DNA of 55,188 nt, from contig CALRGE010000009.1 of the NCBI GenBank assembly GCA_943357175.1, positions 1 through 55,188 of the forward strand, in the 5' to 3' direction. The position numbers were made by a program, and so were the translations under genes. Position 1 is the stretch's first letter; each line of letters starts with the position of its first letter. Origin of the DNA: Candidatus Peribacteria bacterium. Lineage in GTDB: Bacteria > Patescibacteriota > Gracilibacteria > UBA1369 > 2-02-FULL-48-14. The notes below the pieces were generated by a model that did no database searches, was not told where the DNA came from, and saw only the letters and a program-made list of their open reading frames with translations. Shown here piece after piece: positions 1-55,188 of the stretch.

Positions 1-4
1 GTGG

Positions 5-739
5 CTAGGATTCCTTAACTTCTGTTTCTATCAACTCTTCGTCAGGCATTTTATCTGCGGCGATGCGAAGTTTTATTAAAACTGACTGAATGCTAATCAA
101 TGCAAACTGTTTTAATTTATCGTCATCAAATGTAAGACCGTGACGATCAAAATATGCATCCAGAGAGTAAACCAGGATATCTAAAATAATCGATTTTAGT
201 TTTTGATCAGGTGTTAGAACAGATTGAAGTGTTCTGTTTGGAAGCATCAGTCCGGCTTTAAGAATCTCTAGACCCCATGCATTCAACTCAGCCTTAACAT
301 TACTTGGTAGAGTGTCATCATCAATAATCTCGAGCATATTTTCTGTTGGCACAGGGTTTTCGCTTACATCAACTTGTAAATCTTGAGTATTGGCTTTTGC
401 TGCCATTAATTGTTCCGCCTTTTCTTTCAAATCAATTTCTAAATCTCTTTCAAGCTCAGGATCTGAAATAAGAAGCATTGCCAAAACGAATGCACCAGGA
501 ACATTTTGCTCAAGTAGTCGAACAATTAAAAAAACAATATCCGACTGACCTTTGCTTTGCAAAAATTTAACAAAAATGAGTGCAAGTTTACCCTCCTTTT
601 TCTTTTGTTGAGCATGGTGACCGGCAATTGCCTTACCTGCTGCCGCACTTTTTCTCATTTGCTCACGAAACTTTTCCGCAGCCTCTTGCGACATCTGGCC
701 GTCGGCATTGTCGAGTCCAAAAAAAGATTCCAATGACAT
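5..739 (-). CDS. Hypothetical protein downstream of rpmA
   Basis: I do not recognise this 244-residue protein. It has no signal peptide and no clear membrane helix. The N-terminus is rich in Ala, Lys and Gln (HHAQQKKKEGK near residue 41), followed by helical hydrophobic stretches (FLIVRLLEQNVPGAFVLAML, about 69-88) and an acidic, charged middle. A soluble helical cytoplasmic protein is likely. It starts 61 nt after the end of the bL27 gene on the same strand, with no terminator seen between, so it is probably cotranscribed with rpmA. The stop TAG lies at the window edge, so the gene is complete. Confidence 0.75.
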   Translation of the reverse strand: MSLESFFGLDNADGQMSQEAAEKFREQMRKSAAAGKAIAGHHAQQKKKEGKLALIFVKFLQSKGQSDIVFLIVRLLEQNVPGAFVLAMLLISDPELERDLEIDLKEKAEQLMAAKANTQDLQVDVSENPVPTENMLEIIDDDTLPSNVKAELNAWGLEILKAGLMLPNRTLQSVLTPDQKLKSIILDILVYSLDAYFDRHGLTFDDDKLKQFALISIQSVLIKLRIAADKMPDEELIETEVKES

Positions 740-800
740 AGATTTCTTCTAAAAATAAGCTATTGAATGATAGCGTATTAAATGTAAAAACCAAACAGAT

Positions 801-1079
801 TTAAGCAGCAAGAACGTGAACTAATGTATTCACTTTTCTTTGACCGTTAAATTTCAATAATTTCTTTTCAGTGTATGCAACTTTACCGTCTGAAAGTGCA
901 AATAGTGTGAAATCTCTTCCCATTCCAACGTTTTTACCTGGATGCCAAACAGTTCCTTTTTGTCTTACGATAATTGAACCTGTTGTTACAGTCTGTCCTC
1001 CAAATAGTTTGACACCACGTCTTTTCGATCTGGAATCTCGTCCGTTACTGGTGGACCCGGCGGCCTTCTTATGTGACAT
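801..1079 (-). CDS. rpmA: 50S ribosomal protein bL27
   Basis: Component of the large ribosomal subunit near the peptidyl transferase centre. The sequence shows the family pattern: [16 protein letters not shown] at the N-terminus, KLFGGQTV, then [27 protein letters not shown] in the body. Length is 92 residues, typical for bL27. The protein begins directly with the mature-like sequence and lacks the cleavable N-terminal extension seen in Firmicutes. The usual partner rplU (bL21) is not next to it: upstream, on the other strand, is an alkyltransferase gene. An AAGGAAA stretch precedes the start at a plausible ribosome-binding distance. Confidence 0.97.
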
Positions 1080-1108
1080 ATTTCCTTGTAAATACTAAAT
1101 GCCAGAGT

Positions 1109-1137
1109 ATTTTAAGACTAAATCTATGTAAATGCAA
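1109..1137 (-). promoter_or_regulatory. Promoter of rpmA
   Basis: On the minus strand, TTGCAT (1137-1132) is followed after a 17-bp spacer by TAAAAT (1114-1109). This is close to the sigma-70 consensus. Transcription should begin near 1102, giving a leader of about 22 nt before rpmA. Confidence 0.6.
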
Positions 1138-1161
1138 GGGAATTTATAATATGATTGAATC

Positions 1162-1413
1162 ATGACTTTTAAATCTGATATTTTTGAGATTGTTAAGACT
1201 ATTCCTGAGGGTAGAACCCTGACTTATGGCGAAGTTGCCAGGTTGGCCGGGCATCCACGGGCTGCACGTGCTGTTGGAGCAGTTTTAAAAACCAATTTTA
1301 ACCTGGAAATTCCTTGTCACAGAGTAATAAAGGCTGACGGAACTTTAGGTGGATATAATAGAGGTATTGAGCAGAAAAAGGAGAAGTTGAGGCTTGAGGG
1401 TGCACTGGATTGA
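1162..1413 (+). CDS. Single-domain methylated-DNA cysteine methyltransferase (MGMT/Ogt C-terminal domain)
   Basis: The 83 residues match only the DNA-binding and active-site domain of O6-alkylguanine-DNA alkyltransferases: the helix-turn-helix region (GRTLTYGEVARLAGHPRAAR, about 18-37) and the active-site motif PCHRVI (51-56), followed by GTLGGYNRG. The reactive Cys is present, so this is not an ATL-type protein, which carries Trp there. The N-terminal domain of full-length Ogt is absent. Known members transfer alkyl groups from guanine to the Cys in a suicide reaction; whether this minimal form does so is inferred. A TATAAT hexamer at 1145-1150 lies 11 nt before the start, so the mRNA would have almost no leader. 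Confidence 0.85.
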   Translation: MTFKSDIFEIVKTIPEGRTLTYGEVARLAGHPRAARAVGAVLKTNFNLEIPCHRVIKADGTLGGYNRGIEQKKEKLRLEGALD

Positions 1414-1438
1414 ATTTCAGGCCATTTTCTGCTATAAT
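1410..1438 (+). promoter_or_regulatory. Promoter of the M23 peptidase gene, leaderless type
   Basis: TTGAAT (1410-1415), a 17-bp spacer and a perfect TATAAT (1433-1438). The ATG at 1445 is only 6 nt past the -10 box, where transcription itself should begin, so a leaderless mRNA is expected. The -35 box overlaps the end of the preceding gene. Confidence 0.7.
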
Positions 1439-1444
1439 GAGGAG

Positions 1445-2869
1445 ATGAAAAAAATAATCACGTTGGCACTGGTATTTTTGCTCCTAATTGCTCCGATTTC
1501 GTCGGCAGATGAGGCTGTGCAATCTGCAGAAGCAGAGAACCCGATTCTTTTACAGTTGAAACAGAAGTTGGCGGAGGCAAAATACCGTTACTTTAACCTT
1601 AAAAATAATGTTAAACTTGCAAATTCCAACATTGATCAGATTGAAAAACAGGTTGATACCTTACAAGGCGCGATTGATAACCTTGATAAACTAATCAAGG
1701 ATACAGAAGTGAAAATTACAAGTGTAAAATCACAAATTGAAAGACAAAAAATGGATATTCGAGAGCTAGAAGAAAATATGGGAATAAATGAGTTACAGAT
1801 TGAAGATCAGAAAGTTATTGTGGGGAACCTGATGAAACTTCTATATATGAAGAGAGGAATTTATTATGATGACAATCAGGTTAATACTGTGAAAGTTTTG
1901 GCGAGTGATGGAACGATTTCTGAAACTCTTCAGGAAGTCACCTATTTAAATTTGATGGAGGAAGAAAATACCTCACAAATCACAAAATTAGCCTCGATGC
2001 AGACTGACTATCAAGTAAAATGGAATAAATTGAGAGAGAAGAAAAATCAATTGTCGAAATTGGATATTGAATTGGATGGAGAAGTTAAAAATCAGGAAGC
2101 ACAAAGAGAAGGTCAAAAAAATCTGCTCGAAGAAACTAAGGGTGAAGAAGCAATTTATCAAGCAATGCTTTCTGCTGCTGACGACAAAGAAATTGATCTT
2201 CTCAAGGAAATCGAGATTTATCAAAATAATGTTAATGAAATTGAGAGGAAACTAGCCGGTGAAAGACCGAATTTAAGTGCGGATGACAAAAGCTTAATCT
2301 CACAAATTGAAACTGAAATTAAAGAGGAATTTCAACCGGAAGAGGCGGCAAAGGAGGTAAATTTTGATTGGCCAATTAGTCCTGAACGCGGAATTACTGC
2401 ATTTTTTCATGATACCGGTTATCAGGCGCTTTTCGGTGTTGATCATTACGCTGTGGATATTCGAGCAAATCAAGGCTCCCCTATTTATGCACCTGCAGAC
2501 GGAATTGTTTTCAATGTGGTTTTTGATAAAAGTTCAACAAAATATGCCTATATAATGATTGCACATAGAAAAGGTGTGATGACTTTATATGGTCATATCT
2601 CTGAGCCTAATGTTAAGGTTGGTGATTTCGTAAAACGAAGCGATGTAATTGGTTTATCAGGTGCAACTCCTCACACTGTCGGGGCTGGATATAGAACTAC
2701 CGGGCCTCACCTTCACTTTGAAGTTTGGCAAGATGGCACACGAATCGATCCACTTAAATATATGCCACTCGATCAGGTGCCTATGGATAACTTACCTGAA
2801 CAATATTTGAACCAATTAAAAACTAAGCTGGAAGATCAAATTAAAGCTATTCAAAGAGAGTTGAATTAA
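1445..2869 (+). CDS. Secreted M23 family peptidase with N-terminal coiled coil (EnvC/PcsB-like)
   Basis: Likely a murein hydrolase or hydrolase activator acting at the cell envelope. From the chosen ATG at 1445 the protein (474 aa) opens with a signal peptide (MKKIITLALVFLLLIAPISS). A long helical coiled-coil region follows over roughly residues 30-270, rich in Lys, Glu and Leu heptads. The last 150 residues form a LytM/M23 domain with the zinc motifs intact: HYAVDI (HxxxD) and GPHLHFEV (HxH). This layout is that of EnvC and PcsB, which act in division-site peptidoglycan remodelling. An upstream in-frame start at 1394 would put the signal peptide inside the protein and lies before the promoter, so it is rejected. 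Confidence 0.9.
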   Translation: MKKIITLALVFLLLIAPISSADEAVQSAEAENPILLQLKQKLAEAKYRYFNLKNNVKLANSNIDQIEKQVDTLQGAIDNLDKLIKDTEVKITSVKSQIERQKMDIRELEENMGINELQIEDQKVIVGNLMKLLYMKRGIYYDDNQVNTVKVLASDGTISETLQEVTYLNLMEEENTSQITKLASMQTDYQVKWNKLREKKNQLSKLDIELDGEVKNQEAQREGQKNLLEETKGEEAIYQAMLSAADDKEIDLLKEIEIYQNNVNEIERKLAGERPNLSADDKSLISQIETEIKEEFQPEEAAKEVNFDWPISPERGITAFFHDTGYQALFGVDHYAVDIRANQGSPIYAPADGIVFNVVFDKSSTKYAYIMIAHRKGVMTLYGHISEPNVKVGDFVKRSDVIGLSGATPHTVGAGYRTTGPHLHFEVWQDGTRIDPLKYMPLDQVPMDNLPEQYLNQLKTKLEDQIKAIQRELN

Positions 2870-2890
2870 ATCATGCAGTTTCGCTTCTGT

Positions 2891-2919
2891 TTGACTTTAG
2901 GTCACACTTTCTTTAGATT
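2891..2919 (+). promoter_or_regulatory. Promoter of tRNA-Gln
   Basis: TTGACT (2891-2896), 17-bp spacer, TAGATT (2914-2919). The tRNA begins at 2933, about 13 nt past the -10 box, which fits a short 5' precursor. Confidence 0.6.
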
Positions 2920-2932
2920 TTGTTTCGCGCAT

Positions 2933-3007
2933 TGGGGCGTCGCCAAGTGGTAAGGCAGCAGGTTTTGGTCCTGCCATTCGTGGGTTCGAATCCTACCGCC
3001 CCAGCCA
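2933..3007 (+). tRNA. tRNA-Gln (anticodon TTG), CCA encoded
   Basis: A complete cloverleaf can be drawn. The acceptor stem is TGGGGCG/CGCCCCA with discriminator G and an encoded CCA at 3005-3007. The anticodon arm is GCAGG-loop-CCTGC with loop TTTTGGT, giving anticodon TTG for CAA/CAG codons. The T arm carries GTGGGTTCGAATCCTAC. It stands alone between the M23 peptidase gene and the convergent YibE/F gene. Confidence 0.95.
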
Positions 3008-3090
3008 AGTTTGCATGACAAAGTCTTGTTATCCACATGGCTAGATTGGACGTGCATGCGGAGGCTTCGCTGGGTCGAGAGAAATTTATT

Positions 3091-4191
3091 TTAGTTAGTA
3101 GACCCAAACCTCACAGCCAGCCAAGTGGTAATTGGTACGGCAGCAACCACCCCGATGCTGGAGATTAAGATTCTGGCGAGTTCTGAAACTATTAACTCCT
3201 GATTTAAAATTTCTAAGTAATTTGTGGAACTTTCACCGCTGACGATAACAAAAAGTAAAAGCATAGGAAGGAAACTGGCGGTGTATGCTAGAGCCAGAGT
3301 ATTTACAACTGAGCCTACATGGTCGATCCCTACGTGCATTGCAGATTTATAAAGTTGCCAAGGTTCTTGTTTTGGATTTGCGAGTTTTAATTCATTAACT
3401 AGAGAAGCTTGAGAGATACAAACGTCGTCCAGTACACCGAGCGTACCGATTAAGATTCCGGCGATTAAAAGATTTATTATGTCAAAATTGAAACCATTTG
3501 AATGCACTAAATAGACAACTTCTTCACTAACATAGCCTGAAAGATGCATTAAAGAAGTGAAAGTATAGGAAAGAATTAAAGTCAAAATTAGTGAAATAAT
3601 AATTCCTAAAAATGCAATTGCGTTTTTTCTGTGGAATCCATGACTTAAAAAAATTGTAAAGGCCATCATGCCAATTCCCCCTGAAAGTGTGACTAGAACT
3701 GGATTATAGCCACGTACCAACATTGGCAAGATATAAATTAAAATCACGCTCATTGAGCCTGCTAGAGAAATTAGAGAATTAAAACCCGTCCATTTTGCAA
3801 TGAATAAGACAAGAACTACAAAAATTCCAAGTAAAGCCATGGTCATTTTTGAACGATCGTATTCTAGGATCTCAAAAGTTGTTTCTGTACCAGGCAGATC
3901 ATATGCTGAAACAAAAACGATGTCTCCCTCTTCAAGTGAATATTTTTCTGAAGACGCAAAACGGAGTTTGTCAGATTCAAACCTTTCATCTTTATATAGA
4001 CCTTCTAGACCTTTTAGCGAATATCCATTTTCAATTGGAGCCAAAACTTCGGCTCTAAAACTTTCTTTATTTGGTTCGAGTAAATTTTGTCTAAAAAAAT
4101 AGAGTAAAATAATAAATGGGATAATTGCGATTATTTGCATCAGTTTTTTCATGTGGCCTGAAAGGAATAACTTTTCATTTATTATCCTCAT
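3091..4191 (-). CDS. YibE/F family multi-pass membrane protein
   Basis: The protein has an N-terminal membrane anchor, an extracytoplasmic beta-rich segment (about 45-120), then about seven hydrophobic helices. The family signature GTLGVLDDVCISQASLV is present near residue 250, followed by GIDHVGSVVNTLALAY. YibE/F proteins are putative transporters with no firmly known substrate. 366 aa is usual for the family. The ATG at 4191 is supported by a TATAGA -10 box at 4211-4206, 14 nt upstream. A second ATG at 4152 (MKKLMQII) would give a cleaner N-terminal anchor and cannot be excluded. It converges on tRNA-Gln. Confidence 0.9.
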   Translation of the reverse strand: MRIINEKLFLSGHMKKLMQIIAIIPFIILLYFFRQNLLEPNKESFRAEVLAPIENGYSLKGLEGLYKDERFESDKLRFASSEKYSLEEGDIVFVSAYDLPGTETTFEILEYDRSKMTMALLGIFVVLVLFIAKWTGFNSLISLAGSMSVILIYILPMLVRGYNPVLVTLSGGIGMMAFTIFLSHGFHRKNAIAFLGIIISLILTLILSYTFTSLMHLSGYVSEEVVYLVHSNGFNFDIINLLIAGILIGTLGVLDDVCISQASLVNELKLANPKQEPWQLYKSAMHVGIDHVGSVVNTLALAYTASFLPMLLLFVIVSGESSTNYLEILNQELIVSELARILISSIGVVAAVPITTWLAVRFGSTN

Positions 4192-4227
4192 ATGAAACTT
4201 TTTAGTCTATACCATTTTGACCGCCTG

Positions 4228-4244
4228 TGACTCAGGGCAAGAAT
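4228..4244. repeat. Copy 1 of a 17-bp imperfect direct repeat
   Basis: TGACTCAGGGCAAGAAT here and TGACTCGAGGCAAGAAT at 4750-4766 differ at two positions and lie in the same orientation. They flank a transposase relic and a putative small RNA unit. Read on the minus strand, each copy lies upstream of a TATAG-type -10 box. Confidence 0.55.
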
Positions 4245-4262
4245 AGGTAAGATGAGAGGGTA

Positions 4263-4595
4263 CTAAACCCGCTTAGCCAGGCAATTAATTAAGTAAAGAG
4301 ATTTTCGCTTCCACCTCTGAATTGTTGATGGGCTGGCGTGGCAACGTTTTGCGACCAAGCGAATTGATAGACCCATGCTTAAGAATTTAATGGCTCTGTT
4401 GAATTTTTCTATATCTGATTTTAAACCTTAGGAATTTGTGTTTTTGTGAGCAACCCATGTTTTTTCACAAAATTTACACTTAAAACGGATTGGACTTTTG
4501 GCGTGTGCTAAAATATTTTGCCGACCATTTTGTTGGTAAAGCTTACAGGTTGGATTTTGGCAATTTTGATCTCTTATTGAAGTGTATTCGTTCAT
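4263..4595 (-). pseudogene. Relic of a zinc-ribbon/helix-turn-helix transposase
   Basis: Reading from ATG at 4595 gives 55 residues with a zinc-ribbon pattern: CQNPTC (12-17), then FKCKFCEKTW (38-47), the style of N-terminal domains of IS1-like transposases. An in-frame TAA at 4430-4428 ends this ORF, but the same frame continues for 54 codons to TAG at 4263. That second part contains a clear helix-turn-helix (SIRLVAKRCHASPSTIQRWK). Zinc ribbon plus HTH in one frame, split by one stop and with no catalytic domain after it, points to a decayed transposase. Alternatively the first half survives as a 55-aa zinc-binding protein; a TAATAT box lies just upstream of its ATG. Confidence 0.65.
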
Positions 4596-4606
4596 ATTGA
4601 AATATT

Positions 4607-4633
4607 AAAAAAATCCCGCGATGCCCGCGGGAT
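4607..4633 (-). terminator. Strong intrinsic terminator
   Basis: On the minus strand an 8-bp GC-rich perfect stem (ATCCCGCG/CGCGGGAT) with a 5-nt loop is followed by seven T residues. It serves the putative small RNA unit. Confidence 0.8.
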
Positions 4634-4728
4634 GTGAATTCAGTTATAAGAAATTCTCACCTCCTGCGAGCTTTTTTAGGAATGACCAGAATTGAGAGAT
4701 TTAATTTCTGCATTTGAAATCTTTGAGT
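4607..4728 (-). ncRNA. Putative ~120-nt small RNA containing an anti-16S (Shine-Dalgarno) 9-mer
   Basis: A promoter (TTGCCT 4762-4757, 16-bp spacer, TATAGT 4740-4735) is followed about 120 nt later by a strong intrinsic terminator, with no long ORF between. The unit includes AGGAGGTGA (4665-4657), an exact complement to the usual 16S rRNA 3' end, but no ATG, GTG or TTG lies at a useful distance after it. An 18-codon ORF (4713-4657, MQKLNLSILVIPKKARRR) ends within this 9-mer. The product could therefore be a regulatory RNA or the mRNA of a tiny basic peptide. The transcript start is inferred from promoter spacing. Confidence 0.45.
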
Positions 4729-4734
4729 TACTTG

Positions 4735-4762
4735 ACTATACCGGTTTTTTGACTCGAGGCAA
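4735..4762 (-). promoter_or_regulatory. Promoter of the putative small RNA
   Basis: Minus strand TTGCCT (4762-4757), 16-bp spacer, TATAGT (4740-4735). The -35 box lies inside copy 2 of the 17-bp repeat. Confidence 0.5.
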
Positions 4763-4766
4763 GAAT
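4750..4766. repeat. Copy 2 of a 17-bp imperfect direct repeat
   Basis: TGACTCGAGGCAAGAAT, matching copy 1 (4228-4244) at 15 of 17 positions in the same orientation. Confidence 0.55.
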
Positions 4767-4828
4767 CTTGTGTTTAGATTGTGTGGTGAATAGTCTCGTA
4801 GCAATGAGGATTGTGATAGGATAAAGAC

Positions 4829-5287
4829 ATGTACGAAGAAAAACTTAAAAAATATATCGAGGAGAAAAATATTCAGACTGAACATTTTAGTTTTAATGAA
4901 TCTTGCCACTCGGTTGAAGAAGCGGCAAAAGTGGTAAATTGCAGTGCTGATGATTTTGTGAAAAATATCTGCATGCTAAATGAAGATGGCAGCTTAATTG
5001 TTGCAATAATTAAGGGCGAAGATAAAGCGAGTACTACTAGAGTTGGAGAAGTTTTGAATATTCAAAGGCCCAGGATGACTACTCTTGAAGAGATTTTAGA
5101 GAAAACCGGATATCCTTGTGGTGGCACTCCATCTTTTGGATATGATGCTACTTTCTTAATTGATGAGCGTGTTATGGAAAAAGAATTCGTTTACACAGGT
5201 GGCGGCTCTGAAAATTCATTGTTAAAAATCTCAACAAAAGAATTGCTTGGAGCAAATGGAGCTCAAGTTCATAAAATTAGAAGATGA
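4829..5287 (+). CDS. YbaK/ProX-type aminoacyl-tRNA deacylase
   Basis: Members of this family hydrolyse mischarged tRNAs in trans, most often Cys- or Ala-tRNA(Pro). The 152 residues show the family pattern: SVEEAAKVVNCSADDFVKNI (28-47), the conserved Lys region IIKGEDKAST, and the C-terminal GYPCGGTPSFGY loop, followed by YTGGG near residue 125. The exact substrate cannot be read from sequence. A TAGGAT box at 4817-4822 sits 6 nt before the ATG, so the mRNA is probably leaderless. Confidence 0.9.
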   Translation: MYEEKLKKYIEEKNIQTEHFSFNESCHSVEEAAKVVNCSADDFVKNICMLNEDGSLIVAIIKGEDKASTTRVGEVLNIQRPRMTTLEEILEKTGYPCGGTPSFGYDATFLIDERVMEKEFVYTGGGSENSLLKISTKELLGANGAQVHKIRR

Positions 5288-5303
5288 TTACCGGAAAGAT
5301 TTA

Positions 5304-6260
5304 TTAAAACGCGTGGAAGTTGCTTTTGTGCAAATTTTCGTTTGCATTATCAATCGTATGCAAGGAGTGGGTTGAGTTTATCATTTGTTCCAAAAAAATA
5401 GTATCTCCACCTGCAACTTTTAATATTTCTTCAATTTCGGCATCATCAATACCGGCAGTTTTAGCAGTAGCAAGATATTCATCTTTTGCTACTTCATAAT
5501 CTGGATCGAAAATTTCTAAATCAGTATCTGGTTTGATATTGTCGTGTTTTTCTTGACGAGCTGAACTTCTACGAACATCACGGTTTTTTCCATGACGTTT
5601 TTGCATTTGACGACGGCTCTGATTTAAATCTTTGTGAGCTAAATTATAAAAATAAAGTAATTCACTCATTAAATCTTCAGATTCAAAGCCTTCAGCTGAA
5701 ACTTTTGCATTTTTAGTATCTAATGATGAATCCGGCAAAATTACAGCAAGTTGTGACTGTTCTTTGTTCACTTTTACAATTCCTAAGTAAATGCCTTGCA
5801 TGTTCAAAGTTTGATAAATTCTTGCAACCTCAGGTGGCCAATTTTTATTTGGACGAATTTTTCTAGCTCCAGCAGATGAAGATTTTGGAACTATAGGAAT
5901 AGGGAAACTTTTCTGTGATTTAAGATTTTCTTGATTTCTGTTTGCTTCATTAATGTCAGGTCTATTTATTATTTTTTGTCTTCCTAAAGTTTCAAGAAAA
6001 GGTTTACTTATTTCATTATCATTTTCAGGTCGACTAAACGGAACAGCAACTTGAGTTTTTCTAGGTAAATCATTTTTTACTACAATTGTGTTAAGCAATA
6101 CGTCACGCATCGCCGCGTTTAATTGAGGTAGAACAAGGCTTTGAGTGCCTAAAATTAGATAAACTGCATTGTTAAATCGAGTATTTAAACCAGCTATTGC
6201 TCGATTATATATATTTGAAGGAGTTTTTGGCCTTACAGGACTCGAATGAAATCTTTCCAT
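5304..6260 (-). CDS. Hypothetical protein
   Basis: I do not recognise this protein (318 aa from ATG 6260). The N-terminal third is helical (AIAGLNTRFNNAVYLILGTQ), the middle is Lys/Pro/Ser rich, and a basic run (QSRRQMQKRHGKNRDVRRSS) lies near residue 215. The C-terminus is acidic and helical. There is no signal peptide or membrane helix, so a cytoplasmic, perhaps nucleic-acid-associated protein is possible, but the function is unknown. An in-frame TTG at 6266 gives two more residues; ATG 6260 is preferred because a TATTTT box lies 8 nt upstream. Confidence 0.7.
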   Translation of the reverse strand: MERFHSSPVRPKTPSNIYNRAIAGLNTRFNNAVYLILGTQSLVLPQLNAAMRDVLLNTIVVKNDLPRKTQVAVPFSRPENDNEISKPFLETLGRQKIINRPDINEANRNQENLKSQKSFPIPIVPKSSSAGARKIRPNKNWPPEVARIYQTLNMQGIYLGIVKVNKEQSQLAVILPDSSLDTKNAKVSAEGFESEDLMSELLYFYNLAHKDLNQSRRQMQKRHGKNRDVRRSSARQEKHDNIKPDTDLEIFDPDYEVAKDEYLATAKTAGIDDAEIEEILKVAGGDTIFLEQMINSTHSLHTIDNANENLHKSNFHAF

Positions 6261-6340
6261 ATTCAATTAAAATAGACGGAAGATTAGCTGTTCATGTGAA
6301 ATATTGCAAGATTTTAGAACGATAGACTCTCATTCTTATT

Positions 6341-6661
6341 ATGAGTATTATGAAATCAATGGAAATAATAAGTTTTTTAAGATCATTCAGAATTGGACCC
6401 TTTGCGATATTTGACTTTGCGATTTCATATTTGGCGGTGTATCTGATTGCTCCATATCTATTTAAGATTGGTCTGAAGCTTTCAAGGGAGCAGTTACTAT
6501 GGCTCACATTGCCAATTAGTATCCTTGTTCATATTATATTTGGAGTAATGACTCCTTTAACAATAATGTTCCTTGACCCTTATGGTGGCTATTTAGTGAA
6601 AATTTTGATTCTTTTTATGCTTGGAATGGCTTTTTTTAGAAGGAATCGATCTAACGTGTAA
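6341..6661 (+). CDS. Small membrane protein
   Basis: This unrecognised protein of about 106 residues has three hydrophobic segments: FAIFDFAISYLAVYLIAPYL, LLWLTLPISILVHIIFGVMT and YLVKILILFMLGMAFF, ending in a basic tail (RRNRSNV). It is an inner-membrane protein of unknown role. Two starts are close: ATG 6341 and ATG 6350. A TATTAT box at 6337-6342 would place the mRNA start on 6350. The Gdt1-like transporter gene follows after 3 nt, so the two are probably cotranscribed. Confidence 0.65.
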   Translation: MSIMKSMEIISFLRSFRIGPFAIFDFAISYLAVYLIAPYLFKIGLKLSREQLLWLTLPISILVHIIFGVMTPLTIMFLDPYGGYLVKILILFMLGMAFFRRNRSNV

Positions 6662-6664
6662 ATT

Positions 6665-7222
6665 TTGATAACTCCTGATTTAACAATTCCATTTGTAACA
6701 ATTGCTTTGGCTGAATTGGGAGATAAAAGCCAAATCTTAGTATTTTTATTGGCATCAAGAACCAAGAAGCATTTACAATTTTTAATTGGTGTAATGCTTG
6801 GTTTTTTTATTGTAGATGGCTTTGCCATATTAATAGGATCCTGGATTGTTGCATTAGTACCTGAATTATTGCTAAAAATTGTTACTGGATCAGTTTTTAT
6901 TTTACTTGGACTTTTGATGATTTTTCCTAAAGAAAAAGATGAAGAAGATACAAACCATCAGCTTAAAAATCCTTTTATTACCGGCTTTGGATTAATTTTT
7001 ATGGCTGAATGGGGTGATAAGACACAAATTGCAAGTGCTCTATTTGCCGCAGAATATAATCCTATTTTAGTTTTGATATCTGTAATGACCGCATTACTCT
7101 TACTTTCTGTATCTGCAATTTATATTGGGAAAATTATTGCGCATAGGATTAATACAAAACTTACAACAAAAGTAGGTGGCTTAATTTTTGTAATTCTAGG
7201 TGTGCTGTCTTTATTTAGTTAG
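6665..7222 (+). CDS. TMEM165/GDT1 family cation transporter (UPF0016)
   Basis: Members of this family move Mn2+ or Ca2+ out of the cytoplasm. The 185-aa protein has the two repeated signature motifs, ELGDKSQ near residue 17 and EWGDKTQ near residue 117, each opening a three-helix repeat, joined by a charged loop (FPKEKDEEDTNHQ). This two-repeat layout and length are normal for bacterial members. The start codon is TTG, 3 nt after the stop of the preceding small membrane protein gene. The 3' end overlaps the convergent FkbM gene by 8 nt. Confidence 0.9.
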   Translation: MITPDLTIPFVTIALAELGDKSQILVFLLASRTKKHLQFLIGVMLGFFIVDGFAILIGSWIVALVPELLLKIVTGSVFILLGLLMIFPKEKDEEDTNHQLKNPFITGFGLIFMAEWGDKTQIASALFAAEYNPILVLISVMTALLLLSVSAIYIGKIIAHRINTKLTTKVGGLIFVILGVLSLFS

Positions 7223-7898
7223 ATTTTGCTTTTTCAGCCAGTAAAAATCCCATCCTTTTGTCATAACGAGATGGATATATTTTTACCTTAAAGCCTTTAC
7301 TTTCAAAAAGTGATTTGAGATTGGAAGCTCTCATCTCATCAGTGTATTCGTGATATTCAAGAAAAAATACAGGTACGGCTTGAAAAACAGAATCTGGTGC
7401 TGTTTCAAATATTTGGAATTCTGAGCCTTCGCAGTCCATTTTTATTAAATCACATTTACCCATTTTCTTGAGAATATTTTCAAGTAAAACTGCATTAACT
7501 TTTTTCTCATCGAAGGAGGATAAAACAGGTAAAAGCGTGTGATTATGAGAATCTTCGCTTAAGTGTAGAACTATTGAACCTTCCCTTCCGGCAACAGCAA
7601 CATTTTTTGGAAAAGCATTTTCTACTCGATTTTCAAGAAGATTTTTTTTTAGCTCACGAAAATTATTTTCTTCGGGTTCGTAGGCGAAAATTGCTACAAT
7701 TGGATTGAGAACTCGCGCATATAAAACGAAAAAACCTTTGTGGGCGCCGACATCTAAAATGCCATTTTTGGCGGATTTTATGAATGGCTCAATGATTGCA
7801 TAATCTCTATCAAAAAAAATCTCATCTAAAACAGATTGATCAGCATCTGACTGAACATCAAGATTTAATTTAGCATTCTGAAAGGCTATTTGGCGCAT
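7215..7898 (-). CDS. FkbM family SAM-dependent methyltransferase
   Basis: The 227-aa protein shows the FkbM fold: GILDVGAHKGFFVLYA (SAM-binding loop, 46-61), the acidic FAYEPEENNFRELKKNL (motif II), and KMDCEGSEFQIFE (about 149-161), which is diagnostic for the family. These enzymes methylate hydroxyl groups of sugars or natural products; here a surface glycan is a reasonable but unproven target. It follows mscL on the same strand with a 1-nt overlap, suggesting a two-gene operon. Confidence 0.88.
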   Translation of the reverse strand: MRQIAFQNAKLNLDVQSDADQSVLDEIFFDRDYAIIEPFIKSAKNGILDVGAHKGFFVLYARVLNPIVAIFAYEPEENNFRELKKNLLENRVENAFPKNVAVAGREGSIVLHLSEDSHNHTLLPVLSSFDEKKVNAVLLENILKKMGKCDLIKMDCEGSEFQIFETAPDSVFQAVPVFFLEYHEYTDEMRASNLKSLFESKGFKVKIYPSRYDKRMGFLLAEKAKSN

Positions 7899-8245
7899 TA
7901 AGATTTCTTATTACGAATCTTATCTGCATGCGCTTTTGCAAAATCAGTCACTTGTTTCCACTTGCTAGGCTCTAGTAGCTTCTTTGCAAGAATAAAAACT
8001 AGAAACGCTAAAATTACAAAGTTGAGTAGTGCAGCAAGAAAAGATCCATATGCAATACTAACCGGGCCAATATTTAACATCGCGGTCTCCCAACTTTTAG
8101 AAGACAAAAGTGGAGCTATTATTGGCATCAAAACATCTTTAACTAAAGAATTTACAAGGTTTGTACTTGCTGAGCCCATTACAAATGCAATTCCAAATGA
8201 AATCACCTTGTACTCCTTCAAAAAATCTAGAAATTCTTTAATCAT
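7898..8245 (-). CDS. mscL: Large-conductance mechanosensitive channel MscL
   Basis: Homopentameric membrane channel that opens under high membrane tension and releases solutes during osmotic downshock. The 115 residues contain the amphipathic N-terminus (MIKEFLDFLKEY), TM1 (SFGIAFVMGSASTNLVNSLV), the periplasmic loop, TM2 (FLAALLNFVILAFLVFILAK) and a basic C-terminal tail. Length and order are typical, though slightly short. Its stop overlaps the start of the FkbM gene. Confidence 0.95.
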   Translation of the reverse strand: MIKEFLDFLKEYKVISFGIAFVMGSASTNLVNSLVKDVLMPIIAPLLSSKSWETAMLNIGPVSIAYGSFLAALLNFVILAFLVFILAKKLLEPSKWKQVTDFAKAHADKIRNKKS

Positions 8246-8285
8246 TTATTTGCTGATGTGATGCAAGTTTGTCATAATGGTCGTA

Positions 8286-9065
8286 ATGAAGTCAATGACA
8301 GATATAATGAGAGATTTGCTGAAAGATAATTTGATTTTCTTCGTAAATCATGAAAAAAGAGAATACTGGGAGAATAATAAGTTTAAACAATTTGAAATTT
8401 ATAATTTCACAAAAGCAATAAAGTTAAGTGCAGAACAAGTTGAACCATTATTGCCATATTTGAGTAATAATTATGTTGGAGGAATTGACAATCAAAGTGT
8501 TGTTGAATCTGCAAATGGTGAAGTGATTTTCAAAGAAAGATCAGCTCAATTACCAAGTAAATATCAAAAAAATTACCCTGTTGAGAAAAATATTTGGCCA
8601 AAATCTGAAAGATTAGAGAATGTTGATGAAAACCTGAAGACTGATTTAGAAAAAAATAAAATCAGCAAACTTGATTATTTTAAGAAAGTTTTAGATGCTG
8701 CCGGAATTAAATATGAAAAAATATCTGAATATAGTTGCTTTAAAGATCAGCATAGTATTCCTGAGACATGGGAATTTGATAAACCATTAGAAATTAAAAT
8801 TAGCGATATTTTGCCGATGTTTAGAGATGTTCAGATCGAAAAAAGTGAGCTCATAAAGTTTATTGCTAGATCAATCGGCTTGAGAGATGAAGTGCTTGAA
8901 ATACTAGAGTCAGATGATTTTGTGATATTTCATGAATATCCAAAGGTTGGTTTAGATGAAGAGATTAAGAGAATATTGTCAGAATATGAATTTCAAGAAT
9001 ATAAAAAAAATCCTTACGAAGAAAATTGGGTATTCGAGTTTAAATGTAGACTCAATAATACTTAG
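8286..9065 (+). CDS. Hypothetical protein
   Basis: I do not recognise this 259-aa protein. It is soluble, charged and mixed helix/strand, without signal peptide. A weak internal symmetry is visible: segments around YNFTKAIKLSAEQVEPLLPYL and LEIKISDILPMFRDVQIEKSE both look like short folded units. I chose ATG 8286 rather than ATG 8277 because a CATAAT -10 box (8273-8278) overlaps the earlier ATG and lies 7 nt before the later one. The 3' end lies 2 nt from the end of the convergent 641-aa gene. Confidence 0.7.
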   Translation: MKSMTDIMRDLLKDNLIFFVNHEKREYWENNKFKQFEIYNFTKAIKLSAEQVEPLLPYLSNNYVGGIDNQSVVESANGEVIFKERSAQLPSKYQKNYPVEKNIWPKSERLENVDENLKTDLEKNKISKLDYFKKVLDAAGIKYEKISEYSCFKDQHSIPETWEFDKPLEIKISDILPMFRDVQIEKSELIKFIARSIGLRDEVLEILESDDFVIFHEYPKVGLDEEIKRILSEYEFQEYKKNPYEENWVFEFKCRLNNT

Positions 9066-9067
9066 AA

Positions 9068-10993
9068 CTAAGCGAACCATTTCTTAGCAGCTCCAAACCA
9101 TCCTGAAACTTTGCTTACAGCATTGTCGATGAATCCTTTCTTTGGAGCTTCGACTGGAGTTTGAGCTTTGATTGGTTCTGGCTGGATCTGCACTTCTGGT
9201 TTTGATTCAATTTGTACTGTTTTTTCTCCAGGGCCAAATAAAGCACCTGCTGAAATTGCATCATGAATGTTCGAATTTGTTGGCTTTTCTGTTTCAACAA
9301 GGAATTCACCTAAGTCTTCCTCAACTTCATCTTGTAAGAGTTGGGATACATCTGGGATTTCTCTTTTTTTAGCAAGAATTGCGAGTGGCTCAGGTACATC
9401 GTAGATTGAGGCAGAGTTCGTAAGTTCTGCTTCTGAGTCTATGAATATTTCTTCTAAATCTGCTTCTGCAATCACTTCTTCATCTAATTCTAACAGATCA
9501 TCTACATCATTAATTTCAGAAGATTCTACAGATGCAGTTGAACTTACTGGATACGCAAACGGTTTTGGTGTTGCAGGCGGATTTGCTAGTTTCTCGGCTA
9601 CAACTTGATTTACTTCTTCAGTACTAACTGATGCAAGTTTTTCCTGAACTTTTTCTTGATCAGGATTGATTGTTGGATCAACAATTAAATCAATTTGATC
9701 AGCAAAATTCTCAGAAACTAAATGACTGTGTGGAATATTTTTATCTGAACCGACATAAGATACCCATTCACTGATTGTTTTCACATTTCCGGCCTCAGCA
9801 CTTGCCAAAAGTGCATCATAACCTCCCCATGTTTTTACTTTTCCTTTTAAATCTTCGAATGCGGCAGTGCTATTTGACCAAGAATGTGTGTCAGAATGTA
9901 GACTTGAAACAAGATCATTTGTTGAGGATGCTTCTAATCTTATTTTTGCGCTTACAGTTAATGAACTTGATTCTGAATGTGAATCAACAGATGATAAAAC
10001 TTTTCCATAAAGTGTTGTTGCATCTGAAGCTTGTGCCACTGGAGCAGCAACATTTAAATCTTCAAGTACTAATGTAGGTTCAGGAGTCGGTGAAATTTTT
10101 GATGGTGATATTTCAGGAGTTTTTGCAGCCTGAATTGGAGCAACAAGAGAGCTTGGTGCTGATTTAACAGAATTACTTTCGTTTGTCTCCTCACTTAACT
10201 TATAAACTCCACCCGTACAAAGTGCCGCAGCCGCAAGTGCAGCTGAAGAAGTAGCCAGAACCCAGTTTAAAGCTGGGTTTGATCTAGTTTTTGCAATTGT
10301 TGAAGCCGGAACTAATGTTGGTTTGGTAGTTAGTGTCGACTTTACTTCAGAAACAGGCACATTCGTTGGGTTTTCATCATCATAACCATTAGGATCAGGA
10401 ATAACACCAGTATTTGAATCATCGTCATCATCTAAAGTTGCAATAACAATTAAAGATTCTGGATCAGATAGTGACGAATCTGGTTCATCATCTTTTGTTG
10501 GCACAAGCGCAATTGATCCTGGTGCTAATTTAGTTCCTCTTGTTTTTTTTAATAATTTTCGCTCTTTTACTGCTTCACTTCTCCTATAATGTGCCTCGAA
10601 TGTCGCCAATTCAGCTTCTAGGTGCATAATCCTCTGAAGGTCTACACTTAAAGGTACAGCTGCAGAGGCAACTTTTAACCTTAAAGCTCTCAATTCAATA
10701 TCTTTTTCTAGATCAATACGATTGCAGGCACCAGGGACACTTAAACTACCCGGCACAGTGTCACGTCCTTTATTATCACCACCTCTAATTTTTCTCCTAT
10801 AATTTTTTCCATTTTTATCACCTGTAGCAGCTATATCATTTTTAGATAAAACCTTACCATTTATTAAAACGTCACCATCAGATAATTTTTTTGTTGTTGT
10901 TCCTAATCCCGTTGTAGTTCCTAATCCCTTAGACATGTGATTTAAGTTAATGGATTTGTTTATAACATCATAGGTGGCATTCGTCAATAGCAA
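9068..10993 (-). CDS. Large single-pass protein with low-complexity regions
   Basis: This unrecognised 641-aa protein has one hydrophobic segment (NWVLATSSAALAAAALCTGG, 243-262) between a basic N-terminal half and an acidic, Ser/Pro/Glu-rich C-terminal half. The N-terminal half holds a helical, Arg/Lys-rich part (about 90-150) and an Asp run (188-192). The C-terminus is amphipathic (SKVSGWFGAAKKWF). The layout suggests an anchored protein with a long flexible domain outside or inside the membrane. The start is uncertain: Met20 (10936), followed by TTTGLGTTT repeats, is an alternative. Confidence 0.65.
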   Translation of the reverse strand: MLLTNATYDVINKSINLNHMSKGLGTTTGLGTTTKKLSDGDVLINGKVLSKNDIAATGDKNGKNYRRKIRGGDNKGRDTVPGSLSVPGACNRIDLEKDIELRALRLKVASAAVPLSVDLQRIMHLEAELATFEAHYRRSEAVKERKLLKKTRGTKLAPGSIALVPTKDDEPDSSLSDPESLIVIATLDDDDDSNTGVIPDPNGYDDENPTNVPVSEVKSTLTTKPTLVPASTIAKTRSNPALNWVLATSSAALAAAALCTGGVYKLSEETNESNSVKSAPSSLVAPIQAAKTPEISPSKISPTPEPTLVLEDLNVAAPVAQASDATTLYGKVLSSVDSHSESSSLTVSAKIRLEASSTNDLVSSLHSDTHSWSNSTAAFEDLKGKVKTWGGYDALLASAEAGNVKTISEWVSYVGSDKNIPHSHLVSENFADQIDLIVDPTINPDQEKVQEKLASVSTEEVNQVVAEKLANPPATPKPFAYPVSSTASVESSEINDVDDLLELDEEVIAEADLEEIFIDSEAELTNSASIYDVPEPLAILAKKREIPDVSQLLQDEVEEDLGEFLVETEKPTNSNIHDAISAGALFGPGEKTVQIESKPEVQIQPEPIKAQTPVEAPKKGFIDNAVSKVSGWFGAAKKWFA

Positions 10994-11060
10994 TGCGTGC
11001 TTTGACTTTGTTCAGATACAAAAGTGCAATTAAGATTTGCTCCAGCCTTAACTTATTGAA

Positions 11061-11825
11061 ATGAGTATTTTACATTCAATTATTCTTGGAATTGTAGAGG
11101 GAATAACTGAATTTTTACCGATTTCATCAACTGCACATCTGATTTTGACATCAAAGATTTTGCAGATTGAGGAAAGTGATTTTTTGAAAAGTTTTGAAAT
11201 TATTATTCAAACCGGTGCAATTTTAGCTGTGATTGTTTATTATTTTAAGAAATTACTTGATATCGAAGTAATTAAGAGATTGATCGTAGGCTTCATTCCA
11301 ACAGGGATCATCGGGCTTACGGTTTATAAGATCGTAAAGGCATATTTTTTGGGAAATACTACAATTGTTTTGAGTTCATTGATGATTGGTGGAGTAATAA
11401 TGATTTTGATGGAAAAGTTTTATTTTAAAAATAAAAAGGAGAAAGAAACTGAAGTAAAAAATATTTCATATGTAAAATGCTTGATGATTGGTTTATTTCA
11501 AGCAATAGCCGTCGTACCAGGTGTTTCAAGATCAGCAGCAACTATTATTGGAGGCATGTCCCTGGGAATTTCAAGGAAAACAATTGTGGAATTTTCATTT
11601 TTGTTAGCAGTACCAACAATTATGGCTGCGAGTATTTTAGATATTTATAAAAATTTTGACAGTTTTCATGCTGTAGATGTTTCAGTTTTAAGTATAGGAT
11701 TTGTGGCTTCGTTTATCAGTGCAATTTTCGCTATAAAATTCCTTCTTTCATATGTAAGAAAACACGACTTCACTATGTTTGGGATTTATAGAATTGTTTT
11801 AGTTATCTGCTTTTTAGCTATTTGA
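11061..11825 (+). CDS. uppP: Undecaprenyl-diphosphatase UppP (BacA)
   Basis: Integral membrane phosphatase that converts undecaprenyl diphosphate to the monophosphate, recycling the lipid carrier for peptidoglycan and surface polymers. The 254 residues contain both catalytic motifs: EGITEFLPISSTAHL (13-27) and PGVSRS (153-158), within about eight membrane helices. Length is in the normal range. A TAACTT box lies 6 nt upstream of the ATG, again suggesting a leaderless mRNA. Confidence 0.95.
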   Translation: MSILHSIILGIVEGITEFLPISSTAHLILTSKILQIEESDFLKSFEIIIQTGAILAVIVYYFKKLLDIEVIKRLIVGFIPTGIIGLTVYKIVKAYFLGNTTIVLSSLMIGGVIMILMEKFYFKNKKEKETEVKNISYVKCLMIGLFQAIAVVPGVSRSAATIIGGMSLGISRKTIVEFSFLLAVPTIMAASILDIYKNFDSFHAVDVSVLSIGFVASFISAIFAIKFLLSYVRKHDFTMFGIYRIVLVICFLAI

Positions 11826-11909
11826 CGCATTTTTTCATCTATGCTATACATATGGCTTATCTTCTTAAACTTGTGAAATAATGCGATTAATGGATATTAT
11901 GCTAGAGGT

Positions 11910-12455
11910 ATGCGTAAACACATTAAAATCGGTGAAAGAAGCCTTGATTACACTTTGAATTTCAATTCAAGAGCGAGGAATTTGAAGATATCAATTAAGA
12001 GGACTGGGGAAGTTAGATTAACAATGCCAAAAGTTTTTTTTGCTGAACGTACAGCAGAAAAATTCATTATCGCACAATGGGATTGGATTTTTGATCAACT
12101 AAAAAATGTTCAACCTAAAGAAGTAAAATTGGGAGAATTTGAAAAGTATAAGGAAATAGCAAGAGCGAAAATTGAAAAAAAGGTGGAGGAATTTAATAAA
12201 ATTTATTGTCACAATTACGCTAGGATTTCTATAAAACGAACCTCTTCAAGATGGGGTAGCTGTAGTTCTAAAGGAAATTTGAATTTCCATTACAAACTGA
12301 TTTTTATGACTGAAGAAATGATGAATTACGTTGTGGTTCATGAACTTTGTCATTTAAAAGAGTTAAATCATTCCAAGAATTTTTGGGAATTAGTTGAAGT
12401 TGCCATTCCCGATTACAAAAGAATTGTAAAAGACTTTAAGAAAATGAGAATTTAG
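11910..12455 (+). CDS. YgjP-like (M48-related) zinc metallopeptidase domain protein
   Basis: The 181-aa protein carries the motif VVVHELCHLKELNHSKNFW (141-159), with the HExxH zinc site at 144-148 and the third ligand His154, preceded by RISIKRTSSRWGSCSSKGNL, a conserved stretch of this family. Several bacterial genomes annotate it as a DUF45 or SprT-like protease; the physiological substrate is unknown. A promoter-like pair (TTGTGA 11871, 18 bp, TATTAT 11895-11900) ends 9 nt before the ATG. Confidence 0.88.
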   Translation: MRKHIKIGERSLDYTLNFNSRARNLKISIKRTGEVRLTMPKVFFAERTAEKFIIAQWDWIFDQLKNVQPKEVKLGEFEKYKEIARAKIEKKVEEFNKIYCHNYARISIKRTSSRWGSCSSKGNLNFHYKLIFMTEEMMNYVVVHELCHLKELNHSKNFWELVEVAIPDYKRIVKDFKKMRI

Positions 12456-12488
12456 TGTTAAATATTCTTGTTCTCTAACCCACACCAA

Positions 12489-13082
12489 ATGAGAAAATAC
12501 CTTGCCGAATTTATTGGCACTTTTGCTTTGGCTTTTGCCGTAAGCATGTCACTTGCTGGAAGTTTTCCGGTTCCAACTCCGGTTCTTGCAGCACTAACTC
12601 TCGGGCTTTTTGTTTATACAATGGGCCATGTTTCAGGAACACATATTAATCCTGCAATCACTATCGGTTTACTTTCGATCAATAAAATTAAGTGGATGGA
12701 TGCAGTTTATTATATAATTGCACAATTTGCAGGAGCCGGACTAGCATTGTTTTTATCAGGTCAGTTAGTGGCACGAGCGACTTTAACAGTTGTTGATAGC
12801 CCTTGGGTTTTGCTTGCAGAAGGACTTGGTGCTCTATTTTTTGGATTCGGAGTCGCGGCTGTTGTATACGGTAAAGTAGCAAAAGAAATGAGTGGACTTG
12901 TTGTTGGAGGCTCACTTTTATTGGGAATTTCATTTGCAGCACTCATGAATTCTAATGGAGTATTAAACCCTGCAGTTGCATTGGGTATCGGCTCATTCGG
13001 AATAATGTACGTTCTTGGTCCGGTTATCGGCGTTAGCTTGGGAATGTGGATGTTTAAATATTTGTCTGGAGAGAAGAAATAA
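12489..13082 (+). CDS. MIP-family channel (aquaporin) with altered second NPA motif
   Basis: Six-helix membrane channel for water or small solutes. Both half-helix loops are visible: HINPAITIG near residue 54 and LNPAVALG near residue 161. The first is normal. In the second, the Arg that nearly always follows NPA and lines the selectivity filter is replaced by Val (NPAV). At 197 aa it is short for the family. The reading frame opens earlier at a TTG (12468), but ATG 12489 begins with MRKYLAEFIGTFALAF, the usual MIP N-terminus. It follows the YgjP gene closely. Confidence 0.9.
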   Translation: MRKYLAEFIGTFALAFAVSMSLAGSFPVPTPVLAALTLGLFVYTMGHVSGTHINPAITIGLLSINKIKWMDAVYYIIAQFAGAGLALFLSGQLVARATLTVVDSPWVLLAEGLGALFFGFGVAAVVYGKVAKEMSGLVVGGSLLLGISFAALMNSNGVLNPAVALGIGSFGIMYVLGPVIGVSLGMWMFKYLSGEKK

Positions 13083-13092
13083 TTTGAAGTAA

Positions 13093-13125
13093 AAAAAAGG
13101 GAGTTGTGATTACAGCTCCTTTTTT
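13093..13125. terminator. Bidirectional intrinsic terminator after the aquaporin gene
   Basis: GGAGTTGT (13100-13107) pairs with ACAGCTCC (13112-13119) around a GATT loop, flanked by an A run on the left and a T run on the right, so it can stop transcription from either side. Confidence 0.8.
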
Positions 13126-13151
13126 ATTTATATTTGTTATAAAATCAGCAC

Positions 13152-14645
13152 ATGCTAAATAATTCAATAGCTGAAAAATTCGAAGAAATTGCTGATATGC
13201 TTGAAGTTTTAGGTGATTCGAATGTTTTTCGTCTGAGGGCATATAGGCGTGGTGCGGAAGCTGTGCGAGGTTACTCGGTAGATATTGCAAGTATGGGTGA
13301 AGAAGAAATTGGGAAAATTCCCGGAATAGGAAAAGATCTAAATTCAAAAATTATAGAAATGAAAGTTACAGGTGCCTGTGCAATGCACGCTGAATTAATG
13401 AGCAAACTTTCACCCGGGATTCTACAAATCTTAAAAATTAGAGGAGTTGGTCCAAAAAAAGTAAAACTTTTTCTTGAAAAGTTAGGAATTGATTCTGTTT
13501 CTAAATTAAAGGCCGCTGCAGAAAGTGGAGCAATTGCCACTTTGCCGGGAATGGGAGAAAAAAGTGAAAAGGCCATCTTGGAATCAATACAAGAAAGCAC
13601 ACATCTTAAGGAGAGGATTCCAATTAAAGTTGCTCTACCTGAAGCTGAGGCATATGTGGAATATATGAAAAGTATGAAGGAAGTGAAGAAATGTGAATAT
13701 GCAGGAAGTTTAAGAAGGAGGCAAGAAACAATTGGAGATATTGATATTTTGGCAATTGGATCAGACAGTAAAAAAATGAGCGATTACTTTTTGGCATATC
13801 CAAAAGTAAAGCGCGTTTTGGTAAATGGTGAAACGAAATCAAGCGTTGTTATTGAGGGTGAAATTCAAGTGGATTTTAGGGTTATTGATGAATCAAGCTT
13901 TGGCGCAACACTTTATTATTTTACAGGTTCAAAACAGCATAATATTCAAACACGAACAATCGCAATAAAGAAAAATTTAAAGATTAATGAATATGGTGTT
14001 TTTGATGGAGAAAAAAACATTGCAAGCAAAACTGAAGAAGATGTTTTTAAGGCATTTGGTCTGCCTTATATTCCACCAGAAATTAGAGAAGATCAGGGCG
14101 AAATTGAGGCGGCATTGAATGGGAAATTACCTAAGTTGATAGTGGAAAGTGATCTGATTGGAGATTTACATTTAAATTCGATTAGTGAATTAAAGATGGA
14201 TTATGGAATTCTAGCTCGTCAATTTGTTGATATAGGAACATTAAAAAAACAGGCTAAAGAAATTGAAAAATCCGGTTTGAAAATCTTGCATGGAGTGAAG
14301 ATTGATAATATCAAAATGCTTAATTTTGATTTAGCAAAAATAGTTTTATTCTCAGCAATTTCTTCAACAACAGATGAAATTATTCATGCTTTACAAAATC
14401 CGAATGTGAAAATTTTATGTGATCTAAACGGAAAAAATGATTTGGAAAAAATAATTCGTGCTACAAAAGAATTTGATAAAATAATTGAAGTGGATGGAAA
14501 TTATGGAAGGGTTTGCAAAAATGAGGGGGTAAAAATTTCAGTAAAATGTGATAAATATGGTATTTTTATTGCAAGAAGAGATTGGATAGAAGCAGCAGAT
14601 GTGGTAAATGCAAAGCAATACAATGATTTTATTAAATTTCTGTGA
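13152..14645 (+). CDS. polX: Family X DNA polymerase (PolX) with degenerate C-terminal PHP domain
   Basis: PolX enzymes fill short gaps in base-excision repair. The 497 aa show helix-hairpin-helix motifs (IPGIGKDL near 56, IRGVGPKKV near 97, LPGMGEKSE near 131) and a polymerase core with GS(L)RRR near 185-190, the catalytic pair in GDIDIL (D196, D198) and the third Asp in QVDFRV (D241). Normal bacterial PolX continues into an intact PHP exonuclease of about 230 residues with GDLHxH and ITDH motifs. Here the region (about 325-497) is shorter, the first motif reads GDLHLNS, and I find no ITDH. The nuclease is probably lost. TATAAA (13138-13143) lies 8 nt before the ATG. Confidence 0.9.
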   Translation: MLNNSIAEKFEEIADMLEVLGDSNVFRLRAYRRGAEAVRGYSVDIASMGEEEIGKIPGIGKDLNSKIIEMKVTGACAMHAELMSKLSPGILQILKIRGVGPKKVKLFLEKLGIDSVSKLKAAAESGAIATLPGMGEKSEKAILESIQESTHLKERIPIKVALPEAEAYVEYMKSMKEVKKCEYAGSLRRRQETIGDIDILAIGSDSKKMSDYFLAYPKVKRVLVNGETKSSVVIEGEIQVDFRVIDESSFGATLYYFTGSKQHNIQTRTIAIKKNLKINEYGVFDGEKNIASKTEEDVFKAFGLPYIPPEIREDQGEIEAALNGKLPKLIVESDLIGDLHLNSISELKMDYGILARQFVDIGTLKKQAKEIEKSGLKILHGVKIDNIKMLNFDLAKIVLFSAISSTTDEIIHALQNPNVKILCDLNGKNDLEKIIRATKEFDKIIEVDGNYGRVCKNEGVKISVKCDKYGIFIARRDWIEAADVVNAKQYNDFIKFL

Positions 14646-15346
14646 AGCAAATTCAACATTTCATTATTGACGGCAATATCAAGGAAGAGGCTATTTTGAT
14701 TGAAGACAAAGAACTTCTAAATCAAATGACCAGTGTTTTAAGGTATCGGGTTGGAGATAAATGCATAGTTTTAGACGGAAAAGGTATGAAGGCAAATGGA
14801 GAAATCACTGAAATTAACAGAAAATTTGCAAAGTTAAATTTGACTGGCCATGAAGAGTGCAAGAGATCTGAACAAAAAATTCGGCTTTTTATTGCCATCT
14901 CCAAAAAACCGTCTACTTTCGAGCTGATTGTTCAAAAAGCTTGCGAATTGGGAGTTGATGAAATTATTCCAATTATAAGCAATAGAACGCAAGTTGATGA
15001 TTTGCGAAAAACTGACAGGTTAAAATTCATAATAAAAGAAGCTGCTGAGCAATGTGAGAGGCCATTTTTACCAGAACTTAGTGAAAGTATAAGCTTAGAA
15101 GAATTTGTTAAAAATCCTCCTGATGGCTTGATTTTGGCAGGAGATGCTTGGGATTATGATTTAAAATTAATTGATTCGGAGAGAAGCAATCTTGTGAATA
15201 TTGTAATTGGTCCTGAGGGAGGACTTACAAAAGATGAGCTTCAGATGATTAGAGAAATAGGTGGAAAAATATTCTTACTGGGAGAGTACATTTTAAGAAT
15301 GGAAACAGCTGCGATTGCCGCAATTTCTGTGGTGAGATTTAGATAA
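14642..15346 (+). CDS. rsmE: 16S rRNA (uracil1498-N3)-methyltransferase RsmE
   Basis: SPOUT-class methyltransferase that modifies U1498 in helix 44 of 16S rRNA. The C-terminal knot motifs are clear: VIGPEGGLTKDE near residue 188 and LGEYILRMETAA near 215; the N-terminal PUA-like part is also present. 234 aa is normal. The start codon is GTG and overlaps the polX stop as GTGA, which implies translational coupling. Confidence 0.95.
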   Translation: MKQIQHFIIDGNIKEEAILIEDKELLNQMTSVLRYRVGDKCIVLDGKGMKANGEITEINRKFAKLNLTGHEECKRSEQKIRLFIAISKKPSTFELIVQKACELGVDEIIPIISNRTQVDDLRKTDRLKFIIKEAAEQCERPFLPELSESISLEEFVKNPPDGLILAGDAWDYDLKLIDSERSNLVNIVIGPEGGLTKDELQMIREIGGKIFLLGEYILRMETAAIAAISVVRFR

Positions 15347-15379
15347 GTTTGATAATATGCCATTACTTAATCTCCACAA

Positions 15380-16066
15380 ATGAAAAAAATCTTATTAGTA
15401 AGCGGCATATCTGTCATCATGATGGGATGTTCACTTCTTTCTCCATACCAAATTACATTCACAACTAAAGAAAATGAGGCAGTAAATCCGCAGGAAGATA
15501 CATTAGATTTAGTAATAAGTTCTAATGCACTTGCATATGTTTCATCTTATCAATGTGCTGATGAGCCAGAAGTTATAATGCTACCGGTTTTAAAAGAAGA
15601 TATGGTGGCGCAGATGGTCCAATATATTGATTTAACATTTTTAGCAGATCAAAAAGCTGAATCTCTTTGTACAATTAATGTTACTGCGTTTGATAGAAGC
15701 ACAACATCGACCGCTTCAAAGAAAATCAGTGTTTATATGTATTCAAAACCATTGCTTGATGCAAAAGAAAATGAATTTTGTGGAGGAATTGCAGGTCTTC
15801 AATGTGAAGAAGGCTTTTCATGCAAATTAACAGGAGATTTTCCTGATGCAGGTGGATCTTGTGTAAAAGAAGAAGTACAAGCGAACAAGGATGAAGTACT
15901 AAAACAATTGACTGATGCTTGTAAATTAAGCGGCGGCGAATGGAAAGCATGTGAAGACGAAAGTGACACCCTTTGTGTATCGAAGTGTGAGTTTAAAAAA
16001 GAAACTGAAGCAGAAATTTCAGCAGCAACTTCTACTGAAGCCGCTGTACTAACACCAACACTATGA
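15380..16066 (+). CDS. Lipoprotein of unknown function
   Basis: A signal peptide ends in a lipobox (VIMMGCS, Cys17), so the 228-aa product is predicted to be lipid-anchored outside the cytoplasm. The mature part has a beta-rich stretch (TLDLVISSNALAYVSSYQC) and then several cysteines: FCGGIAGLQCEEGFSCK near residue 132, SCVK near 155, and pairs near 172-195, spaced like small disulfide-bonded repeats. The tail is Ala/Thr rich. I do not know its function. Its 3' end overlaps rsmG by 4 nt (ATGA), so it sits within the methyltransferase operon. Confidence 0.8.
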   Translation: MKKILLVSGISVIMMGCSLLSPYQITFTTKENEAVNPQEDTLDLVISSNALAYVSSYQCADEPEVIMLPVLKEDMVAQMVQYIDLTFLADQKAESLCTINVTAFDRSTTSTASKKISVYMYSKPLLDAKENEFCGGIAGLQCEEGFSCKLTGDFPDAGGSCVKEEVQANKDEVLKQLTDACKLSGGEWKACEDESDTLCVSKCEFKKETEAEISAATSTEAAVLTPTL

Positions 16067-16707
16067 CATTAAAAAAACTTTCAAAATTATTAAAGACAGA
16101 GAATGAAAAGTTGAATTTACTTTCAAGTGGAGATATTGAAAAATTGGAATCTAAACATTTTGTAGACTGTGAAGCCGTTTTAGAGCTTTGGAAAGCCGAG
16201 GACGGCGATTCAATTATTGATTTGGGTACAGGTGGTGGTTTACCAGGCCTTGTTTTAGCAATTTCAGAAAAGAAGATGAATTTTTCACTTTTAGATTCAA
16301 CTGAGAAAAAAATAAAGTCTATAAAAAGTATGGTTAAAGCATTAGGCTTAAAAAATGTGAAAACACTTTTGGGTAGATGTGAAGTTTTTGCTCAGAGCCC
16401 AAAATCACGTGAGAAATTTGATATTGGAACTGCAAGAGCATTGGCTCCCCTTCCAACTCTTTTAGAATTGGCTGCAGGCTTCATAAAACCTGAGGGTTAT
16501 TTTTATGCATGGAAAGGTGAAAATCATAAAGAAGAATTAGAATTAGCTGAGAATGCTATGAATCATTTGGGGATGAAACTTTTGAAAATTCACAAGTACA
16601 AAATGCCGGAAAAACAGACAAGATATATTCTTGAGTTCCAAAAAACCAAGAAATTAGATATGATGTATCCTCGTAAAGATGGAGTTCCATTAAAATCACC
16701 CCTATAA
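16063..16707 (+). CDS. rsmG: 16S rRNA (guanine527-N7)-methyltransferase RsmG (GidB)
   Basis: Rossmann-fold methyltransferase modifying G527 in the 530 loop of 16S rRNA. The diagnostic SAM loop IIDLGTGGGLPGLVLAI is present (about 50-66), followed by FSLLDSTEKKIKSIK and the GTARALAPLPTLLEL segment. 214 aa is normal. It begins in an ATGA overlap with the preceding lipoprotein gene and ends directly before rlmE with no gap. Confidence 0.95.
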   Translation: MTLKKLSKLLKTENEKLNLLSSGDIEKLESKHFVDCEAVLELWKAEDGDSIIDLGTGGGLPGLVLAISEKKMNFSLLDSTEKKIKSIKSMVKALGLKNVKTLLGRCEVFAQSPKSREKFDIGTARALAPLPTLLELAAGFIKPEGYFYAWKGENHKEELELAENAMNHLGMKLLKIHKYKMPEKQTRYILEFQKTKKLDMMYPRKDGVPLKSPL

Positions 16708-17325
16708 ATGCCAAAAGCTTACCAAGTTCAAGACAAGTATTTTAGGATGGCGAAGGAAGAGGGTTTCAGGGCTAGAAGTGCGTTTAAACTCTTAGAGATT
16801 CAAGACAAATTTCATATTATAAAGCCAGGTCAAATGGTGCTTGATTTGGGAGCTGCACCTGGTAGTTTTTTGCAAATAATTTCTAGAATTATCGGCCCTG
16901 ATGGGCTTGTGTTAGGAGTGGATATGAAGGAAATTGATGCTTTTCAAGAAAAAAATGTAGTAACTATGGTTGAAGATATTTTTAATACGGAGGAAATTCT
17001 CAAATTCATGAGGAGTCGTGATTTTCATAAAGCTGATCTTGTTACCTCAGATTTAGCACCAAATACTTCTGGAATTAAAGATTTAGATCAAGGTCGTTCC
17101 GCTGAGTTAACTGAATCTGCTTATTTAATCGCATCGAAAGTATTAAGAAGAGGCGGAACTTTTATCGCAAAAGTTTTCCAAGGTGAAGATTTATATGGTG
17201 TTATGAGGCAAATAAAAGCCTCATTTGGGAAAGTGAGTTTATATAAACCTGATGCTTGTCGTGATCGAAGTTTTGAAACCTATATAGTTGCCTTGAATTT
17301 TAAACCTGATAAAATCGGCTCATGA
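16708..17325 (+). CDS. rlmE: 23S rRNA 2'-O-ribose methyltransferase RlmE (FtsJ)
   Basis: Methylates U2552 in the A loop of 23S rRNA, a late step in 50S assembly. The family pattern is complete: FRARSAFKLLEIQDKF (catalytic Lys region, about 20-35), VLDLGAAPGSFLQI SAM loop, VTSDLAPNTSG with the catalytic Asp, and FIAKVFQGED near 150. 205 aa is typical. It abuts rsmG and overlaps the next gene by 4 nt (ATGA). Confidence 0.95.
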   Translation: MPKAYQVQDKYFRMAKEEGFRARSAFKLLEIQDKFHIIKPGQMVLDLGAAPGSFLQIISRIIGPDGLVLGVDMKEIDAFQEKNVVTMVEDIFNTEEILKFMRSRDFHKADLVTSDLAPNTSGIKDLDQGRSAELTESAYLIASKVLRRGGTFIAKVFQGEDLYGVMRQIKASFGKVSLYKPDACRDRSFETYIVALNFKPDKIGS

Positions 17326-18623
17326 AGATGAGAAAAGAAAAAGACGCATTAGGAGAAGTTGAAGTACCTGCTGAATGTTATGGAGGAAGTTTTTACACGC
17401 GCGCCAAGGCAAATTTTCAGATTTCCGGTTTGCAAGCATACTGGAGTTTTGCAGAGGCAATTTGTAATATAAAAATGGCAGCAGCAAGAATAAATCCGAT
17501 TGAGAAAAAAATCCGCGATGCAATTTTGAAGGCCGGTGAGGAATTTTTAGCTGGAAAATTTGATTTTGATTTAGATGCTTATCAGGCCGGAGCTGGTACA
17601 CCGTTTAACATGCACCTAAATGAGATTTTGGCCAATAGAGCAGCTGAAATTTTGGATGGAAAGAAAGGTGAATATAAGTTTGTGCATCCGAATGATCATG
17701 TGAATATGTCTCAATCATCGAATGATGTAATTCCAACTGCAATAAGATTAGCTGCAATAAATGATTTGGCCAAATTAAGCCAAGCTTTAAAAAATCTAAT
17801 TAAGAGTTTTGAGAAAAAAGAGAAAGCTCTCATGAAAGTAATGAAATGCGGAAGAACCCATTTGCAAGATGCTGTTCCAATTTCACTAGGTCAAGAATTT
17901 GGAGGATACAAAGAAGCACTGATTTCTTGTGAGAAACAAATTCAGAATGCTAGAGAAGATTTACTTGAATTAGGAATTGGTGGAACAGCAATTGGGTCCG
18001 GAATAAATACGCCGAAAGACTTTTCAAAAAAAATGTGCTCAGAACTTTCAAAAGTTTACGCTGTGAAATTACGCCCTGCTAAGAATCTTTTTCAGAAAAC
18101 AAATAGTATGAATTCGTTTTTACATTTGTCATCTACAATGCGCTCATTAGCAGTTGAACTTTTGCGAATTTCGAATGACCTTCGCATGATGGCGAGTGGA
18201 CCTGTTGCAGGATTTAATGAGTTGATTTTACCTGAAGTGGAACCTGGATCATCAATCATGCCGGGTAAAGTAAACCCTTCGATCCCTGAATGTATGAGCA
18301 TGATTTGCATTCAAGTTATTGGCTTAGATCTAAGTATTTCCCTTGCCTGCCAGCAAGGTCAATTTGAACTGAATTGGCACACTCCACTTATTATGACAGA
18401 TCTTTTGCATCAAATTGAAATACTTGGGAATGGGATGAAAATGTTCGGAGAACTTTGTATTGATGGAATAAAGGCAAATGAAAAAGAGATGTTTAAAAAG
18501 CTCAATGCTTCAACTTGTTTTGCTACTGCTTACGCTCCAAAAATTGGATATAAAGAAGTCGCAAGAATTGTTAAGGAATCACTTGAAAAAGGTATTCCTT
18601 TCAATGAAGTTTTTAAGGCTTAG
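17322..18623 (+). CDS. Aspartase/fumarase superfamily lyase (aspartate ammonia-lyase-like)
   Basis: Tetrameric lyase family that adds to or eliminates from fumarate. The signature GSSIMPGKVNPSIPE occurs near residue 307, with the catalytic Ser in the GSS loop, and the other conserved segments are present (MSQSSNDVIPTA near 127, KCGRTHLQDAVPISLGQEF near 176). N-terminal wording (LGEVEVPAECYGGSFYTRA) and PSIPE favour aspartase over fumarase, but the two cannot be separated safely. At 433 aa it lacks about 30 residues of the usual C-terminus. It is the last gene of the plus-strand run and converges on the PKD operon with an 11-nt overlap. Confidence 0.88.
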   Translation: MKMRKEKDALGEVEVPAECYGGSFYTRAKANFQISGLQAYWSFAEAICNIKMAAARINPIEKKIRDAILKAGEEFLAGKFDFDLDAYQAGAGTPFNMHLNEILANRAAEILDGKKGEYKFVHPNDHVNMSQSSNDVIPTAIRLAAINDLAKLSQALKNLIKSFEKKEKALMKVMKCGRTHLQDAVPISLGQEFGGYKEALISCEKQIQNAREDLLELGIGGTAIGSGINTPKDFSKKMCSELSKVYAVKLRPAKNLFQKTNSMNSFLHLSSTMRSLAVELLRISNDLRMMASGPVAGFNELILPEVEPGSSIMPGKVNPSIPECMSMICIQVIGLDLSISLACQQGQFELNWHTPLIMTDLLHQIEILGNGMKMFGELCIDGIKANEKEMFKKLNASTCFATAYAPKIGYKEVARIVKESLEKGIPFNEVFKA

Positions 18624-20748
18624 TAACTGTTATTACTTTTGTTATTGAAGAGATTACTTTGTTGTCTCCGGTTACTTCAAGTAAAAGTTCATAAGTGCCT
18701 GCAGTTTGGTATAAATGACCATCAGGCGATTTTCCCTTATCTATAGAGCCGTCACCAAAATCCCAAGCATAATCAGTGATTGAACCTTTTGAACAACTAG
18801 GATTTGGTGTTACATAAAAAGGTGCAGCACCCGAATCTGAATCAACAGTGAAACATGCAGTTAAAGAAACTGGTCGAACAATAATTTGAGTTGTTGTTGA
18901 GGAGGTTTTTCCATCTGCGCCAACAACCGTTAATGTTGCAGTAAAATTTCCTGTTGTTGTGTATCTATATTCAGCTGAAGAGCCGCCATTTGCAGGAATT
19001 CCACCTTCACCAAAATCAATTTTGTAATCTGCAATTGTACCATCTTTATATGTAGATGCTGAGGCGTCAAAACTTACACGCAAAGGAACTTCACCTGAAG
19101 TCGGTGTAACAGTCCATTTTGCAACTATTCCTTGTGGAGTTACATTAATATCAACTGTAGTTTCTGAGGTATTTTTTGCAGAGTCAGTAAGTATCAATCG
19201 AGCAGTATACTCTCCTTCTTCTTCATAAGTATGAGAAGCATTACTTCCAGTATCATCAACTTCACCATCATCATCAAAATCCCATTGATATGATATGATA
19301 TCTTTTTCCTGATCTGTTGAAGTGCTCGCGCTAAAATCAATTGCAAGTGGAAGTGGACCAGTAATAGTTCCGTTCAAAGCAGCCGGTTCACTTGAAATTT
19401 TTGCATCAGGTGGAGTGCCTTTATCAACAACAGTAATATCTAAAGTTTGATTATCTGTATTTGAACTCTTATCCATGATTGTTAGCTTCAAAGTTAATTT
19501 TCCAGATTTTGAAAATGTGTGATTCACAGTTTTACCTGTAGATTTTGTTGAACCGTCACCGAAATCCCAAGTATAAGCTGTAATGCTACCATCTTTAATC
19601 TGTGATGATTCACCAGAGAAAGTATATTTTTCACCTGTATAATAAATTTCATCAATTCCAACATCAGAATTCACAATTGCTCTTAAGCCGTTTACTGTAC
19701 CGGCTTCAATTTCTTGAGTTGAAATATCTGAAGCACCATTGTTATCTGTCACTTTAAGAGAGACCTTATATGTGCCTTCATTCTCATAATCAAATTCAGC
19801 TGTAACTTCTGTTGCATCATCAAAGTCACCATCACCATCTAAATCCCATTCGTAAGTTTTAATTTCACCATCAGGGTCATATGATGCTGATGCATCAAAT
19901 TTAACCTTTAATGGGATTTCTCCACTATCAGGTTTCATGATAAATGAAGCTGAAGTTGATTCATTAGTAATTACAATTTCTTTAGAGAATTCTTGAGTAA
20001 ATTGTTTCTTAGTAGCAAGCTCTTCAAGCCCAACACTTAGTTTAACTGTATATTTACCATCTGCTGTGCTCTTTTTTGTGTATCTGTGACTTGTTACACT
20101 ACCATTCGCAGTTCCACCATCACCAAAATTCCAAGTGTAAGATAAAATTGCAATACTTGTCTCATCAATTGGCAACTTACTAGCATCAAAATTAATTTCA
20201 ATTGGAGCTGTTAGACCGATTGTATCTGAAGGCGTGGTTACAATTCCTCCGCTAACTTCTGTAACCAGTTTTGGTCCGAGTAAAATTATTGAAACAAGCC
20301 AAATTGCTGCAAATAAAAGGAATGCAATCCCTGACATCATTGCCTTTTTAGAGGACTGCTTCTTTTTTTCAAGCTCCTGAGCATTTGTCATCAGTGATTT
20401 AAAGAGGAAAAATAATGCCGCAAGCAAAGTCACAGCCACCAAAATACCGAATTGTATATGAAGGAGATTCATCACCATCCCATCAAAATCTCTTTGTTTC
20501 ATTCCGCCAATATATTTGAAGAAGCTTAAATCTTGACCACCTGCTAAAAACGCCCAAGCATAAACAAATGCAATTGAAGCAAAGTAAGCTAAGCCAGCTA
20601 AAATTCCCATTCTCTTAAACATTTCTGATCGTTTTACTTTTTTCTCTTCAGGAGTTAGAACTTTTGCTGGAACAGGCACTGGAGGAATTGGTGCTGGAGC
20701 TGGAGCAGGTGTAGGAGTAGGTGCTGGTGTACTAGCTGTTTCAGTCAT
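18613..20748 (-). CDS. Membrane-anchored protein with six PKD domains
   Basis: Residues 1-30 are a Pro/Ala/Thr repeat (PAPTPTPAPAPAP). Three hydrophobic helices follow (ILAGLAYFASIAFVYAWAFL; FGILVAVTLLAALFFLF; GIAFLLFAAIWLVSIILL), then about 530 residues of PKD-type beta domains. The hallmark Y-x-W-[DN]-FGDG or its variants appears six times (YTWNFGDGG, YEWDLDGDGD, YTWDFGDGS, YQWDFDDDG, YKIDFGEGG, YAWDFGDGS). PKD domains form extracellular rods used in adhesion or as spacers. The start codon abuts the stop of the 1647-aa gene (TAAATG), so the two are cotranslated. This is the last gene of the operon. Confidence 0.88.
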   Translation of the reverse strand: MTETASTPAPTPTPAPAPAPIPPVPVPAKVLTPEEKKVKRSEMFKRMGILAGLAYFASIAFVYAWAFLAGGQDLSFFKYIGGMKQRDFDGMVMNLLHIQFGILVAVTLLAALFFLFKSLMTNAQELEKKKQSSKKAMMSGIAFLLFAAIWLVSIILLGPKLVTEVSGGIVTTPSDTIGLTAPIEINFDASKLPIDETSIAILSYTWNFGDGGTANGSVTSHRYTKKSTADGKYTVKLSVGLEELATKKQFTQEFSKEIVITNESTSASFIMKPDSGEIPLKVKFDASASYDPDGEIKTYEWDLDGDGDFDDATEVTAEFDYENEGTYKVSLKVTDNNGASDISTQEIEAGTVNGLRAIVNSDVGIDEIYYTGEKYTFSGESSQIKDGSITAYTWDFGDGSTKSTGKTVNHTFSKSGKLTLKLTIMDKSSNTDNQTLDITVVDKGTPPDAKISSEPAALNGTITGPLPLAIDFSASTSTDQEKDIISYQWDFDDDGEVDDTGSNASHTYEEEGEYTARLILTDSAKNTSETTVDINVTPQGIVAKWTVTPTSGEVPLRVSFDASASTYKDGTIADYKIDFGEGGIPANGGSSAEYRYTTTGNFTATLTVVGADGKTSSTTTQIIVRPVSLTACFTVDSDSGAAPFYVTPNPSCSKGSITDYAWDFGDGSIDKGKSPDGHLYQTAGTYELLLEVTGDNKVISSITKVITVTKP

Positions 20749-23700
20749 TTAACTTTGTGGTTTGGAAGTATAAGCAAGGGCGGTACCGGCAATTGCTGCC
20801 ATAAACGCGCCTAAAATAAATAGATATAATTCTGAATTCGTGGCGTTGAAAAGATTAGCACCTCCGGTTGATCCTTGGAAAGTGATCTGGATTGTGTCAT
20901 AAGCCGACTCACCGGTTTCATTATCTGTAACACTTAACTTTACGACGGTTTGTCCATATGATTTGTCAAAATATGTTTCCCATGAACCTGATTTTGACTG
21001 AGCATCGTCTATATCATTAGCACGTTCACCATCGCCACTTGTGTCGTAAAAAATATTCTTATCAATTTGATATGAGAAATCACCACTACCACCTGTCGCA
21101 CTGAAATAGAAAGTTACATATCCATTTTCTCCAGTCATTGTGACCTTTTTTGAAACGGCCGCTGGTAGACTTGTAAATGAAATAACAATAGGTTCAATCG
21201 GTGCCACTAGTGAAACTGTATTTTCCGCTGAACTTTCCTTCTTATATGTATCAGTAATAGTTAATTTTGCCTCATATATTCCGTATGCATCATATGTGTG
21301 GCTCGGATTTTTTGTTGTGGCATCAGAATCATTATCAGGAACTGTGTCACCATCACTATCTTTTGAAGTATCAAAATCCCATTTATAAGATTTCACTGTA
21401 ATATCATTTGCAGTATCAGTTGTGGAACTATCTGTAAAAGTTACAAGTTTATCACTCACAACAGAGCTAAATCCAGCTTTTGGATCAACAGTTTGAATCA
21501 CTTTAACAGCATTTGTAACGGTGTCAGTTTGACCTGTGTTATCAACAATTGTCATTTTCACATTATAAGTTCCCAAAGTTTCATATGTGTGGCTTGGACT
21601 TTCTTTATCTTTATCCTCAACATCATTATCTTTCACTCCATCGCCGTTAACATCAACACTTGTATCAAAATCCCAGTAAATTCCGGAAAAAGCTGCTCCA
21701 TTATCAGAATCAAAAACTGTATTATCAGAGAATTTTACTGTTTTCCCAGTAATTTCAGTTAAGAATGCCGCCTCCGGAGGAGCTGAGTTTGAAGTAACAT
21801 AAATTTTGATTGAATCTGAAACAGCAGTTGCCCCTGCATCATCTTCAACTTTTAATTTCACATCAATTCCCAATGGGTGTGATTCTGTAAATATATAAGT
21901 AAGCTTAGGTTCTTCTTCAGATTCATTATCACTGAATCCGTCACCCTCAAGATCCCATGTATAAGCAATAATTGTTCCATCTGAATCTTTTGAAGTTGAG
22001 GTGAAATTAATTTCATCACCCACAAATACAGAAGTTTGATCAACACCGAAGCCAACAGTCGGGCTTGCATTCGGACCATTTTTCACAGTGATAGTAGGAA
22101 TCTTAGATTCAGCTAGTGATTCAGCGGTTGAAACTTTGTTATTTTGATTATCATAAACCTCAGCGGCGAATCCATAAGTGATTTCTTCATCTTCTAAACC
22201 ATTTGTGTTCACTTTTAAACTAAAACTTGTCGTAGCAAAAGATGCCTCGCCCAAAGCAACTGAAGAATTATTTACATCATAATACCAACCGTTAACCTTA
22301 ACTATTTTTCCATCCACATCAGATGCATCAACGTTAATGTTAACCGTTAAAGGTGTGATTAAGGATGATGAAACCGGCACTGCAGTAATTCCTGAAATTT
22401 CAGGTGCAACATCTTCAATTGTCACCTTAATATTTGATTGGCTTGAAAGTGTTGGATCTTTTGAATCTTTCACTGTAAGTACAACATCAAAGTCACCAGT
22501 TTCATCAAAAATATGACTGACTTTGCTTGAACTTGAGGTCGTTTGATCATCGAAGTTCCAACTGTAACTTAGATTTTTTGAGCTTCCGTCTGTGTTGATT
22601 GAAGAAGTCGCATCAAATTCAAACTTTGTTTTTATGTTTCCACTTATGGAATCACCAAAACCTGTATCATTTCCATCAGCAGTTACATTCATAACAGCAA
22701 TAGGGCTATCACCTGTACCCACATAAATTCTTCTAGTTATTGAGTTCGTGCTGTTATCATCAGCTAATGCAGTAAGCTTAACATTGAAAACTCCGGCCTG
22801 CTTATATGTATGTTTGAAGGTCTCTTTTCCGGAACTAAAAGTTGTTGATAAATCACTTTCTCCATCACCATAATCAATATCAACTTCTGATGCATTTTCA
22901 CTAGTTGCAGTCATTTCTGCCTCCACTTCCGCCGATTCACCAAGTTTATAAGTACCATCGCCAACATCCAAATCAACATCTAGAACAGAACTAACATCAA
23001 TCGTTACTTCTGCAACAGAAGTTTTTTGCAGCTCAGATTCATGATTATCTGAAACTGAAAGTGAAATATCTCTTTCTCCTGTTGTAAGGAAATTTATTGT
23101 TATTGCTGAACCATCGGTTTCTTGGCTCTCAACTGACCAATCTTCGCCTTCTTCACCTCCGATTGCCCAAGCATAAGTGAGTGTATCTTTTTCATCAGGA
23201 TCGTAAGATTTTGACCCATCAAAAATATATGTACCCGGTTTAGTGCTATTCGGCACTGAGTAATCAAATTTTGCTACCGGACTTTGCGATTCAACAAGTA
23301 CATCAATCGAATCAGTGTCTGTTCCACTAACTCCATCTGTTACAGTTAAAGACATTGTGTAAATTCCTGGCTGGTCAAACTCAGTATTAATTTCAATTCC
23401 GTTGTCGTTTTCTAAAGCATATGGAGTACCGTCTAAGGTTGCTGCCCATTTATAATTTGAAATTGTACCTAAATTTGCGCTTGATGCCGCACCACTGAAT
23501 TCAAATTTTGTTCCAACCATTCCTGATTCTGGTGAAACTGAAATTCTTGCCGCTGGAGAACCAACATAAATTTTTGTATATTTTCTATCTTTCAAGCCTG
23601 TTGCATCAGTAACAGTTAATGACATTGTGTAAGTTCCTTCTTCACCATACATATGTAGATCTGGCGTAACTTCAGTCGGACCTTCAACAATTTCACCGTC

Positions 23701-25692
23701 ACCAAAATCCCAACTATAAAAAGATAATTCATCATCTTCTCCACCCCCACCTGTTGAACCTTCAGCACTAAATTGAATACCTGCCTTGGCTTCATTTAGA
23801 ATCACTTTATATGTGGATTTATCTATTGCAGGGAAAACAGAGAAATCAGCTAATTCAGTTGACTCGCCCCCTGCTGTTGCCTGAAGTTTAATAATTGAAG
23901 AGCGTGGAGAAACTTTAATTGTTACGTATGCAATACCGGCTGCTATGTCATAATCTGGATCAGAGCTTGAAGCTTTCATTTTCACTCTATAAGTTCCGGC
24001 GTTTTCAAATTTATGGCTTGTTGCCGGGCCAGTTGAAGTATTTGGACTGTCTGAACTGGCATTTAAATCACCAAAATCCCAAGAAATATTCTCATCATCA
24101 ACAGTTCCCATCTTTGGATCAAGAGTTCCAAGTGAATCAAATCTAACTATAAGAGGAGCATTGCCTGTAGTTACACTTGCAGCGATTCGTGCATCAACGA
24201 ATTGAACATTTTGAACGAGTTTATAGATTTTATCGATACTTTTTATAAAACTTGAAACTGAAACTGCAGAAATATTATCAACATCTTCAGCATCTGTAAT
24301 TTGAGTATTTAGAGTAGTGAATGCATCATTAATAGTCTGAAGTGTTGATGTTGCTGCATCTCCATCATCAAAAAGCTCATTTAGATCAGATAATCGCTCA
24401 GCTAAATCTTCAACAGTTCTTGTATAATCTTCTGCAGCATTCTCACCAATATCAGCTACTCTATCTTTAATGGTTCCATCAATTTCTGATACATCTATCT
24501 CAAAAAAAGTTAGCCCAGATGAACCTGGATCTACATTCCAATTGTCTGATATATTTTCATCTCCAGAGTAGGCAACACTATAATAACAGTCACCAGTACC
24601 TGCATTTGCCGTTTCATTTGCCTCTTCATCTGAGATCATGTCCTCTGTAACATCAAACTGACCCTCAAGTACGGTTTCTGCATGTGCCGTTTTAACAAAA
24701 TGCATATCAGGCAAAACTAATGATGTAGTTGAACCGGATTTTAAATAATTTTTAAGTGCCTGAGAAGATTCATAAGTACAACTCACTGACGTATCAACAG
24801 TGCCTTGAATTTTCACTATGCCTGCATTTAATTTATCTAAATAAGAATCTATTTCTGATTGATCGACATAAGAATATATATCTGAATAATCAGTGTCAGC
24901 TCCAGTAATAAACTCACCAATAAATTCAAGTGCGCCACCTACAGATATGTCAGTATCAGTCACCTCTACTTGCACTGGTGCGTTAATTGAGCCCATGTAT
25001 GCCACTTCTTCAACAACTTTATTATAAGTTTTATAAGCATCAAGATATTCAGATGTAATATTCGTTAATTCCTCAAGCACTGAAGTTACATCAAAAGCCG
25101 CCCCGGACTCTGCAATTGTTGTACCTGTAGTTCCGTCACCAGAAGTATCGGCACCTGTCGCACTTAATAGAGTGTTAACAATTGCAAATGAACTTAAAAT
25201 TATGACAATACCGACAACTGCATATGAAATTGCTTTTTTACCCTCTCCTGCTTGAGTTTCATCACCACGGCTGGTGACATAAAGTACTCCTCCGTAAATT
25301 ACAACAACTGTGGAAATTAAACCTAAAAAGGAAAGTGCAAAATTGACTATTGTTTGAATTAGTTCTCTACCCGAAGTAACTTTTGTTAGAGCCGGATCGT
25401 ATGCGGCTGCGTCAGGAGCCTCCATTGTGCCATCGAATCCTGAAAAACCGTCGATCGATGCACTTGAGCTTGAACAACCTGATGCTGCAGCAAGACTCTC
25501 AGATAGATTTGCACAATCAGCTGCAGATATGTCACCCTGAGCTTCATCTGAACTTGTTGTTTCCGAGTCATAACTAATATCTAAATCAGCAAAAGCCACC
25601 GGTAATATAAAAGACTGCATTGCGAGAACAATGCTTAAAAGTGATATTTTTGCGACTCGTTTTAAATTCATGGTGTGGAATTTGTCTTTCAT
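20749..25692 (-). CDS. Giant surface protein: VirB2-like membrane module plus PKD-repeat stalk
   Basis: The 1647-aa product starts with a signal peptide (SLLSIVLAMQSFILPVAFA, cut near 35). At about 108-180 it has a two-helix module of VirB2/TrbC type: helix, YGGVLYVTSRGDE, KKAISYAVVG, helix. A helical linker follows, then about ten PKD-like domains marked by ISWDFGD, YSWDFGDGE, YKWAATLDG, YAWAIGGEE, IDYGDGES, YSWNFDDQ, YTWDLEGDG, YWDFDTSVDVNGDG and YKWDFDTSKDSDGD. Asp-rich DxDxDG loops suggest calcium binding. A final hydrophobic segment (LYLFILGAFMAAIAGTALAY) lies at the C-terminus, so both ends may sit in the membrane. The role is unknown; a stalk attached to a pilin-like base is my inference. 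Confidence 0.88.
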   Translation of the reverse strand: MKDKFHTMNLKRVAKISLLSIVLAMQSFILPVAFADLDISYDSETTSSDEAQGDISAADCANLSESLAAASGCSSSSASIDGFSGFDGTMEAPDAAAYDPALTKVTSGRELIQTIVNFALSFLGLISTVVVIYGGVLYVTSRGDETQAGEGKKAISYAVVGIVIILSSFAIVNTLLSATGADTSGDGTTGTTIAESGAAFDVTSVLEELTNITSEYLDAYKTYNKVVEEVAYMGSINAPVQVEVTDTDISVGGALEFIGEFITGADTDYSDIYSYVDQSEIDSYLDKLNAGIVKIQGTVDTSVSCTYESSQALKNYLKSGSTTSLVLPDMHFVKTAHAETVLEGQFDVTEDMISDEEANETANAGTGDCYYSVAYSGDENISDNWNVDPGSSGLTFFEIDVSEIDGTIKDRVADIGENAAEDYTRTVEDLAERLSDLNELFDDGDAATSTLQTINDAFTTLNTQITDAEDVDNISAVSVSSFIKSIDKIYKLVQNVQFVDARIAASVTTGNAPLIVRFDSLGTLDPKMGTVDDENISWDFGDLNASSDSPNTSTGPATSHKFENAGTYRVKMKASSSDPDYDIAAGIAYVTIKVSPRSSIIKLQATAGGESTELADFSVFPAIDKSTYKVILNEAKAGIQFSAEGSTGGGGEDDELSFYSWDFGDGEIVEGPTEVTPDLHMYGEEGTYTMSLTVTDATGLKDRKYTKIYVGSPAARISVSPESGMVGTKFEFSGAASSANLGTISNYKWAATLDGTPYALENDNGIEINTEFDQPGIYTMSLTVTDGVSGTDTDSIDVLVESQSPVAKFDYSVPNSTKPGTYIFDGSKSYDPDEKDTLTYAWAIGGEEGEDWSVESQETDGSAITINFLTTGERDISLSVSDNHESELQKTSVAEVTIDVSSVLDVDLDVGDGTYKLGESAEVEAEMTATSENASEVDIDYGDGESDLSTTFSSGKETFKHTYKQAGVFNVKLTALADDNSTNSITRRIYVGTGDSPIAVMNVTADGNDTGFGDSISGNIKTKFEFDATSSINTDGSSKNLSYSWNFDDQTTSSSSKVSHIFDETGDFDVVLTVKDSKDPTLSSQSNIKVTIEDVAPEISGITAVPVSSSLITPLTVNINVDASDVDGKIVKVNGWYYDVNNSSVALGEASFATTSFSLKVNTNGLEDEEITYGFAAEVYDNQNNKVSTAESLAESKIPTITVKNGPNASPTVGFGVDQTSVFVGDEINFTSTSKDSDGTIIAYTWDLEGDGFSDNESEEEPKLTYIFTESHPLGIDVKLKVEDDAGATAVSDSIKIYVTSNSAPPEAAFLTEITGKTVKFSDNTVFDSDNGAAFSGIYWDFDTSVDVNGDGVKDNDVEDKDKESPSHTYETLGTYNVKMTIVDNTGQTDTVTNAVKVIQTVDPKAGFSSVVSDKLVTFTDSSTTDTANDITVKSYKWDFDTSKDSDGDTVPDNDSDATTKNPSHTYDAYGIYEAKLTITDTYKKESSAENTVSLVAPIEPIVISFTSLPAAVSKKVTMTGENGYVTFYFSATGGSGDFSYQIDKNIFYDTSGDGERANDIDDAQSKSGSWETYFDKSYGQTVVKLSVTDNETGESAYDTIQITFQGSTGGANLFNATNSELYLFILGAFMAAIAGTALAYTSKPQS

Positions 25693-25703
25693 ATTCTATA
25701 TGT

Positions 25704-26699
25704 TTATCTGGCGGCATCAAGAGTAACAATTGTAGAAGTTATTGCGAAGGCTGAACCGGCAAGAATTAAACCGATTGCTGCACCTGTTATTATTTGTTTT
25801 GCCTTTGTGATATTTTCTTCTTTTCCTACTGAAGTAACATATAAGTAACCTGCGTAAAGCAAGAAAACAAAAGATAAGGTGCCGATTGTTCCCGAAACGA
25901 AATTTGTAATTTGTACAAAAAGGCTCTTGGCATTTGAAATTCCCAATGTTGTACCTTGATCTTTGAAAAGGATTCCCTGTGCCACAAACTCTGAAATTGC
26001 AACTACAAATAGACCGACAAGCGACCAGGTTATTTGACGTTTTGCAGTTGTAACCTCGTCGTCAATTGCTGAACCGGCAACGTATCTCATACCTGCAGTT
26101 ACAAGCATGAAAACCGCAATTGATCCCACTGTTACCTGCATTAAGCTATAAATACCCTTCATAAAACTTGAAGCCTGATTTCCGTATTCAGCCGCTCCAG
26201 ATACTCCATTTCTAAAAATATCTCCTTCAACTCCGAATGCAACACTTCTTATAAGTTCGTCAGCAATAAAAATTACAATCAAACCCTCAACTGCGTACCT
26301 TATATAGTTTTTAGATGCAGTTTCAACTTCACTGTTATCTCTACCAGCCGCAACCATTCGCACTCCCATGACAACAATAAAAAGTACCGCAATCGGAGTC
26401 ACAAGTAACTTAAAAAAATCTAAAAATGTAAAGATTGCACCTGTAATACCTTTTATACCGCCTTCCCCGTAAGCGTTACCATTTTCCGAATCATCTTGAT
26501 AAGTAGGCAAAGTAATTGATTGAACATCAGACTCTCCATCTGTTTGAGTTTCATTTATATCTTCGCTCACTTTTTCACTTTGAGTTCCAATATTTGTTCC
26601 AAGTCCTTTAATTGTATCCTGAAAAGATTCCGCGTAAGCAGGAGCCATGAAAGACATGTGAATCACGATAACGAAGATGTAAGCAATAAATTTTTTCAT
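25704..26699 (-). CDS. Membrane protein with three tandem VirB2/TrbC-like pilin modules
   Basis: After a signal peptide (MKKFIAYIFVIVIHMSFMAPAYA) the 331-aa protein repeats one unit three times: hydrophobic helix, short loop ending in a small/polar turn, basic-amphipathic stretch, second helix. The turns are VVMGVRMVAAGRDNSE, LVTAGMRYVAGSAIDDE and LLYAGYLYVTSVGKEEN, each followed by a Lys/Arg-containing start of helix two (ASKNYIRYAVEG, AKRQITWSLVG, AKQIITGAAIG). Single units of this kind are pilin subunits in type IV secretion systems. A triplicated protein could form a pore or a base rather than a filament. It is 3 nt after the upstream 302-aa gene. Confidence 0.85.
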   Translation of the reverse strand: MKKFIAYIFVIVIHMSFMAPAYAESFQDTIKGLGTNIGTQSEKVSEDINETQTDGESDVQSITLPTYQDDSENGNAYGEGGIKGITGAIFTFLDFFKLLVTPIAVLFIVVMGVRMVAAGRDNSEVETASKNYIRYAVEGLIVIFIADELIRSVAFGVEGDIFRNGVSGAAEYGNQASSFMKGIYSLMQVTVGSIAVFMLVTAGMRYVAGSAIDDEVTTAKRQITWSLVGLFVVAISEFVAQGILFKDQGTTLGISNAKSLFVQITNFVSGTIGTLSFVFLLYAGYLYVTSVGKEENITKAKQIITGAAIGLILAGSAFAITSTIVTLDAAR

Positions 26700-26702
26700 A
26701 TT

Positions 26703-27611
26703 TTAGAAGACACCAGCGATTACAGTTGAAACGAGCGCGAATGCGCCATAAATAATAACAATTCCGATGACGGAATTGATCATGATTTTTTTTGCCAAAT
26801 CAATTCTTCCCTGCTCTCCACCTGCAGTTGCATAAAGCAGACCACCTATAAGGAGTCCAAGTAGCATTATCGGCCCGACAAAAGAAACCATAATATTTAT
26901 TATTGAAACCATCTGTTTAAGAAATTCGCTCTGATTTATTGAGACAACAGTTTCAGATGTCGCACTGTTATATGCTGTTGAGTAAAGAATTTTTCTCACA
27001 AATAGATCAGATGCAAAAACCATAATTAAACCACCGGACGACATGACAAGATTCTTTTTCTCTCTTGTTATATCTTCATCACTTGAACTTGAAGAAATCA
27101 TAACAGCACCGGCACGAATAAACATGAGAGATGCAAGCGCTCCTAGTAAATATTTAATAAAAGTAATAACAATTTTCACCGTATCATCAAAAACAGCCGC
27201 TCTATTAACCAAAGATTCACCATCTTCAAGGGCGTTTCCACTCCTGTAATCAAAAACTTCAGCTAATGGGCCGGCAATACTTATAAGTGCGAGCCCGAGT
27301 AGCCCATAAGTTATTGACTGTTTTTGCGTTTTTACAGTTCCATCATTATCTCCACCCACAACCATTGTAAAACCTGAAATTACAATTAATAGAATTGAAA
27401 TTGCTCCAACAATAATTCTAGTTGCTCTTGCTAGAGGTCCGAGGACATTTTCGAATTTATCTACAGCTGTGTCTCCTTCTGCAGTCGGTAGTCCCAGGGT
27501 TGTGTTATCAGGCAAAGGAACGAAACCGGCAAATGCTGTAGGTATCATCAAAGATGCTAAAATACCTAAAACTACAGCTATAAGAATTCTTTTTTTTATG
27601 TTTTTGCGCAT
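26703..27611 (-). CDS. Membrane protein with three tandem VirB2/TrbC-like pilin modules (first gene of the operon)
   Basis: The 302-aa protein has a signal peptide (RILIAVVLGILASLMIPTAFA) and three two-helix modules. Their turns are ISGFTMVVGGDNDG, IRAGAVMISSSSSDED and IGGLLYATAGGEQG, followed by KQSITYGLLG, REKKNLVMSSGG and AKKIMINSVIG. The third module is closest to single-copy TrbC/VirB2 pilins. The organisation mirrors the next gene, so the two are paralogues that probably assemble together. A strong promoter lies directly upstream. No VirB4, VirD4 or other secretion ATPase is encoded in this window. Confidence 0.85.
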   Translation of the reverse strand: MRKNIKKRILIAVVLGILASLMIPTAFAGFVPLPDNTTLGLPTAEGDTAVDKFENVLGPLARATRIIVGAISILLIVISGFTMVVGGDNDGTVKTQKQSITYGLLGLALISIAGPLAEVFDYRSGNALEDGESLVNRAAVFDDTVKIVITFIKYLLGALASLMFIRAGAVMISSSSSDEDITREKKNLVMSSGGLIMVFASDLFVRKILYSTAYNSATSETVVSINQSEFLKQMVSIINIMVSFVGPIMLLGLLIGGLLYATAGGEQGRIDLAKKIMINSVIGIVIIYGAFALVSTVIAGVF

Positions 27612-27633
27612 ACGTGGAGATTTAACTCATATC

Positions 27634-27662
27634 ATTATATCACATTTGCTTGATTTATTCAA
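27634..27662 (-). promoter_or_regulatory. Promoter of the pilin-module/PKD operon
   Basis: Minus strand TTGAAT (27662-27657), 17-bp spacer, perfect TATAAT (27639-27634). Transcription should start near 27627, giving a leader of about 15 nt. It interleaves with the divergent secE promoter. Confidence 0.75.
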
Positions 27663-27679
27663 AAGGAAGGGTGTAGAGT
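27650..27679 (+). promoter_or_regulatory. Promoter of secE-nusG
   Basis: TTGATT (27650-27655), 18-bp spacer, TAGAGT (27674-27679). Its -35 box lies inside the spacer of the divergent operon promoter, so the two cannot easily be occupied at once. Confidence 0.55.
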
Positions 27680-27687
27680 AATTAACG

Positions 27688-27705
27688 AAGGCCGAGAGGC
27701 TTTTT
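27688..27705 (+). terminator. Hairpin with GAGA tetraloop and T run in the secE leader
   Basis: AAGGCC and GGCTTT pair around a GAGA tetraloop, followed by more T residues, within the first 20 nt of the predicted secE-nusG transcript. It could act as an attenuator or as an mRNA-stabilising 5' hairpin; the stem is short. Confidence 0.45.
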
Positions 27706-27727
27706 AAAGATAAACAATAACAATCAT

Positions 27728-27928
27728 ATGAAAGCTAACCCAGTAATCAGTTATTTCGTCACTGCATTCGAGGAATTTAAGAAAGTAACCTGGCCAACAA
27801 AGGAACAGGCAGCTCTTTTAACAGCAATCGTAATCGGAGTTTCTCTGGTTATGGCACTAGTAATTGCAGCTCTAGACCTTGGATTGAGCGAACTTTATCA
27901 AATGGCATTAACAAAGTTAACTAAATAA
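27728..27928 (+). CDS. secE: Preprotein translocase subunit SecE
   Basis: Essential single-helix clamp of the SecYEG channel. The 66 residues show the conserved amphipathic motif EEFKKVTWPTKEQ (16-28) and one membrane helix (LLTAIVIGVSLVMALVIAAL). It is the short bacterial form. It precedes nusG by 3 nt, the classic secE-nusG-rplK-rplA order, although here other genes have been inserted before rplK. No Shine-Dalgarno sequence precedes the start. Confidence 0.95.
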   Translation: MKANPVISYFVTAFEEFKKVTWPTKEQAALLTAIVIGVSLVMALVIAALDLGLSELYQMALTKLTK

Positions 27929-27931
27929 CAA

Positions 27932-28480
27932 ATGGCAAAACAAGCAAAAAACACAGGTCGTCACTGGTACGTTGTACACACTTATAGCGGATATGAAGAT
28001 GCAGTTCGTGAGGCACTTCTACAAAGAATTGAGTCAATGAACATGCAAGATAAGATTTTTGATGTGATTGTTCCAAAAGAAACTCAAATTGTTGTTAAGA
28101 AAGGTAAGCCAAAAACTGAAAAGAAACGACTTTTCCCAGGTTACGTGCTTGTTGAAATGATGGTTGACGACGATTCTTGGTATGTTGTGCGAAATACTCC
28201 AAACGTTACAGGTTTCGTTGGTAGCGGAACTATTCCGGTGCCGGTTTCAGCCGAGGAATTTGGAATTATCCAAAGACACATCGGTGAAGACAACGCTCCT
28301 AAGTTCAAAATTGCCTTCGAGAAGGGTGATCTTGTTATGGTATTGGACGGTCCTTTCGCAGGATACGAAGGAGTCATCAATACAATTGACGATGAAAAGG
28401 GTAAGGTTAAAGTGCTTATTACTATCTTCGGCCGTGAAACTCCGGTCGAACTTGATTTTGATCAGGTAAAAAAGAAGTAA
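27932..28480 (+). CDS. nusG: Transcription termination/antitermination protein NusG
   Basis: Binds RNA polymerase and links it to Rho or the ribosome. The NGN domain begins with HWYVVHTYSGYEDAVREAL and contains KKRLFPGYVLVEM and RNTPNVTGFVG. The C-terminal KOW domain shows GDLVMVLDGPFAGYEGVI and GRETPVELDF. 182 aa is the standard length. No Shine-Dalgarno sequence is seen before the ATG. Confidence 0.97.
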   Translation: MAKQAKNTGRHWYVVHTYSGYEDAVREALLQRIESMNMQDKIFDVIVPKETQIVVKKGKPKTEKKRLFPGYVLVEMMVDDDSWYVVRNTPNVTGFVGSGTIPVPVSAEEFGIIQRHIGEDNAPKFKIAFEKGDLVMVLDGPFAGYEGVINTIDDEKGKVKVLITIFGRETPVELDFDQVKKK

Positions 28481-28505
28481 ATTCACAGCCACATCCACCA
28501 CATCC

Positions 28506-29114
28506 ATGCAAAAATTTACTGTATTCTCCATTATCTTATCCTTATGTGTGATATTCATACTTGGTGATATGGTTTTTCATGGCTACTTAAATACGAGTGT
28601 ACTTAGCGTGCCGGCCGAAAGTGGAACAGGTGCGGAAATTGAACCTGCGGTTGAGAATGTTGTTGTTCACGAAGATGAAGTTCCTGTCGCTAAATTAACA
28701 GCCGCTCACTTAACTGCGGCGGGCTTTTCTAATCCTGTTCTGAAAAATGCTGTTTTCGACGGGAATGTGTACAGTTTCTTAACTTTTTCAGATCAAAGTG
28801 ATGCTTATGTTTATCAATGGAACTTTTTTGATGGCGAAACATTTGTTGGCTCAGTTTATGAAATTGAGTATAGGAGTGAAACCGGCGGCTTTCAGGGTTA
28901 CCTAACCTTGCGTGACCGTGCTGCGAAGCTTTTGACTCTTGGAGATACGAACGAGTCGAACACATACGGCGATGCTTCGTTTTACTTTAACCACAAATCA
29001 AAGAAAAACACCGTTCACCTTGTTATCCGAAAAGGTGGCAGTATATATGCATTCCAATACTCGTATTCCCTACACGAAAAAATGAAGAGTTTGTTTGAGA
29101 TTATTTCGAAGTAG
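28506..29114 (+). CDS. Hypothetical membrane-anchored or secreted protein
   Basis: The 202-aa product begins with a hydrophobic anchor or signal (TVFSIILSLCVIFILGDMVF). The rest is a beta-rich extracytoplasmic domain with repeated aromatic patterns (VYSFLTFSDQSDAYVYQWNF, GSVYEIEYRSETGGFQGYL). I do not recognise a family. It lies 25 nt after nusG on the same strand and may share its transcript. Confidence 0.7.
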   Translation: MQKFTVFSIILSLCVIFILGDMVFHGYLNTSVLSVPAESGTGAEIEPAVENVVVHEDEVPVAKLTAAHLTAAGFSNPVLKNAVFDGNVYSFLTFSDQSDAYVYQWNFFDGETFVGSVYEIEYRSETGGFQGYLTLRDRAAKLLTLGDTNESNTYGDASFYFNHKSKKNTVHLVIRKGGSIYAFQYSYSLHEKMKSLFEIISK

Positions 29115-29166
29115 AATTATTGCAGATGCCAGTCATGGTTTGAACAGATTCGATGCACCACTCTCT

Positions 29167-29194
29167 TTGACAATTTATTTTTATATGTTATAAT
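29167..29194 (+). promoter_or_regulatory. Consensus promoter, leaderless type
   Basis: Perfect TTGACA (29167-29172) and perfect TATAAT (29189-29194) with a 16-bp spacer. The ATG at 29201 is 6 nt past the -10 box, so the transcript start should coincide with the start codon. Confidence 0.75.
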
Positions 29195-29200
29195 GAACAT

Positions 29201-29824
29201 ATGAAGATTTCAAAGTGTTCTGCCCTAATTTTACCCGCTCTCATCGGTTGCGCCGAACAGGGGCCACCGAATTCTGTAGACCATAATGAGGGGTCAACAT
29301 GTGGTATCAACATGTATAGCGCTTTTATCGAAGGGCAAATCGATAGTACGTTATCCTCACAAATAGAGGAAACTCCGGGTTACAAAGAAACCGTAGTGGT
29401 CGCGCACATACCAGTTGAAACCATGACAACAACTTATGACAATCTCCTCGAAGATCAAGGGATTATTGGCCTAGGAGTTCAATGGAGTACCGATGGGTCT
29501 GCAGATGGATATATGCTCTATGACAACTATTGGACTGCCGACTACAAGCCTAAAGAAGGATTCGTTTGTGATGACAAAGTTATGGCCTACTCCTTTGAAA
29601 ACGACCTTCAAGTGGTTGCCAAGTGCGATTTCACTCCACAACAAGATGATCCGGCCCATTTTGGATTTTGTGAAGGGAACATATTTCGGACTTGCGACTG
29701 GGCTGCCGATGGGTCTGACCTTGCAACAACGTCTGAAGAGTGCAATCTGCTTGGCACATTTTCAGAAGCCACGGTAAAAGTCTTTGGACTTTCAGATGAC
29801 GGTTCTAGGTATTATCCGTATTAG
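29201..29824 (+). CDS. Lipoprotein of unknown function
   Basis: The N-terminus (SALILPALIGCAEQ) has a lipobox with Cys17, so this 207-aa protein should be lipid-anchored. The mature part has six or more cysteines (STCGINMY, FVCDDKV, AKCDF, GFCEGNIFRTCDW, EECNLL) and acidic loops, compatible with a disulfide-bonded exported domain. I do not recognise the family. Base composition looks less AT-rich than in neighbouring genes, a possible sign of recent acquisition. The fully consensus promoter predicts strong expression. Confidence 0.75.
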   Translation: MKISKCSALILPALIGCAEQGPPNSVDHNEGSTCGINMYSAFIEGQIDSTLSSQIEETPGYKETVVVAHIPVETMTTTYDNLLEDQGIIGLGVQWSTDGSADGYMLYDNYWTADYKPKEGFVCDDKVMAYSFENDLQVVAKCDFTPQQDDPAHFGFCEGNIFRTCDWAADGSDLATTSEECNLLGTFSEATVKVFGLSDDGSRYYPY

Positions 29825-29890
29825 CAAGCCATCCCGCTGACTTTCCAGCAAACCCTAAGTGATTTTTGCTTTGAATAAATGATTGCCATT

Positions 29891-30658
29891 TTATTTACTA
29901 AACCGTTTCTCCCTCACCCTCAAGTTAATCGCATGTGCAATCTCGTGATGTTCTTTGCAGAGCGGCGCGAGATAGTTTGGATTATGTGAATGAGATATGG
30001 CGAAAGTTTGAGTGTGATGAATTACTTCGGAGGGCTTTTTACAGGTTGGAATTGAACATTTGGTGCCGTGTTCTTTTGTGAGAAGTCTTTCTGTTTTTGC
30101 TGGAACAGGTCGAGATGTTGCTAGTTCAACCGGTTGTGCTTTCTCTTCTGCAATTTCTTCTTCACGTTTGTTAAGTGCGGCGCTGATTAGTTCATTAATA
30201 TCTATCCCTTTAGATTGAAGTTCAATTAGTCGATTTTTGACTTCTTCGTTTAAGGTTAGTGTCTGCCTGGGCAGATCTGTAAACTTTTCATCTCTTACAA
30301 ATGTTTCTACTGCTGATTTGGACATGTTTTTTACAATTTCAGAAAGTTCTGCTTCATTCTCCGGAGTCGCAATTGAAACTACTCGAGCTAACTTATTAAT
30401 ACTTACTTCTCCATTAACAAGTGCCTCGTGCAATCTTGGCATACTTTCGAATCGTTCCTCCAAATTAAGTGCTAAACGAACTTGATCATTAGATAATCCT
30501 CCGAACTTTGCCGCAAACTCGAAGATTGAGCTACAGTTTTTCTTCTCGTACAACTTACGTTTGTGAATCTCGGGCAACAAACCTGTGAACTTCCTCTTCC
30601 ATTCAAGAGCGTTTTTACCGAAATAAATCGCTACTGATAACAAATCTTTATCGTTCAT
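29891..30658 (-). CDS. HNH endonuclease domain protein
   Basis: The C-terminal 70 residues form an HNH nuclease: CSIPTCKKPSEVIHHTQTFA, then NPNYLAPLCKEHHEIAHA, with two Cys pairs for structural zinc and the catalytic His in IHH. The N-terminal part (about 1-165) is helical and resembles the helical domain often found before HNH in DUF222-type proteins. No intein, group I intron or methylase is adjacent, so it is not obviously a homing or restriction enzyme. 255 aa, monocistronic. Confidence 0.85.
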   Translation of the reverse strand: MNDKDLLSVAIYFGKNALEWKRKFTGLLPEIHKRKLYEKKNCSSIFEFAAKFGGLSNDQVRLALNLEERFESMPRLHEALVNGEVSINKLARVVSIATPENEAELSEIVKNMSKSAVETFVRDEKFTDLPRQTLTLNEEVKNRLIELQSKGIDINELISAALNKREEEIAEEKAQPVELATSRPVPAKTERLLTKEHGTKCSIPTCKKPSEVIHHTQTFAISHSHNPNYLAPLCKEHHEIAHAINLRVREKRFSK

Positions 30659-30798
30659 TTTGGGCGGGGTTAAATCGAGAAAATCATAGCAGAAAAACCT
30701 ACGATTTGCAGGTTAAAATAGCCAAATCGAGTGGACAATTTTGAGGGTGAGTGTGTACTCGTATTCTGCCTCACCGTAAGCCGCAATTTCAAATTCCT

Positions 30799-30827
30799 TT
30801 GACTTAAAGCACCTCTTCCTGTAACTT
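30799..30827 (+). promoter_or_regulatory. Promoter of rplK-rplA
   Basis: TTGACT (30799-30804), 17-bp spacer, TAACTT (30822-30827), giving a leader of about 16 nt before rplK. The rest of 30659-30798 shows only a short AACCT/AGGTT inverted repeat. Confidence 0.6.
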
Positions 30828-30849
30828 TCATGCGCTTTTAAACAATTAT

Positions 30850-31281
30850 ATGGCTCCTGTAAAGAAAATTAAGGCTATTGTGAAGTTGCAGATTGCAGCC
30901 GGCAAGGCTAATCCAGCTCCGCCAGTGGGTACTGCCCTTGGTCCGCACGGTGTTAACATGCAGGATTTCTGTATGAAATTTAACGAAAAAACAAGAGAGT
31001 TGGGAGATACAATTATCCCTGCTATTATCACTATTTATGAAGACAGAAGTTTCTCATTTATTACAAAAAAACCACCGGCAGCTATTCTTATAAAGAAGGC
31101 TATCAAACTCGAAAAGGGTTCAGCTGTTCCACACAAAGATAAGGTTGGAACAATCACTCGAGCTCAACTTGAAGAAATTGCGAAGATAAAGATGGAAGAT
31201 TTGAACGCGAACGATATCGAAGCTGCAATGAAAATTATGGCAGGAACTGCTCGCTCTATGGGAGTAGTAGTACAAGGTTAA
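30850..31281 (+). CDS. rplK: 50S ribosomal protein uL11
   Basis: Part of the GTPase-associated centre of the large subunit. The sequence [20 protein letters not shown] and [20 protein letters not shown] is diagnostic, as is the C-terminal RNA-binding helix pattern ending in [17 protein letters not shown]. 143 aa is typical. It is followed by rplA after an L1-operator-like intergenic region. Confidence 0.97.
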
Positions 31282-31290
31282 TTTTATATC

Positions 31291-31319
31291 GTGGGAGGGC
31301 TACGGCCTGTTTGAACCAC
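31291..31319 (+). promoter_or_regulatory. Putative ribosomal protein L1 translational operator
   Basis: Between rplK and rplA the RNA can form GTGGGAGGGC-TACG-GCCT with an outer GTGG/CCAC pairing (31291-31294 with 31316-31319). The GTGGGAG plus CCAC pattern resembles the L1 site of rRNA and known rplK-rplA leaders, where free L1 blocks translation. Confidence 0.6.
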
Positions 31320-31332
31320 TAACCAAAATAAT

Positions 31333-32031
31333 ATGTCACACGGAAAAAAATATTTAGAGGCAGCAAAGAAAGTTGACTCGACTAAGCTTTATACTCTTGA
31401 TGAAGCTGTTAAATTGGCTTTGGAGACTGCAACAACTAAGTTCGATTCATCTGTTGAAGTTCACATGAACCTAGGAATTGATACTGCGATTGCTGAGCAA
31501 GCTCTTCGATCAACTGTTGCTCTTCCACATGGAACTGGTAAGAAAGTTCGAGTAATTGCCTTTGTTTCAGAAGATGAAGCAAAAATGGCGAAAGATGCTG
31601 GTGCTATCGAGGCTGGAGCTGAAACTTTGGTGGATAAGATTGCCGGAGGATGGATGGAATTTGATGTCGCAGTTGCTAACCCTGCAATGATGAAGAGCAT
31701 GGGTAAAATTGCGAGACAGCTTGGTCAGGCAGGTTTGATGCCAAATCCAAAATCAGGAACAGTTACAACTGATATCAAAGGAACAATCGCTCAAATTATG
31801 AAAGGTCAGGTTGAATTCAGAAACGATAAACAAGGAAACCTTCACAACATCGTTGGAAAAGTTTCATTTGGAGATCAGAAAATCATGGAAAATGTTAAGG
31901 CTTACCTTAAAGCAATCATGGAAAAGAGACCTACTGGAATTAAAGGAATATTCGTTAGAAGTATCACTCTAACATCAACAATGGGTCCCGGCGTTAAGGT
32001 TGAAGTAAACCCAACGATCGCGGCACTATAA
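31333..32031 (+). CDS. rplA: 50S ribosomal protein uL1
   Basis: Stalk protein of the large subunit and translational repressor of its own operon. Family segments are present: KFDSSVEVHMNLGID near 36, ATVALPHGTGKKVRVI-like region near 58, LGQAGLMPNPKSGTVT near 133 and the C-terminal GIKGIFVRSITLTSTMGPG. 232 aa is normal. Some CPR lineages lack uL1, so its presence narrows the possible source lineages. Confidence 0.97.
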   Translation: MSHGKKYLEAAKKVDSTKLYTLDEAVKLALETATTKFDSSVEVHMNLGIDTAIAEQALRSTVALPHGTGKKVRVIAFVSEDEAKMAKDAGAIEAGAETLVDKIAGGWMEFDVAVANPAMMKSMGKIARQLGQAGLMPNPKSGTVTTDIKGTIAQIMKGQVEFRNDKQGNLHNIVGKVSFGDQKIMENVKAYLKAIMEKRPTGIKGIFVRSITLTSTMGPGVKVEVNPTIAAL

Positions 32032-32045
32032 TTTTGCAATCTATT

Positions 32046-32070
32046 AAGAGCCTCTTTACGGGGCTCTTTC
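32046..32070 (+). terminator. Intrinsic terminator after rplA
   Basis: AAGAGCC (32046-32052) pairs with GGCTCTT (32062-32068), followed by a short T-rich tail. It closes the rplK-rplA operon. Confidence 0.7.
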
Positions 32071-32091
32071 TGTATGATTAAGTTGTGACAT

Positions 32092-32541
32092 ATGAAAGTT
32101 AAAATCAAAAGAGTAGATTCCTCACTTCCCCTTCCTGTTTATGAAACGGCGGGAAGTGTTGGTTTTGATTTAATTGCTCGTGAGAGTGTGACTGTGGCGG
32201 TTGGCAGTATTGAACTAATTCCAGCGAATATTATTGTGGAAGTTCCGGAGGGATACATGTTGGTGGTGGCATCGCGTTCGAGTACACCACGAAAAAAAGG
32301 CTTAACTCAACCTCATGGCTTTGGAATAATTGATCATGATTACTGCGGACCAAACGATGAAGTGAAGATTCAGGTTTATAATTTTACTGGTGCGGCAGTT
32401 GAGATAGCGAGAGGTGAAAAAATCGCGCAAGGAGTTTTTGTGAGAATCGACAAATTCGAGTGGGAAGAAGTTGAGGAGATTCGTGATAAATCGAGAGGTG
32501 GGTTTGGATCTACAGATCTTCCTCGTCAAGAAAGTAAGTAG
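32092..32541 (+). CDS. dut: dUTP diphosphatase (trimeric dUTPase)
   Basis: Hydrolyses dUTP to dUMP and pyrophosphate, keeping uracil out of DNA and feeding thymidylate synthesis. The motifs are visible in order: ETAGSVGFDL (motif 1), VASRSSTPRKKGL (motif 2), IIDHDYCGPNDEVK (motif 3), GEKIAQGVF (motif 4) and RGGFGSTD (motif 5, C-terminal arm). 149 aa is typical. Its 3' end overlaps the convergent lipoprotein-like gene by 32 nt. tmk lies about 570 bp downstream on the same strand. Confidence 0.95.
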   Translation: MKVKIKRVDSSLPLPVYETAGSVGFDLIARESVTVAVGSIELIPANIIVEVPEGYMLVVASRSSTPRKKGLTQPHGFGIIDHDYCGPNDEVKIQVYNFTGAAVEIARGEKIAQGVFVRIDKFEWEEVEEIRDKSRGGFGSTDLPRQESK

Positions 32542-33070
32542 GTGCCATTGTTTCCTCAATTATATCAACAAGCTCTTCAATGCTATTTGTGCGAATAATT
32601 TTATTTAGAGTTTCTTTTTCGGTATTAGTATCCGGATCTAACTTGAAAATTTTCATTTCTACATTGTATCTAAAATTACCGTCAATATTTTTTTCTGCTG
32701 GTAATGCAAGACCGTAACCCATTGTTATATGAGAAGCACGCAAAATTGTGAATGGCATTCCATCTTCTGTTCTTCTACCATAACCCATAAAATATATATC
32801 TGCTTCTCTAAGAATTTCCAGAACTTTAAAAATATCTTCAGTGAAACGTTCTTCCTGTTGAGTTAAAGTGAGTTTTGGCGCTGGTGCTGGCTCTGGCGCA
32901 CTGACAATTTCTATGATTTTTTTCACTTCTTCTGCAGTATCAGCTGAAGTGTCATCAATGGCAGAATTAATAATTTCCGGCTTTGGCACTTCTTTATCAG
33001 GCAACTTATTACATGTTCCCATCGTTGCAAGAATCACTACCCCAAGTTGACTAAGCCTTGTATAATTCAT
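32510..33070 (-). CDS. Probable lipoprotein of unknown function
   Basis: The N-terminus (LGVVILATMGTCNKLPDK) looks like a signal peptide with an imperfect lipobox at Cys20; Thr at -1 is unusual, so lipidation is uncertain. The next 50 residues are Pro/Ala/Glu rich, a linker typical of surface lipoproteins, followed by a compact domain (ILREADIYFMGYGRRTEDGM, ILRASHITMGYGLALP). I do not recognise the family. A CATAAA box lies 4 nt before the ATG. The last 32 nt overlap dut on the opposite strand. Confidence 0.7.
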   Translation of the reverse strand: MNYTRLSQLGVVILATMGTCNKLPDKEVPKPEIINSAIDDTSADTAEEVKKIIEIVSAPEPAPAPKLTLTQQEERFTEDIFKVLEILREADIYFMGYGRRTEDGMPFTILRASHITMGYGLALPAEKNIDGNFRYNVEMKIFKLDPDTNTEKETLNKIIRTNSIEELVDIIEETMAPTYFLDEEDL

Positions 33071-33114
33071 ATGTTTTATGAGAGATCTTATACTGCACTA
33101 AAGTCCAACTGTCA

Positions 33115-33699
33115 ATGCTCATTACCCTGTACGGCATAAATAATATTGGAAAGAGCACACAAGCCAAAAAACTCGTGGAGCGCCTTGAAAGTGAAGGTAA
33201 GACAGTGAAATATATTAAGTATCCTGTCTATGAAATCGAGCCGACCGGACGTTTTTTGAATGACTTTTTGCGCGGTGGAGGTCGAGTAAGTGAAGAAGAA
33301 TTACAGATGTGGTTTGCTTTGAACCGTTATCAATTTGAGCCGACTTTGAAGAAATGGCTGGAGGAAGGAGTGATTGTTGTGGCTGAAGATTACACCGGAA
33401 CAGGTTTGGCTTGGGGCACAGCGAAGGGAGCAAATTTAGAGTGGCTTGAGTCACTGAACAAATATCTTGTTCGTGAGGACTTGGCAATTTTGCTAGATGG
33501 CGAGAGGTTCAAAGAGGCAGTTGAGGAAGGTCATGTTCATGAAACTAACGAAGAATTTATGCGGAAATCGCGTGAGGTTCACTTGATGCTCGGCGAAAAA
33601 TACGGCTGGAAAAAAGTGGAAGTTACAGGTGGGATTGAGGAAACTGCGGAGAAGGTTTGGGATCAGATATCAAAGCATCTTGAATCTACCAGTAGCTAA
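33115..33699 (+). CDS. tmk: Thymidylate kinase
   Basis: Phosphorylates dTMP to dTDP. The P-loop is GINNIGKST (7-15), and WFALNRYQFEPTLKKWL corresponds to the substrate-binding DR[YF] region, here NRY. VVAEDYTGTGLAWG matches the nucleotide-binding YxxSxxAYQ region with replacements. 194 aa is close to normal. With the nearby dut gene it covers two steps from dUTP to dTDP. TATACT at 33089-33094 gives a leader of about 13 nt. The 3' end overlaps the convergent FAD-protein gene by 30 nt. Confidence 0.88.
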   Translation: MLITLYGINNIGKSTQAKKLVERLESEGKTVKYIKYPVYEIEPTGRFLNDFLRGGGRVSEEELQMWFALNRYQFEPTLKKWLEEGVIVVAEDYTGTGLAWGTAKGANLEWLESLNKYLVREDLAILLDGERFKEAVEEGHVHETNEEFMRKSREVHLMLGEKYGWKKVEVTGGIEETAEKVWDQISKHLESTSS

Positions 33700-35538
33700 G
33701 TTGATATTGAAATTCTTCTCTGAATTTGCTCCAGGCAAGACTTCTTTTAATGCACCAATAAATGCTGGCTTAGAAATTAACTCTGTGATTAATGAACCAA
33801 GGTTTAAATTAATTGGTTGATTATTTATTGACCACATAATTTTAAACGGTTCTTTTTTGTCATCTTTATTTATTTTGAATTTTTTAAATTTTAAGGATAA
33901 TTCTACTTGATTTGAATCAACTCCAAATTCTGATGCTATTATTGATCTTCGAGCATCGTTAAATGCCTCAGTGAAGTAATAAGAAATTAAAACTTCAGGA
34001 TCAGCTGCAAGTGGAATTTTATAGGAATCCAAGTCTGTAATTTCACCCTGATCAATTTGATTCTCTTCGGTTTTTTCTAAAACTTTGAAAGTCTCTTCTT
34101 TTGTTTTTTCAGATTCAGCTCTAACTCGATCTTTAACAGAAGAATACCGTTCATTATCTAGTGCAAATAATTTGCTTTCTCTTAATTTTTTTGCGAATAC
34201 TTTTCTTGCAAATTCCTCAACTGCTGGAACATACCTGAACATTGAAGCAAGATTTGCATTTACATCACTAAGAGCTGGCACATCTTTTCTTTCTTTGTCT
34301 GTAATTGCGAATCTGTTGGTTGGTCCCACATAGAAAATATCTTCTTCCTCACCATCAACCACTAATTGGCTGGCAACAGGAAGTTTACTTTCCATGCCCT
34401 CAAATTCAACAGGCTTTCTTTGATACCTTGATGATTCACCAAATTTCACCTTATCTCCACCTTCTGTGAACTGTTTTATGGAAGCAATATCAGGCTTTTG
34501 AAAACATCTTTCAATCGCTTGAATAGTTCGAGTTGCCTCTCTTGATTTCTCAGGGCTGATAAATTCAAGTTTATCCGGATACATACCTGCGATTTCAAAT
34601 ATAAATTCTTTATTATCTTTTGTTTTTGCTATAATTTTTGAATAAGTTTTACCAGTAGACTCATCAAATAAACATTCGAGATTTTGTAATACCAATCCGC
34701 TTAGTATTTCATTCCTATTTCCTGATTCGTTGAATTCAAGAATATTCGACTCTCTACGAATTATATCAATAGGCTGCCCACCACTTATATTATTCTTTTC
34801 TTGTGAAAAGAAATTCGAAAGTTGATTCTCAGTTTCAGCATTTTGACCTGAACAATCAACCACCCAATCTACTAGAATACTTGTTTCATCACCATTTTGA
34901 TCTGAATAAAAAAGCCTCACTTTTTCCACATCATTTACCATTTCCTTTTCCATTCTCACTGATCTGCAAACTTTTCTACCATCTTTCAAAGTATTTGCTT
35001 GGCAGGTCACTTTACCAGAAGCATCATTCTCTTCAGGCTTTCCAATTGGATTAATTCTCGCAAAGGCTTGTTTTTTATTTCCTTCCTGTCTGACAGTTTT
35101 TTTAATTTGCTTAGGATTTAATTTTTTTTCAGTTTCTGCAATTTTTTCCTCAAGATCCGGGATCTTAGTTTCAATTATTTCTGCTATAATTGATGCGTTT
35201 AATTGGGTTAGGAAATTCACATTTAAATTCATATTTGGTGAAATATTAAATGCAGGTCTACCCCTATTTGCATTATTATTATTTCCAATTGAATTTCTAA
35301 TTACATTTTGAGCGGCTCCTTGTATGTCATTTAAACTCGTAAACTTTCCCTCTAAACCAGTTTTAGGATAAAGATCTGCAGATCTTTCAGGATTTGCAAA
35401 AAGTTGACATATTACTAAGGATCTTTTTAATAAGTTCAAATCTTCGTTGAAAAGACTTAGGAATATTTTTTGTTGAGACCGTAGAGTTTCCTCTTGTGTA
35501 ATTATTTCACCTAATGATTCATTTAATAGACTAATCAC
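33670..35538 (-). CDS. C-terminal fragment of the frameshifted FAD/NAD(P)-binding-like protein
   Basis: 622 residues if counted from GTG 35538, but this frame is open back to about 36015, so the GTG is probably not a real start. It contains ILVDWVVDCSGQNAETEN (about 223-240), resembling the C-terminal dinucleotide-binding strand of flavoproteins (VxDxSG), and FYVGPTNRFAIT near residue 405. The N-terminal part of the fragment is helical. No complete known family is recognised. Confidence 0.6.
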   Translation of the reverse strand: MISLLNESLGEIITQEETLRSQQKIFLSLFNEDLNLLKRSLVICQLFANPERSADLYPKTGLEGKFTSLNDIQGAAQNVIRNSIGNNNNANRGRPAFNISPNMNLNVNFLTQLNASIIAEIIETKIPDLEEKIAETEKKLNPKQIKKTVRQEGNKKQAFARINPIGKPEENDASGKVTCQANTLKDGRKVCRSVRMEKEMVNDVEKVRLFYSDQNGDETSILVDWVVDCSGQNAETENQLSNFFSQEKNNISGGQPIDIIRRESNILEFNESGNRNEILSGLVLQNLECLFDESTGKTYSKIIAKTKDNKEFIFEIAGMYPDKLEFISPEKSREATRTIQAIERCFQKPDIASIKQFTEGGDKVKFGESSRYQRKPVEFEGMESKLPVASQLVVDGEEEDIFYVGPTNRFAITDKERKDVPALSDVNANLASMFRYVPAVEEFARKVFAKKLRESKLFALDNERYSSVKDRVRAESEKTKEETFKVLEKTEENQIDQGEITDLDSYKIPLAADPEVLISYYFTEAFNDARRSIIASEFGVDSNQVELSLKFKKFKINKDDKKEPFKIMWSINNQPINLNLGSLITELISKPAFIGALKEVLPGANSEKNFNINLATGRFKML

Positions 35539-35942
35539 AGATGAAATATCGACATTAATAAAGTTGGGTACTCCATAGAGTTGGGAAATTCTTGATCGGA
35601 TTGCTACACTAATTTTCCCATCTTTAATATCCTTTAAATCTTTTTTTAACTCGAGTACTGCTCTGTATCTCTCCGTTAAAACTGGTATACCTTTTGGATC
35701 ACGGTAAATGTCGTCTGTAGCTACCGTAGTTTCTGCTGTGCCCTCTGAGGGACGTGGAAATTCTCGGGCTATATCTACATATCTTGGGCGAGCTCCTTTA
35801 CACCATTGATCGCTATCTAATGCTGGCTGTGAAATCCAGGTAAGTTTTTGTGTAAATGATTCTTGTGTGGAACCCTCTTCACTTGGACCGTAGCCCAGAA
35901 TATCTGAAACAGTTACTATCCCACTATCACCTGAGGCAATTA

Positions 35943-37337
35943 CTACACCTTCACCAGCGAATTTTTTACGTGCATCTTCACCGTTCTCTTCACTTTGGAC
36001 TCCAACAAAGTCATTAAAAGTATAATAGAGGGTTTCTCACCTGACTTAATTTTCTTCTTTGATTCTGCAACTATTCGTCTTGTTTCCGGGTCAAACTTAT
36101 CTTCAAAACCAAAATTTTCTTTGCCGATTCCGTCACCAACAACGAGAGTATCAGTACATACTTGATAAGCTTTATTTGTTTTTTGATCAAAGAAAGATAC
36201 AACGTATTTTCCTTTCCGAGTTTGATCAGTATTTTTTGAGTATCCTGTAACACGACAGTTCAAAACATAATTTCTAGAATTTAAATATCCATTCGTTTTC
36301 AAAACTGTCCCAAGTAAATTTTGAGAAGGATATGTTTTTGAACTCACCATTGGCAAGTCAACAACGGAATGTGTACCGACTGGCATAATATTATCTTTGG
36401 TTCCGGGCTGGGCCTTGCTACCGGTTTTTTGAGGTCTGACTCTATTGTTCACATTGAAAACTGGCTTATTTCCTCTTGCGAACTGACCTCCAATCCAATT
36501 ATTTCCGTCAACTGTTAAAATGTCTTTTTCCTGGCATTCAGGTAAGGCATGCATAATTTCGTTATTTACTACCTGACCATAAACACCAAATCCAATCACT
36601 AAAGCTGGATAATAAAAACCTTGTTGTTTCTCTATTTCATCCAAATTTTCTTCAGATTTTGTTCTTGAAGCCTCATCAATAGCCAAATTCAAGTAATATC
36701 GGATTTCTTTATCTTGAATCATCTTGGCAAAAAGTGGAGAGAGAATTTTTTGTAATTCGCCAATGTTTGAAATTTCATAACCTTCAAGAGTTTCGCTGTT
36801 TGGCTGTTTGAAAGTCTCATTTGTAATAAGTTTTCTTTCATCTTTTGTAAGTCTCAATTTTCTGCGAAGTTTGGGGTCAAGAAAAATTACCTTCAAAATT
36901 GCGTGTAGATCTTTAACATTTGATTTTCTCAAAAAATCGGCAAGTTGTTCCCGTTCATTTGATTCGTTTGTCTCAGTACTTTTAAAGAAAAGTTCGCCGG
37001 ACCGTTTAAATGAATCTATCAACTGTGTTTTTAAATCTTCAGTGATTATTGGAGAATCAGCAATCATTGATTCAATCATCGTCAACTCATTTGCAAAGTT
37101 TTCTTTATCTTTAGCTCTGTAAATTAAGAGAGCTAACATATTCTCTGCAAGATCAGTGAACATATCCATTTCATCAGTTTGGAATTTTTTTTCTAGCCCA
37201 TCAAGAATAATATCAAAATCTGCAGATCCATTTTCTGGAATTTTAGAAACTTTTTGTGCAATTATATCAGGATTTAAGATCAATCCTGACTTCATCATAT
37301 TATCTATATTTGGTTCTTGAGCAGTATCTTTTGGCAT
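35943..37337 (-). CDS. N-terminal fragment of the frameshifted FAD/NAD(P)-binding-like protein
   Basis: 464 residues as read, of which the last 23 are out of frame. Residues 1-235 are helical with no recognised domain. A Rossmann-like nucleotide-binding core follows: PALVIGFGVYGQVVNNE (244-260, GxGxxG-like) and LTVDGNNWIGGQFARG (274-289, as in FAD enzymes), then CTDTLVVGDGIGKENFGF. The closest type is an FAD-dependent oxidoreductase, but the substrate is unknown. The gene has a strong promoter (TTGAAA-17-TATAAT). Confidence 0.65.
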   Translation of the reverse strand: MPKDTAQEPNIDNMMKSGLILNPDIIAQKVSKIPENGSADFDIILDGLEKKFQTDEMDMFTDLAENMLALLIYRAKDKENFANELTMIESMIADSPIITEDLKTQLIDSFKRSGELFFKSTETNESNEREQLADFLRKSNVKDLHAILKVIFLDPKLRRKLRLTKDERKLITNETFKQPNSETLEGYEISNIGELQKILSPLFAKMIQDKEIRYYLNLAIDEASRTKSEENLDEIEKQQGFYYPALVIGFGVYGQVVNNEIMHALPECQEKDILTVDGNNWIGGQFARGNKPVFNVNNRVRPQKTGSKAQPGTKDNIMPVGTHSVVDLPMVSSKTYPSQNLLGTVLKTNGYLNSRNYVLNCRVTGYSKNTDQTRKGKYVVSFFDQKTNKAYQVCTDTLVVGDGIGKENFGFEDKFDPETRRIVAESKKKIKSGEKPSIILLMTLLESKVKRTVKMHVKNSLVKV

Positions 37338-37357
37338 TTTTGTTTTTAAATCTGATA

Positions 37358-37386
37358 ATTATACAGGAAAAGAGAGGATTTTTCAA
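37358..37386 (-). promoter_or_regulatory. Promoter of the FAD/NAD(P)-binding-like protein gene
   Basis: Minus strand TTGAAA (37386-37381), 17-bp spacer, perfect TATAAT (37363-37358), preceded by TG. The leader is about 14 nt. Confidence 0.7.
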
Positions 37387-37517
37387 GGTTAGAGCTTATG
37401 TGAAAATTTAAGGGAAATTATGTCATGATCTTTTTAATTATGGAAACGCACATAGGATTGAAGTTTCATCGGAATTCCTGTAATCTGATGAAGACGAGTC
37501 ATGCCTGCCACACTACA

Positions 37518-37544
37518 AAAAAGGACCTCATAAGGGTCCTTTTT
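37518..37544 (-). terminator. Intrinsic terminator after the tRNA-like gene
   Basis: AAAAAGGACC (37518-37527) pairs with GGTCCTTTTT (37535-37544) around a 7-nt loop. It is symmetrical and would also work on the plus strand. Confidence 0.8.
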
Positions 37545-37559
37545 AGCGTCTTGTTCGGG

Positions 37560-37633
37560 TGGTGGACGTAAGGGGATTCGAACCCCTAGGGACATGGATG
37601 ACGAGCCATGTCTGTGAACCAATCACTACGCCC
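37560..37633 (-). tRNA. tRNA-like gene with aberrant cloverleaf and 8-nt anticodon loop; isotype unclear
   Basis: The acceptor stem GGGCGTA/TACGTCC, discriminator A, encoded CCA and a normal T arm (AGGGGTTCGAATCCCCT) are clear. The rest is odd. The D stem GTGA/TCAC follows the acceptor with no two-base linker and has a 5-nt loop. The anticodon stem is 7 bp (GACATGG/CCATGTC). The anticodon loop is CTCGTCAT, 8 nt instead of 7, and the variable loop is 3 nt. The anticodon could be CGT (Thr) or GTC (Asp) with one extra base. Discriminator A argues against Asp. Promoter-like TAGATT upstream and a terminator downstream suggest it is expressed. It may be a special tRNA, a decayed one, or a sequencing error. 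Confidence 0.6.
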
Positions 37634-37757
37634 ACGATGCCGAACAATCTAAAGCTAAACTTGAATGCTGAATAAGTCCTGAATTATTCCTGTAATAACT
37701 TGATTTACCCGAAAAGGACTTGACGGAAATTTGATATATTAAAATTACCTGTAATAT

Positions 37758-37955
37758 TTAGATTGCGAGGACAGCATGATGGATTCTGCTTACAAGAAAT
37801 TCTTTAGATTCAATCGTCGGCATTACTTTTTTTGCTTTTTGTAGTGCTTTCATACTATCTTCTCCAATCCCCAAAATTTTCCCGTTCCATGAAATTACAA
37901 CCTGTCCGGAGTATTTTTTCTGGAAGACGGCACTGTAATTAGGCGAGATAGGCAT
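37758..37955 (-). CDS. Small DUF5678-like protein
   Basis: The 65 residues contain YSGQVVISWNGKILGIGEDS and KALQKAKKVMPTIESKEFLV, the strand-strand-helix pattern of DUF5678-type proteins (GxVVaxxGkilgxGxd, then a Lys-rich helix). Such proteins are often encoded next to small retropepsin-like protease genes in CPR bacteria and archaea; the function is unknown. It overlaps the 3' half of the next small ORF upstream. Confidence 0.55.
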   Translation of the reverse strand: MPISPNYSAVFQKKYSGQVVISWNGKILGIGEDSMKALQKAKKVMPTIESKEFLVSRIHHAVLAI

Positions 37956-38056
37956 AACAATAACTTAAGTTTTAATCTCAACCTCTCTTTTCTTTCCTTT
38001 AGATTCAAATCAAGTTCTTCAACAAAACCCCTAAACTCGATATATGGAAAAATCAT
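37895..38056 (-). CDS. Small ORF, possibly a truncated retropepsin-like protein
   Basis: 53 codons starting in an ATGA overlap with the preceding small ORF. The start (MIFPYIEFRGFVEEL) recalls the N-terminus of small clan AA aspartic proteases, but the rest is Lys/Leu rich and no catalytic D-S/T-G is present, and the frame then ends. It overlaps the 65-aa gene by 61 nt in another frame. It may be a decayed partner gene. Confidence 0.35.
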   Translation of the reverse strand: MIFPYIEFRGFVEELDLNLKERKERLRLKLKLLLCLSRLITVPSSRKNTPDRL

Positions 38057-38223
38057 ACTGAACCTGCAATCAGGCCTTTTGGAATCAATGTATAAATTAA
38101 CTTTGTGCTGTCTTTACGGTCTTTAAGTTTGTTCGTGAGTTTGTTCAAAGTTGAAGCAGAATCAATAACACTATTGCCCTTACTTGCAACCCATTTACCA
38201 GCATATTTAACGTCAAAAATCAT
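38053..38223 (-). CDS. Small DUF5678-like protein (56 aa)
   Basis: The ORF reads MIFDVKYAGKWVASKGNSVI and then a helical Lys-rich stretch (LNKLTNKLKDRKD), ending IYTLIPKGLIAGSV. KYAGKWVA with the following helix fits the DUF5678 pattern, so it may be a paralogue of the 65-aa protein downstream. The 4-nt overlap with the next ORF suggests the three small ORFs are read from one transcript. Confidence 0.5.
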   Translation of the reverse strand: MIFDVKYAGKWVASKGNSVIDSASTLNKLTNKLKDRKDSTKLIYTLIPKGLIAGSV

Positions 38224-38275
38224 AAAAATTGTTTTTAGTTAATTTCAAAGTAATTCTCTGGCTATTAAAAGTCAA

Positions 38276-38303
38276 TTGCATCTTTCCCCGAACCTGTTAA
38301 ACT
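38276..38303 (+). promoter_or_regulatory. Promoter of folD-purF-purD
   Basis: TTGCAT (38276-38281), 16-bp spacer, TAAACT (38298-38303) with an extended TG at 38295-38296. The leader to folD is about 17 nt. Confidence 0.55.
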
Positions 38304-38327
38304 GCTGGTGTAATCTTAATTGATCTG

Positions 38328-39170
38328 ATGGCTACAATACTTAATGGCAAAGAGGTTGCGGAGTCGCTGCTGGATGCCGTTAAGAAAGATGTGGAGCTTT
38401 TGGGAAAAGTGAAGTTGGCGGTTTTGATTTGGAGCGGGAATTCGAGCGGGCAGATTTACGTAAAAAATAAGGAGGCGGCATGTGAAAAAGTGGGGATTGA
38501 ATCTTTGCGGATTGATTTGGCGGATTCCGTGACTCAAGAGGAGATTTTGGCGAAGATTGAGGAATTGAATGGCGATTCGAGCGTGAATGGTTTGATTGTG
38601 CAGTTGCCGTTGCCGGCGCATATTGATTATCCGAAGATTTTGAAAACGATTGATCCACGGAAAGATGTGGATGGATTCCATGCATACAACATGGGCAAGA
38701 TGCTTTTAGATAAAGATTTTGAAGATTTGGCGCCATGCACGCCAAAGGGAATGATTAAGATGCTTGAACATTATAAAATTGATGTGGCAGGAATGGATGC
38801 GGTTGTGATTGGTAAGAGTAATATCGTCGGAAAACCAATGGCGATGATGCTTGCGAATCGTGGGGCGACGGTAACTATTTGTCACAGTAAAACTAAAGAT
38901 GTTTCGCGGTACACTAGAGATGCTGACTTGGTGGTTGTTGCAGTTGGTAAAGCAGGATTTTTGAAGACGGATATGGTGAAAAAGGGTGCGGTGATTTTAG
39001 ATGTCGGTATAAATAGAGTTGATGGGAAAGTTGTGGGAGATGTGGATTTTGCAGAAGTCGAACAGGTGGCAGCTGCAATTTCGCCTGTACCAGGTGGAGT
39101 CGGTCCAATGACGGTGGCTGTTTTGCTGGCAAACACCGTGACAGCAGCGAAAAAACAGCATAATATGTAG
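38328..39170 (+). CDS. folD: Methylenetetrahydrofolate dehydrogenase/cyclohydrolase FolD
   Basis: Bifunctional enzyme converting 5,10-methylene-THF to 10-formyl-THF, the one-carbon donor for purine synthesis and initiator tRNA formylation. The catalytic region SGQIYVKNKEAACEKVGI (44-61) keeps the Tyr and Lys of the YxxxK motif. GLIVQLPLP, KDVDGF and GKSNIVGKPMAMML mark the folate and NADP sites, and the C-terminal PVPGGVGPMTVAVLLANT is intact. 280 aa is normal. It precedes purF on the same strand. Confidence 0.97.
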   Translation: MATILNGKEVAESLLDAVKKDVELLGKVKLAVLIWSGNSSGQIYVKNKEAACEKVGIESLRIDLADSVTQEEILAKIEELNGDSSVNGLIVQLPLPAHIDYPKILKTIDPRKDVDGFHAYNMGKMLLDKDFEDLAPCTPKGMIKMLEHYKIDVAGMDAVVIGKSNIVGKPMAMMLANRGATVTICHSKTKDVSRYTRDADLVVVAVGKAGFLKTDMVKKGAVILDVGINRVDGKVVGDVDFAEVEQVAAAISPVPGGVGPMTVAVLLANTVTAAKKQHNM

Positions 39171-39199
39171 TCCCTTTTTAACTTTAACTCCTTCGAGAG

Positions 39200-40675
39200 A
39201 TGTGTGGAATAATTGGCATTCACTCAAAAGATCCAGTCGTTTATCAATTATATGACGGGCTATTGATGCTTCAGCATCGAGGGCAAGATGCAGCTGGAAT
39301 GGTGACTTATGATGGTCAAATTCACCTGCATAAAGGTGATGGCTTGGTGAGTGATGTTTTCAAGCAGAAAGAAGTAGATAGATTAAAAGGAAATATGGGA
39401 ATGGGGCATGTTCGCTACCCTACTGCAGGAACTTATGACAGCGCTGAGGCTCAGCCATTTTATGTGAATTCGCCTTTTGGAATTGCCTTGGTTCACAACG
39501 GAAATTTAACTAATACAGAAAATTTGAGGAAAGAGGTTTTGGAAAAAGATCAAAGGCATTTGAACACTCGATCAGACTCTGAGGTACTTTTGAATATTTT
39601 GGCTTATGAAATCGGCAAAGTAACAACTAAAGATTTGCTTCCTGAGGAAATTTTCAAAGCGATGGAAACAGTTTTCAAGCGAGTTCGAGGTGGCTACGCG
39701 GTGATTGCTGTGATTGCTGGGCACGGGCTTTTGGCCTTCCGCGATCCACAGGGAATCAGACCGCTGATTATGGGGGAAAGAGTTGATGGCTTATATAAAG
39801 ATAGTATTTTTGCTTCTGAAAGTGTTGCACTTGATGTGCTTGGATTTAAGGTTCTGAGAGATTTGGAACCAGGTGAAGCTGTTTTTGTGGATATGAAGGG
39901 TGAAGTACATACGAAAATTTGTGCAGAGGAAAGAAAATTTACACCATGTATTTTTGAGTATGTTTACTTCGCGAGACCTGACTCGATGATTGATAAAATT
40001 TCGGTCTATAAATCTCGACTTCGAATGGGCGAAAGATTGGCTCAGAAAATCAAAAAGGCTAATCTCGAAATTGACGTGGTTATTCCTGTGCCAACAACAT
40101 CAACTCACTCGGCGGTTACAATGGCATATGAGTTGGGCGTGAAATACCGTGAAGGTTTGATAAAAAACAGGTATATCGGAAGAACTTTTATTATGCCCGG
40201 GCAGGCGAATAGGCAAAAATCTATACGCCGAAAATTGAACCCGATTCAGCTCGAAATTAAAGATAAAAATGTGCTCCTTGTGGATGACTCAATTGTACGT
40301 GGAAATACTTCTAGAAAAATCATAGAAATGGTGCGGGAAATGGGCGCGAAAAAAGTATATTTTGCTTCTTGTTCGCCGGCTCTTCATCATCCATGTGTTT
40401 ATGGAATTGATATGCCAAGTCGAAAGGAATTTGTTGCGAATGAATTGAATACTGAAGAAACTGCGAAGGCGATTGGAGCGGATGCTCTTTTCTATCAAGA
40501 TTTGGAAGATTTGGTGGAGGCGGTTAACGAGGGAAATCCTGAAATTAAAAATTTCTGCATGGCTTGTTTTGATGGGAATTATCCAACAAGCGATGTGACG
40601 GAAGAGGTTCTGAGGGCCGCCGAGGCAAGCCGCGTGCAAGTTGATCCTGTGGAAAATCAAATTCCAATGCTATGA
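39200..40675 (+). CDS. purF: Amidophosphoribosyltransferase PurF
   Basis: First committed enzyme of purine synthesis, transferring glutamine amide nitrogen to PRPP. The N-terminal nucleophile is in place right after Met (MCGIIGIHS), so no propeptide is needed. The glutaminase domain shows GMGHVRYPTAG and ALVHNGNLTN. The PRTase domain has the PRPP loop VLLVDDSIVRGNTS near residue 355 and the Cys-containing C-terminus CFDGNYPT. 491 aa is typical. It overlaps purD by 4 nt (ATGA). Confidence 0.97.
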   Translation: MCGIIGIHSKDPVVYQLYDGLLMLQHRGQDAAGMVTYDGQIHLHKGDGLVSDVFKQKEVDRLKGNMGMGHVRYPTAGTYDSAEAQPFYVNSPFGIALVHNGNLTNTENLRKEVLEKDQRHLNTRSDSEVLLNILAYEIGKVTTKDLLPEEIFKAMETVFKRVRGGYAVIAVIAGHGLLAFRDPQGIRPLIMGERVDGLYKDSIFASESVALDVLGFKVLRDLEPGEAVFVDMKGEVHTKICAEERKFTPCIFEYVYFARPDSMIDKISVYKSRLRMGERLAQKIKKANLEIDVVIPVPTTSTHSAVTMAYELGVKYREGLIKNRYIGRTFIMPGQANRQKSIRRKLNPIQLEIKDKNVLLVDDSIVRGNTSRKIIEMVREMGAKKVYFASCSPALHHPCVYGIDMPSRKEFVANELNTEETAKAIGADALFYQDLEDLVEAVNEGNPEIKNFCMACFDGNYPTSDVTEEVLRAAEASRVQVDPVENQIPML

Positions 40676-41973
40676 AGAAAATTCTTTTGATTGGAAACGG
40701 CGCGCGCGAGCACGTTATTGCCGAGACTCTTAAACGTAGCCCGCAGGGGTGTGAATTGTTTGTTTTTGCAAGTGCGAATAATCCGGGTTTAATGGCTCTG
40801 GCAAAAGAATATCGACTTGTGAAAAGTTTAAATGACTTCGAAGTTTTGAGGAGTTTTGCAATAGAAGTGAGGCCGGATTTTGCTTTTATTGGCCCAGACG
40901 GACAAGTTGTTGCAGGTGCTGCTGATGTGCTTTTGGAATTGGAAATTGGTAGTGTTGGACCGGTAAAAATTTGCGCACAGTTGGAGGGCTCGAAAGCTTT
41001 CACTCGCGAGTTGGTGGCGAAATATGGAATTGAGGGTAGTCCAAAGTTTAAAGTTTTTGTGACTGCTGACGGTTTGCGAGAATTTATTGAAGAATTAGGA
41101 GAATATGTGGTGAAAGCCGATGGCTTAACAGGAGGAAAAGGTGTGAAAGTTTCGGGAGAACATTTACATTCAGTGGATGAGGGTTTTGCGTATGCTGTCG
41201 AGTGTTTAAATGCTGATGGAAGAGTTGTAATTGAGGAAAAATTTATTGGCGTGGAGTTTTCTCTAATGAGTTTTGTTGACGGTGTTCATGTTTTGGATAT
41301 GCCGGGGGTGCAAGATCACAAACGTGCACATGAAGGTGACACCGGCCCAAATACCGGCGGCATGGGAACATACAGCGATGCAAATCATTCCCTTCCCTTT
41401 TTGCGTCCCGGAGATTTGGAGGCGGCTCATGCAATCACAGTGAAAGTTGCGGAGGCGATTTACAAAGAAACAGGAAAATATTTTAAGGGAATTATGTATG
41501 GCGGATTTATGGCGGTGAGAAATGGAGTTGGATTGATTGAATATAATGCAAGATTTGGAGACCCGGAAGCCATGAATGTTTTACCACTTTTGAAGACTGA
41601 TTTTATTGATGTTTGCGAAAGGATTATTGCTGGAAATTTGGAGTCGGTGGAATTCGAAAACAAGGCAACCGTTTTGAAGTATATCGTACCTGAAGGTTAT
41701 CCGGAGAATCCTCGAAAAGGTGAAAAAATTGAGATTGATGAAATTCCTGCAGGAGTAAAAATGTATTACGGTTCAGTTGATGCTCGACCGGATGGAGTTT
41801 ATTTGTCAGGCTCACGTGCGCTTGCGTTTGTTGGTATCGCGGATTCACTTGAAGAGGCCGAACGATTGGCACAGAGCGCTGTCAGTAGCGTGAAAGGACC
41901 TGTTTTTTATAGGAAGGATATTGGAACGGCGGAACTTATACAGAAGAGGGTGGAGGTGATGAATCAGCTTTAA
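40672..41973 (+). CDS. purD: Phosphoribosylamine-glycine ligase PurD (GAR synthetase)
   Basis: ATP-grasp enzyme for step two of purine synthesis. The N-terminal domain begins ILLIGNGAREHVI. The ATP-grasp core shows YVVKADGLTGGKGVKV, VIEEKFIGVEFSLMSFVDG, the family signature NTGGMGTYSD and NARFGDPEAMNVLPLL. 433 aa is normal. Only steps one and two of the pathway are present here; the remaining pur genes are not in the window. Convergent, with a 4-nt overlap, to the 628-aa unknown gene. Confidence 0.97.
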   Translation: MKKILLIGNGAREHVIAETLKRSPQGCELFVFASANNPGLMALAKEYRLVKSLNDFEVLRSFAIEVRPDFAFIGPDGQVVAGAADVLLELEIGSVGPVKICAQLEGSKAFTRELVAKYGIEGSPKFKVFVTADGLREFIEELGEYVVKADGLTGGKGVKVSGEHLHSVDEGFAYAVECLNADGRVVIEEKFIGVEFSLMSFVDGVHVLDMPGVQDHKRAHEGDTGPNTGGMGTYSDANHSLPFLRPGDLEAAHAITVKVAEAIYKETGKYFKGIMYGGFMAVRNGVGLIEYNARFGDPEAMNVLPLLKTDFIDVCERIIAGNLESVEFENKATVLKYIVPEGYPENPRKGEKIEIDEIPAGVKMYYGSVDARPDGVYLSGSRALAFVGIADSLEEAERLAQSAVSSVKGPVFYRKDIGTAELIQKRVEVMNQL

Positions 41974-43856
41974 GTTTTGACTGAACCAAGCCTTGCATCT
42001 ATTTTCACAATTTGTTCTTTAAGATCTCTCACTGCAGCATCTTCAAGACCAATTTCTTCAGAATATTGAAGTGCTTGTAAGATATCTGCCTTAACAGTAA
42101 TTAAATCTTTAACAACAGGTGCATATTTTAATTTATCAGCTGTTAATGTTCCGAACCCTGAAGGTACTTGCCCCGCAGTTGAACTGTAAACACCTTGAAC
42201 ATCTCCAACTGTATCTTGAGTATCCAGCAATAAATCATAAAGTGATGAATATGTTTTGCCGACTTCCTTTAATTTTTTAGAAATATTCGCTGCATCATAC
42301 CCATATATAGTTAAGTTGGGACATTTACTGATAATAAATTTTGATGCTTTGATAACAGATGAAACGCCTGGTATCTTTGTCGCAAAATTTCCAAACTTAA
42401 GTGCAATTGATCCAAGACCCTTAGAGCTTAATATTTTTAAAACTCCTCCGCCTAAAGCTTCACCTGCAAACAATTCACTTGAGATTTGGCTTACAAGCAT
42501 GACTCTCTCCGCCTGCGTTGTTTTTTTCATCCCAATACTTATAAAACGTCCCAACATTCTTAAAGATTCAAGATTCGCATATGATGGGATACCAGACATA
42601 AAATCATACATGGATTGTGCCTTTTCTGCTAAGGCATCCCTAATTTCATCCGCAGACGGTAAGTCGCTCTCAACTCCGTATACTCTTGATGCCCCTAAAT
42701 TCGTAACTGCATCAACTGCCTGTACTGAGAACTTACTTAAGCCAGTCAGCGCATTTATTCCACCGGTTGCCAGTCCTACTGTTCCTGCTTCCATATTGCC
42801 CAATGTGTTATCTAAAATTGGGTGACCAAAACTTCCGATTTGATCAGAAGTTCTACCTGTATAATATGTATAAGCTTTACCTACGTTATAATGCGTACCT
42901 ATATTTTCCGCAACTTTACCCCAAAAAGTAGGTGGTGCTTTTGATTCTATACTTTTATCTTCACTCCACCTTACACTTTCAAAAATAACATCTAATACTT
43001 GTGTCATTTCATCGTTGGTAATTTTTTGACTTTCAGGAATATTTTCCTTCTGAGGCTCCGGTGCGTGGACTTGTGCCGGCTGACTTGTAAGAGCTGATGC
43101 CAAAATTGTATAAATACCGCGTAATGCTGCCAACTGTTTTTCAACCATTTGTAATAATTCCTTACGAACATCAAAGGAATTCATATCTTTAATTTTTGCG
43201 AAGGTCTTCTTTATATCATTATTTAGTATCACACTTGCCTCTTCGAGATATAAGCCTCCTGTTAAATGTGAATAAGTACCTTTTGCAATCAAATATTTAC
43301 TCAGATTTTGTGGCTGTTTTAGAGTTCCCAAAAGTTTATTATTTGTTTCTGTATATGCGTCAATTCTTAATCTAGGCTCAAGTCCAAGGAGAGATTCTAC
43401 TTGATCCATGTTTTCATCGAGTCCTCCCGGTTTTGCAATCACTCGATCACCACCGGAAATCCTTCCAATTTCTTTACCTGTTGCCGCAATAAGATCCTCT
43501 TCTCTGGCGTCATATTCAGCCAGCTCAGTTTTCAATTCTGATAACTTTGTTTTTGTTATATCGACAATTGATTTAAGTTGAGATGCACCCAATTCTTGAT
43601 TACTCCTATCAGCCTTATCAAACTGGATTTTAACTGTTTCCAAAATACTTTCAGGGCTTTGTCGTCCATTATAATTTAAATTCATTTTTAAATATTCTGC
43701 CTTTACCACTGCATAATCTTTATCTTGCATCAACTCTTTGATGGAAGTTTCCAAAGAAACAATTTTGAATTTATCTTCTAGAGCAATATCCGTCTCAGTG
43801 GAATGAATTTCTCTTTCCGCTTTATGCATCGAATCTGATACTTTCAACTGTTCCAT
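41970..43856 (-). CDS. Hypothetical protein of 628 aa
   Basis: I do not recognise it. The first 280 residues are strongly helical with many Lys/Glu (coiled-coil-like). The region about 340-420 is Gly/Thr/Ala rich (GNMEAGTVGLATGGINALTGL) and could be membrane-interacting. Further helices with moderate hydrophobicity follow. There is no signal peptide. It is the last of three closely spaced minus-strand genes (gaps of 2 nt and a 1-nt overlap), so all three probably work together. Confidence 0.7.
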   Translation of the reverse strand: MEQLKVSDSMHKAEREIHSTETDIALEDKFKIVSLETSIKELMQDKDYAVVKAEYLKMNLNYNGRQSPESILETVKIQFDKADRSNQELGASQLKSIVDITKTKLSELKTELAEYDAREEDLIAATGKEIGRISGGDRVIAKPGGLDENMDQVESLLGLEPRLRIDAYTETNNKLLGTLKQPQNLSKYLIAKGTYSHLTGGLYLEEASVILNNDIKKTFAKIKDMNSFDVRKELLQMVEKQLAALRGIYTILASALTSQPAQVHAPEPQKENIPESQKITNDEMTQVLDVIFESVRWSEDKSIESKAPPTFWGKVAENIGTHYNVGKAYTYYTGRTSDQIGSFGHPILDNTLGNMEAGTVGLATGGINALTGLSKFSVQAVDAVTNLGASRVYGVESDLPSADEIRDALAEKAQSMYDFMSGIPSYANLESLRMLGRFISIGMKKTTQAERVMLVSQISSELFAGEALGGGVLKILSSKGLGSIALKFGNFATKIPGVSSVIKASKFIISKCPNLTIYGYDAANISKKLKEVGKTYSSLYDLLLDTQDTVGDVQGVYSSTAGQVPSGFGTLTADKLKYAPVVKDLITVKADILQALQYSEEIGLEDAAVRDLKEQIVKIDARLGSVKT

Positions 43857-43858
43857 AA

Positions 43859-44194
43859 TTATATATTATTCAAATCATTAAGTATTTTATCAGGATTATC
43901 ATTTTGATTTATTGATAGCTCCATTTCTTTTAATCTTTTTGGAAATGTTTTTGATTTTAATACTGATAATTCATGTAGGTATTTTTTATTTATCTCAATT
44001 CCACGATTTTTTGTTTCTTCTTCAATCTTCTTTTTTTCATTAGATTCTAAAATAAGTGTTTCTCCCAGTTTATTTAATTGTTCATCACTCAAGTCATTTA
44101 TTTTACTTAACCAAAAAACCATCTCTGATTTATCTTCATTTAAAGTAAGAGATTTTTTTATTAATTCTGCTATCTGTTCTTTTGTATATCGCAT
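43859..44194 (-). CDS. Hypothetical protein, middle gene of a three-gene operon
   Basis: 111 residues, helical and highly charged (ESNEKKKIEEETKNRGIEINK near 69), no cysteines, no membrane helix. The start shares bases with the stop of the upstream gene (TAATG), indicating coupled translation. Family unknown. Confidence 0.65.
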   Translation of the reverse strand: MRYTKEQIAELIKKSLTLNEDKSEMVFWLSKINDLSDEQLNKLGETLILESNEKKKIEEETKNRGIEINKKYLHELSVLKSKTFPKRLKEMELSINQNDNPDKILNDLNNI

Positions 44195-44742
44195 TAGATT
44201 GAGCCTGGAAAAATTTCTCCAAATTTACTTAATAAATTTGGAAGTGGGACTTGTTTAATTTCCTCCTCATAAATGTCAGTCAAATAAATATTTGGAACAT
44301 TGTAAGATTGGAATCTCATTGTGGCATAAAATTTCAAAATAGCTTTGTGACTTTCATTTGTAACACCGGCATTACGAATTGCCGTTGAAACGATTGTATT
44401 TGGATCGCTATTTGAAGAATTTAATCCAAGTTTTTTTGCAAAATCATAATTATTTAGGTTTGCCTTCATGTAATCAAAAAATTTTCCGTATTTGACTACT
44501 GTATTTTTTAAAGTTTCAGAAATAGTTGCCGTGCCATTTACAGATGCTACTTTTGTAATTTCATTCTTTAAATAGCTCTTGATTATATTTTCAGCAAATT
44601 TATTTCCGGCATATTTTTTTTCAATACCAGAAATAATTTCAGTATATGATTTAATAGTTTCACTTTTTGCATCAAGTGCAAAATCTACATTTTTTTGCTC
44701 CTTAGTTTTTTCTGGAACATAATCATGTTTTTCCAATGTCAT
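44194..44742 (-). CDS. Hypothetical protein, first gene of a three-gene operon
   Basis: 182 residues, helical, no signal peptide, no recognised motif. LKNTVVKYGKFFDYMKANLN and AILKFYATMRFQSYNVPNI are the most regular segments. A TATAAT box lies 26 nt upstream, inside the loop of the terminator that closes the preceding gene. Function unknown. Confidence 0.65.
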   Translation of the reverse strand: MTLEKHDYVPEKTKEQKNVDFALDAKSETIKSYTEIISGIEKKYAGNKFAENIIKSYLKNEITKVASVNGTATISETLKNTVVKYGKFFDYMKANLNNYDFAKKLGLNSSNSDPNTIVSTAIRNAGVTNESHKAILKFYATMRFQSYNVPNIYLTDIYEEEIKQVPLPNLLSKFGEIFPGSI

Positions 44743-44755
44743 CTTTTGTTTATTT

Positions 44756-44794
44756 AAAAAATCACTTAATTATATCATAAAAAAGTGATTTTTT
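44756..44794. terminator. Bidirectional terminator overlapping a promoter
   Basis: AAAAAATCACTT (44756-44767) pairs with AAGTGATTTTTT (44783-44794). The loop contains, on the minus strand, the TATAAT of the following three-gene operon, so termination and initiation signals share the same 40 bp. Confidence 0.75.
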
Positions 44795-44799
44795 AAAGC

Positions 44800-45252
44800 T
44801 TAGTTCTTCTTTTTTACTACTTTCTTAGCTGGCTTTCTTTTTGTAGCTGCTTTTGCAGCTGGTTTTGAAGCAGATTTTGGGCCTACTTTTTTCTCAATAA
44901 GATCTTTTTGTTCAGAAACATATTTTGCAACTGTATTCTTGAACATTTCCGCTTTGTGAGTAGCCTTGTGCAGAAGTTCATCCAACTCGGCTCTTTTGAT
45001 GTGAGCAACATCGGCAGCTTTATCTTTTGCTTTATCCATTGCCTCAAGAATGGATGGATTTTTTGCAATTCCAACGATCATATCAACAATTTCCTCACCC
45101 ATTACAGCCAAATCTTTCACAAGACCTTTAGTGTCACCTTGACTTAATTTTTTTCTGATTTTTTTCCCCTCTTCAGGTGCAAATAAAATTCCTGAAAGAG
45201 CTCCAGTAATAAGTCCCAATCCTAATGCGATTTTTCCAGCTTTGTTAGCCAT
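44800..45252 (-). CDS. YtxH-domain protein with Lys/Ala-rich tail
   Basis: From ATG 45252 the product (150 aa) begins MANKAGKIALGLGLITGALS and continues GILFAPEEGKKIRKKL, the YtxH signature: one short membrane helix followed by a basic segment. Residues 30-115 are helical. The last 35 residues are a histone-H1-like Lys/Ala/Pro tail (KPAAKAATKRKPAKKVVKKK). YtxH proteins are membrane-associated general-stress or surface proteins of unclear function. A GTG at 45279 overlapping the maf stop (GTGA) would add nine residues and is possible by coupling. Confidence 0.8.
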   Translation of the reverse strand: MANKAGKIALGLGLITGALSGILFAPEEGKKIRKKLSQGDTKGLVKDLAVMGEEIVDMIVGIAKNPSILEAMDKAKDKAADVAHIKRAELDELLHKATHKAEMFKNTVAKYVSEQKDLIEKKVGPKSASKPAAKAATKRKPAKKVVKKKN

Positions 45253-45275
45253 GGTGGTGTGGTGGTTAATTTTAT

Positions 45276-45863
45276 TCACTTTACAATATCAAGGAGGCTC
45301 GTGTCAAAATCCTTTAACATCAGGTTTAAACGGTAGATAGGAAGACCCACAACATTGAAGTAATCGCCGTCAAAACCTTTTATGAAAATTGAGGCCAAAC
45401 CTTGAGCGGCATAGGCTGCTGCCTTGTCGGTCCATTCATTGTGTTTAAGGTATGAATGGATTTCATCATCAGTAAGTGGCAAAAATGTGATTTTCGTTGA
45501 TTCAATGTAGGTAGATTTTTTCTTATTTGAAATCAGACAAAGACCAGAAAGAACTTCATGAGTATTTCCTTGAAGTAATTTTAGCATTCTGAAGGCATCA
45601 TCATAATCTTTTGGCTTTTCTAGAATTTGATCATCAAGAGCTCCGACTGTATCAACACCCAAAACAATCGCGTCCGGGAATTTTTCAGCTATTTCTTCCG
45701 CTTTTCCGATTGCATTTCTGAGAACAAGTTCATGTGCCGGTAGATTTTCTGTGTTTTTTTCAGAAAAATTTACCGTCGGACATACCTGAAATTTAAGTCG
45801 AATTGAACTTAAAAGTTCGCGGCGACGAGGGCTAGATGAGGCTAAAATGAATTGTTTTTGCAT
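45276..45863 (-). CDS. Maf-like nucleoside triphosphate pyrophosphatase
   Basis: Maf proteins hydrolyse non-canonical or modified nucleotides. The 195 residues show ASSSPRRRELLSSI (8-21), LGVDTVGALDDQILEKPKD near 71 with the catalytic Asp, and CLISNKKK/GDYFNVVGLPIYRL at the end. DTVG replaces the more common DTVV. TATAAT (45880-45875) lies 11 nt before the start and overlaps the -35 box of the divergent rpsT promoter. It is followed by the YtxH gene on the same strand. Confidence 0.92.
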   Translation of the reverse strand: MQKQFILASSSPRRRELLSSIRLKFQVCPTVNFSEKNTENLPAHELVLRNAIGKAEEIAEKFPDAIVLGVDTVGALDDQILEKPKDYDDAFRMLKLLQGNTHEVLSGLCLISNKKKSTYIESTKITFLPLTDDEIHSYLKHNEWTDKAAAYAAQGLASIFIKGFDGDYFNVVGLPIYRLNLMLKDFDTSLLDIVK

Positions 45864-45869
45864 TTTGCT

Positions 45870-45898
45870 TTGACATTATAAGGTTTAGCCACTATATT
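45870..45898 (+). promoter_or_regulatory. Promoter of rpsT
   Basis: Perfect TTGACA (45870-45875), 17-bp spacer, TATATT (45893-45898), with a leader of about 30 nt. The -35 box shares a base with the minus-strand -10 box of maf, so the two promoters compete. Confidence 0.75.
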
Positions 45899-45934
45899 TT
45901 ACGGGAATTTTTCAGACAACCCAACTAATTTCAT

Positions 45935-46300
45935 ATGCCAATCATAAAATCAGCAAAGAAGAGAGTGTTACAAACTGCGAAAAAACAGAAAAGAAATTAT
46001 GCTGTTCGAGTAGTTTTAAAGAGAGCAATTAAAGATTTATTAGAAGCGACTAAGGCTGGAAAGAAGGATGAAGCTGAAAAGTTGTTGCCAAATGCTTATA
46101 AAGTTATAGATACAGCCGCGAAAAAAAAGATTTTGAATAGGAAAACTGCAAATAGAAGAAAGGCGATGCTTGCAAAAGCGACTGCAAATGCTGGTAAAAC
46201 TAAGACTGAAGTAGTAGTAAAAAAGACTACTGCTCCAAAGGCAAAGAAGGTTGCAGTAAAAGCTGTGGCTAAACCAAAGAAGGTTTCAAAGAAGAAATAA
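45935..46300 (+). CDS. rpsT: 30S ribosomal protein bS20 with Lys/Ala extension
   Basis: Binds 16S rRNA early in 30S assembly. The core (1-85) has the family pattern: MPIIKSAKKRVLQTAKKQKRN, then VIDTAAKKKILNRKTANRRKAML. After that the protein carries about 35 extra residues of Lys/Ala/Val repeats (TTAPKAKKVAVKAVAKPKKV), so it is 121 aa instead of about 87. The tail resembles that of the YtxH protein encoded nearby. No Shine-Dalgarno sequence is seen in the 30-nt leader. Confidence 0.93.
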   Translation: MPIIKSAKKRVLQTAKKQKRNYAVRVVLKRAIKDLLEATKAGKKDEAEKLLPNAYKVIDTAAKKKILNRKTANRRKAMLAKATANAGKTKTEVVVKKTTAPKAKKVAVKAVAKPKKVSKKK

Positions 46301-46302
46301 TT

Positions 46303-46551
46303 CTATTTCTCGAAGACTTTGTAAACTCTCTCTTTTGTTGTACGTCGGTTTTCTTTAATTTCAACTTCAAGCAAGAGATATGCAAAATCTACTGCAGGTC
46401 TTTTGTTAATTGCTCGTAATTGAGTAATATATGCATCAAAATCTTCTTTTTCGGTTTCTTTGAAAGTTTTGGTTTCATGAAAATTTAGATTTTTTAGATT
46501 CTGGACACTATAATCATCAATAGAGTTATTTCTTGATCTCAAATATGTCAT
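46303..46551 (-). CDS. Small hypothetical protein
   Basis: 82 residues, charged, with a helical core (FDAYITQLRAINKRPAVDFA) and a C-terminal strand-helix (YLLLEVEIKENRRTTKERVY). No known motif. It ends 3 nt from rpsT on the opposite strand. It may be real because codon use resembles neighbours, but evidence is limited. Confidence 0.55.
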   Translation of the reverse strand: MTYLRSRNNSIDDYSVQNLKNLNFHETKTFKETEKEDFDAYITQLRAINKRPAVDFAYLLLEVEIKENRRTTKERVYKVFEK

Positions 46552-46604
46552 AAATTAAAAGATTAGACGAGAATATACATCAAATACTTATGGATTCAAG
46601 GTGA

Positions 46605-46868
46605 TTATGGAAATTCTGTTCGGCCGACCCAAAGTGGAAGTACAAGAAAGTGATGAATCAAATCTGAGAAAAATAAAGCTGATCCTAAAATAAAAATGCT
46701 TTCGTTTTGAATAATCATCATAAGGATGCCTATGTATCCATGGTGTATTCTGATTTTATAAAGCGATTTAATTTTTTTATATTTTTCTTTTATAGATCCG
46801 AAGAAACGTCTTCCAATAATTGTGGCAACTTCAATTAGCAAGGTTAGCAGTATGATTTTAAGAATCAT
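46605..46868 (-). CDS. Small membrane protein
   Basis: 87 residues with an N-terminal hydrophobic helix (MILKIILLTLLIEVATIIG), a basic middle (SIKEKYKKIKSLYKIRIHHG) and two more hydrophobic stretches (YIGILMMII, FILGSALFFSDLIHHFLVLPL). His-rich IHHG and LIHHF segments are notable. Family unknown. Its start overlaps the end of the Pif1 gene by 11 nt, so it is probably cotranscribed with it. Confidence 0.6.
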   Translation of the reverse strand: MILKIILLTLLIEVATIIGRRFFGSIKEKYKKIKSLYKIRIHHGYIGILMMIIQNESIFILGSALFFSDLIHHFLVLPLWVGRTEFP

Positions 46869-48435
46869 ACGGCGCTTTAAACTGTAAAATTCGGTCTACG
46901 CGGAAGGTTCTATTTTCACGGCGTTCCATGCAATATGCCTCAAGACCCGGAAATGTTTTGCCTAGGTAAGTCATTGGGCCAACGCGTACCGGCTTTATGC
47001 TTCTGCGTGACTTACTGTCGTTCGCTTTTAGATAAACAATATCCATCACCTTTCCGGATTCAATTGCAGATTCTATGAGGCTAATTTTATCTTCAATTGG
47101 CATTTGACGTTCAGATTCTTGATACTGAAATTGTGTAACGAATTTTACAATATCTAGATCCATCCAAATGTGTTGCTTTAGTATTGGTTTTCTTAAAATC
47201 AGACCTTCAAAAGAAGTGCAGCGACTGATTGCGACGTAAACTTGTCCGTGAGTGAAAGTGCCTCGTCCGATATCAACGACCACATTATCGAATGTTTTAC
47301 CCTGACTTTTATGTATTGTAACAGCCCATGCAAGGCGAATCGGATATTGAGTAAATGAGCCAATACTCTCAGCATTAAGCTGTGAAGTTTTTTTATCTAA
47401 AAGATAGCGATAAACTTCCCAGGTATATTTTGAAACTTCAACAGTTTGACCTGAATTCAGCTTTACAATTAGGAAATCCTCGCCTGAATCAGGATCTGTT
47501 TGGATATCTGTAATTTTCCCCACGCTACCATTCACCCAGCGTTTACCTGTGTCGTTGTTTAACATCATTACTTGGGCTCCGATTTTTAGATCTAATTCCA
47601 CTGCGGTCGGCAGGTGTTTTGAGTCGAAATTACCTGAAATTGAACCGGAATAATTTCTAATTTTTGCCTTTAAAGTTGATAGTTTTTTTTGATTTAATTC
47701 GTCGGCGGCTGCGTTAGTTGTGGTTAGAGTTATGTAGAATTGATCACTTTTATTTTCGTCAAAATCAGCTGCAAATCTTTTGTTAAGCTGAGTGATATCG
47801 GCATCTTCAACACTGTTATTTCTAATTTTATTTAGCAATTCAATAAAATCAGAATCTTTTTGACGGTAAATTTTCTCCAATTCAACAAATTCCATTGGAA
47901 GATCTTGCATTACTTCAGCGCTGAAAAAATATGGAGTTGAATAATGAGTTTTGAAAAGCTCTTTTTCATCACTGGTTACTACTGGAGGCAGTTGGTATAA
48001 ATCACCAATAAAAATCATCTGTAGTCCGCCAAATGGCCTCGTACTTTTTAGGTGAAATCTTAGAGCTATATCAATATTATCCATCATATCTGCACGGACC
48101 ATTGAAACCTCATCTATAACAATTGTTTCAAGATGCCGAAGCATTTCAAGAAACTTTTTTGGAGTTTTAGCATTATGCAGAGTTTCAGGAGTGACATGTG
48201 GTGGAAATTTAAAAAAAGAGTGAATTGTTTGACCTTTCACGTTTAAGGCTGCAACTCCAGTTGGCGCAAGCACAACCACCTGTTTTTTTGTATTTTCACG
48301 GAAATATTGAAGTAGAGTTGATTTACCTGTTCCCGCCTTACCTGTTATGAATAAGTGTTTTTTTGTTTGGTTCAGAAGTTTGATTGCTCGCTCAAAGTCT
48401 TCATTAATTTCGATGCTTACGGTTTTTTGTAACAT
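46858..48435 (-). CDS. Pif1-family DNA helicase with C-terminal WYL domain
   Basis: 5'-3' SF1B helicase: Walker A FITGKAGTGKSTLL (30-43), LAPTGVAALNVKGQTIHSFF (motif Ia), Walker B VIDEVSMVRADM near 114, motif III FIGDLYQLPPV, and the C-terminal AWAVTIHKSQGKTFDNVVVD and YVAISRC motifs. About 70 further residues form a WYL-type domain (IKPVRVGPMTYLGKTFPGLE, then AYCMERRENRTFRVDRIL), which binds single-stranded DNA in the Pif1-WYL of Thermotoga elfii. 525 aa. A TATATT box (48447-48442) lies 6 nt before the ATG. A role in G-quadruplex or fork maintenance is inferred from the family. Confidence 0.92.
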   Translation of the reverse strand: MLQKTVSIEINEDFERAIKLLNQTKKHLFITGKAGTGKSTLLQYFRENTKKQVVVLAPTGVAALNVKGQTIHSFFKFPPHVTPETLHNAKTPKKFLEMLRHLETIVIDEVSMVRADMMDNIDIALRFHLKSTRPFGGLQMIFIGDLYQLPPVVTSDEKELFKTHYSTPYFFSAEVMQDLPMEFVELEKIYRQKDSDFIELLNKIRNNSVEDADITQLNKRFAADFDENKSDQFYITLTTTNAAADELNQKKLSTLKAKIRNYSGSISGNFDSKHLPTAVELDLKIGAQVMMLNNDTGKRWVNGSVGKITDIQTDPDSGEDFLIVKLNSGQTVEVSKYTWEVYRYLLDKKTSQLNAESIGSFTQYPIRLAWAVTIHKSQGKTFDNVVVDIGRGTFTHGQVYVAISRCTSFEGLILRKPILKQHIWMDLDIVKFVTQFQYQESERQMPIEDKISLIESAIESGKVMDIVYLKANDSKSRRSIKPVRVGPMTYLGKTFPGLEAYCMERRENRTFRVDRILQFKAPYDS

Positions 48436-48471
48436 GTATAGAATATAGGTGAGGAAGAACTCACCGTCAAG

Positions 48472-49467
48472 TTATTCAGGTATCACAGTCACATAAGCCA
48501 TTATGTAGCTTCCGTCTGCAAGTTTTGCAACCGCTGGATCTTTGATGTATTTAGATTCCAATTGGCTGTTTTTGTCGAAACTTAAACGTGATCCATCTTC
48601 GACTTTCCAGGTGTAACCATCTGTAGAAAAGAATGATATGAAGTTTTTATCTCTAAGATTAAATGCATAAAACCTTACACCGTCATCAGTCTGAATTTCA
48701 TTCGCCATTACATATGACTCATTATTAAATGTAAAATCTTCTTTTTTATATAGTGTGAATGTTTTACCGTCTTCAGAAGTTGCATGATAATGGCTCATAG
48801 TATTTCCCACTAACGTGAATTGATGCCAAAGATCTCCGATTAGAAAAGTTGAAGAATCAATTGCATCTCCATTTTCTTCAAAAGAAACACCACCGTAAGT
48901 AAAATTGTAACCATCTGTTCCTTCAGCGTAATAAATTTTTGGAGTTGGTGATTTAAAGTCTCTTGAAATAAAGTAGATTCTAAAAGTGCCGTCCTCAAGG
49001 ATTTCCACGTCCGGATCTGTTCCAGTTTTAACTTGATTGCCATCTATTATATTCACATATTTGTGAAGCCAAGTTTTTCCATTATCTTTTGAAATTGCAA
49101 CACCTGCCGCATTTATTTTTTCACCCACTGTTTCTCCTGAATAATAAAGATAAATCCAACCATTTTTATCAACAACCATGCTTGGAGTGTTAGCTTGATC
49201 TGCAAAAACTAGATTTGTTCTAGTGAAATTTAGACCGTCAGTTGAAGTTGCAAGGAGCATTCTCTTGTTCCATGGACCCTCGCCTTGTCTATCAAGACCA
49301 CCGACAGTTGCTTCGAAATCTGCTGTAAGTTCTGTTGATTCAATTACTGCCGGAGTTTCAATTTCAAGTTCTTCTTTTACAGGTTCGATAACAGGAGTTG
49401 TTGGTGCTTTCGAGCAAGAACTTAATAGAAACAAAGATAGTAATGCAATTTTTGCTGATATATTCAT
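48472..49467 (-). CDS. Lipoprotein with sialidase/glycosidase-like beta-propeller
   Basis: A signal peptide with lipobox (LLSLFLLSSCSK, Cys18) and a Pro/Glu/Val linker precede a repeat domain (about 65-331). Repeats such as LLATSTDGLNFTRTN, AISKDNGKTWLH, YAEGTDGYNFTYGG and FFSTDGYTWKVE resemble Asp-box blades (SxDxGxTW) of sialidase and GH43/GH32-type propellers. Catalytic residues cannot be assigned, so it may be a binding protein rather than an enzyme. It would be displayed on the cell surface. Confidence 0.8.
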   Translation of the reverse strand: MNISAKIALLSLFLLSSCSKAPTTPVIEPVKEELEIETPAVIESTELTADFEATVGGLDRQGEGPWNKRMLLATSTDGLNFTRTNLVFADQANTPSMVVDKNGWIYLYYSGETVGEKINAAGVAISKDNGKTWLHKYVNIIDGNQVKTGTDPDVEILEDGTFRIYFISRDFKSPTPKIYYAEGTDGYNFTYGGVSFEENGDAIDSSTFLIGDLWHQFTLVGNTMSHYHATSEDGKTFTLYKKEDFTFNNESYVMANEIQTDDGVRFYAFNLRDKNFISFFSTDGYTWKVEDGSRLSFDKNSQLESKYIKDPAVAKLADGSYIMAYVTVIPE

Positions 49468-49530
49468 GTGGATTTATTAGGTGACAAAATATTATCAGAT
49501 TTTTTTGTAATTTTCATGTATACTTTTTAT

Positions 49531-49959
49531 ATGGCTGAACTAAAAACCCAAAAGACCAATGCGAGTGTAATTGAATTTTTAGATCTTGTTGATGATGAGA
49601 ATAAACGCAAAGATTCTCATGAATTGTTGAAAATTTTTACTGAGGTGACTAAAGAGAAAGCAACAATGTGGGGTAGCAGTATTGTTGGATTTGGTAGCTA
49701 TCACTACAAATCTGAACGAAGTAAACAAGAGGGTGACTGGCCAATTACAGGATTTTCTCCTCGAAAACAAAATATAACGATTTATATAATGCAAGGTTTT
49801 GCAGAACACCAAGAACTGATTGCAAAAATTGGAAAGCATAAAGTTAGCGGCGGTTCATGCCTTTACATCAAGCATTTATCTGATATTGATGTGGACGTTT
49901 TGAAAAAACTCATACAATCTTCTGTGAAGTATATGAGGGAGAAATATAAATTGAACTAG
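49531..49959 (+). CDS. DUF1801 (YdhG-like) domain protein
   Basis: From ATG 49531 (142 aa): MAELKTQKTNASVIEFLDLV, then EKATMWGSSIVGFGSYHYKS near 45-65 and ITGFSPRKQNITIYIMQGF, the conserved DUF1801 pattern. SGGSCLYIKHLSDIDVDVLK marks the C-terminus. The fold resembles an iron-chaperone-like YdhG domain; the biochemical function is unknown. The frame is open to 49468, but TATACT at 49519-49524 lies 6 nt before the chosen ATG. Confidence 0.88.
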   Translation: MAELKTQKTNASVIEFLDLVDDENKRKDSHELLKIFTEVTKEKATMWGSSIVGFGSYHYKSERSKQEGDWPITGFSPRKQNITIYIMQGFAEHQELIAKIGKHKVSGGSCLYIKHLSDIDVDVLKKLIQSSVKYMREKYKLN

Positions 49960-49965
49960 TTTGTA

Positions 49966-50041
49966 TGGTGGGCCAGGTTGGGATTGAACCAACGACCAAG
50001 AAGTTATGAGCCTCCTGCTCTAACCACTGAGCTACTGGCCC
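49966..50041 (-). tRNA. tRNA-Met/Ile2 (anticodon CAT), CCA encoded
   Basis: Acceptor stem GGGCCAG/CTGGCCC, discriminator A and encoded CCA. The D arm is GCTC/GAGC, the anticodon arm GGAGG-CTCATAA-CTTCT (with G-T pairs), and the T arm GTTGGTTCAATCCCAAC. The anticodon is CAT. The first base pair (G1-C72) excludes the usual initiator mismatch, so this is elongator tRNA-Met or a tRNA-Ile with modified C34; sequence alone does not decide. Confidence 0.93.
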
Positions 50042-50097
50042 GGACTGTGAAAGTACTATCGCCAAAAAAGGCATGCGAATATTAAAGTGAAATTGAT

Positions 50098-50433
50098 TTA
50101 TTTGCAAACCAACTCTGAAACTGAGACAACACCGTGAATTTTGCTGGCAATGTTTGAGATATTGCCGTCTAGTGATTCGCCAATTAACGGATGAGCTGTT
50201 ACAATATTTCCCTTAGGTCTATATGTAGGTACACAAGAATCGAAGAAGGCTCTTTGCAATGGAGCGCTTCCCTCATCACATGAGAAAAGTGCTTTTCTCA
50301 ATGCATCCGGTGTTTCGAATGTTATTGCTAAGCCAGCTTCATAATCAAAAGTAGCTGCTTCCGACTTAGTTTCTTTATCATGTATTCCAATCCCCAATTC
50401 ATCTTCCATTCCAGTGTAAGCCTGTCGTAACAT
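50098..50433 (-). CDS. Hypothetical protein
   Basis: 111 residues, acidic, three Cys, no signal peptide or membrane helix. AGLAITFETPDALRKALFSC and GNISNIASKIHGVVSVSELV look like strand-helix units of a small alpha/beta domain. I do not recognise the family. It lies upstream of tRNA-Met on the same strand, 56 bp apart. Confidence 0.55.
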   Translation of the reverse strand: MLRQAYTGMEDELGIGIHDKETKSEAATFDYEAGLAITFETPDALRKALFSCDEGSAPLQRAFFDSCVPTYRPKGNIVTAHPLIGESLDGNISNIASKIHGVVSVSELVCK

Positions 50434-50517
50434 AAATTTTCATTAAATGCCGCGTGAATTTAAAGTAAAGCGGCCGGATTGTCAAATTTTTATCTACGAA
50501 GTAGCTTCCGATGACCT

Positions 50518-51045
50518 CTAGGGCGCTTCTTCGACTTCTTCTTCATCTTCTACCTTATCTTCTTCGTATAAAATCATTGCTTTCTTTGTAAGTTCAGCTT
50601 TTGAACAATCAATTTCACTACAATTAATGGAATCTTGTATGCAATTTTCATTTTCAAGCTCTAATGAGTTATAAATATTGATTGCCTGGAGGGCCTTCTT
50701 ACACCAAAAATCAGTAGTTACTAAAATTTCCGCATCATCTTTGTTAAATTTCCATTCACCATCTGTTTCGTCATCAATAAATATGCCGACTCCATAGCCG
50801 TCAAAAGAATCTTCATCCATTGATTCGTCTGTTACCGCTTCAAGATTTGTGTAGGGTACCTTTTCAATTATTACCTGCGCATCTACTAAATCTAGATTAA
50901 AATTTTCACCGTTATCATTATCGAGCAAGCTTGCAACTTTTTCTGAACAAGCTGAAATAATCAAAAAAGGCAAAAGGCTAAGTGCTCTAGAAATTCTAGT
51001 AGTAGCATTTGTTGATTCGAAATTTTTTTGATCGATTCTGTTCAT
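50518..51045 (-). CDS. Lipoprotein of unknown function
   Basis: From ATG 51045 (175 aa) a long N-terminus leads to a hydrophobic stretch and lipobox (SLLPFLIISACSEK). The mature part is very acidic (DESMDEDSFDGYG, the C-terminal EDKVEDEEEVEEAP) with four Cys (NCIQDSINCSEIDC), so disulfides outside the cytoplasm are likely. The frame is open to 51081 (12 more residues), but the extra segment would push the signal peptide even further in. Function unknown. It is divergent from the phase-variable-type promoter region. Confidence 0.7.
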   Translation of the reverse strand: MNRIDQKNFESTNATTRISRALSLLPFLIISACSEKVASLLDNDNGENFNLDLVDAQVIIEKVPYTNLEAVTDESMDEDSFDGYGVGIFIDDETDGEWKFNKDDAEILVTTDFWCKKALQAINIYNSLELENENCIQDSINCSEIDCSKAELTKKAMILYEEDKVEDEEEVEEAP

Positions 51046-51137
51046 AGTTTCGAAAAATAAAGGAATATTTAATGTTCCCATGAGGGTGATAATAGAGCAA
51101 TAGGAATTCGTACTATTTATTTACATAAGATTCTTAT

Positions 51138-51166
51138 TTGACAGATGGGGGGGGGTATGTTATAAT
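51138..51166 (+). promoter_or_regulatory. Consensus promoter with a G9 tract in the spacer (candidate phase-variable switch)
   Basis: Perfect TTGACA (51138-51143) and perfect TATAAT (51161-51166) are separated by 17 bp that include nine consecutive G residues (51147-51155). At this tract length spacing is optimal; gain or loss of G would detune it. Confidence 0.7.
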
Positions 51167-51194
51167 TCCCTGATTAATTAATAACACAAATCAT

Positions 51195-51758
51195 ATGTCA
51201 GAAACAGTAAAAAGTACGCCGGAAGTATCTCCTGAAATTAAGCTAACCGATGTTGAGTCAATGTATTATTCCATACAAAATGCCAGGCGCTCAATTGATT
51301 CTATGACTCCTGCGCTTGAGGGAAAACCACTTTTTATAAAGTCTAAAAATGGAAGTGAATATTGGTTCAGAGTAAGAACTGATTCAGTTCAAATACATAA
51401 AAAGGGGGCGGATGGAAAATATTCAGCAGATGATTACATTACAATATCCGGAGTCAAACAAATTCCGAGCCCAGATAAAGTAATGGCATTATCCCAACCA
51501 CCCAGAACTCTTACTTTAACACTTTCATTGACTGAAGGTGGTGAAACTAAACGGATTGCAGGTGTATCTTGTATTAAAGATGCATGTGTAGGCTCTGGAA
51601 CTGAATTAATCAAATCAAAAATCAGTGTTTTGCTTGATGGAATGGTTGGTGGAGAAGCAGATAGAATACAAAGCCAAGCTCAACAGAAGATAGATCTAGA
51701 AGCTAAAGAAAGAGAGGCTGAATGGAAAGCTACTACAGAAAAAATAAAAAACTTTTAA
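51195..51758 (+). CDS. Hypothetical protein A under the G-tract promoter
   Basis: 187 residues, no signal peptide, no membrane helix. The middle is a compact alpha/beta region (FIKSKNGSEYWFRVRTDSVQ, DYITISGVKQIPSPDKVMAL, TLTLTLSLTEGGETKRIAGV). The tail is a charged helix ending KEREAEWKATTEKIKNF. The family is unknown. The next gene ends in a similar helix and KVKNF, so the two proteins may share a docking signal or common origin. The leader is about 22 nt. Confidence 0.7.
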   Translation: MSETVKSTPEVSPEIKLTDVESMYYSIQNARRSIDSMTPALEGKPLFIKSKNGSEYWFRVRTDSVQIHKKGADGKYSADDYITISGVKQIPSPDKVMALSQPPRTLTLTLSLTEGGETKRIAGVSCIKDACVGSGTELIKSKISVLLDGMVGGEADRIQSQAQQKIDLEAKEREAEWKATTEKIKNF

Positions 51759-51759
51759 A

Positions 51760-52140
51760 TTGGATGAGAATTCACTTCAAAATTTGGATGATGAGATAGC
51801 AAATATGCAAGCAAGTGAGGAACTCTTAACACTTACTGCTACTGAAAAAGCGATAATAAATGAGTATAAAAGCTTGATTAAAATCATGCCTGCAGAGCAA
51901 ACGGAAGGTGGTTTTTTTTATAATATACATGGCTTTTTAATTGATGAAGTTCAGGTAATAATTGCAGATAAAAAGCCGATAAGAATAATTAAAGATGATT
52001 GCGATGTGAAAATAGATGTAGAGTTAATTTTAAATTTATTGAGAAAAATTCAAGGACTTTCAGCAAAATTCATAATGGATTTCAAGAAGAAAGAAGCAGA
52101 GCAAAAAAAACTAGATTTGGAAAAAGTTAAAAACTTTTAG
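51760..52140 (+). CDS. Hypothetical protein B, partner of protein A
   Basis: 126 residues starting with TTG one nt after the stop of protein A, so coupled expression is likely. It is helical and acidic, with a central segment FFYNIHGFLIDEVQVIIADK. The tail KKKEAEQKKLDLEKVKNF resembles that of protein A. Function unknown. The last 14 nt overlap the convergent Fur-family gene. Confidence 0.65.
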   Translation: MDENSLQNLDDEIANMQASEELLTLTATEKAIINEYKSLIKIMPAEQTEGGFFYNIHGFLIDEVQVIIADKKPIRIIKDDCDVKIDVELILNLLRKIQGLSAKFIMDFKKKEAEQKKLDLEKVKNF

Positions 52141-52546
52141 TAATGTTCAGAAGTTTTTGTGATACATTACAAGACTCGCAAACTCCATGAAGTGTTGTGG
52201 CAACCTTGTTGATTTTGAAGTTTGAATGAGGTGAAATGCAGGAAGTGCAGATATTTATTGTCGGATATGTGAGATTTTGGATTCCGCCACATTTTTCGCA
52301 AACGAAATGATGGTGAGGTTCTCGATAGATCTCGAAAAAATTTATGTTTGAGTCATTTTTGATGCTTGAGATTTTTTTAAGTGACTCAAGTTGAGCTAGG
52401 TTACGGTAAACTGTTGCGAGGCTCAGTTTTGGATGGATTTTTCTAAGGCGACGGTGGATTTCAGGTGCTTCAATATGACCATCGTCATTCTTCAGAATTT
52501 CGAGGATTGCATCGCGTTGCCGACTGTATCTTGGCTTTTTTGTCAT
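52127..52546 (-). CDS. Fur-family metal-dependent transcriptional regulator
   Basis: 139 aa. The winged helix has YSRQRDAILEILKNDDGHIE and LSLATVYRNLAQLESL (recognition helix). The metal region PHHHFVCEKCGGIQNL carries the His cluster and first CxxC. Two more CxxC pairs follow (CTSC, CESC). The domain order is normal, but iron, zinc and peroxide sensing cannot be told apart. It is divergent from sufBCD and probably regulates it. TATAGT (52559-52554) lies 7 nt before the ATG, so the mRNA is leaderless. Confidence 0.92.
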   Translation of the reverse strand: MTKKPRYSRQRDAILEILKNDDGHIEAPEIHRRLRKIHPKLSLATVYRNLAQLESLKKISSIKNDSNINFFEIYREPHHHFVCEKCGGIQNLTYPTINICTSCISPHSNFKINKVATTLHGVCESCNVSQKLLNITKSF

Positions 52547-52553
52547 TTATGTT

Positions 52554-52564
52554 ACTATAATAGT
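52554..52564. promoter_or_regulatory. Inverted repeat over the -10 box of the Fur-family gene
   Basis: ACTAT-A-ATAGT, a perfect 5-1-5 palindrome covering the minus-strand -10 hexamer. Binding here would block the regulator's own promoter. Confidence 0.45.
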
Positions 52565-52596
52565 CATTTAACCTTAAAAGGCAAGTCTAAATAGTA

Positions 52597-52625
52597 TTGA
52601 TTCCTACTTAGTTTAAGTGTAGAGT
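52597..52625 (+). promoter_or_regulatory. sufBCD promoter with embedded inverted repeat
   Basis: TTGATT (52597-52602), 17-bp spacer, TAGAGT (52620-52625), 10 nt before the sufB ATG. The spacer holds ACTTA-GTT-TAAGT (52606-52618), a 5-3-5 inverted repeat well placed for repression. Confidence 0.5.
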
Positions 52626-52635
52626 CGCGGTACTT

Positions 52636-54078
52636 ATGATTTCAGATACAAAAATCATCGAGAAGAAGCTGAAAAGCGACTATAAATACGGCTTTGTTAG
52701 TAATATTGAAGCTGATGAGGCACCTAAAGGTCTAAATGAAGATATTATAAGGTTTATTTCATCGAAAAAATGTGAGCCGGCTTGGTTGCTTGAGTTTCGT
52801 TTGAAGGCTTTTAGGAAATGGACTGAAATGGTTGCGCCGGTTTGGGCAAATGTTAGTTTTCCTGAAATCGATTTTCAGGAAATTATTTATTACAGCGCGC
52901 CAAAAAATAAGAGTTTGAAGAGTCTTGATGAGGTTGATCCTGAAGTTCGTGCGACATTTGAAAAACTAGGAATTCCACTTTGGGAACAGAAAAAGTTGAG
53001 TGGGGTTGCTGTGGATGCTGTTTTAGATAGTGTTTCTGTTGCTACGACTTTCAAGGCAGATTTAGCTAAGTTGGGAATTATTTTTTGCTCATTCAGTGAG
53101 GCGGTTCAGGAATATCCTGATTTGGTGAAGAAGTATCTGGGTAGCGTTGTTCCGAGTGCTGATAATTTTTATGCAGCTTTGAATGCGGCAGTTTTTACGG
53201 ATGGTTCATTCTGTTACATTCCAAAAGGTGTGAGATCTCCGATGGAGCTTTCAACTTATTTCAGAATAAATGCAGCGAAGACTGGGCAGTTTGAGAGGAC
53301 ATTGATTGTGGCGGATGAAGGGGCATATGTTAGCTATTTGGAAGGTTGCACGGCGCCGATGCGAGATGAAAATCAGTTACATGCTGCAGTTGTGGAGATT
53401 GTTGCGTTGGAAAATGCTGAGGTGAAATATTCGACTGTACAAAATTGGTATCCGGGAGATGCCGAGGGCCGAGGTGGTATTTATAATTTTGTTACCAAGC
53501 GAGGCCATTGCGTTGGTGCCAATTCGAAAATTTCATGGACACAGGTTGAAACTGGCTCCGCAATTACATGGAAATATCCTAGTGTGATTTTGACGGGTGA
53601 TAATAGCGTTGGTGAATTTTATTCGATTGCGATGACGAATCATTATCAACAGGCGGATACTGGAACGAAGATGATTCATATTGGTAAAAACACAAAATCT
53701 CGAATTATTTCTAAGGGAATTTCTGCTGGGCGTTCTGCAAATACATATCGTGGACAGGTTAAAGTTTTGAAAAGTGCGAGTGGGGCGAGAAATTTCACTC
53801 AATGCGATTCGCTTTTGATTGGAAAAGATTGCCAGGCTCACACCTTCCCCGAGATGTCAGTACAAAATAGAACTTCAACAGTTGAACACGAGGCATGCAC
53901 ATCTAAAATTGGTGAAGATCAGATTTTTTATTGCAATCAGCGTGGAATTTCTTCAGAGGAAGCGACTTCAATGATTGTGAATGGATTTTGCAGAGAGGTA
54001 TTCAAAAAACTTCCGTTGGAATTTTCAGTGGAGGCGGAGCGACTTTTATCAATAAGCCTAGAAGGCAGTGTTGGATAA
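52636..54078 (+). CDS. sufB: Fe-S cluster assembly scaffold protein SufB
   Basis: Core scaffold of the SufBCD complex that builds Fe-S clusters. The 480-aa protein shows [12 protein letters not shown] near 50, the beta-helix core, [20 protein letters not shown] near 235, and the C-terminal [32 protein letters not shown] with the conserved Cys and Glu involved in sulfur transfer. The N-terminal CxxC pairs of some SufB are absent. Length is normal. TAATG overlap with sufC. Confidence 0.97.
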
Positions 54079-54863
54079 TGCTTAAAATTAAAAATTTAAA
54101 AGTTTCGGCGGAGAAAAAACAAATTCTGAAAGGAATTGATTTAGAGGTTGGAAAAGGTGAAGTGCATGTGATTATGGGTCCGAATGGATCTGGAAAAAGT
54201 ACTCTTTCGATGGTTCTTGCCGGGAAAGAAGGCTACAAAGTTGAGAGCGGAAGCGTATCGTTTAAAGGCGGAGATTTACTTGAGTTGAAGCCGGAGGAGC
54301 GTGCCAGAGCTGGAGTATTTTTGGCATTTCAGTATCCAGTAGAAATTCCGGGTTTGAGTAATTTTAATTTCTTGAAGATTGCTGTTAATGAGCTAAGAAA
54401 AAGTCGTGGACTTGATACTCTAGATTCAGTTGAGTTTAGAGATTTGGTAGATGAAAAAAGAAAGATTGTAAAACTTGATGAAGAACTTTTGGAGAGACCA
54501 TTGAACGAAGGATTTTCCGGAGGTGAAAAAAAACGAAATGAGATTTTACAGATGGCTTTGCTTGAACCTGAGTTGGCGATTTTAGATGAAACGGATTCAG
54601 GCTTAGATATTGATGCGTTGAAAACAATTGCGAAAGGAATTAATAAACTTCGAAGCAAAGATAATTCAATTATTCTGGTGACTCACTATCAAAGAATTTT
54701 GGATTATATCGTGCCTGATTTTGTACATGTTTTGTACAAAGGAAGAATTATAAAATCTGGAGATAAAAATCTTGCTAAAGAGCTCGAGAAAAAGGGTTAT
54801 GATTTTGTGAAAGATGAATGGGAGGAAAGAGAAAAAGCCAAAAAGTTGATTTCATTAAAATGA
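54078..54863 (+). CDS. sufC: Fe-S cluster assembly ATPase SufC
   Basis: ABC-type ATPase that drives conformational change in SufBCD. From ATG 54078 (261 aa): Walker [33 protein letters not shown] (Q-loop), signature [21 protein letters not shown], Walker [14 protein letters not shown] and the H-loop VTHYQR. The frame is open to 53931, but those codons overlap sufB and carry no homology. The start overlaps the sufB stop by one base. Confidence 0.97.
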
Positions 54864-55188
54864 AAAAAGAATTTTTAGTTCTGGATTGCCTTAGTGGCTC
54901 ACACTCATACACGCTCGAAGAAAATTCCGAGCTTGAATTGGTGATAATTCAAGAAGAATCTTGTGAAAGTTCTATCGAAGTGACTTTAAAAAAATGCAGC
55001 CGTTTGAAAATTTTCACGTTTTGTTTGGGTGGGAAAATCAAAAATAGTTTGAAAATTAATTTGAGTGGAGAGGCTGCAACTGCGTCGCTGTTCGGTCTTA
55101 CAATTGGTGGAGGGAATGAGATTATGGAGAATCACATTTTCATGCGCCATGAGCTTGGTCACACTGAAAGTAATCAAACTTATAAGTC
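54860..55188 (+). CDS. sufD: Fe-S cluster assembly protein SufD, N-terminal part (cut by window end)
   Basis: The gene starts in an ATGA overlap with sufC and stays open to the end of the window (109 codons seen). It is a beta-helix protein: [20 protein letters not shown] and [19 protein letters not shown] match SufD (H...H-xx-SNQ-YK). SufD lacks the SufB catalytic residues and pairs with it in the scaffold. The visible N-terminal part is shorter than in E. coli SufD. Cotranscribed with sufBC. Confidence 0.88.

Follow-up and report, generated by a model that had tools for sequence, protein, structure and literature searches.

A four-gene operon in an ultra-small uncultured bacterium of Candidatus Peribacteria (Candidate Phyla Radiation, CPR) couples fused pilin modules of the VirB2 type to rods of PKD domains. 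The families of its components are known; the fused, PKD-coupled and class-wide build is new. The operon probably serves for touching or holding partner cells, a role suggested by the lifestyle of CPR bacteria. More specifically, its products may form a membrane-anchored surface complex, in which a base of VirB2-type hairpins drawn from all four products carries outward PKD rods that contact a partner cell, an interpretation to which we give an even chance of being right. The ranks order and class are used below as in the genome collection searched; at NCBI, Candidatus Peribacteria is a class of Candidatus Peregrinibacteriota.

Organization of the operon

The window, i.e. the whole stretch of 55,188 nucleotides that was analysed, is contig C9 of a 1.23-Mb genome assembled in 20 contigs. 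It contains the following features, given with the evidence used to delimit them.

26703..27611, minus strand: gene 1 (302 aa), a signal-like helix and three pilin-type hairpin modules at about residues 60-120, 146-209 and 235-298 (ORF, Pfam, hydropathy, alignment with orthologues)
25704..26699, minus strand: gene 2 (331 aa), a signal-like helix and three pilin-type hairpin modules at about residues 90-153, 181-244 and 262-325 (ORF, Pfam, hydropathy, orthologues, structure model)
20749..25692, minus strand: gene 3 (1647 aa), a signal-like helix, one ordinary pilin module (residues 113-176), nine PKD domains (residues about 498-1496) and a C-terminal helix at 1622-1640 (ORF, Pfam/HMM, hydropathy)
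18613..20748, minus strand: gene 4 (711 aa), a Pro-rich tail at the N terminus that lacks a cleavable signal, then three helices, the last two similar to a pilin module, and exactly six PKD domains (ORF, Pfam, hydropathy, structure model)
27634..27662, minus strand: promoter-like site TTGAAT-17-TATAAT with an extended -10, 23-51 nt ahead of gene 1 (consensus match only)

In the ORF list, the gaps between genes 1 and 2, 2 and 3, and 3 and 4 are 3, 11, and 0 nt, respectively. These gaps, the gene order kept in relatives and the promoter-like site would fit a single transcript covering genes 1-4. A preliminary description of the region had reported four genes separated by 0 to 11 nt, and its coordinates were exactly reproduced by the minus-strand ORFs (27611-18613). 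Its general picture of tri-modular pilin-type membrane proteins sharing an operon with PKD stalk proteins is supported, whereas the membrane ring, the calcium-binding stalks and the use in host attachment or uptake that it proposed are conjectural. For the two adjacent genes 1 and 2, a signal peptide followed by a triple two-helix module had been proposed, and Pfam indeed places three T4SS_pilin matches in each; the number of modules thus holds, but their equality does not, module 3 being ordinary and modules 1 and 2 diverged. For gene 3, the single module and the C-terminal helix were borne out, while the estimate of about ten PKD domains becomes nine by Pfam. The three helices joined to six PKD domains described for gene 4 were recovered by hydropathy, Pfam, and structure modelling.

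Conservation and genomic location

The operon is widely kept. A search with gene 2 gave matches in all 30 genomes of the order, weakly in one of them (G026). Among 28 loci of the order that were read, the set of four genes is complete in 17, with unchanged order and strand and a layout of three modules in gene 1, three in gene 2, one module with PKD domains in gene 3, and three helices followed by six PKD domains in gene 4. The other 11 are affected by contig-end cuts or a split frame, and none shows a contrary gene order; about 1 kb lies between genes 2 and 3 at one locus (L037). The four genes thus stay together in related genomes, as the preliminary description would predict, and the presence of the operon across these genomes rules out a single-genome oddity. 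In every sufficiently long locus, the operon is divergent from a group comprising nusG (with secE where found), a gene for a 202-aa protein, rplK and rplA. This fixed place beside secE-nusG-rplK-rplA indicates vertical inheritance.

Two further observations concern the flanks. The 202-aa protein between nusG and rplK (window 28506-29114, plus strand) is an exported or one-helix protein, present in all relatives with enough flank and matching nothing in Pfam or NCBIfam. A family of 255-312 aa proteins with an HNH-like C-terminal end has at least three copies in the genome (window 29891-30658, minus strand; L009:1154-1945; L010:7330-8268) and also adjoins the same locus in some relatives.

Beyond the order, the gene 2 profile finds matches at E <= 1e-15 in 188 of 241 genomes of the class, with values of about 1e-16 to 1e-56 outside the order. 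Outside the class, in about 340 genomes, the best match (E 5e-26) covers the profile partially. Gene 4 is found at E <= 1e-50 in 98 of 154 class genomes, as a rule in one copy per genome, and is absent at 1e-40 from about 260 genomes sampled outside the class; in one family (f19) the match is confined to its C-terminal part. The arrangement of the parts varies among families. Family f20 has all of them together with one additional single-module pilin. In family f22 each of the two fused pilins is built of four modules (L056:12107-15635, L062:8177-11031), and the cluster also contains gene 4. Families f21 and f24 carry genes 1-2 at one site and a single pilin, a gene 3-like gene and gene 4 at another. 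These arrangements indicate that the system is composed of two robust pairs, genes 1-2 and the gene 3-like gene with gene 4, which are joined into a single operon in the order to which the window belongs. In another family (f28, L092:4337-15486), gene 4 was observed amid about eight one- or two-module pilin genes and a gene for an 8-PKD protein.

Two kinds of pilin modules

The module search matched the T4SS_pilin and TrbC/VirB2 families and no unrelated families in Pfam. T4SS_pilin (PF18895) is found three times in gene 1 (E 4e-18), three times in gene 2 (E 4.7e-22) and once in gene 3 (residues 109-175, E 4e-9), above the cut-off in all three genes. Gene 1 also matches TrbC/VirB2 (PF04956) at E 2.9e-7, which passes the Pfam cut-off. 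In gene 4, helices 2-3 and the basic loop between them align with the pilin module profile, Pfam by itself giving E 0.068. Hydropathy places signal-like N-terminal helices in genes 1-3 and the gene 4 helices at 49-67, 98-116 and 140-158; the module helices of genes 1 and 2 are visible as well, some of them under the threshold of a simple scan. A structure model of the 331-aa gene 2 protein alone consists of three helical hairpins (mean pLDDT 74.7, the hairpins mostly 80-93). Compared with the PDB, this model has no meaningful structural match (best Foldseek E 0.43; VIA Z below 10, as is usual for helical bundles), which is weak evidence either way. Orthologue alignments of gene 1 (A2) and gene 2 (A1) have no sequence relative in the PDB, and a PHROGs search gave no useful result.

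The modules are of two kinds. The closest mutual similarity, 36-38% identity, is between module 3 of gene 1, module 3 of gene 2 and the single gene 3 module. The gene 3 module is 40% identical to the ordinary single-module pilins of its own genome, and gene 3 modules share 59% identity among themselves. Modules 1 and 2 of genes 1 and 2 make up a looser, diverged group, with 25-29% identity internally, from which the 'YGG.LYVT' and 'SFAIVNT' motifs of ordinary pilins are gone. An acidic residue (D/E) in helix 2 is found in 93% and 97% of gene 2 modules 1 and 2, respectively, and in 65% of gene 1 module 2. Three of these modules 1-2 also have a basic residue (K/R) close to the start of helix 1, at 96-97%. 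The charged residues may form salt bridges between adjacent hairpins.

A fixed and a variable PKD rod

Pfam identifies nine PKD_4 stretches in gene 3 (E 4e-68) and six in gene 4 (E 4e-83). The structure model of gene 4 shows three helices and six beta-sandwiches with a mean pLDDT of 84.9, its pTM of 0.33 meaning that the angles between domains are not fixed by the model. The PKD domains of gene 4 match solved PKD domains, among them ColG (2y72_A, Z 14.6, rmsd 1.2, 85 aligned). The calcium-bound PKD 4aqo is also among the fold matches, which says nothing on calcium binding by gene 4; motifs of the DxDxDG type are few, with 1-4 per gene 3 in the three copies checked.

The two rods differ in how far they vary. 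The number of PKD domains is exactly six in each of the 38 complete copies of gene 4 that were read, which come from many families of the class. This count leans on a PKD model for whose training some of these proteins were used, and on copies chosen by the gene 4 profile. For gene 4 of the window, Pfam and the structure model give six independently. The gene 4 ectodomain measures 559 +/- 9 aa (range 535-580) in the same 38 copies, compared with 1 to 20 PKD domains and 1430 +/- 399 aa after the module in 28 copies of gene 3. The PKD domains of gene 4 are also position-specific: the same-numbered domain of the window was the best match for 111 of 114 domains in the order and for 70 of 102 in other orders. 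The last of them carries two invariant cysteines, C632 and C652. In gene 3, the first six PKD domains are position-specific too, and the distal ones are duplicated and shuffled. The PKD domains of gene 3 were considered as an ordered copy of the six of gene 4, which was rejected for want of a one-to-one correspondence. The C-terminal helix of gene 3 is missing from some lineages, so the membrane anchoring of this protein is uncertain. Overall, gene 4, a fixed rod with position-specific domains, has the look of a structural component of defined size, and gene 3, conserved at its root and variable at the far end, that of a component for contact. This contrast between the rods is what is chiefly added to the preliminary description.

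Relation to VirB4 and type IV secretion

Pilin homology, which includes TrbC/VirB2, raises the question of whether the operon encodes a true VirB2-type T4SS pilus built by an unlinked VirB4, with genes 1-2 as multi-module subunits, gene 3 as a PKD adhesin on the surface or tip of the filament, and gene 4 as its membrane-held base. In VirB2 pili both termini lie on the outside of the filament, which would leave room for linkers and C-terminal PKD domains. VirB4 was found in 16 of 20 operon-bearing genomes tested. The genome studied here has one of the CD1110 family on contig C12 (L081:9413-11872), between an SLH-S41 peptidase gene and gyrA; no further T4SS gene is evident beside it. VirB2-like arrays close to virB4 are common in Patescibacteria (PMC12102498).

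Several observations speak against such a pilus. No VirB4 homologue was found among the ORFs of about 60 loci carrying the operon or its parts, which also rules out that the operon is part of a linked T4SS locus. The operon is kept in G001 (marker completeness 100%) and G019 (99%), where neither profile nor protein search found VirB4, and in G027 (97%), where protein search did not find it. All three are draft assemblies, which can miss genes, so they speak against a strict need for VirB4 but do not prove that the operon works without it. On contig C1 of the genome studied here, a separate cluster contains ordinary single-module pilins and a VirD4-like ATPase. Extraction of gene 4 from the membrane would be hindered by its extra helix and cytoplasmic tail. 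A VirB4-built pilus is the main rival to the surface complex, though one that we consider rather unlikely. On the same contig C1, a single 826-aa frame (L009:12872-15352) covers both a VirD4/TraG-like ATPase and a T4SS pilin with a signal, either as a real fusion or through a missed gene boundary.

Proposed surface complex and remaining alternatives

In the membrane-anchored surface complex that we prefer, genes 1-4 would contribute 3 + 3 + 1 + 1 pilin hairpins to the base. Genes 1 and 2 would form the base itself, each supplying two diverged modules, most with charged helices, and one ordinary module. The pilin or pilin-like hairpin of genes 3 and 4 would be the root of an outward-pointing PKD rod: in gene 4 a six-PKD rod of fixed length, held in the membrane by the extra helix and a cytoplasmic Pro-rich tail, and in gene 3 a longer rod whose proximal PKD domains are conserved and whose distal ones vary. 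Across the envelope, the complex would make contact with, or adhere to, another cell, either host or prey. Pilin homology, constant gene order and place, the fixed versus variable rods, the absence of an adjacent VirB4 and the PKD fold count for this model; against it count the VirB4 of most operon-bearing genomes, the loss of the gene 3 C-terminal helix in some lineages, and that module fusion alone is no bar to filament assembly. The topology, the co-assembly of the four products, any ring shape or calcium binding, and the function are inferred rather than shown. A more far-reaching version, which we advance tentatively and regard as possible rather than probable, is a distinct class of host-contact organelle of the Peribacteria/Gracilibacteria branch of CPR, in which a static membrane base of fused, functionally diverged pilin modules would carry a fixed PKD rod acting as ruler or collar and a rod of variable reach, without the ancestral VirB4 machine.

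A purely structural role is improbable. The rods could act as an envelope tether that sets the distance from the membrane to the cell wall or S-layer, with no part in cell contact, as would suit the fixed length and single copy of gene 4 and the site beside housekeeping genes. The variable distal end of gene 3 is, however, unsuited to a pure spacer, and Pfam found no wall- or S-layer-binding domain in the four genes. Least probable is a channel or uptake device, with the fused modules as pore or ion-driven part and PKD rods guiding or capturing the substrate: the conserved D/E of helix 2 and K/R of helix 1 in modules 1-2 would suit it, but these charges may instead pair as salt bridges that hold the base together, the ORFs and Pfam matches of the operon include neither an ATPase nor a nuclease, and structure searches found no channel fold, helical bundles being hard to match.

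Comparison with known systems

Aureispira is a predator, and we know of no pilin hairpins in its grappling hook protein, GhpA. The GhpA structures (PDB 9flw, 9flp, 9fly) are the top structural match of the gene 4 rod (9flw_A, E 2e-19). Both are tandem PKD/Ig-like rods, with 14-16% identity, and GhpA is much larger; the analogy is a suggestive one of build only.

With conjugative VirB2/TrbC pilins (PF04956), the proteins of the operon share the module of helix, basic loop and helix. Those pilins are single-module, whereas genes 1-2 have three modules per protein in the order and four in family f22. Arrays of 2-11 VirB2-like genes are described in Patescibacteria (PMC12102498); a pilin array is essential in Ca. 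S. epibionticum (PMC10633639). According to excerpts of these papers, T4SS_pilin/VirB2 homologues, Sec-type signal helices, consecutive pilin genes, and CPR hosts are common to the arrays and the operon, which differs in its three (or four) fused modules, two of three diverged, in its pilin-rooted PKD rods and in having no virB4 close by. The excerpts mention neither fusions nor PKD partners. No description of the operon was found in open-licence full texts, searched without supplements, in agreement with the statement of the preliminary description that no system with this build was known, with the proviso that VirB2-like arrays in Patescibacteria had already been described. In related CPR lineages, large exported proteins have been proposed to serve attachment, namely giant surface proteins with PKD domains in Vampirococcus lugosii (PMC8080830) and, in Peribacteria, large extracellular proteins (PMC4736985), but no such pilin modules or operon are described there.

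By what means CPR bacteria recognize their partners and keep hold of them is still a question, for which a class-wide, single-copy set with a fixed location and clear parts offers concrete targets. The invariant six-PKD rod, the charged fused modules and the variable distal rod each predict a structure that can be tested, and the operon would illustrate how secretion-system pilins can be remade into something different.

Finally, the 'CPR pilus' of NCBIfam, whose PamR (NF058578) also belongs to a CPR surface system with a PKD/Ig-like domain, gives weak partial matches to genes 3 and 4. PamR is above the cut-off in none of 20 relatives, and true PamR proteins come from other classes, where their clusters have no T4SS pilin modules over about 10 kb per side. 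Identity with the Pam system is therefore ruled out. At the PamR loci read in other CPR classes (L105-L109), the gene lies among those for small exported one- or two-helix proteins, with ATP-synthase-like genes nearby at several of the loci.
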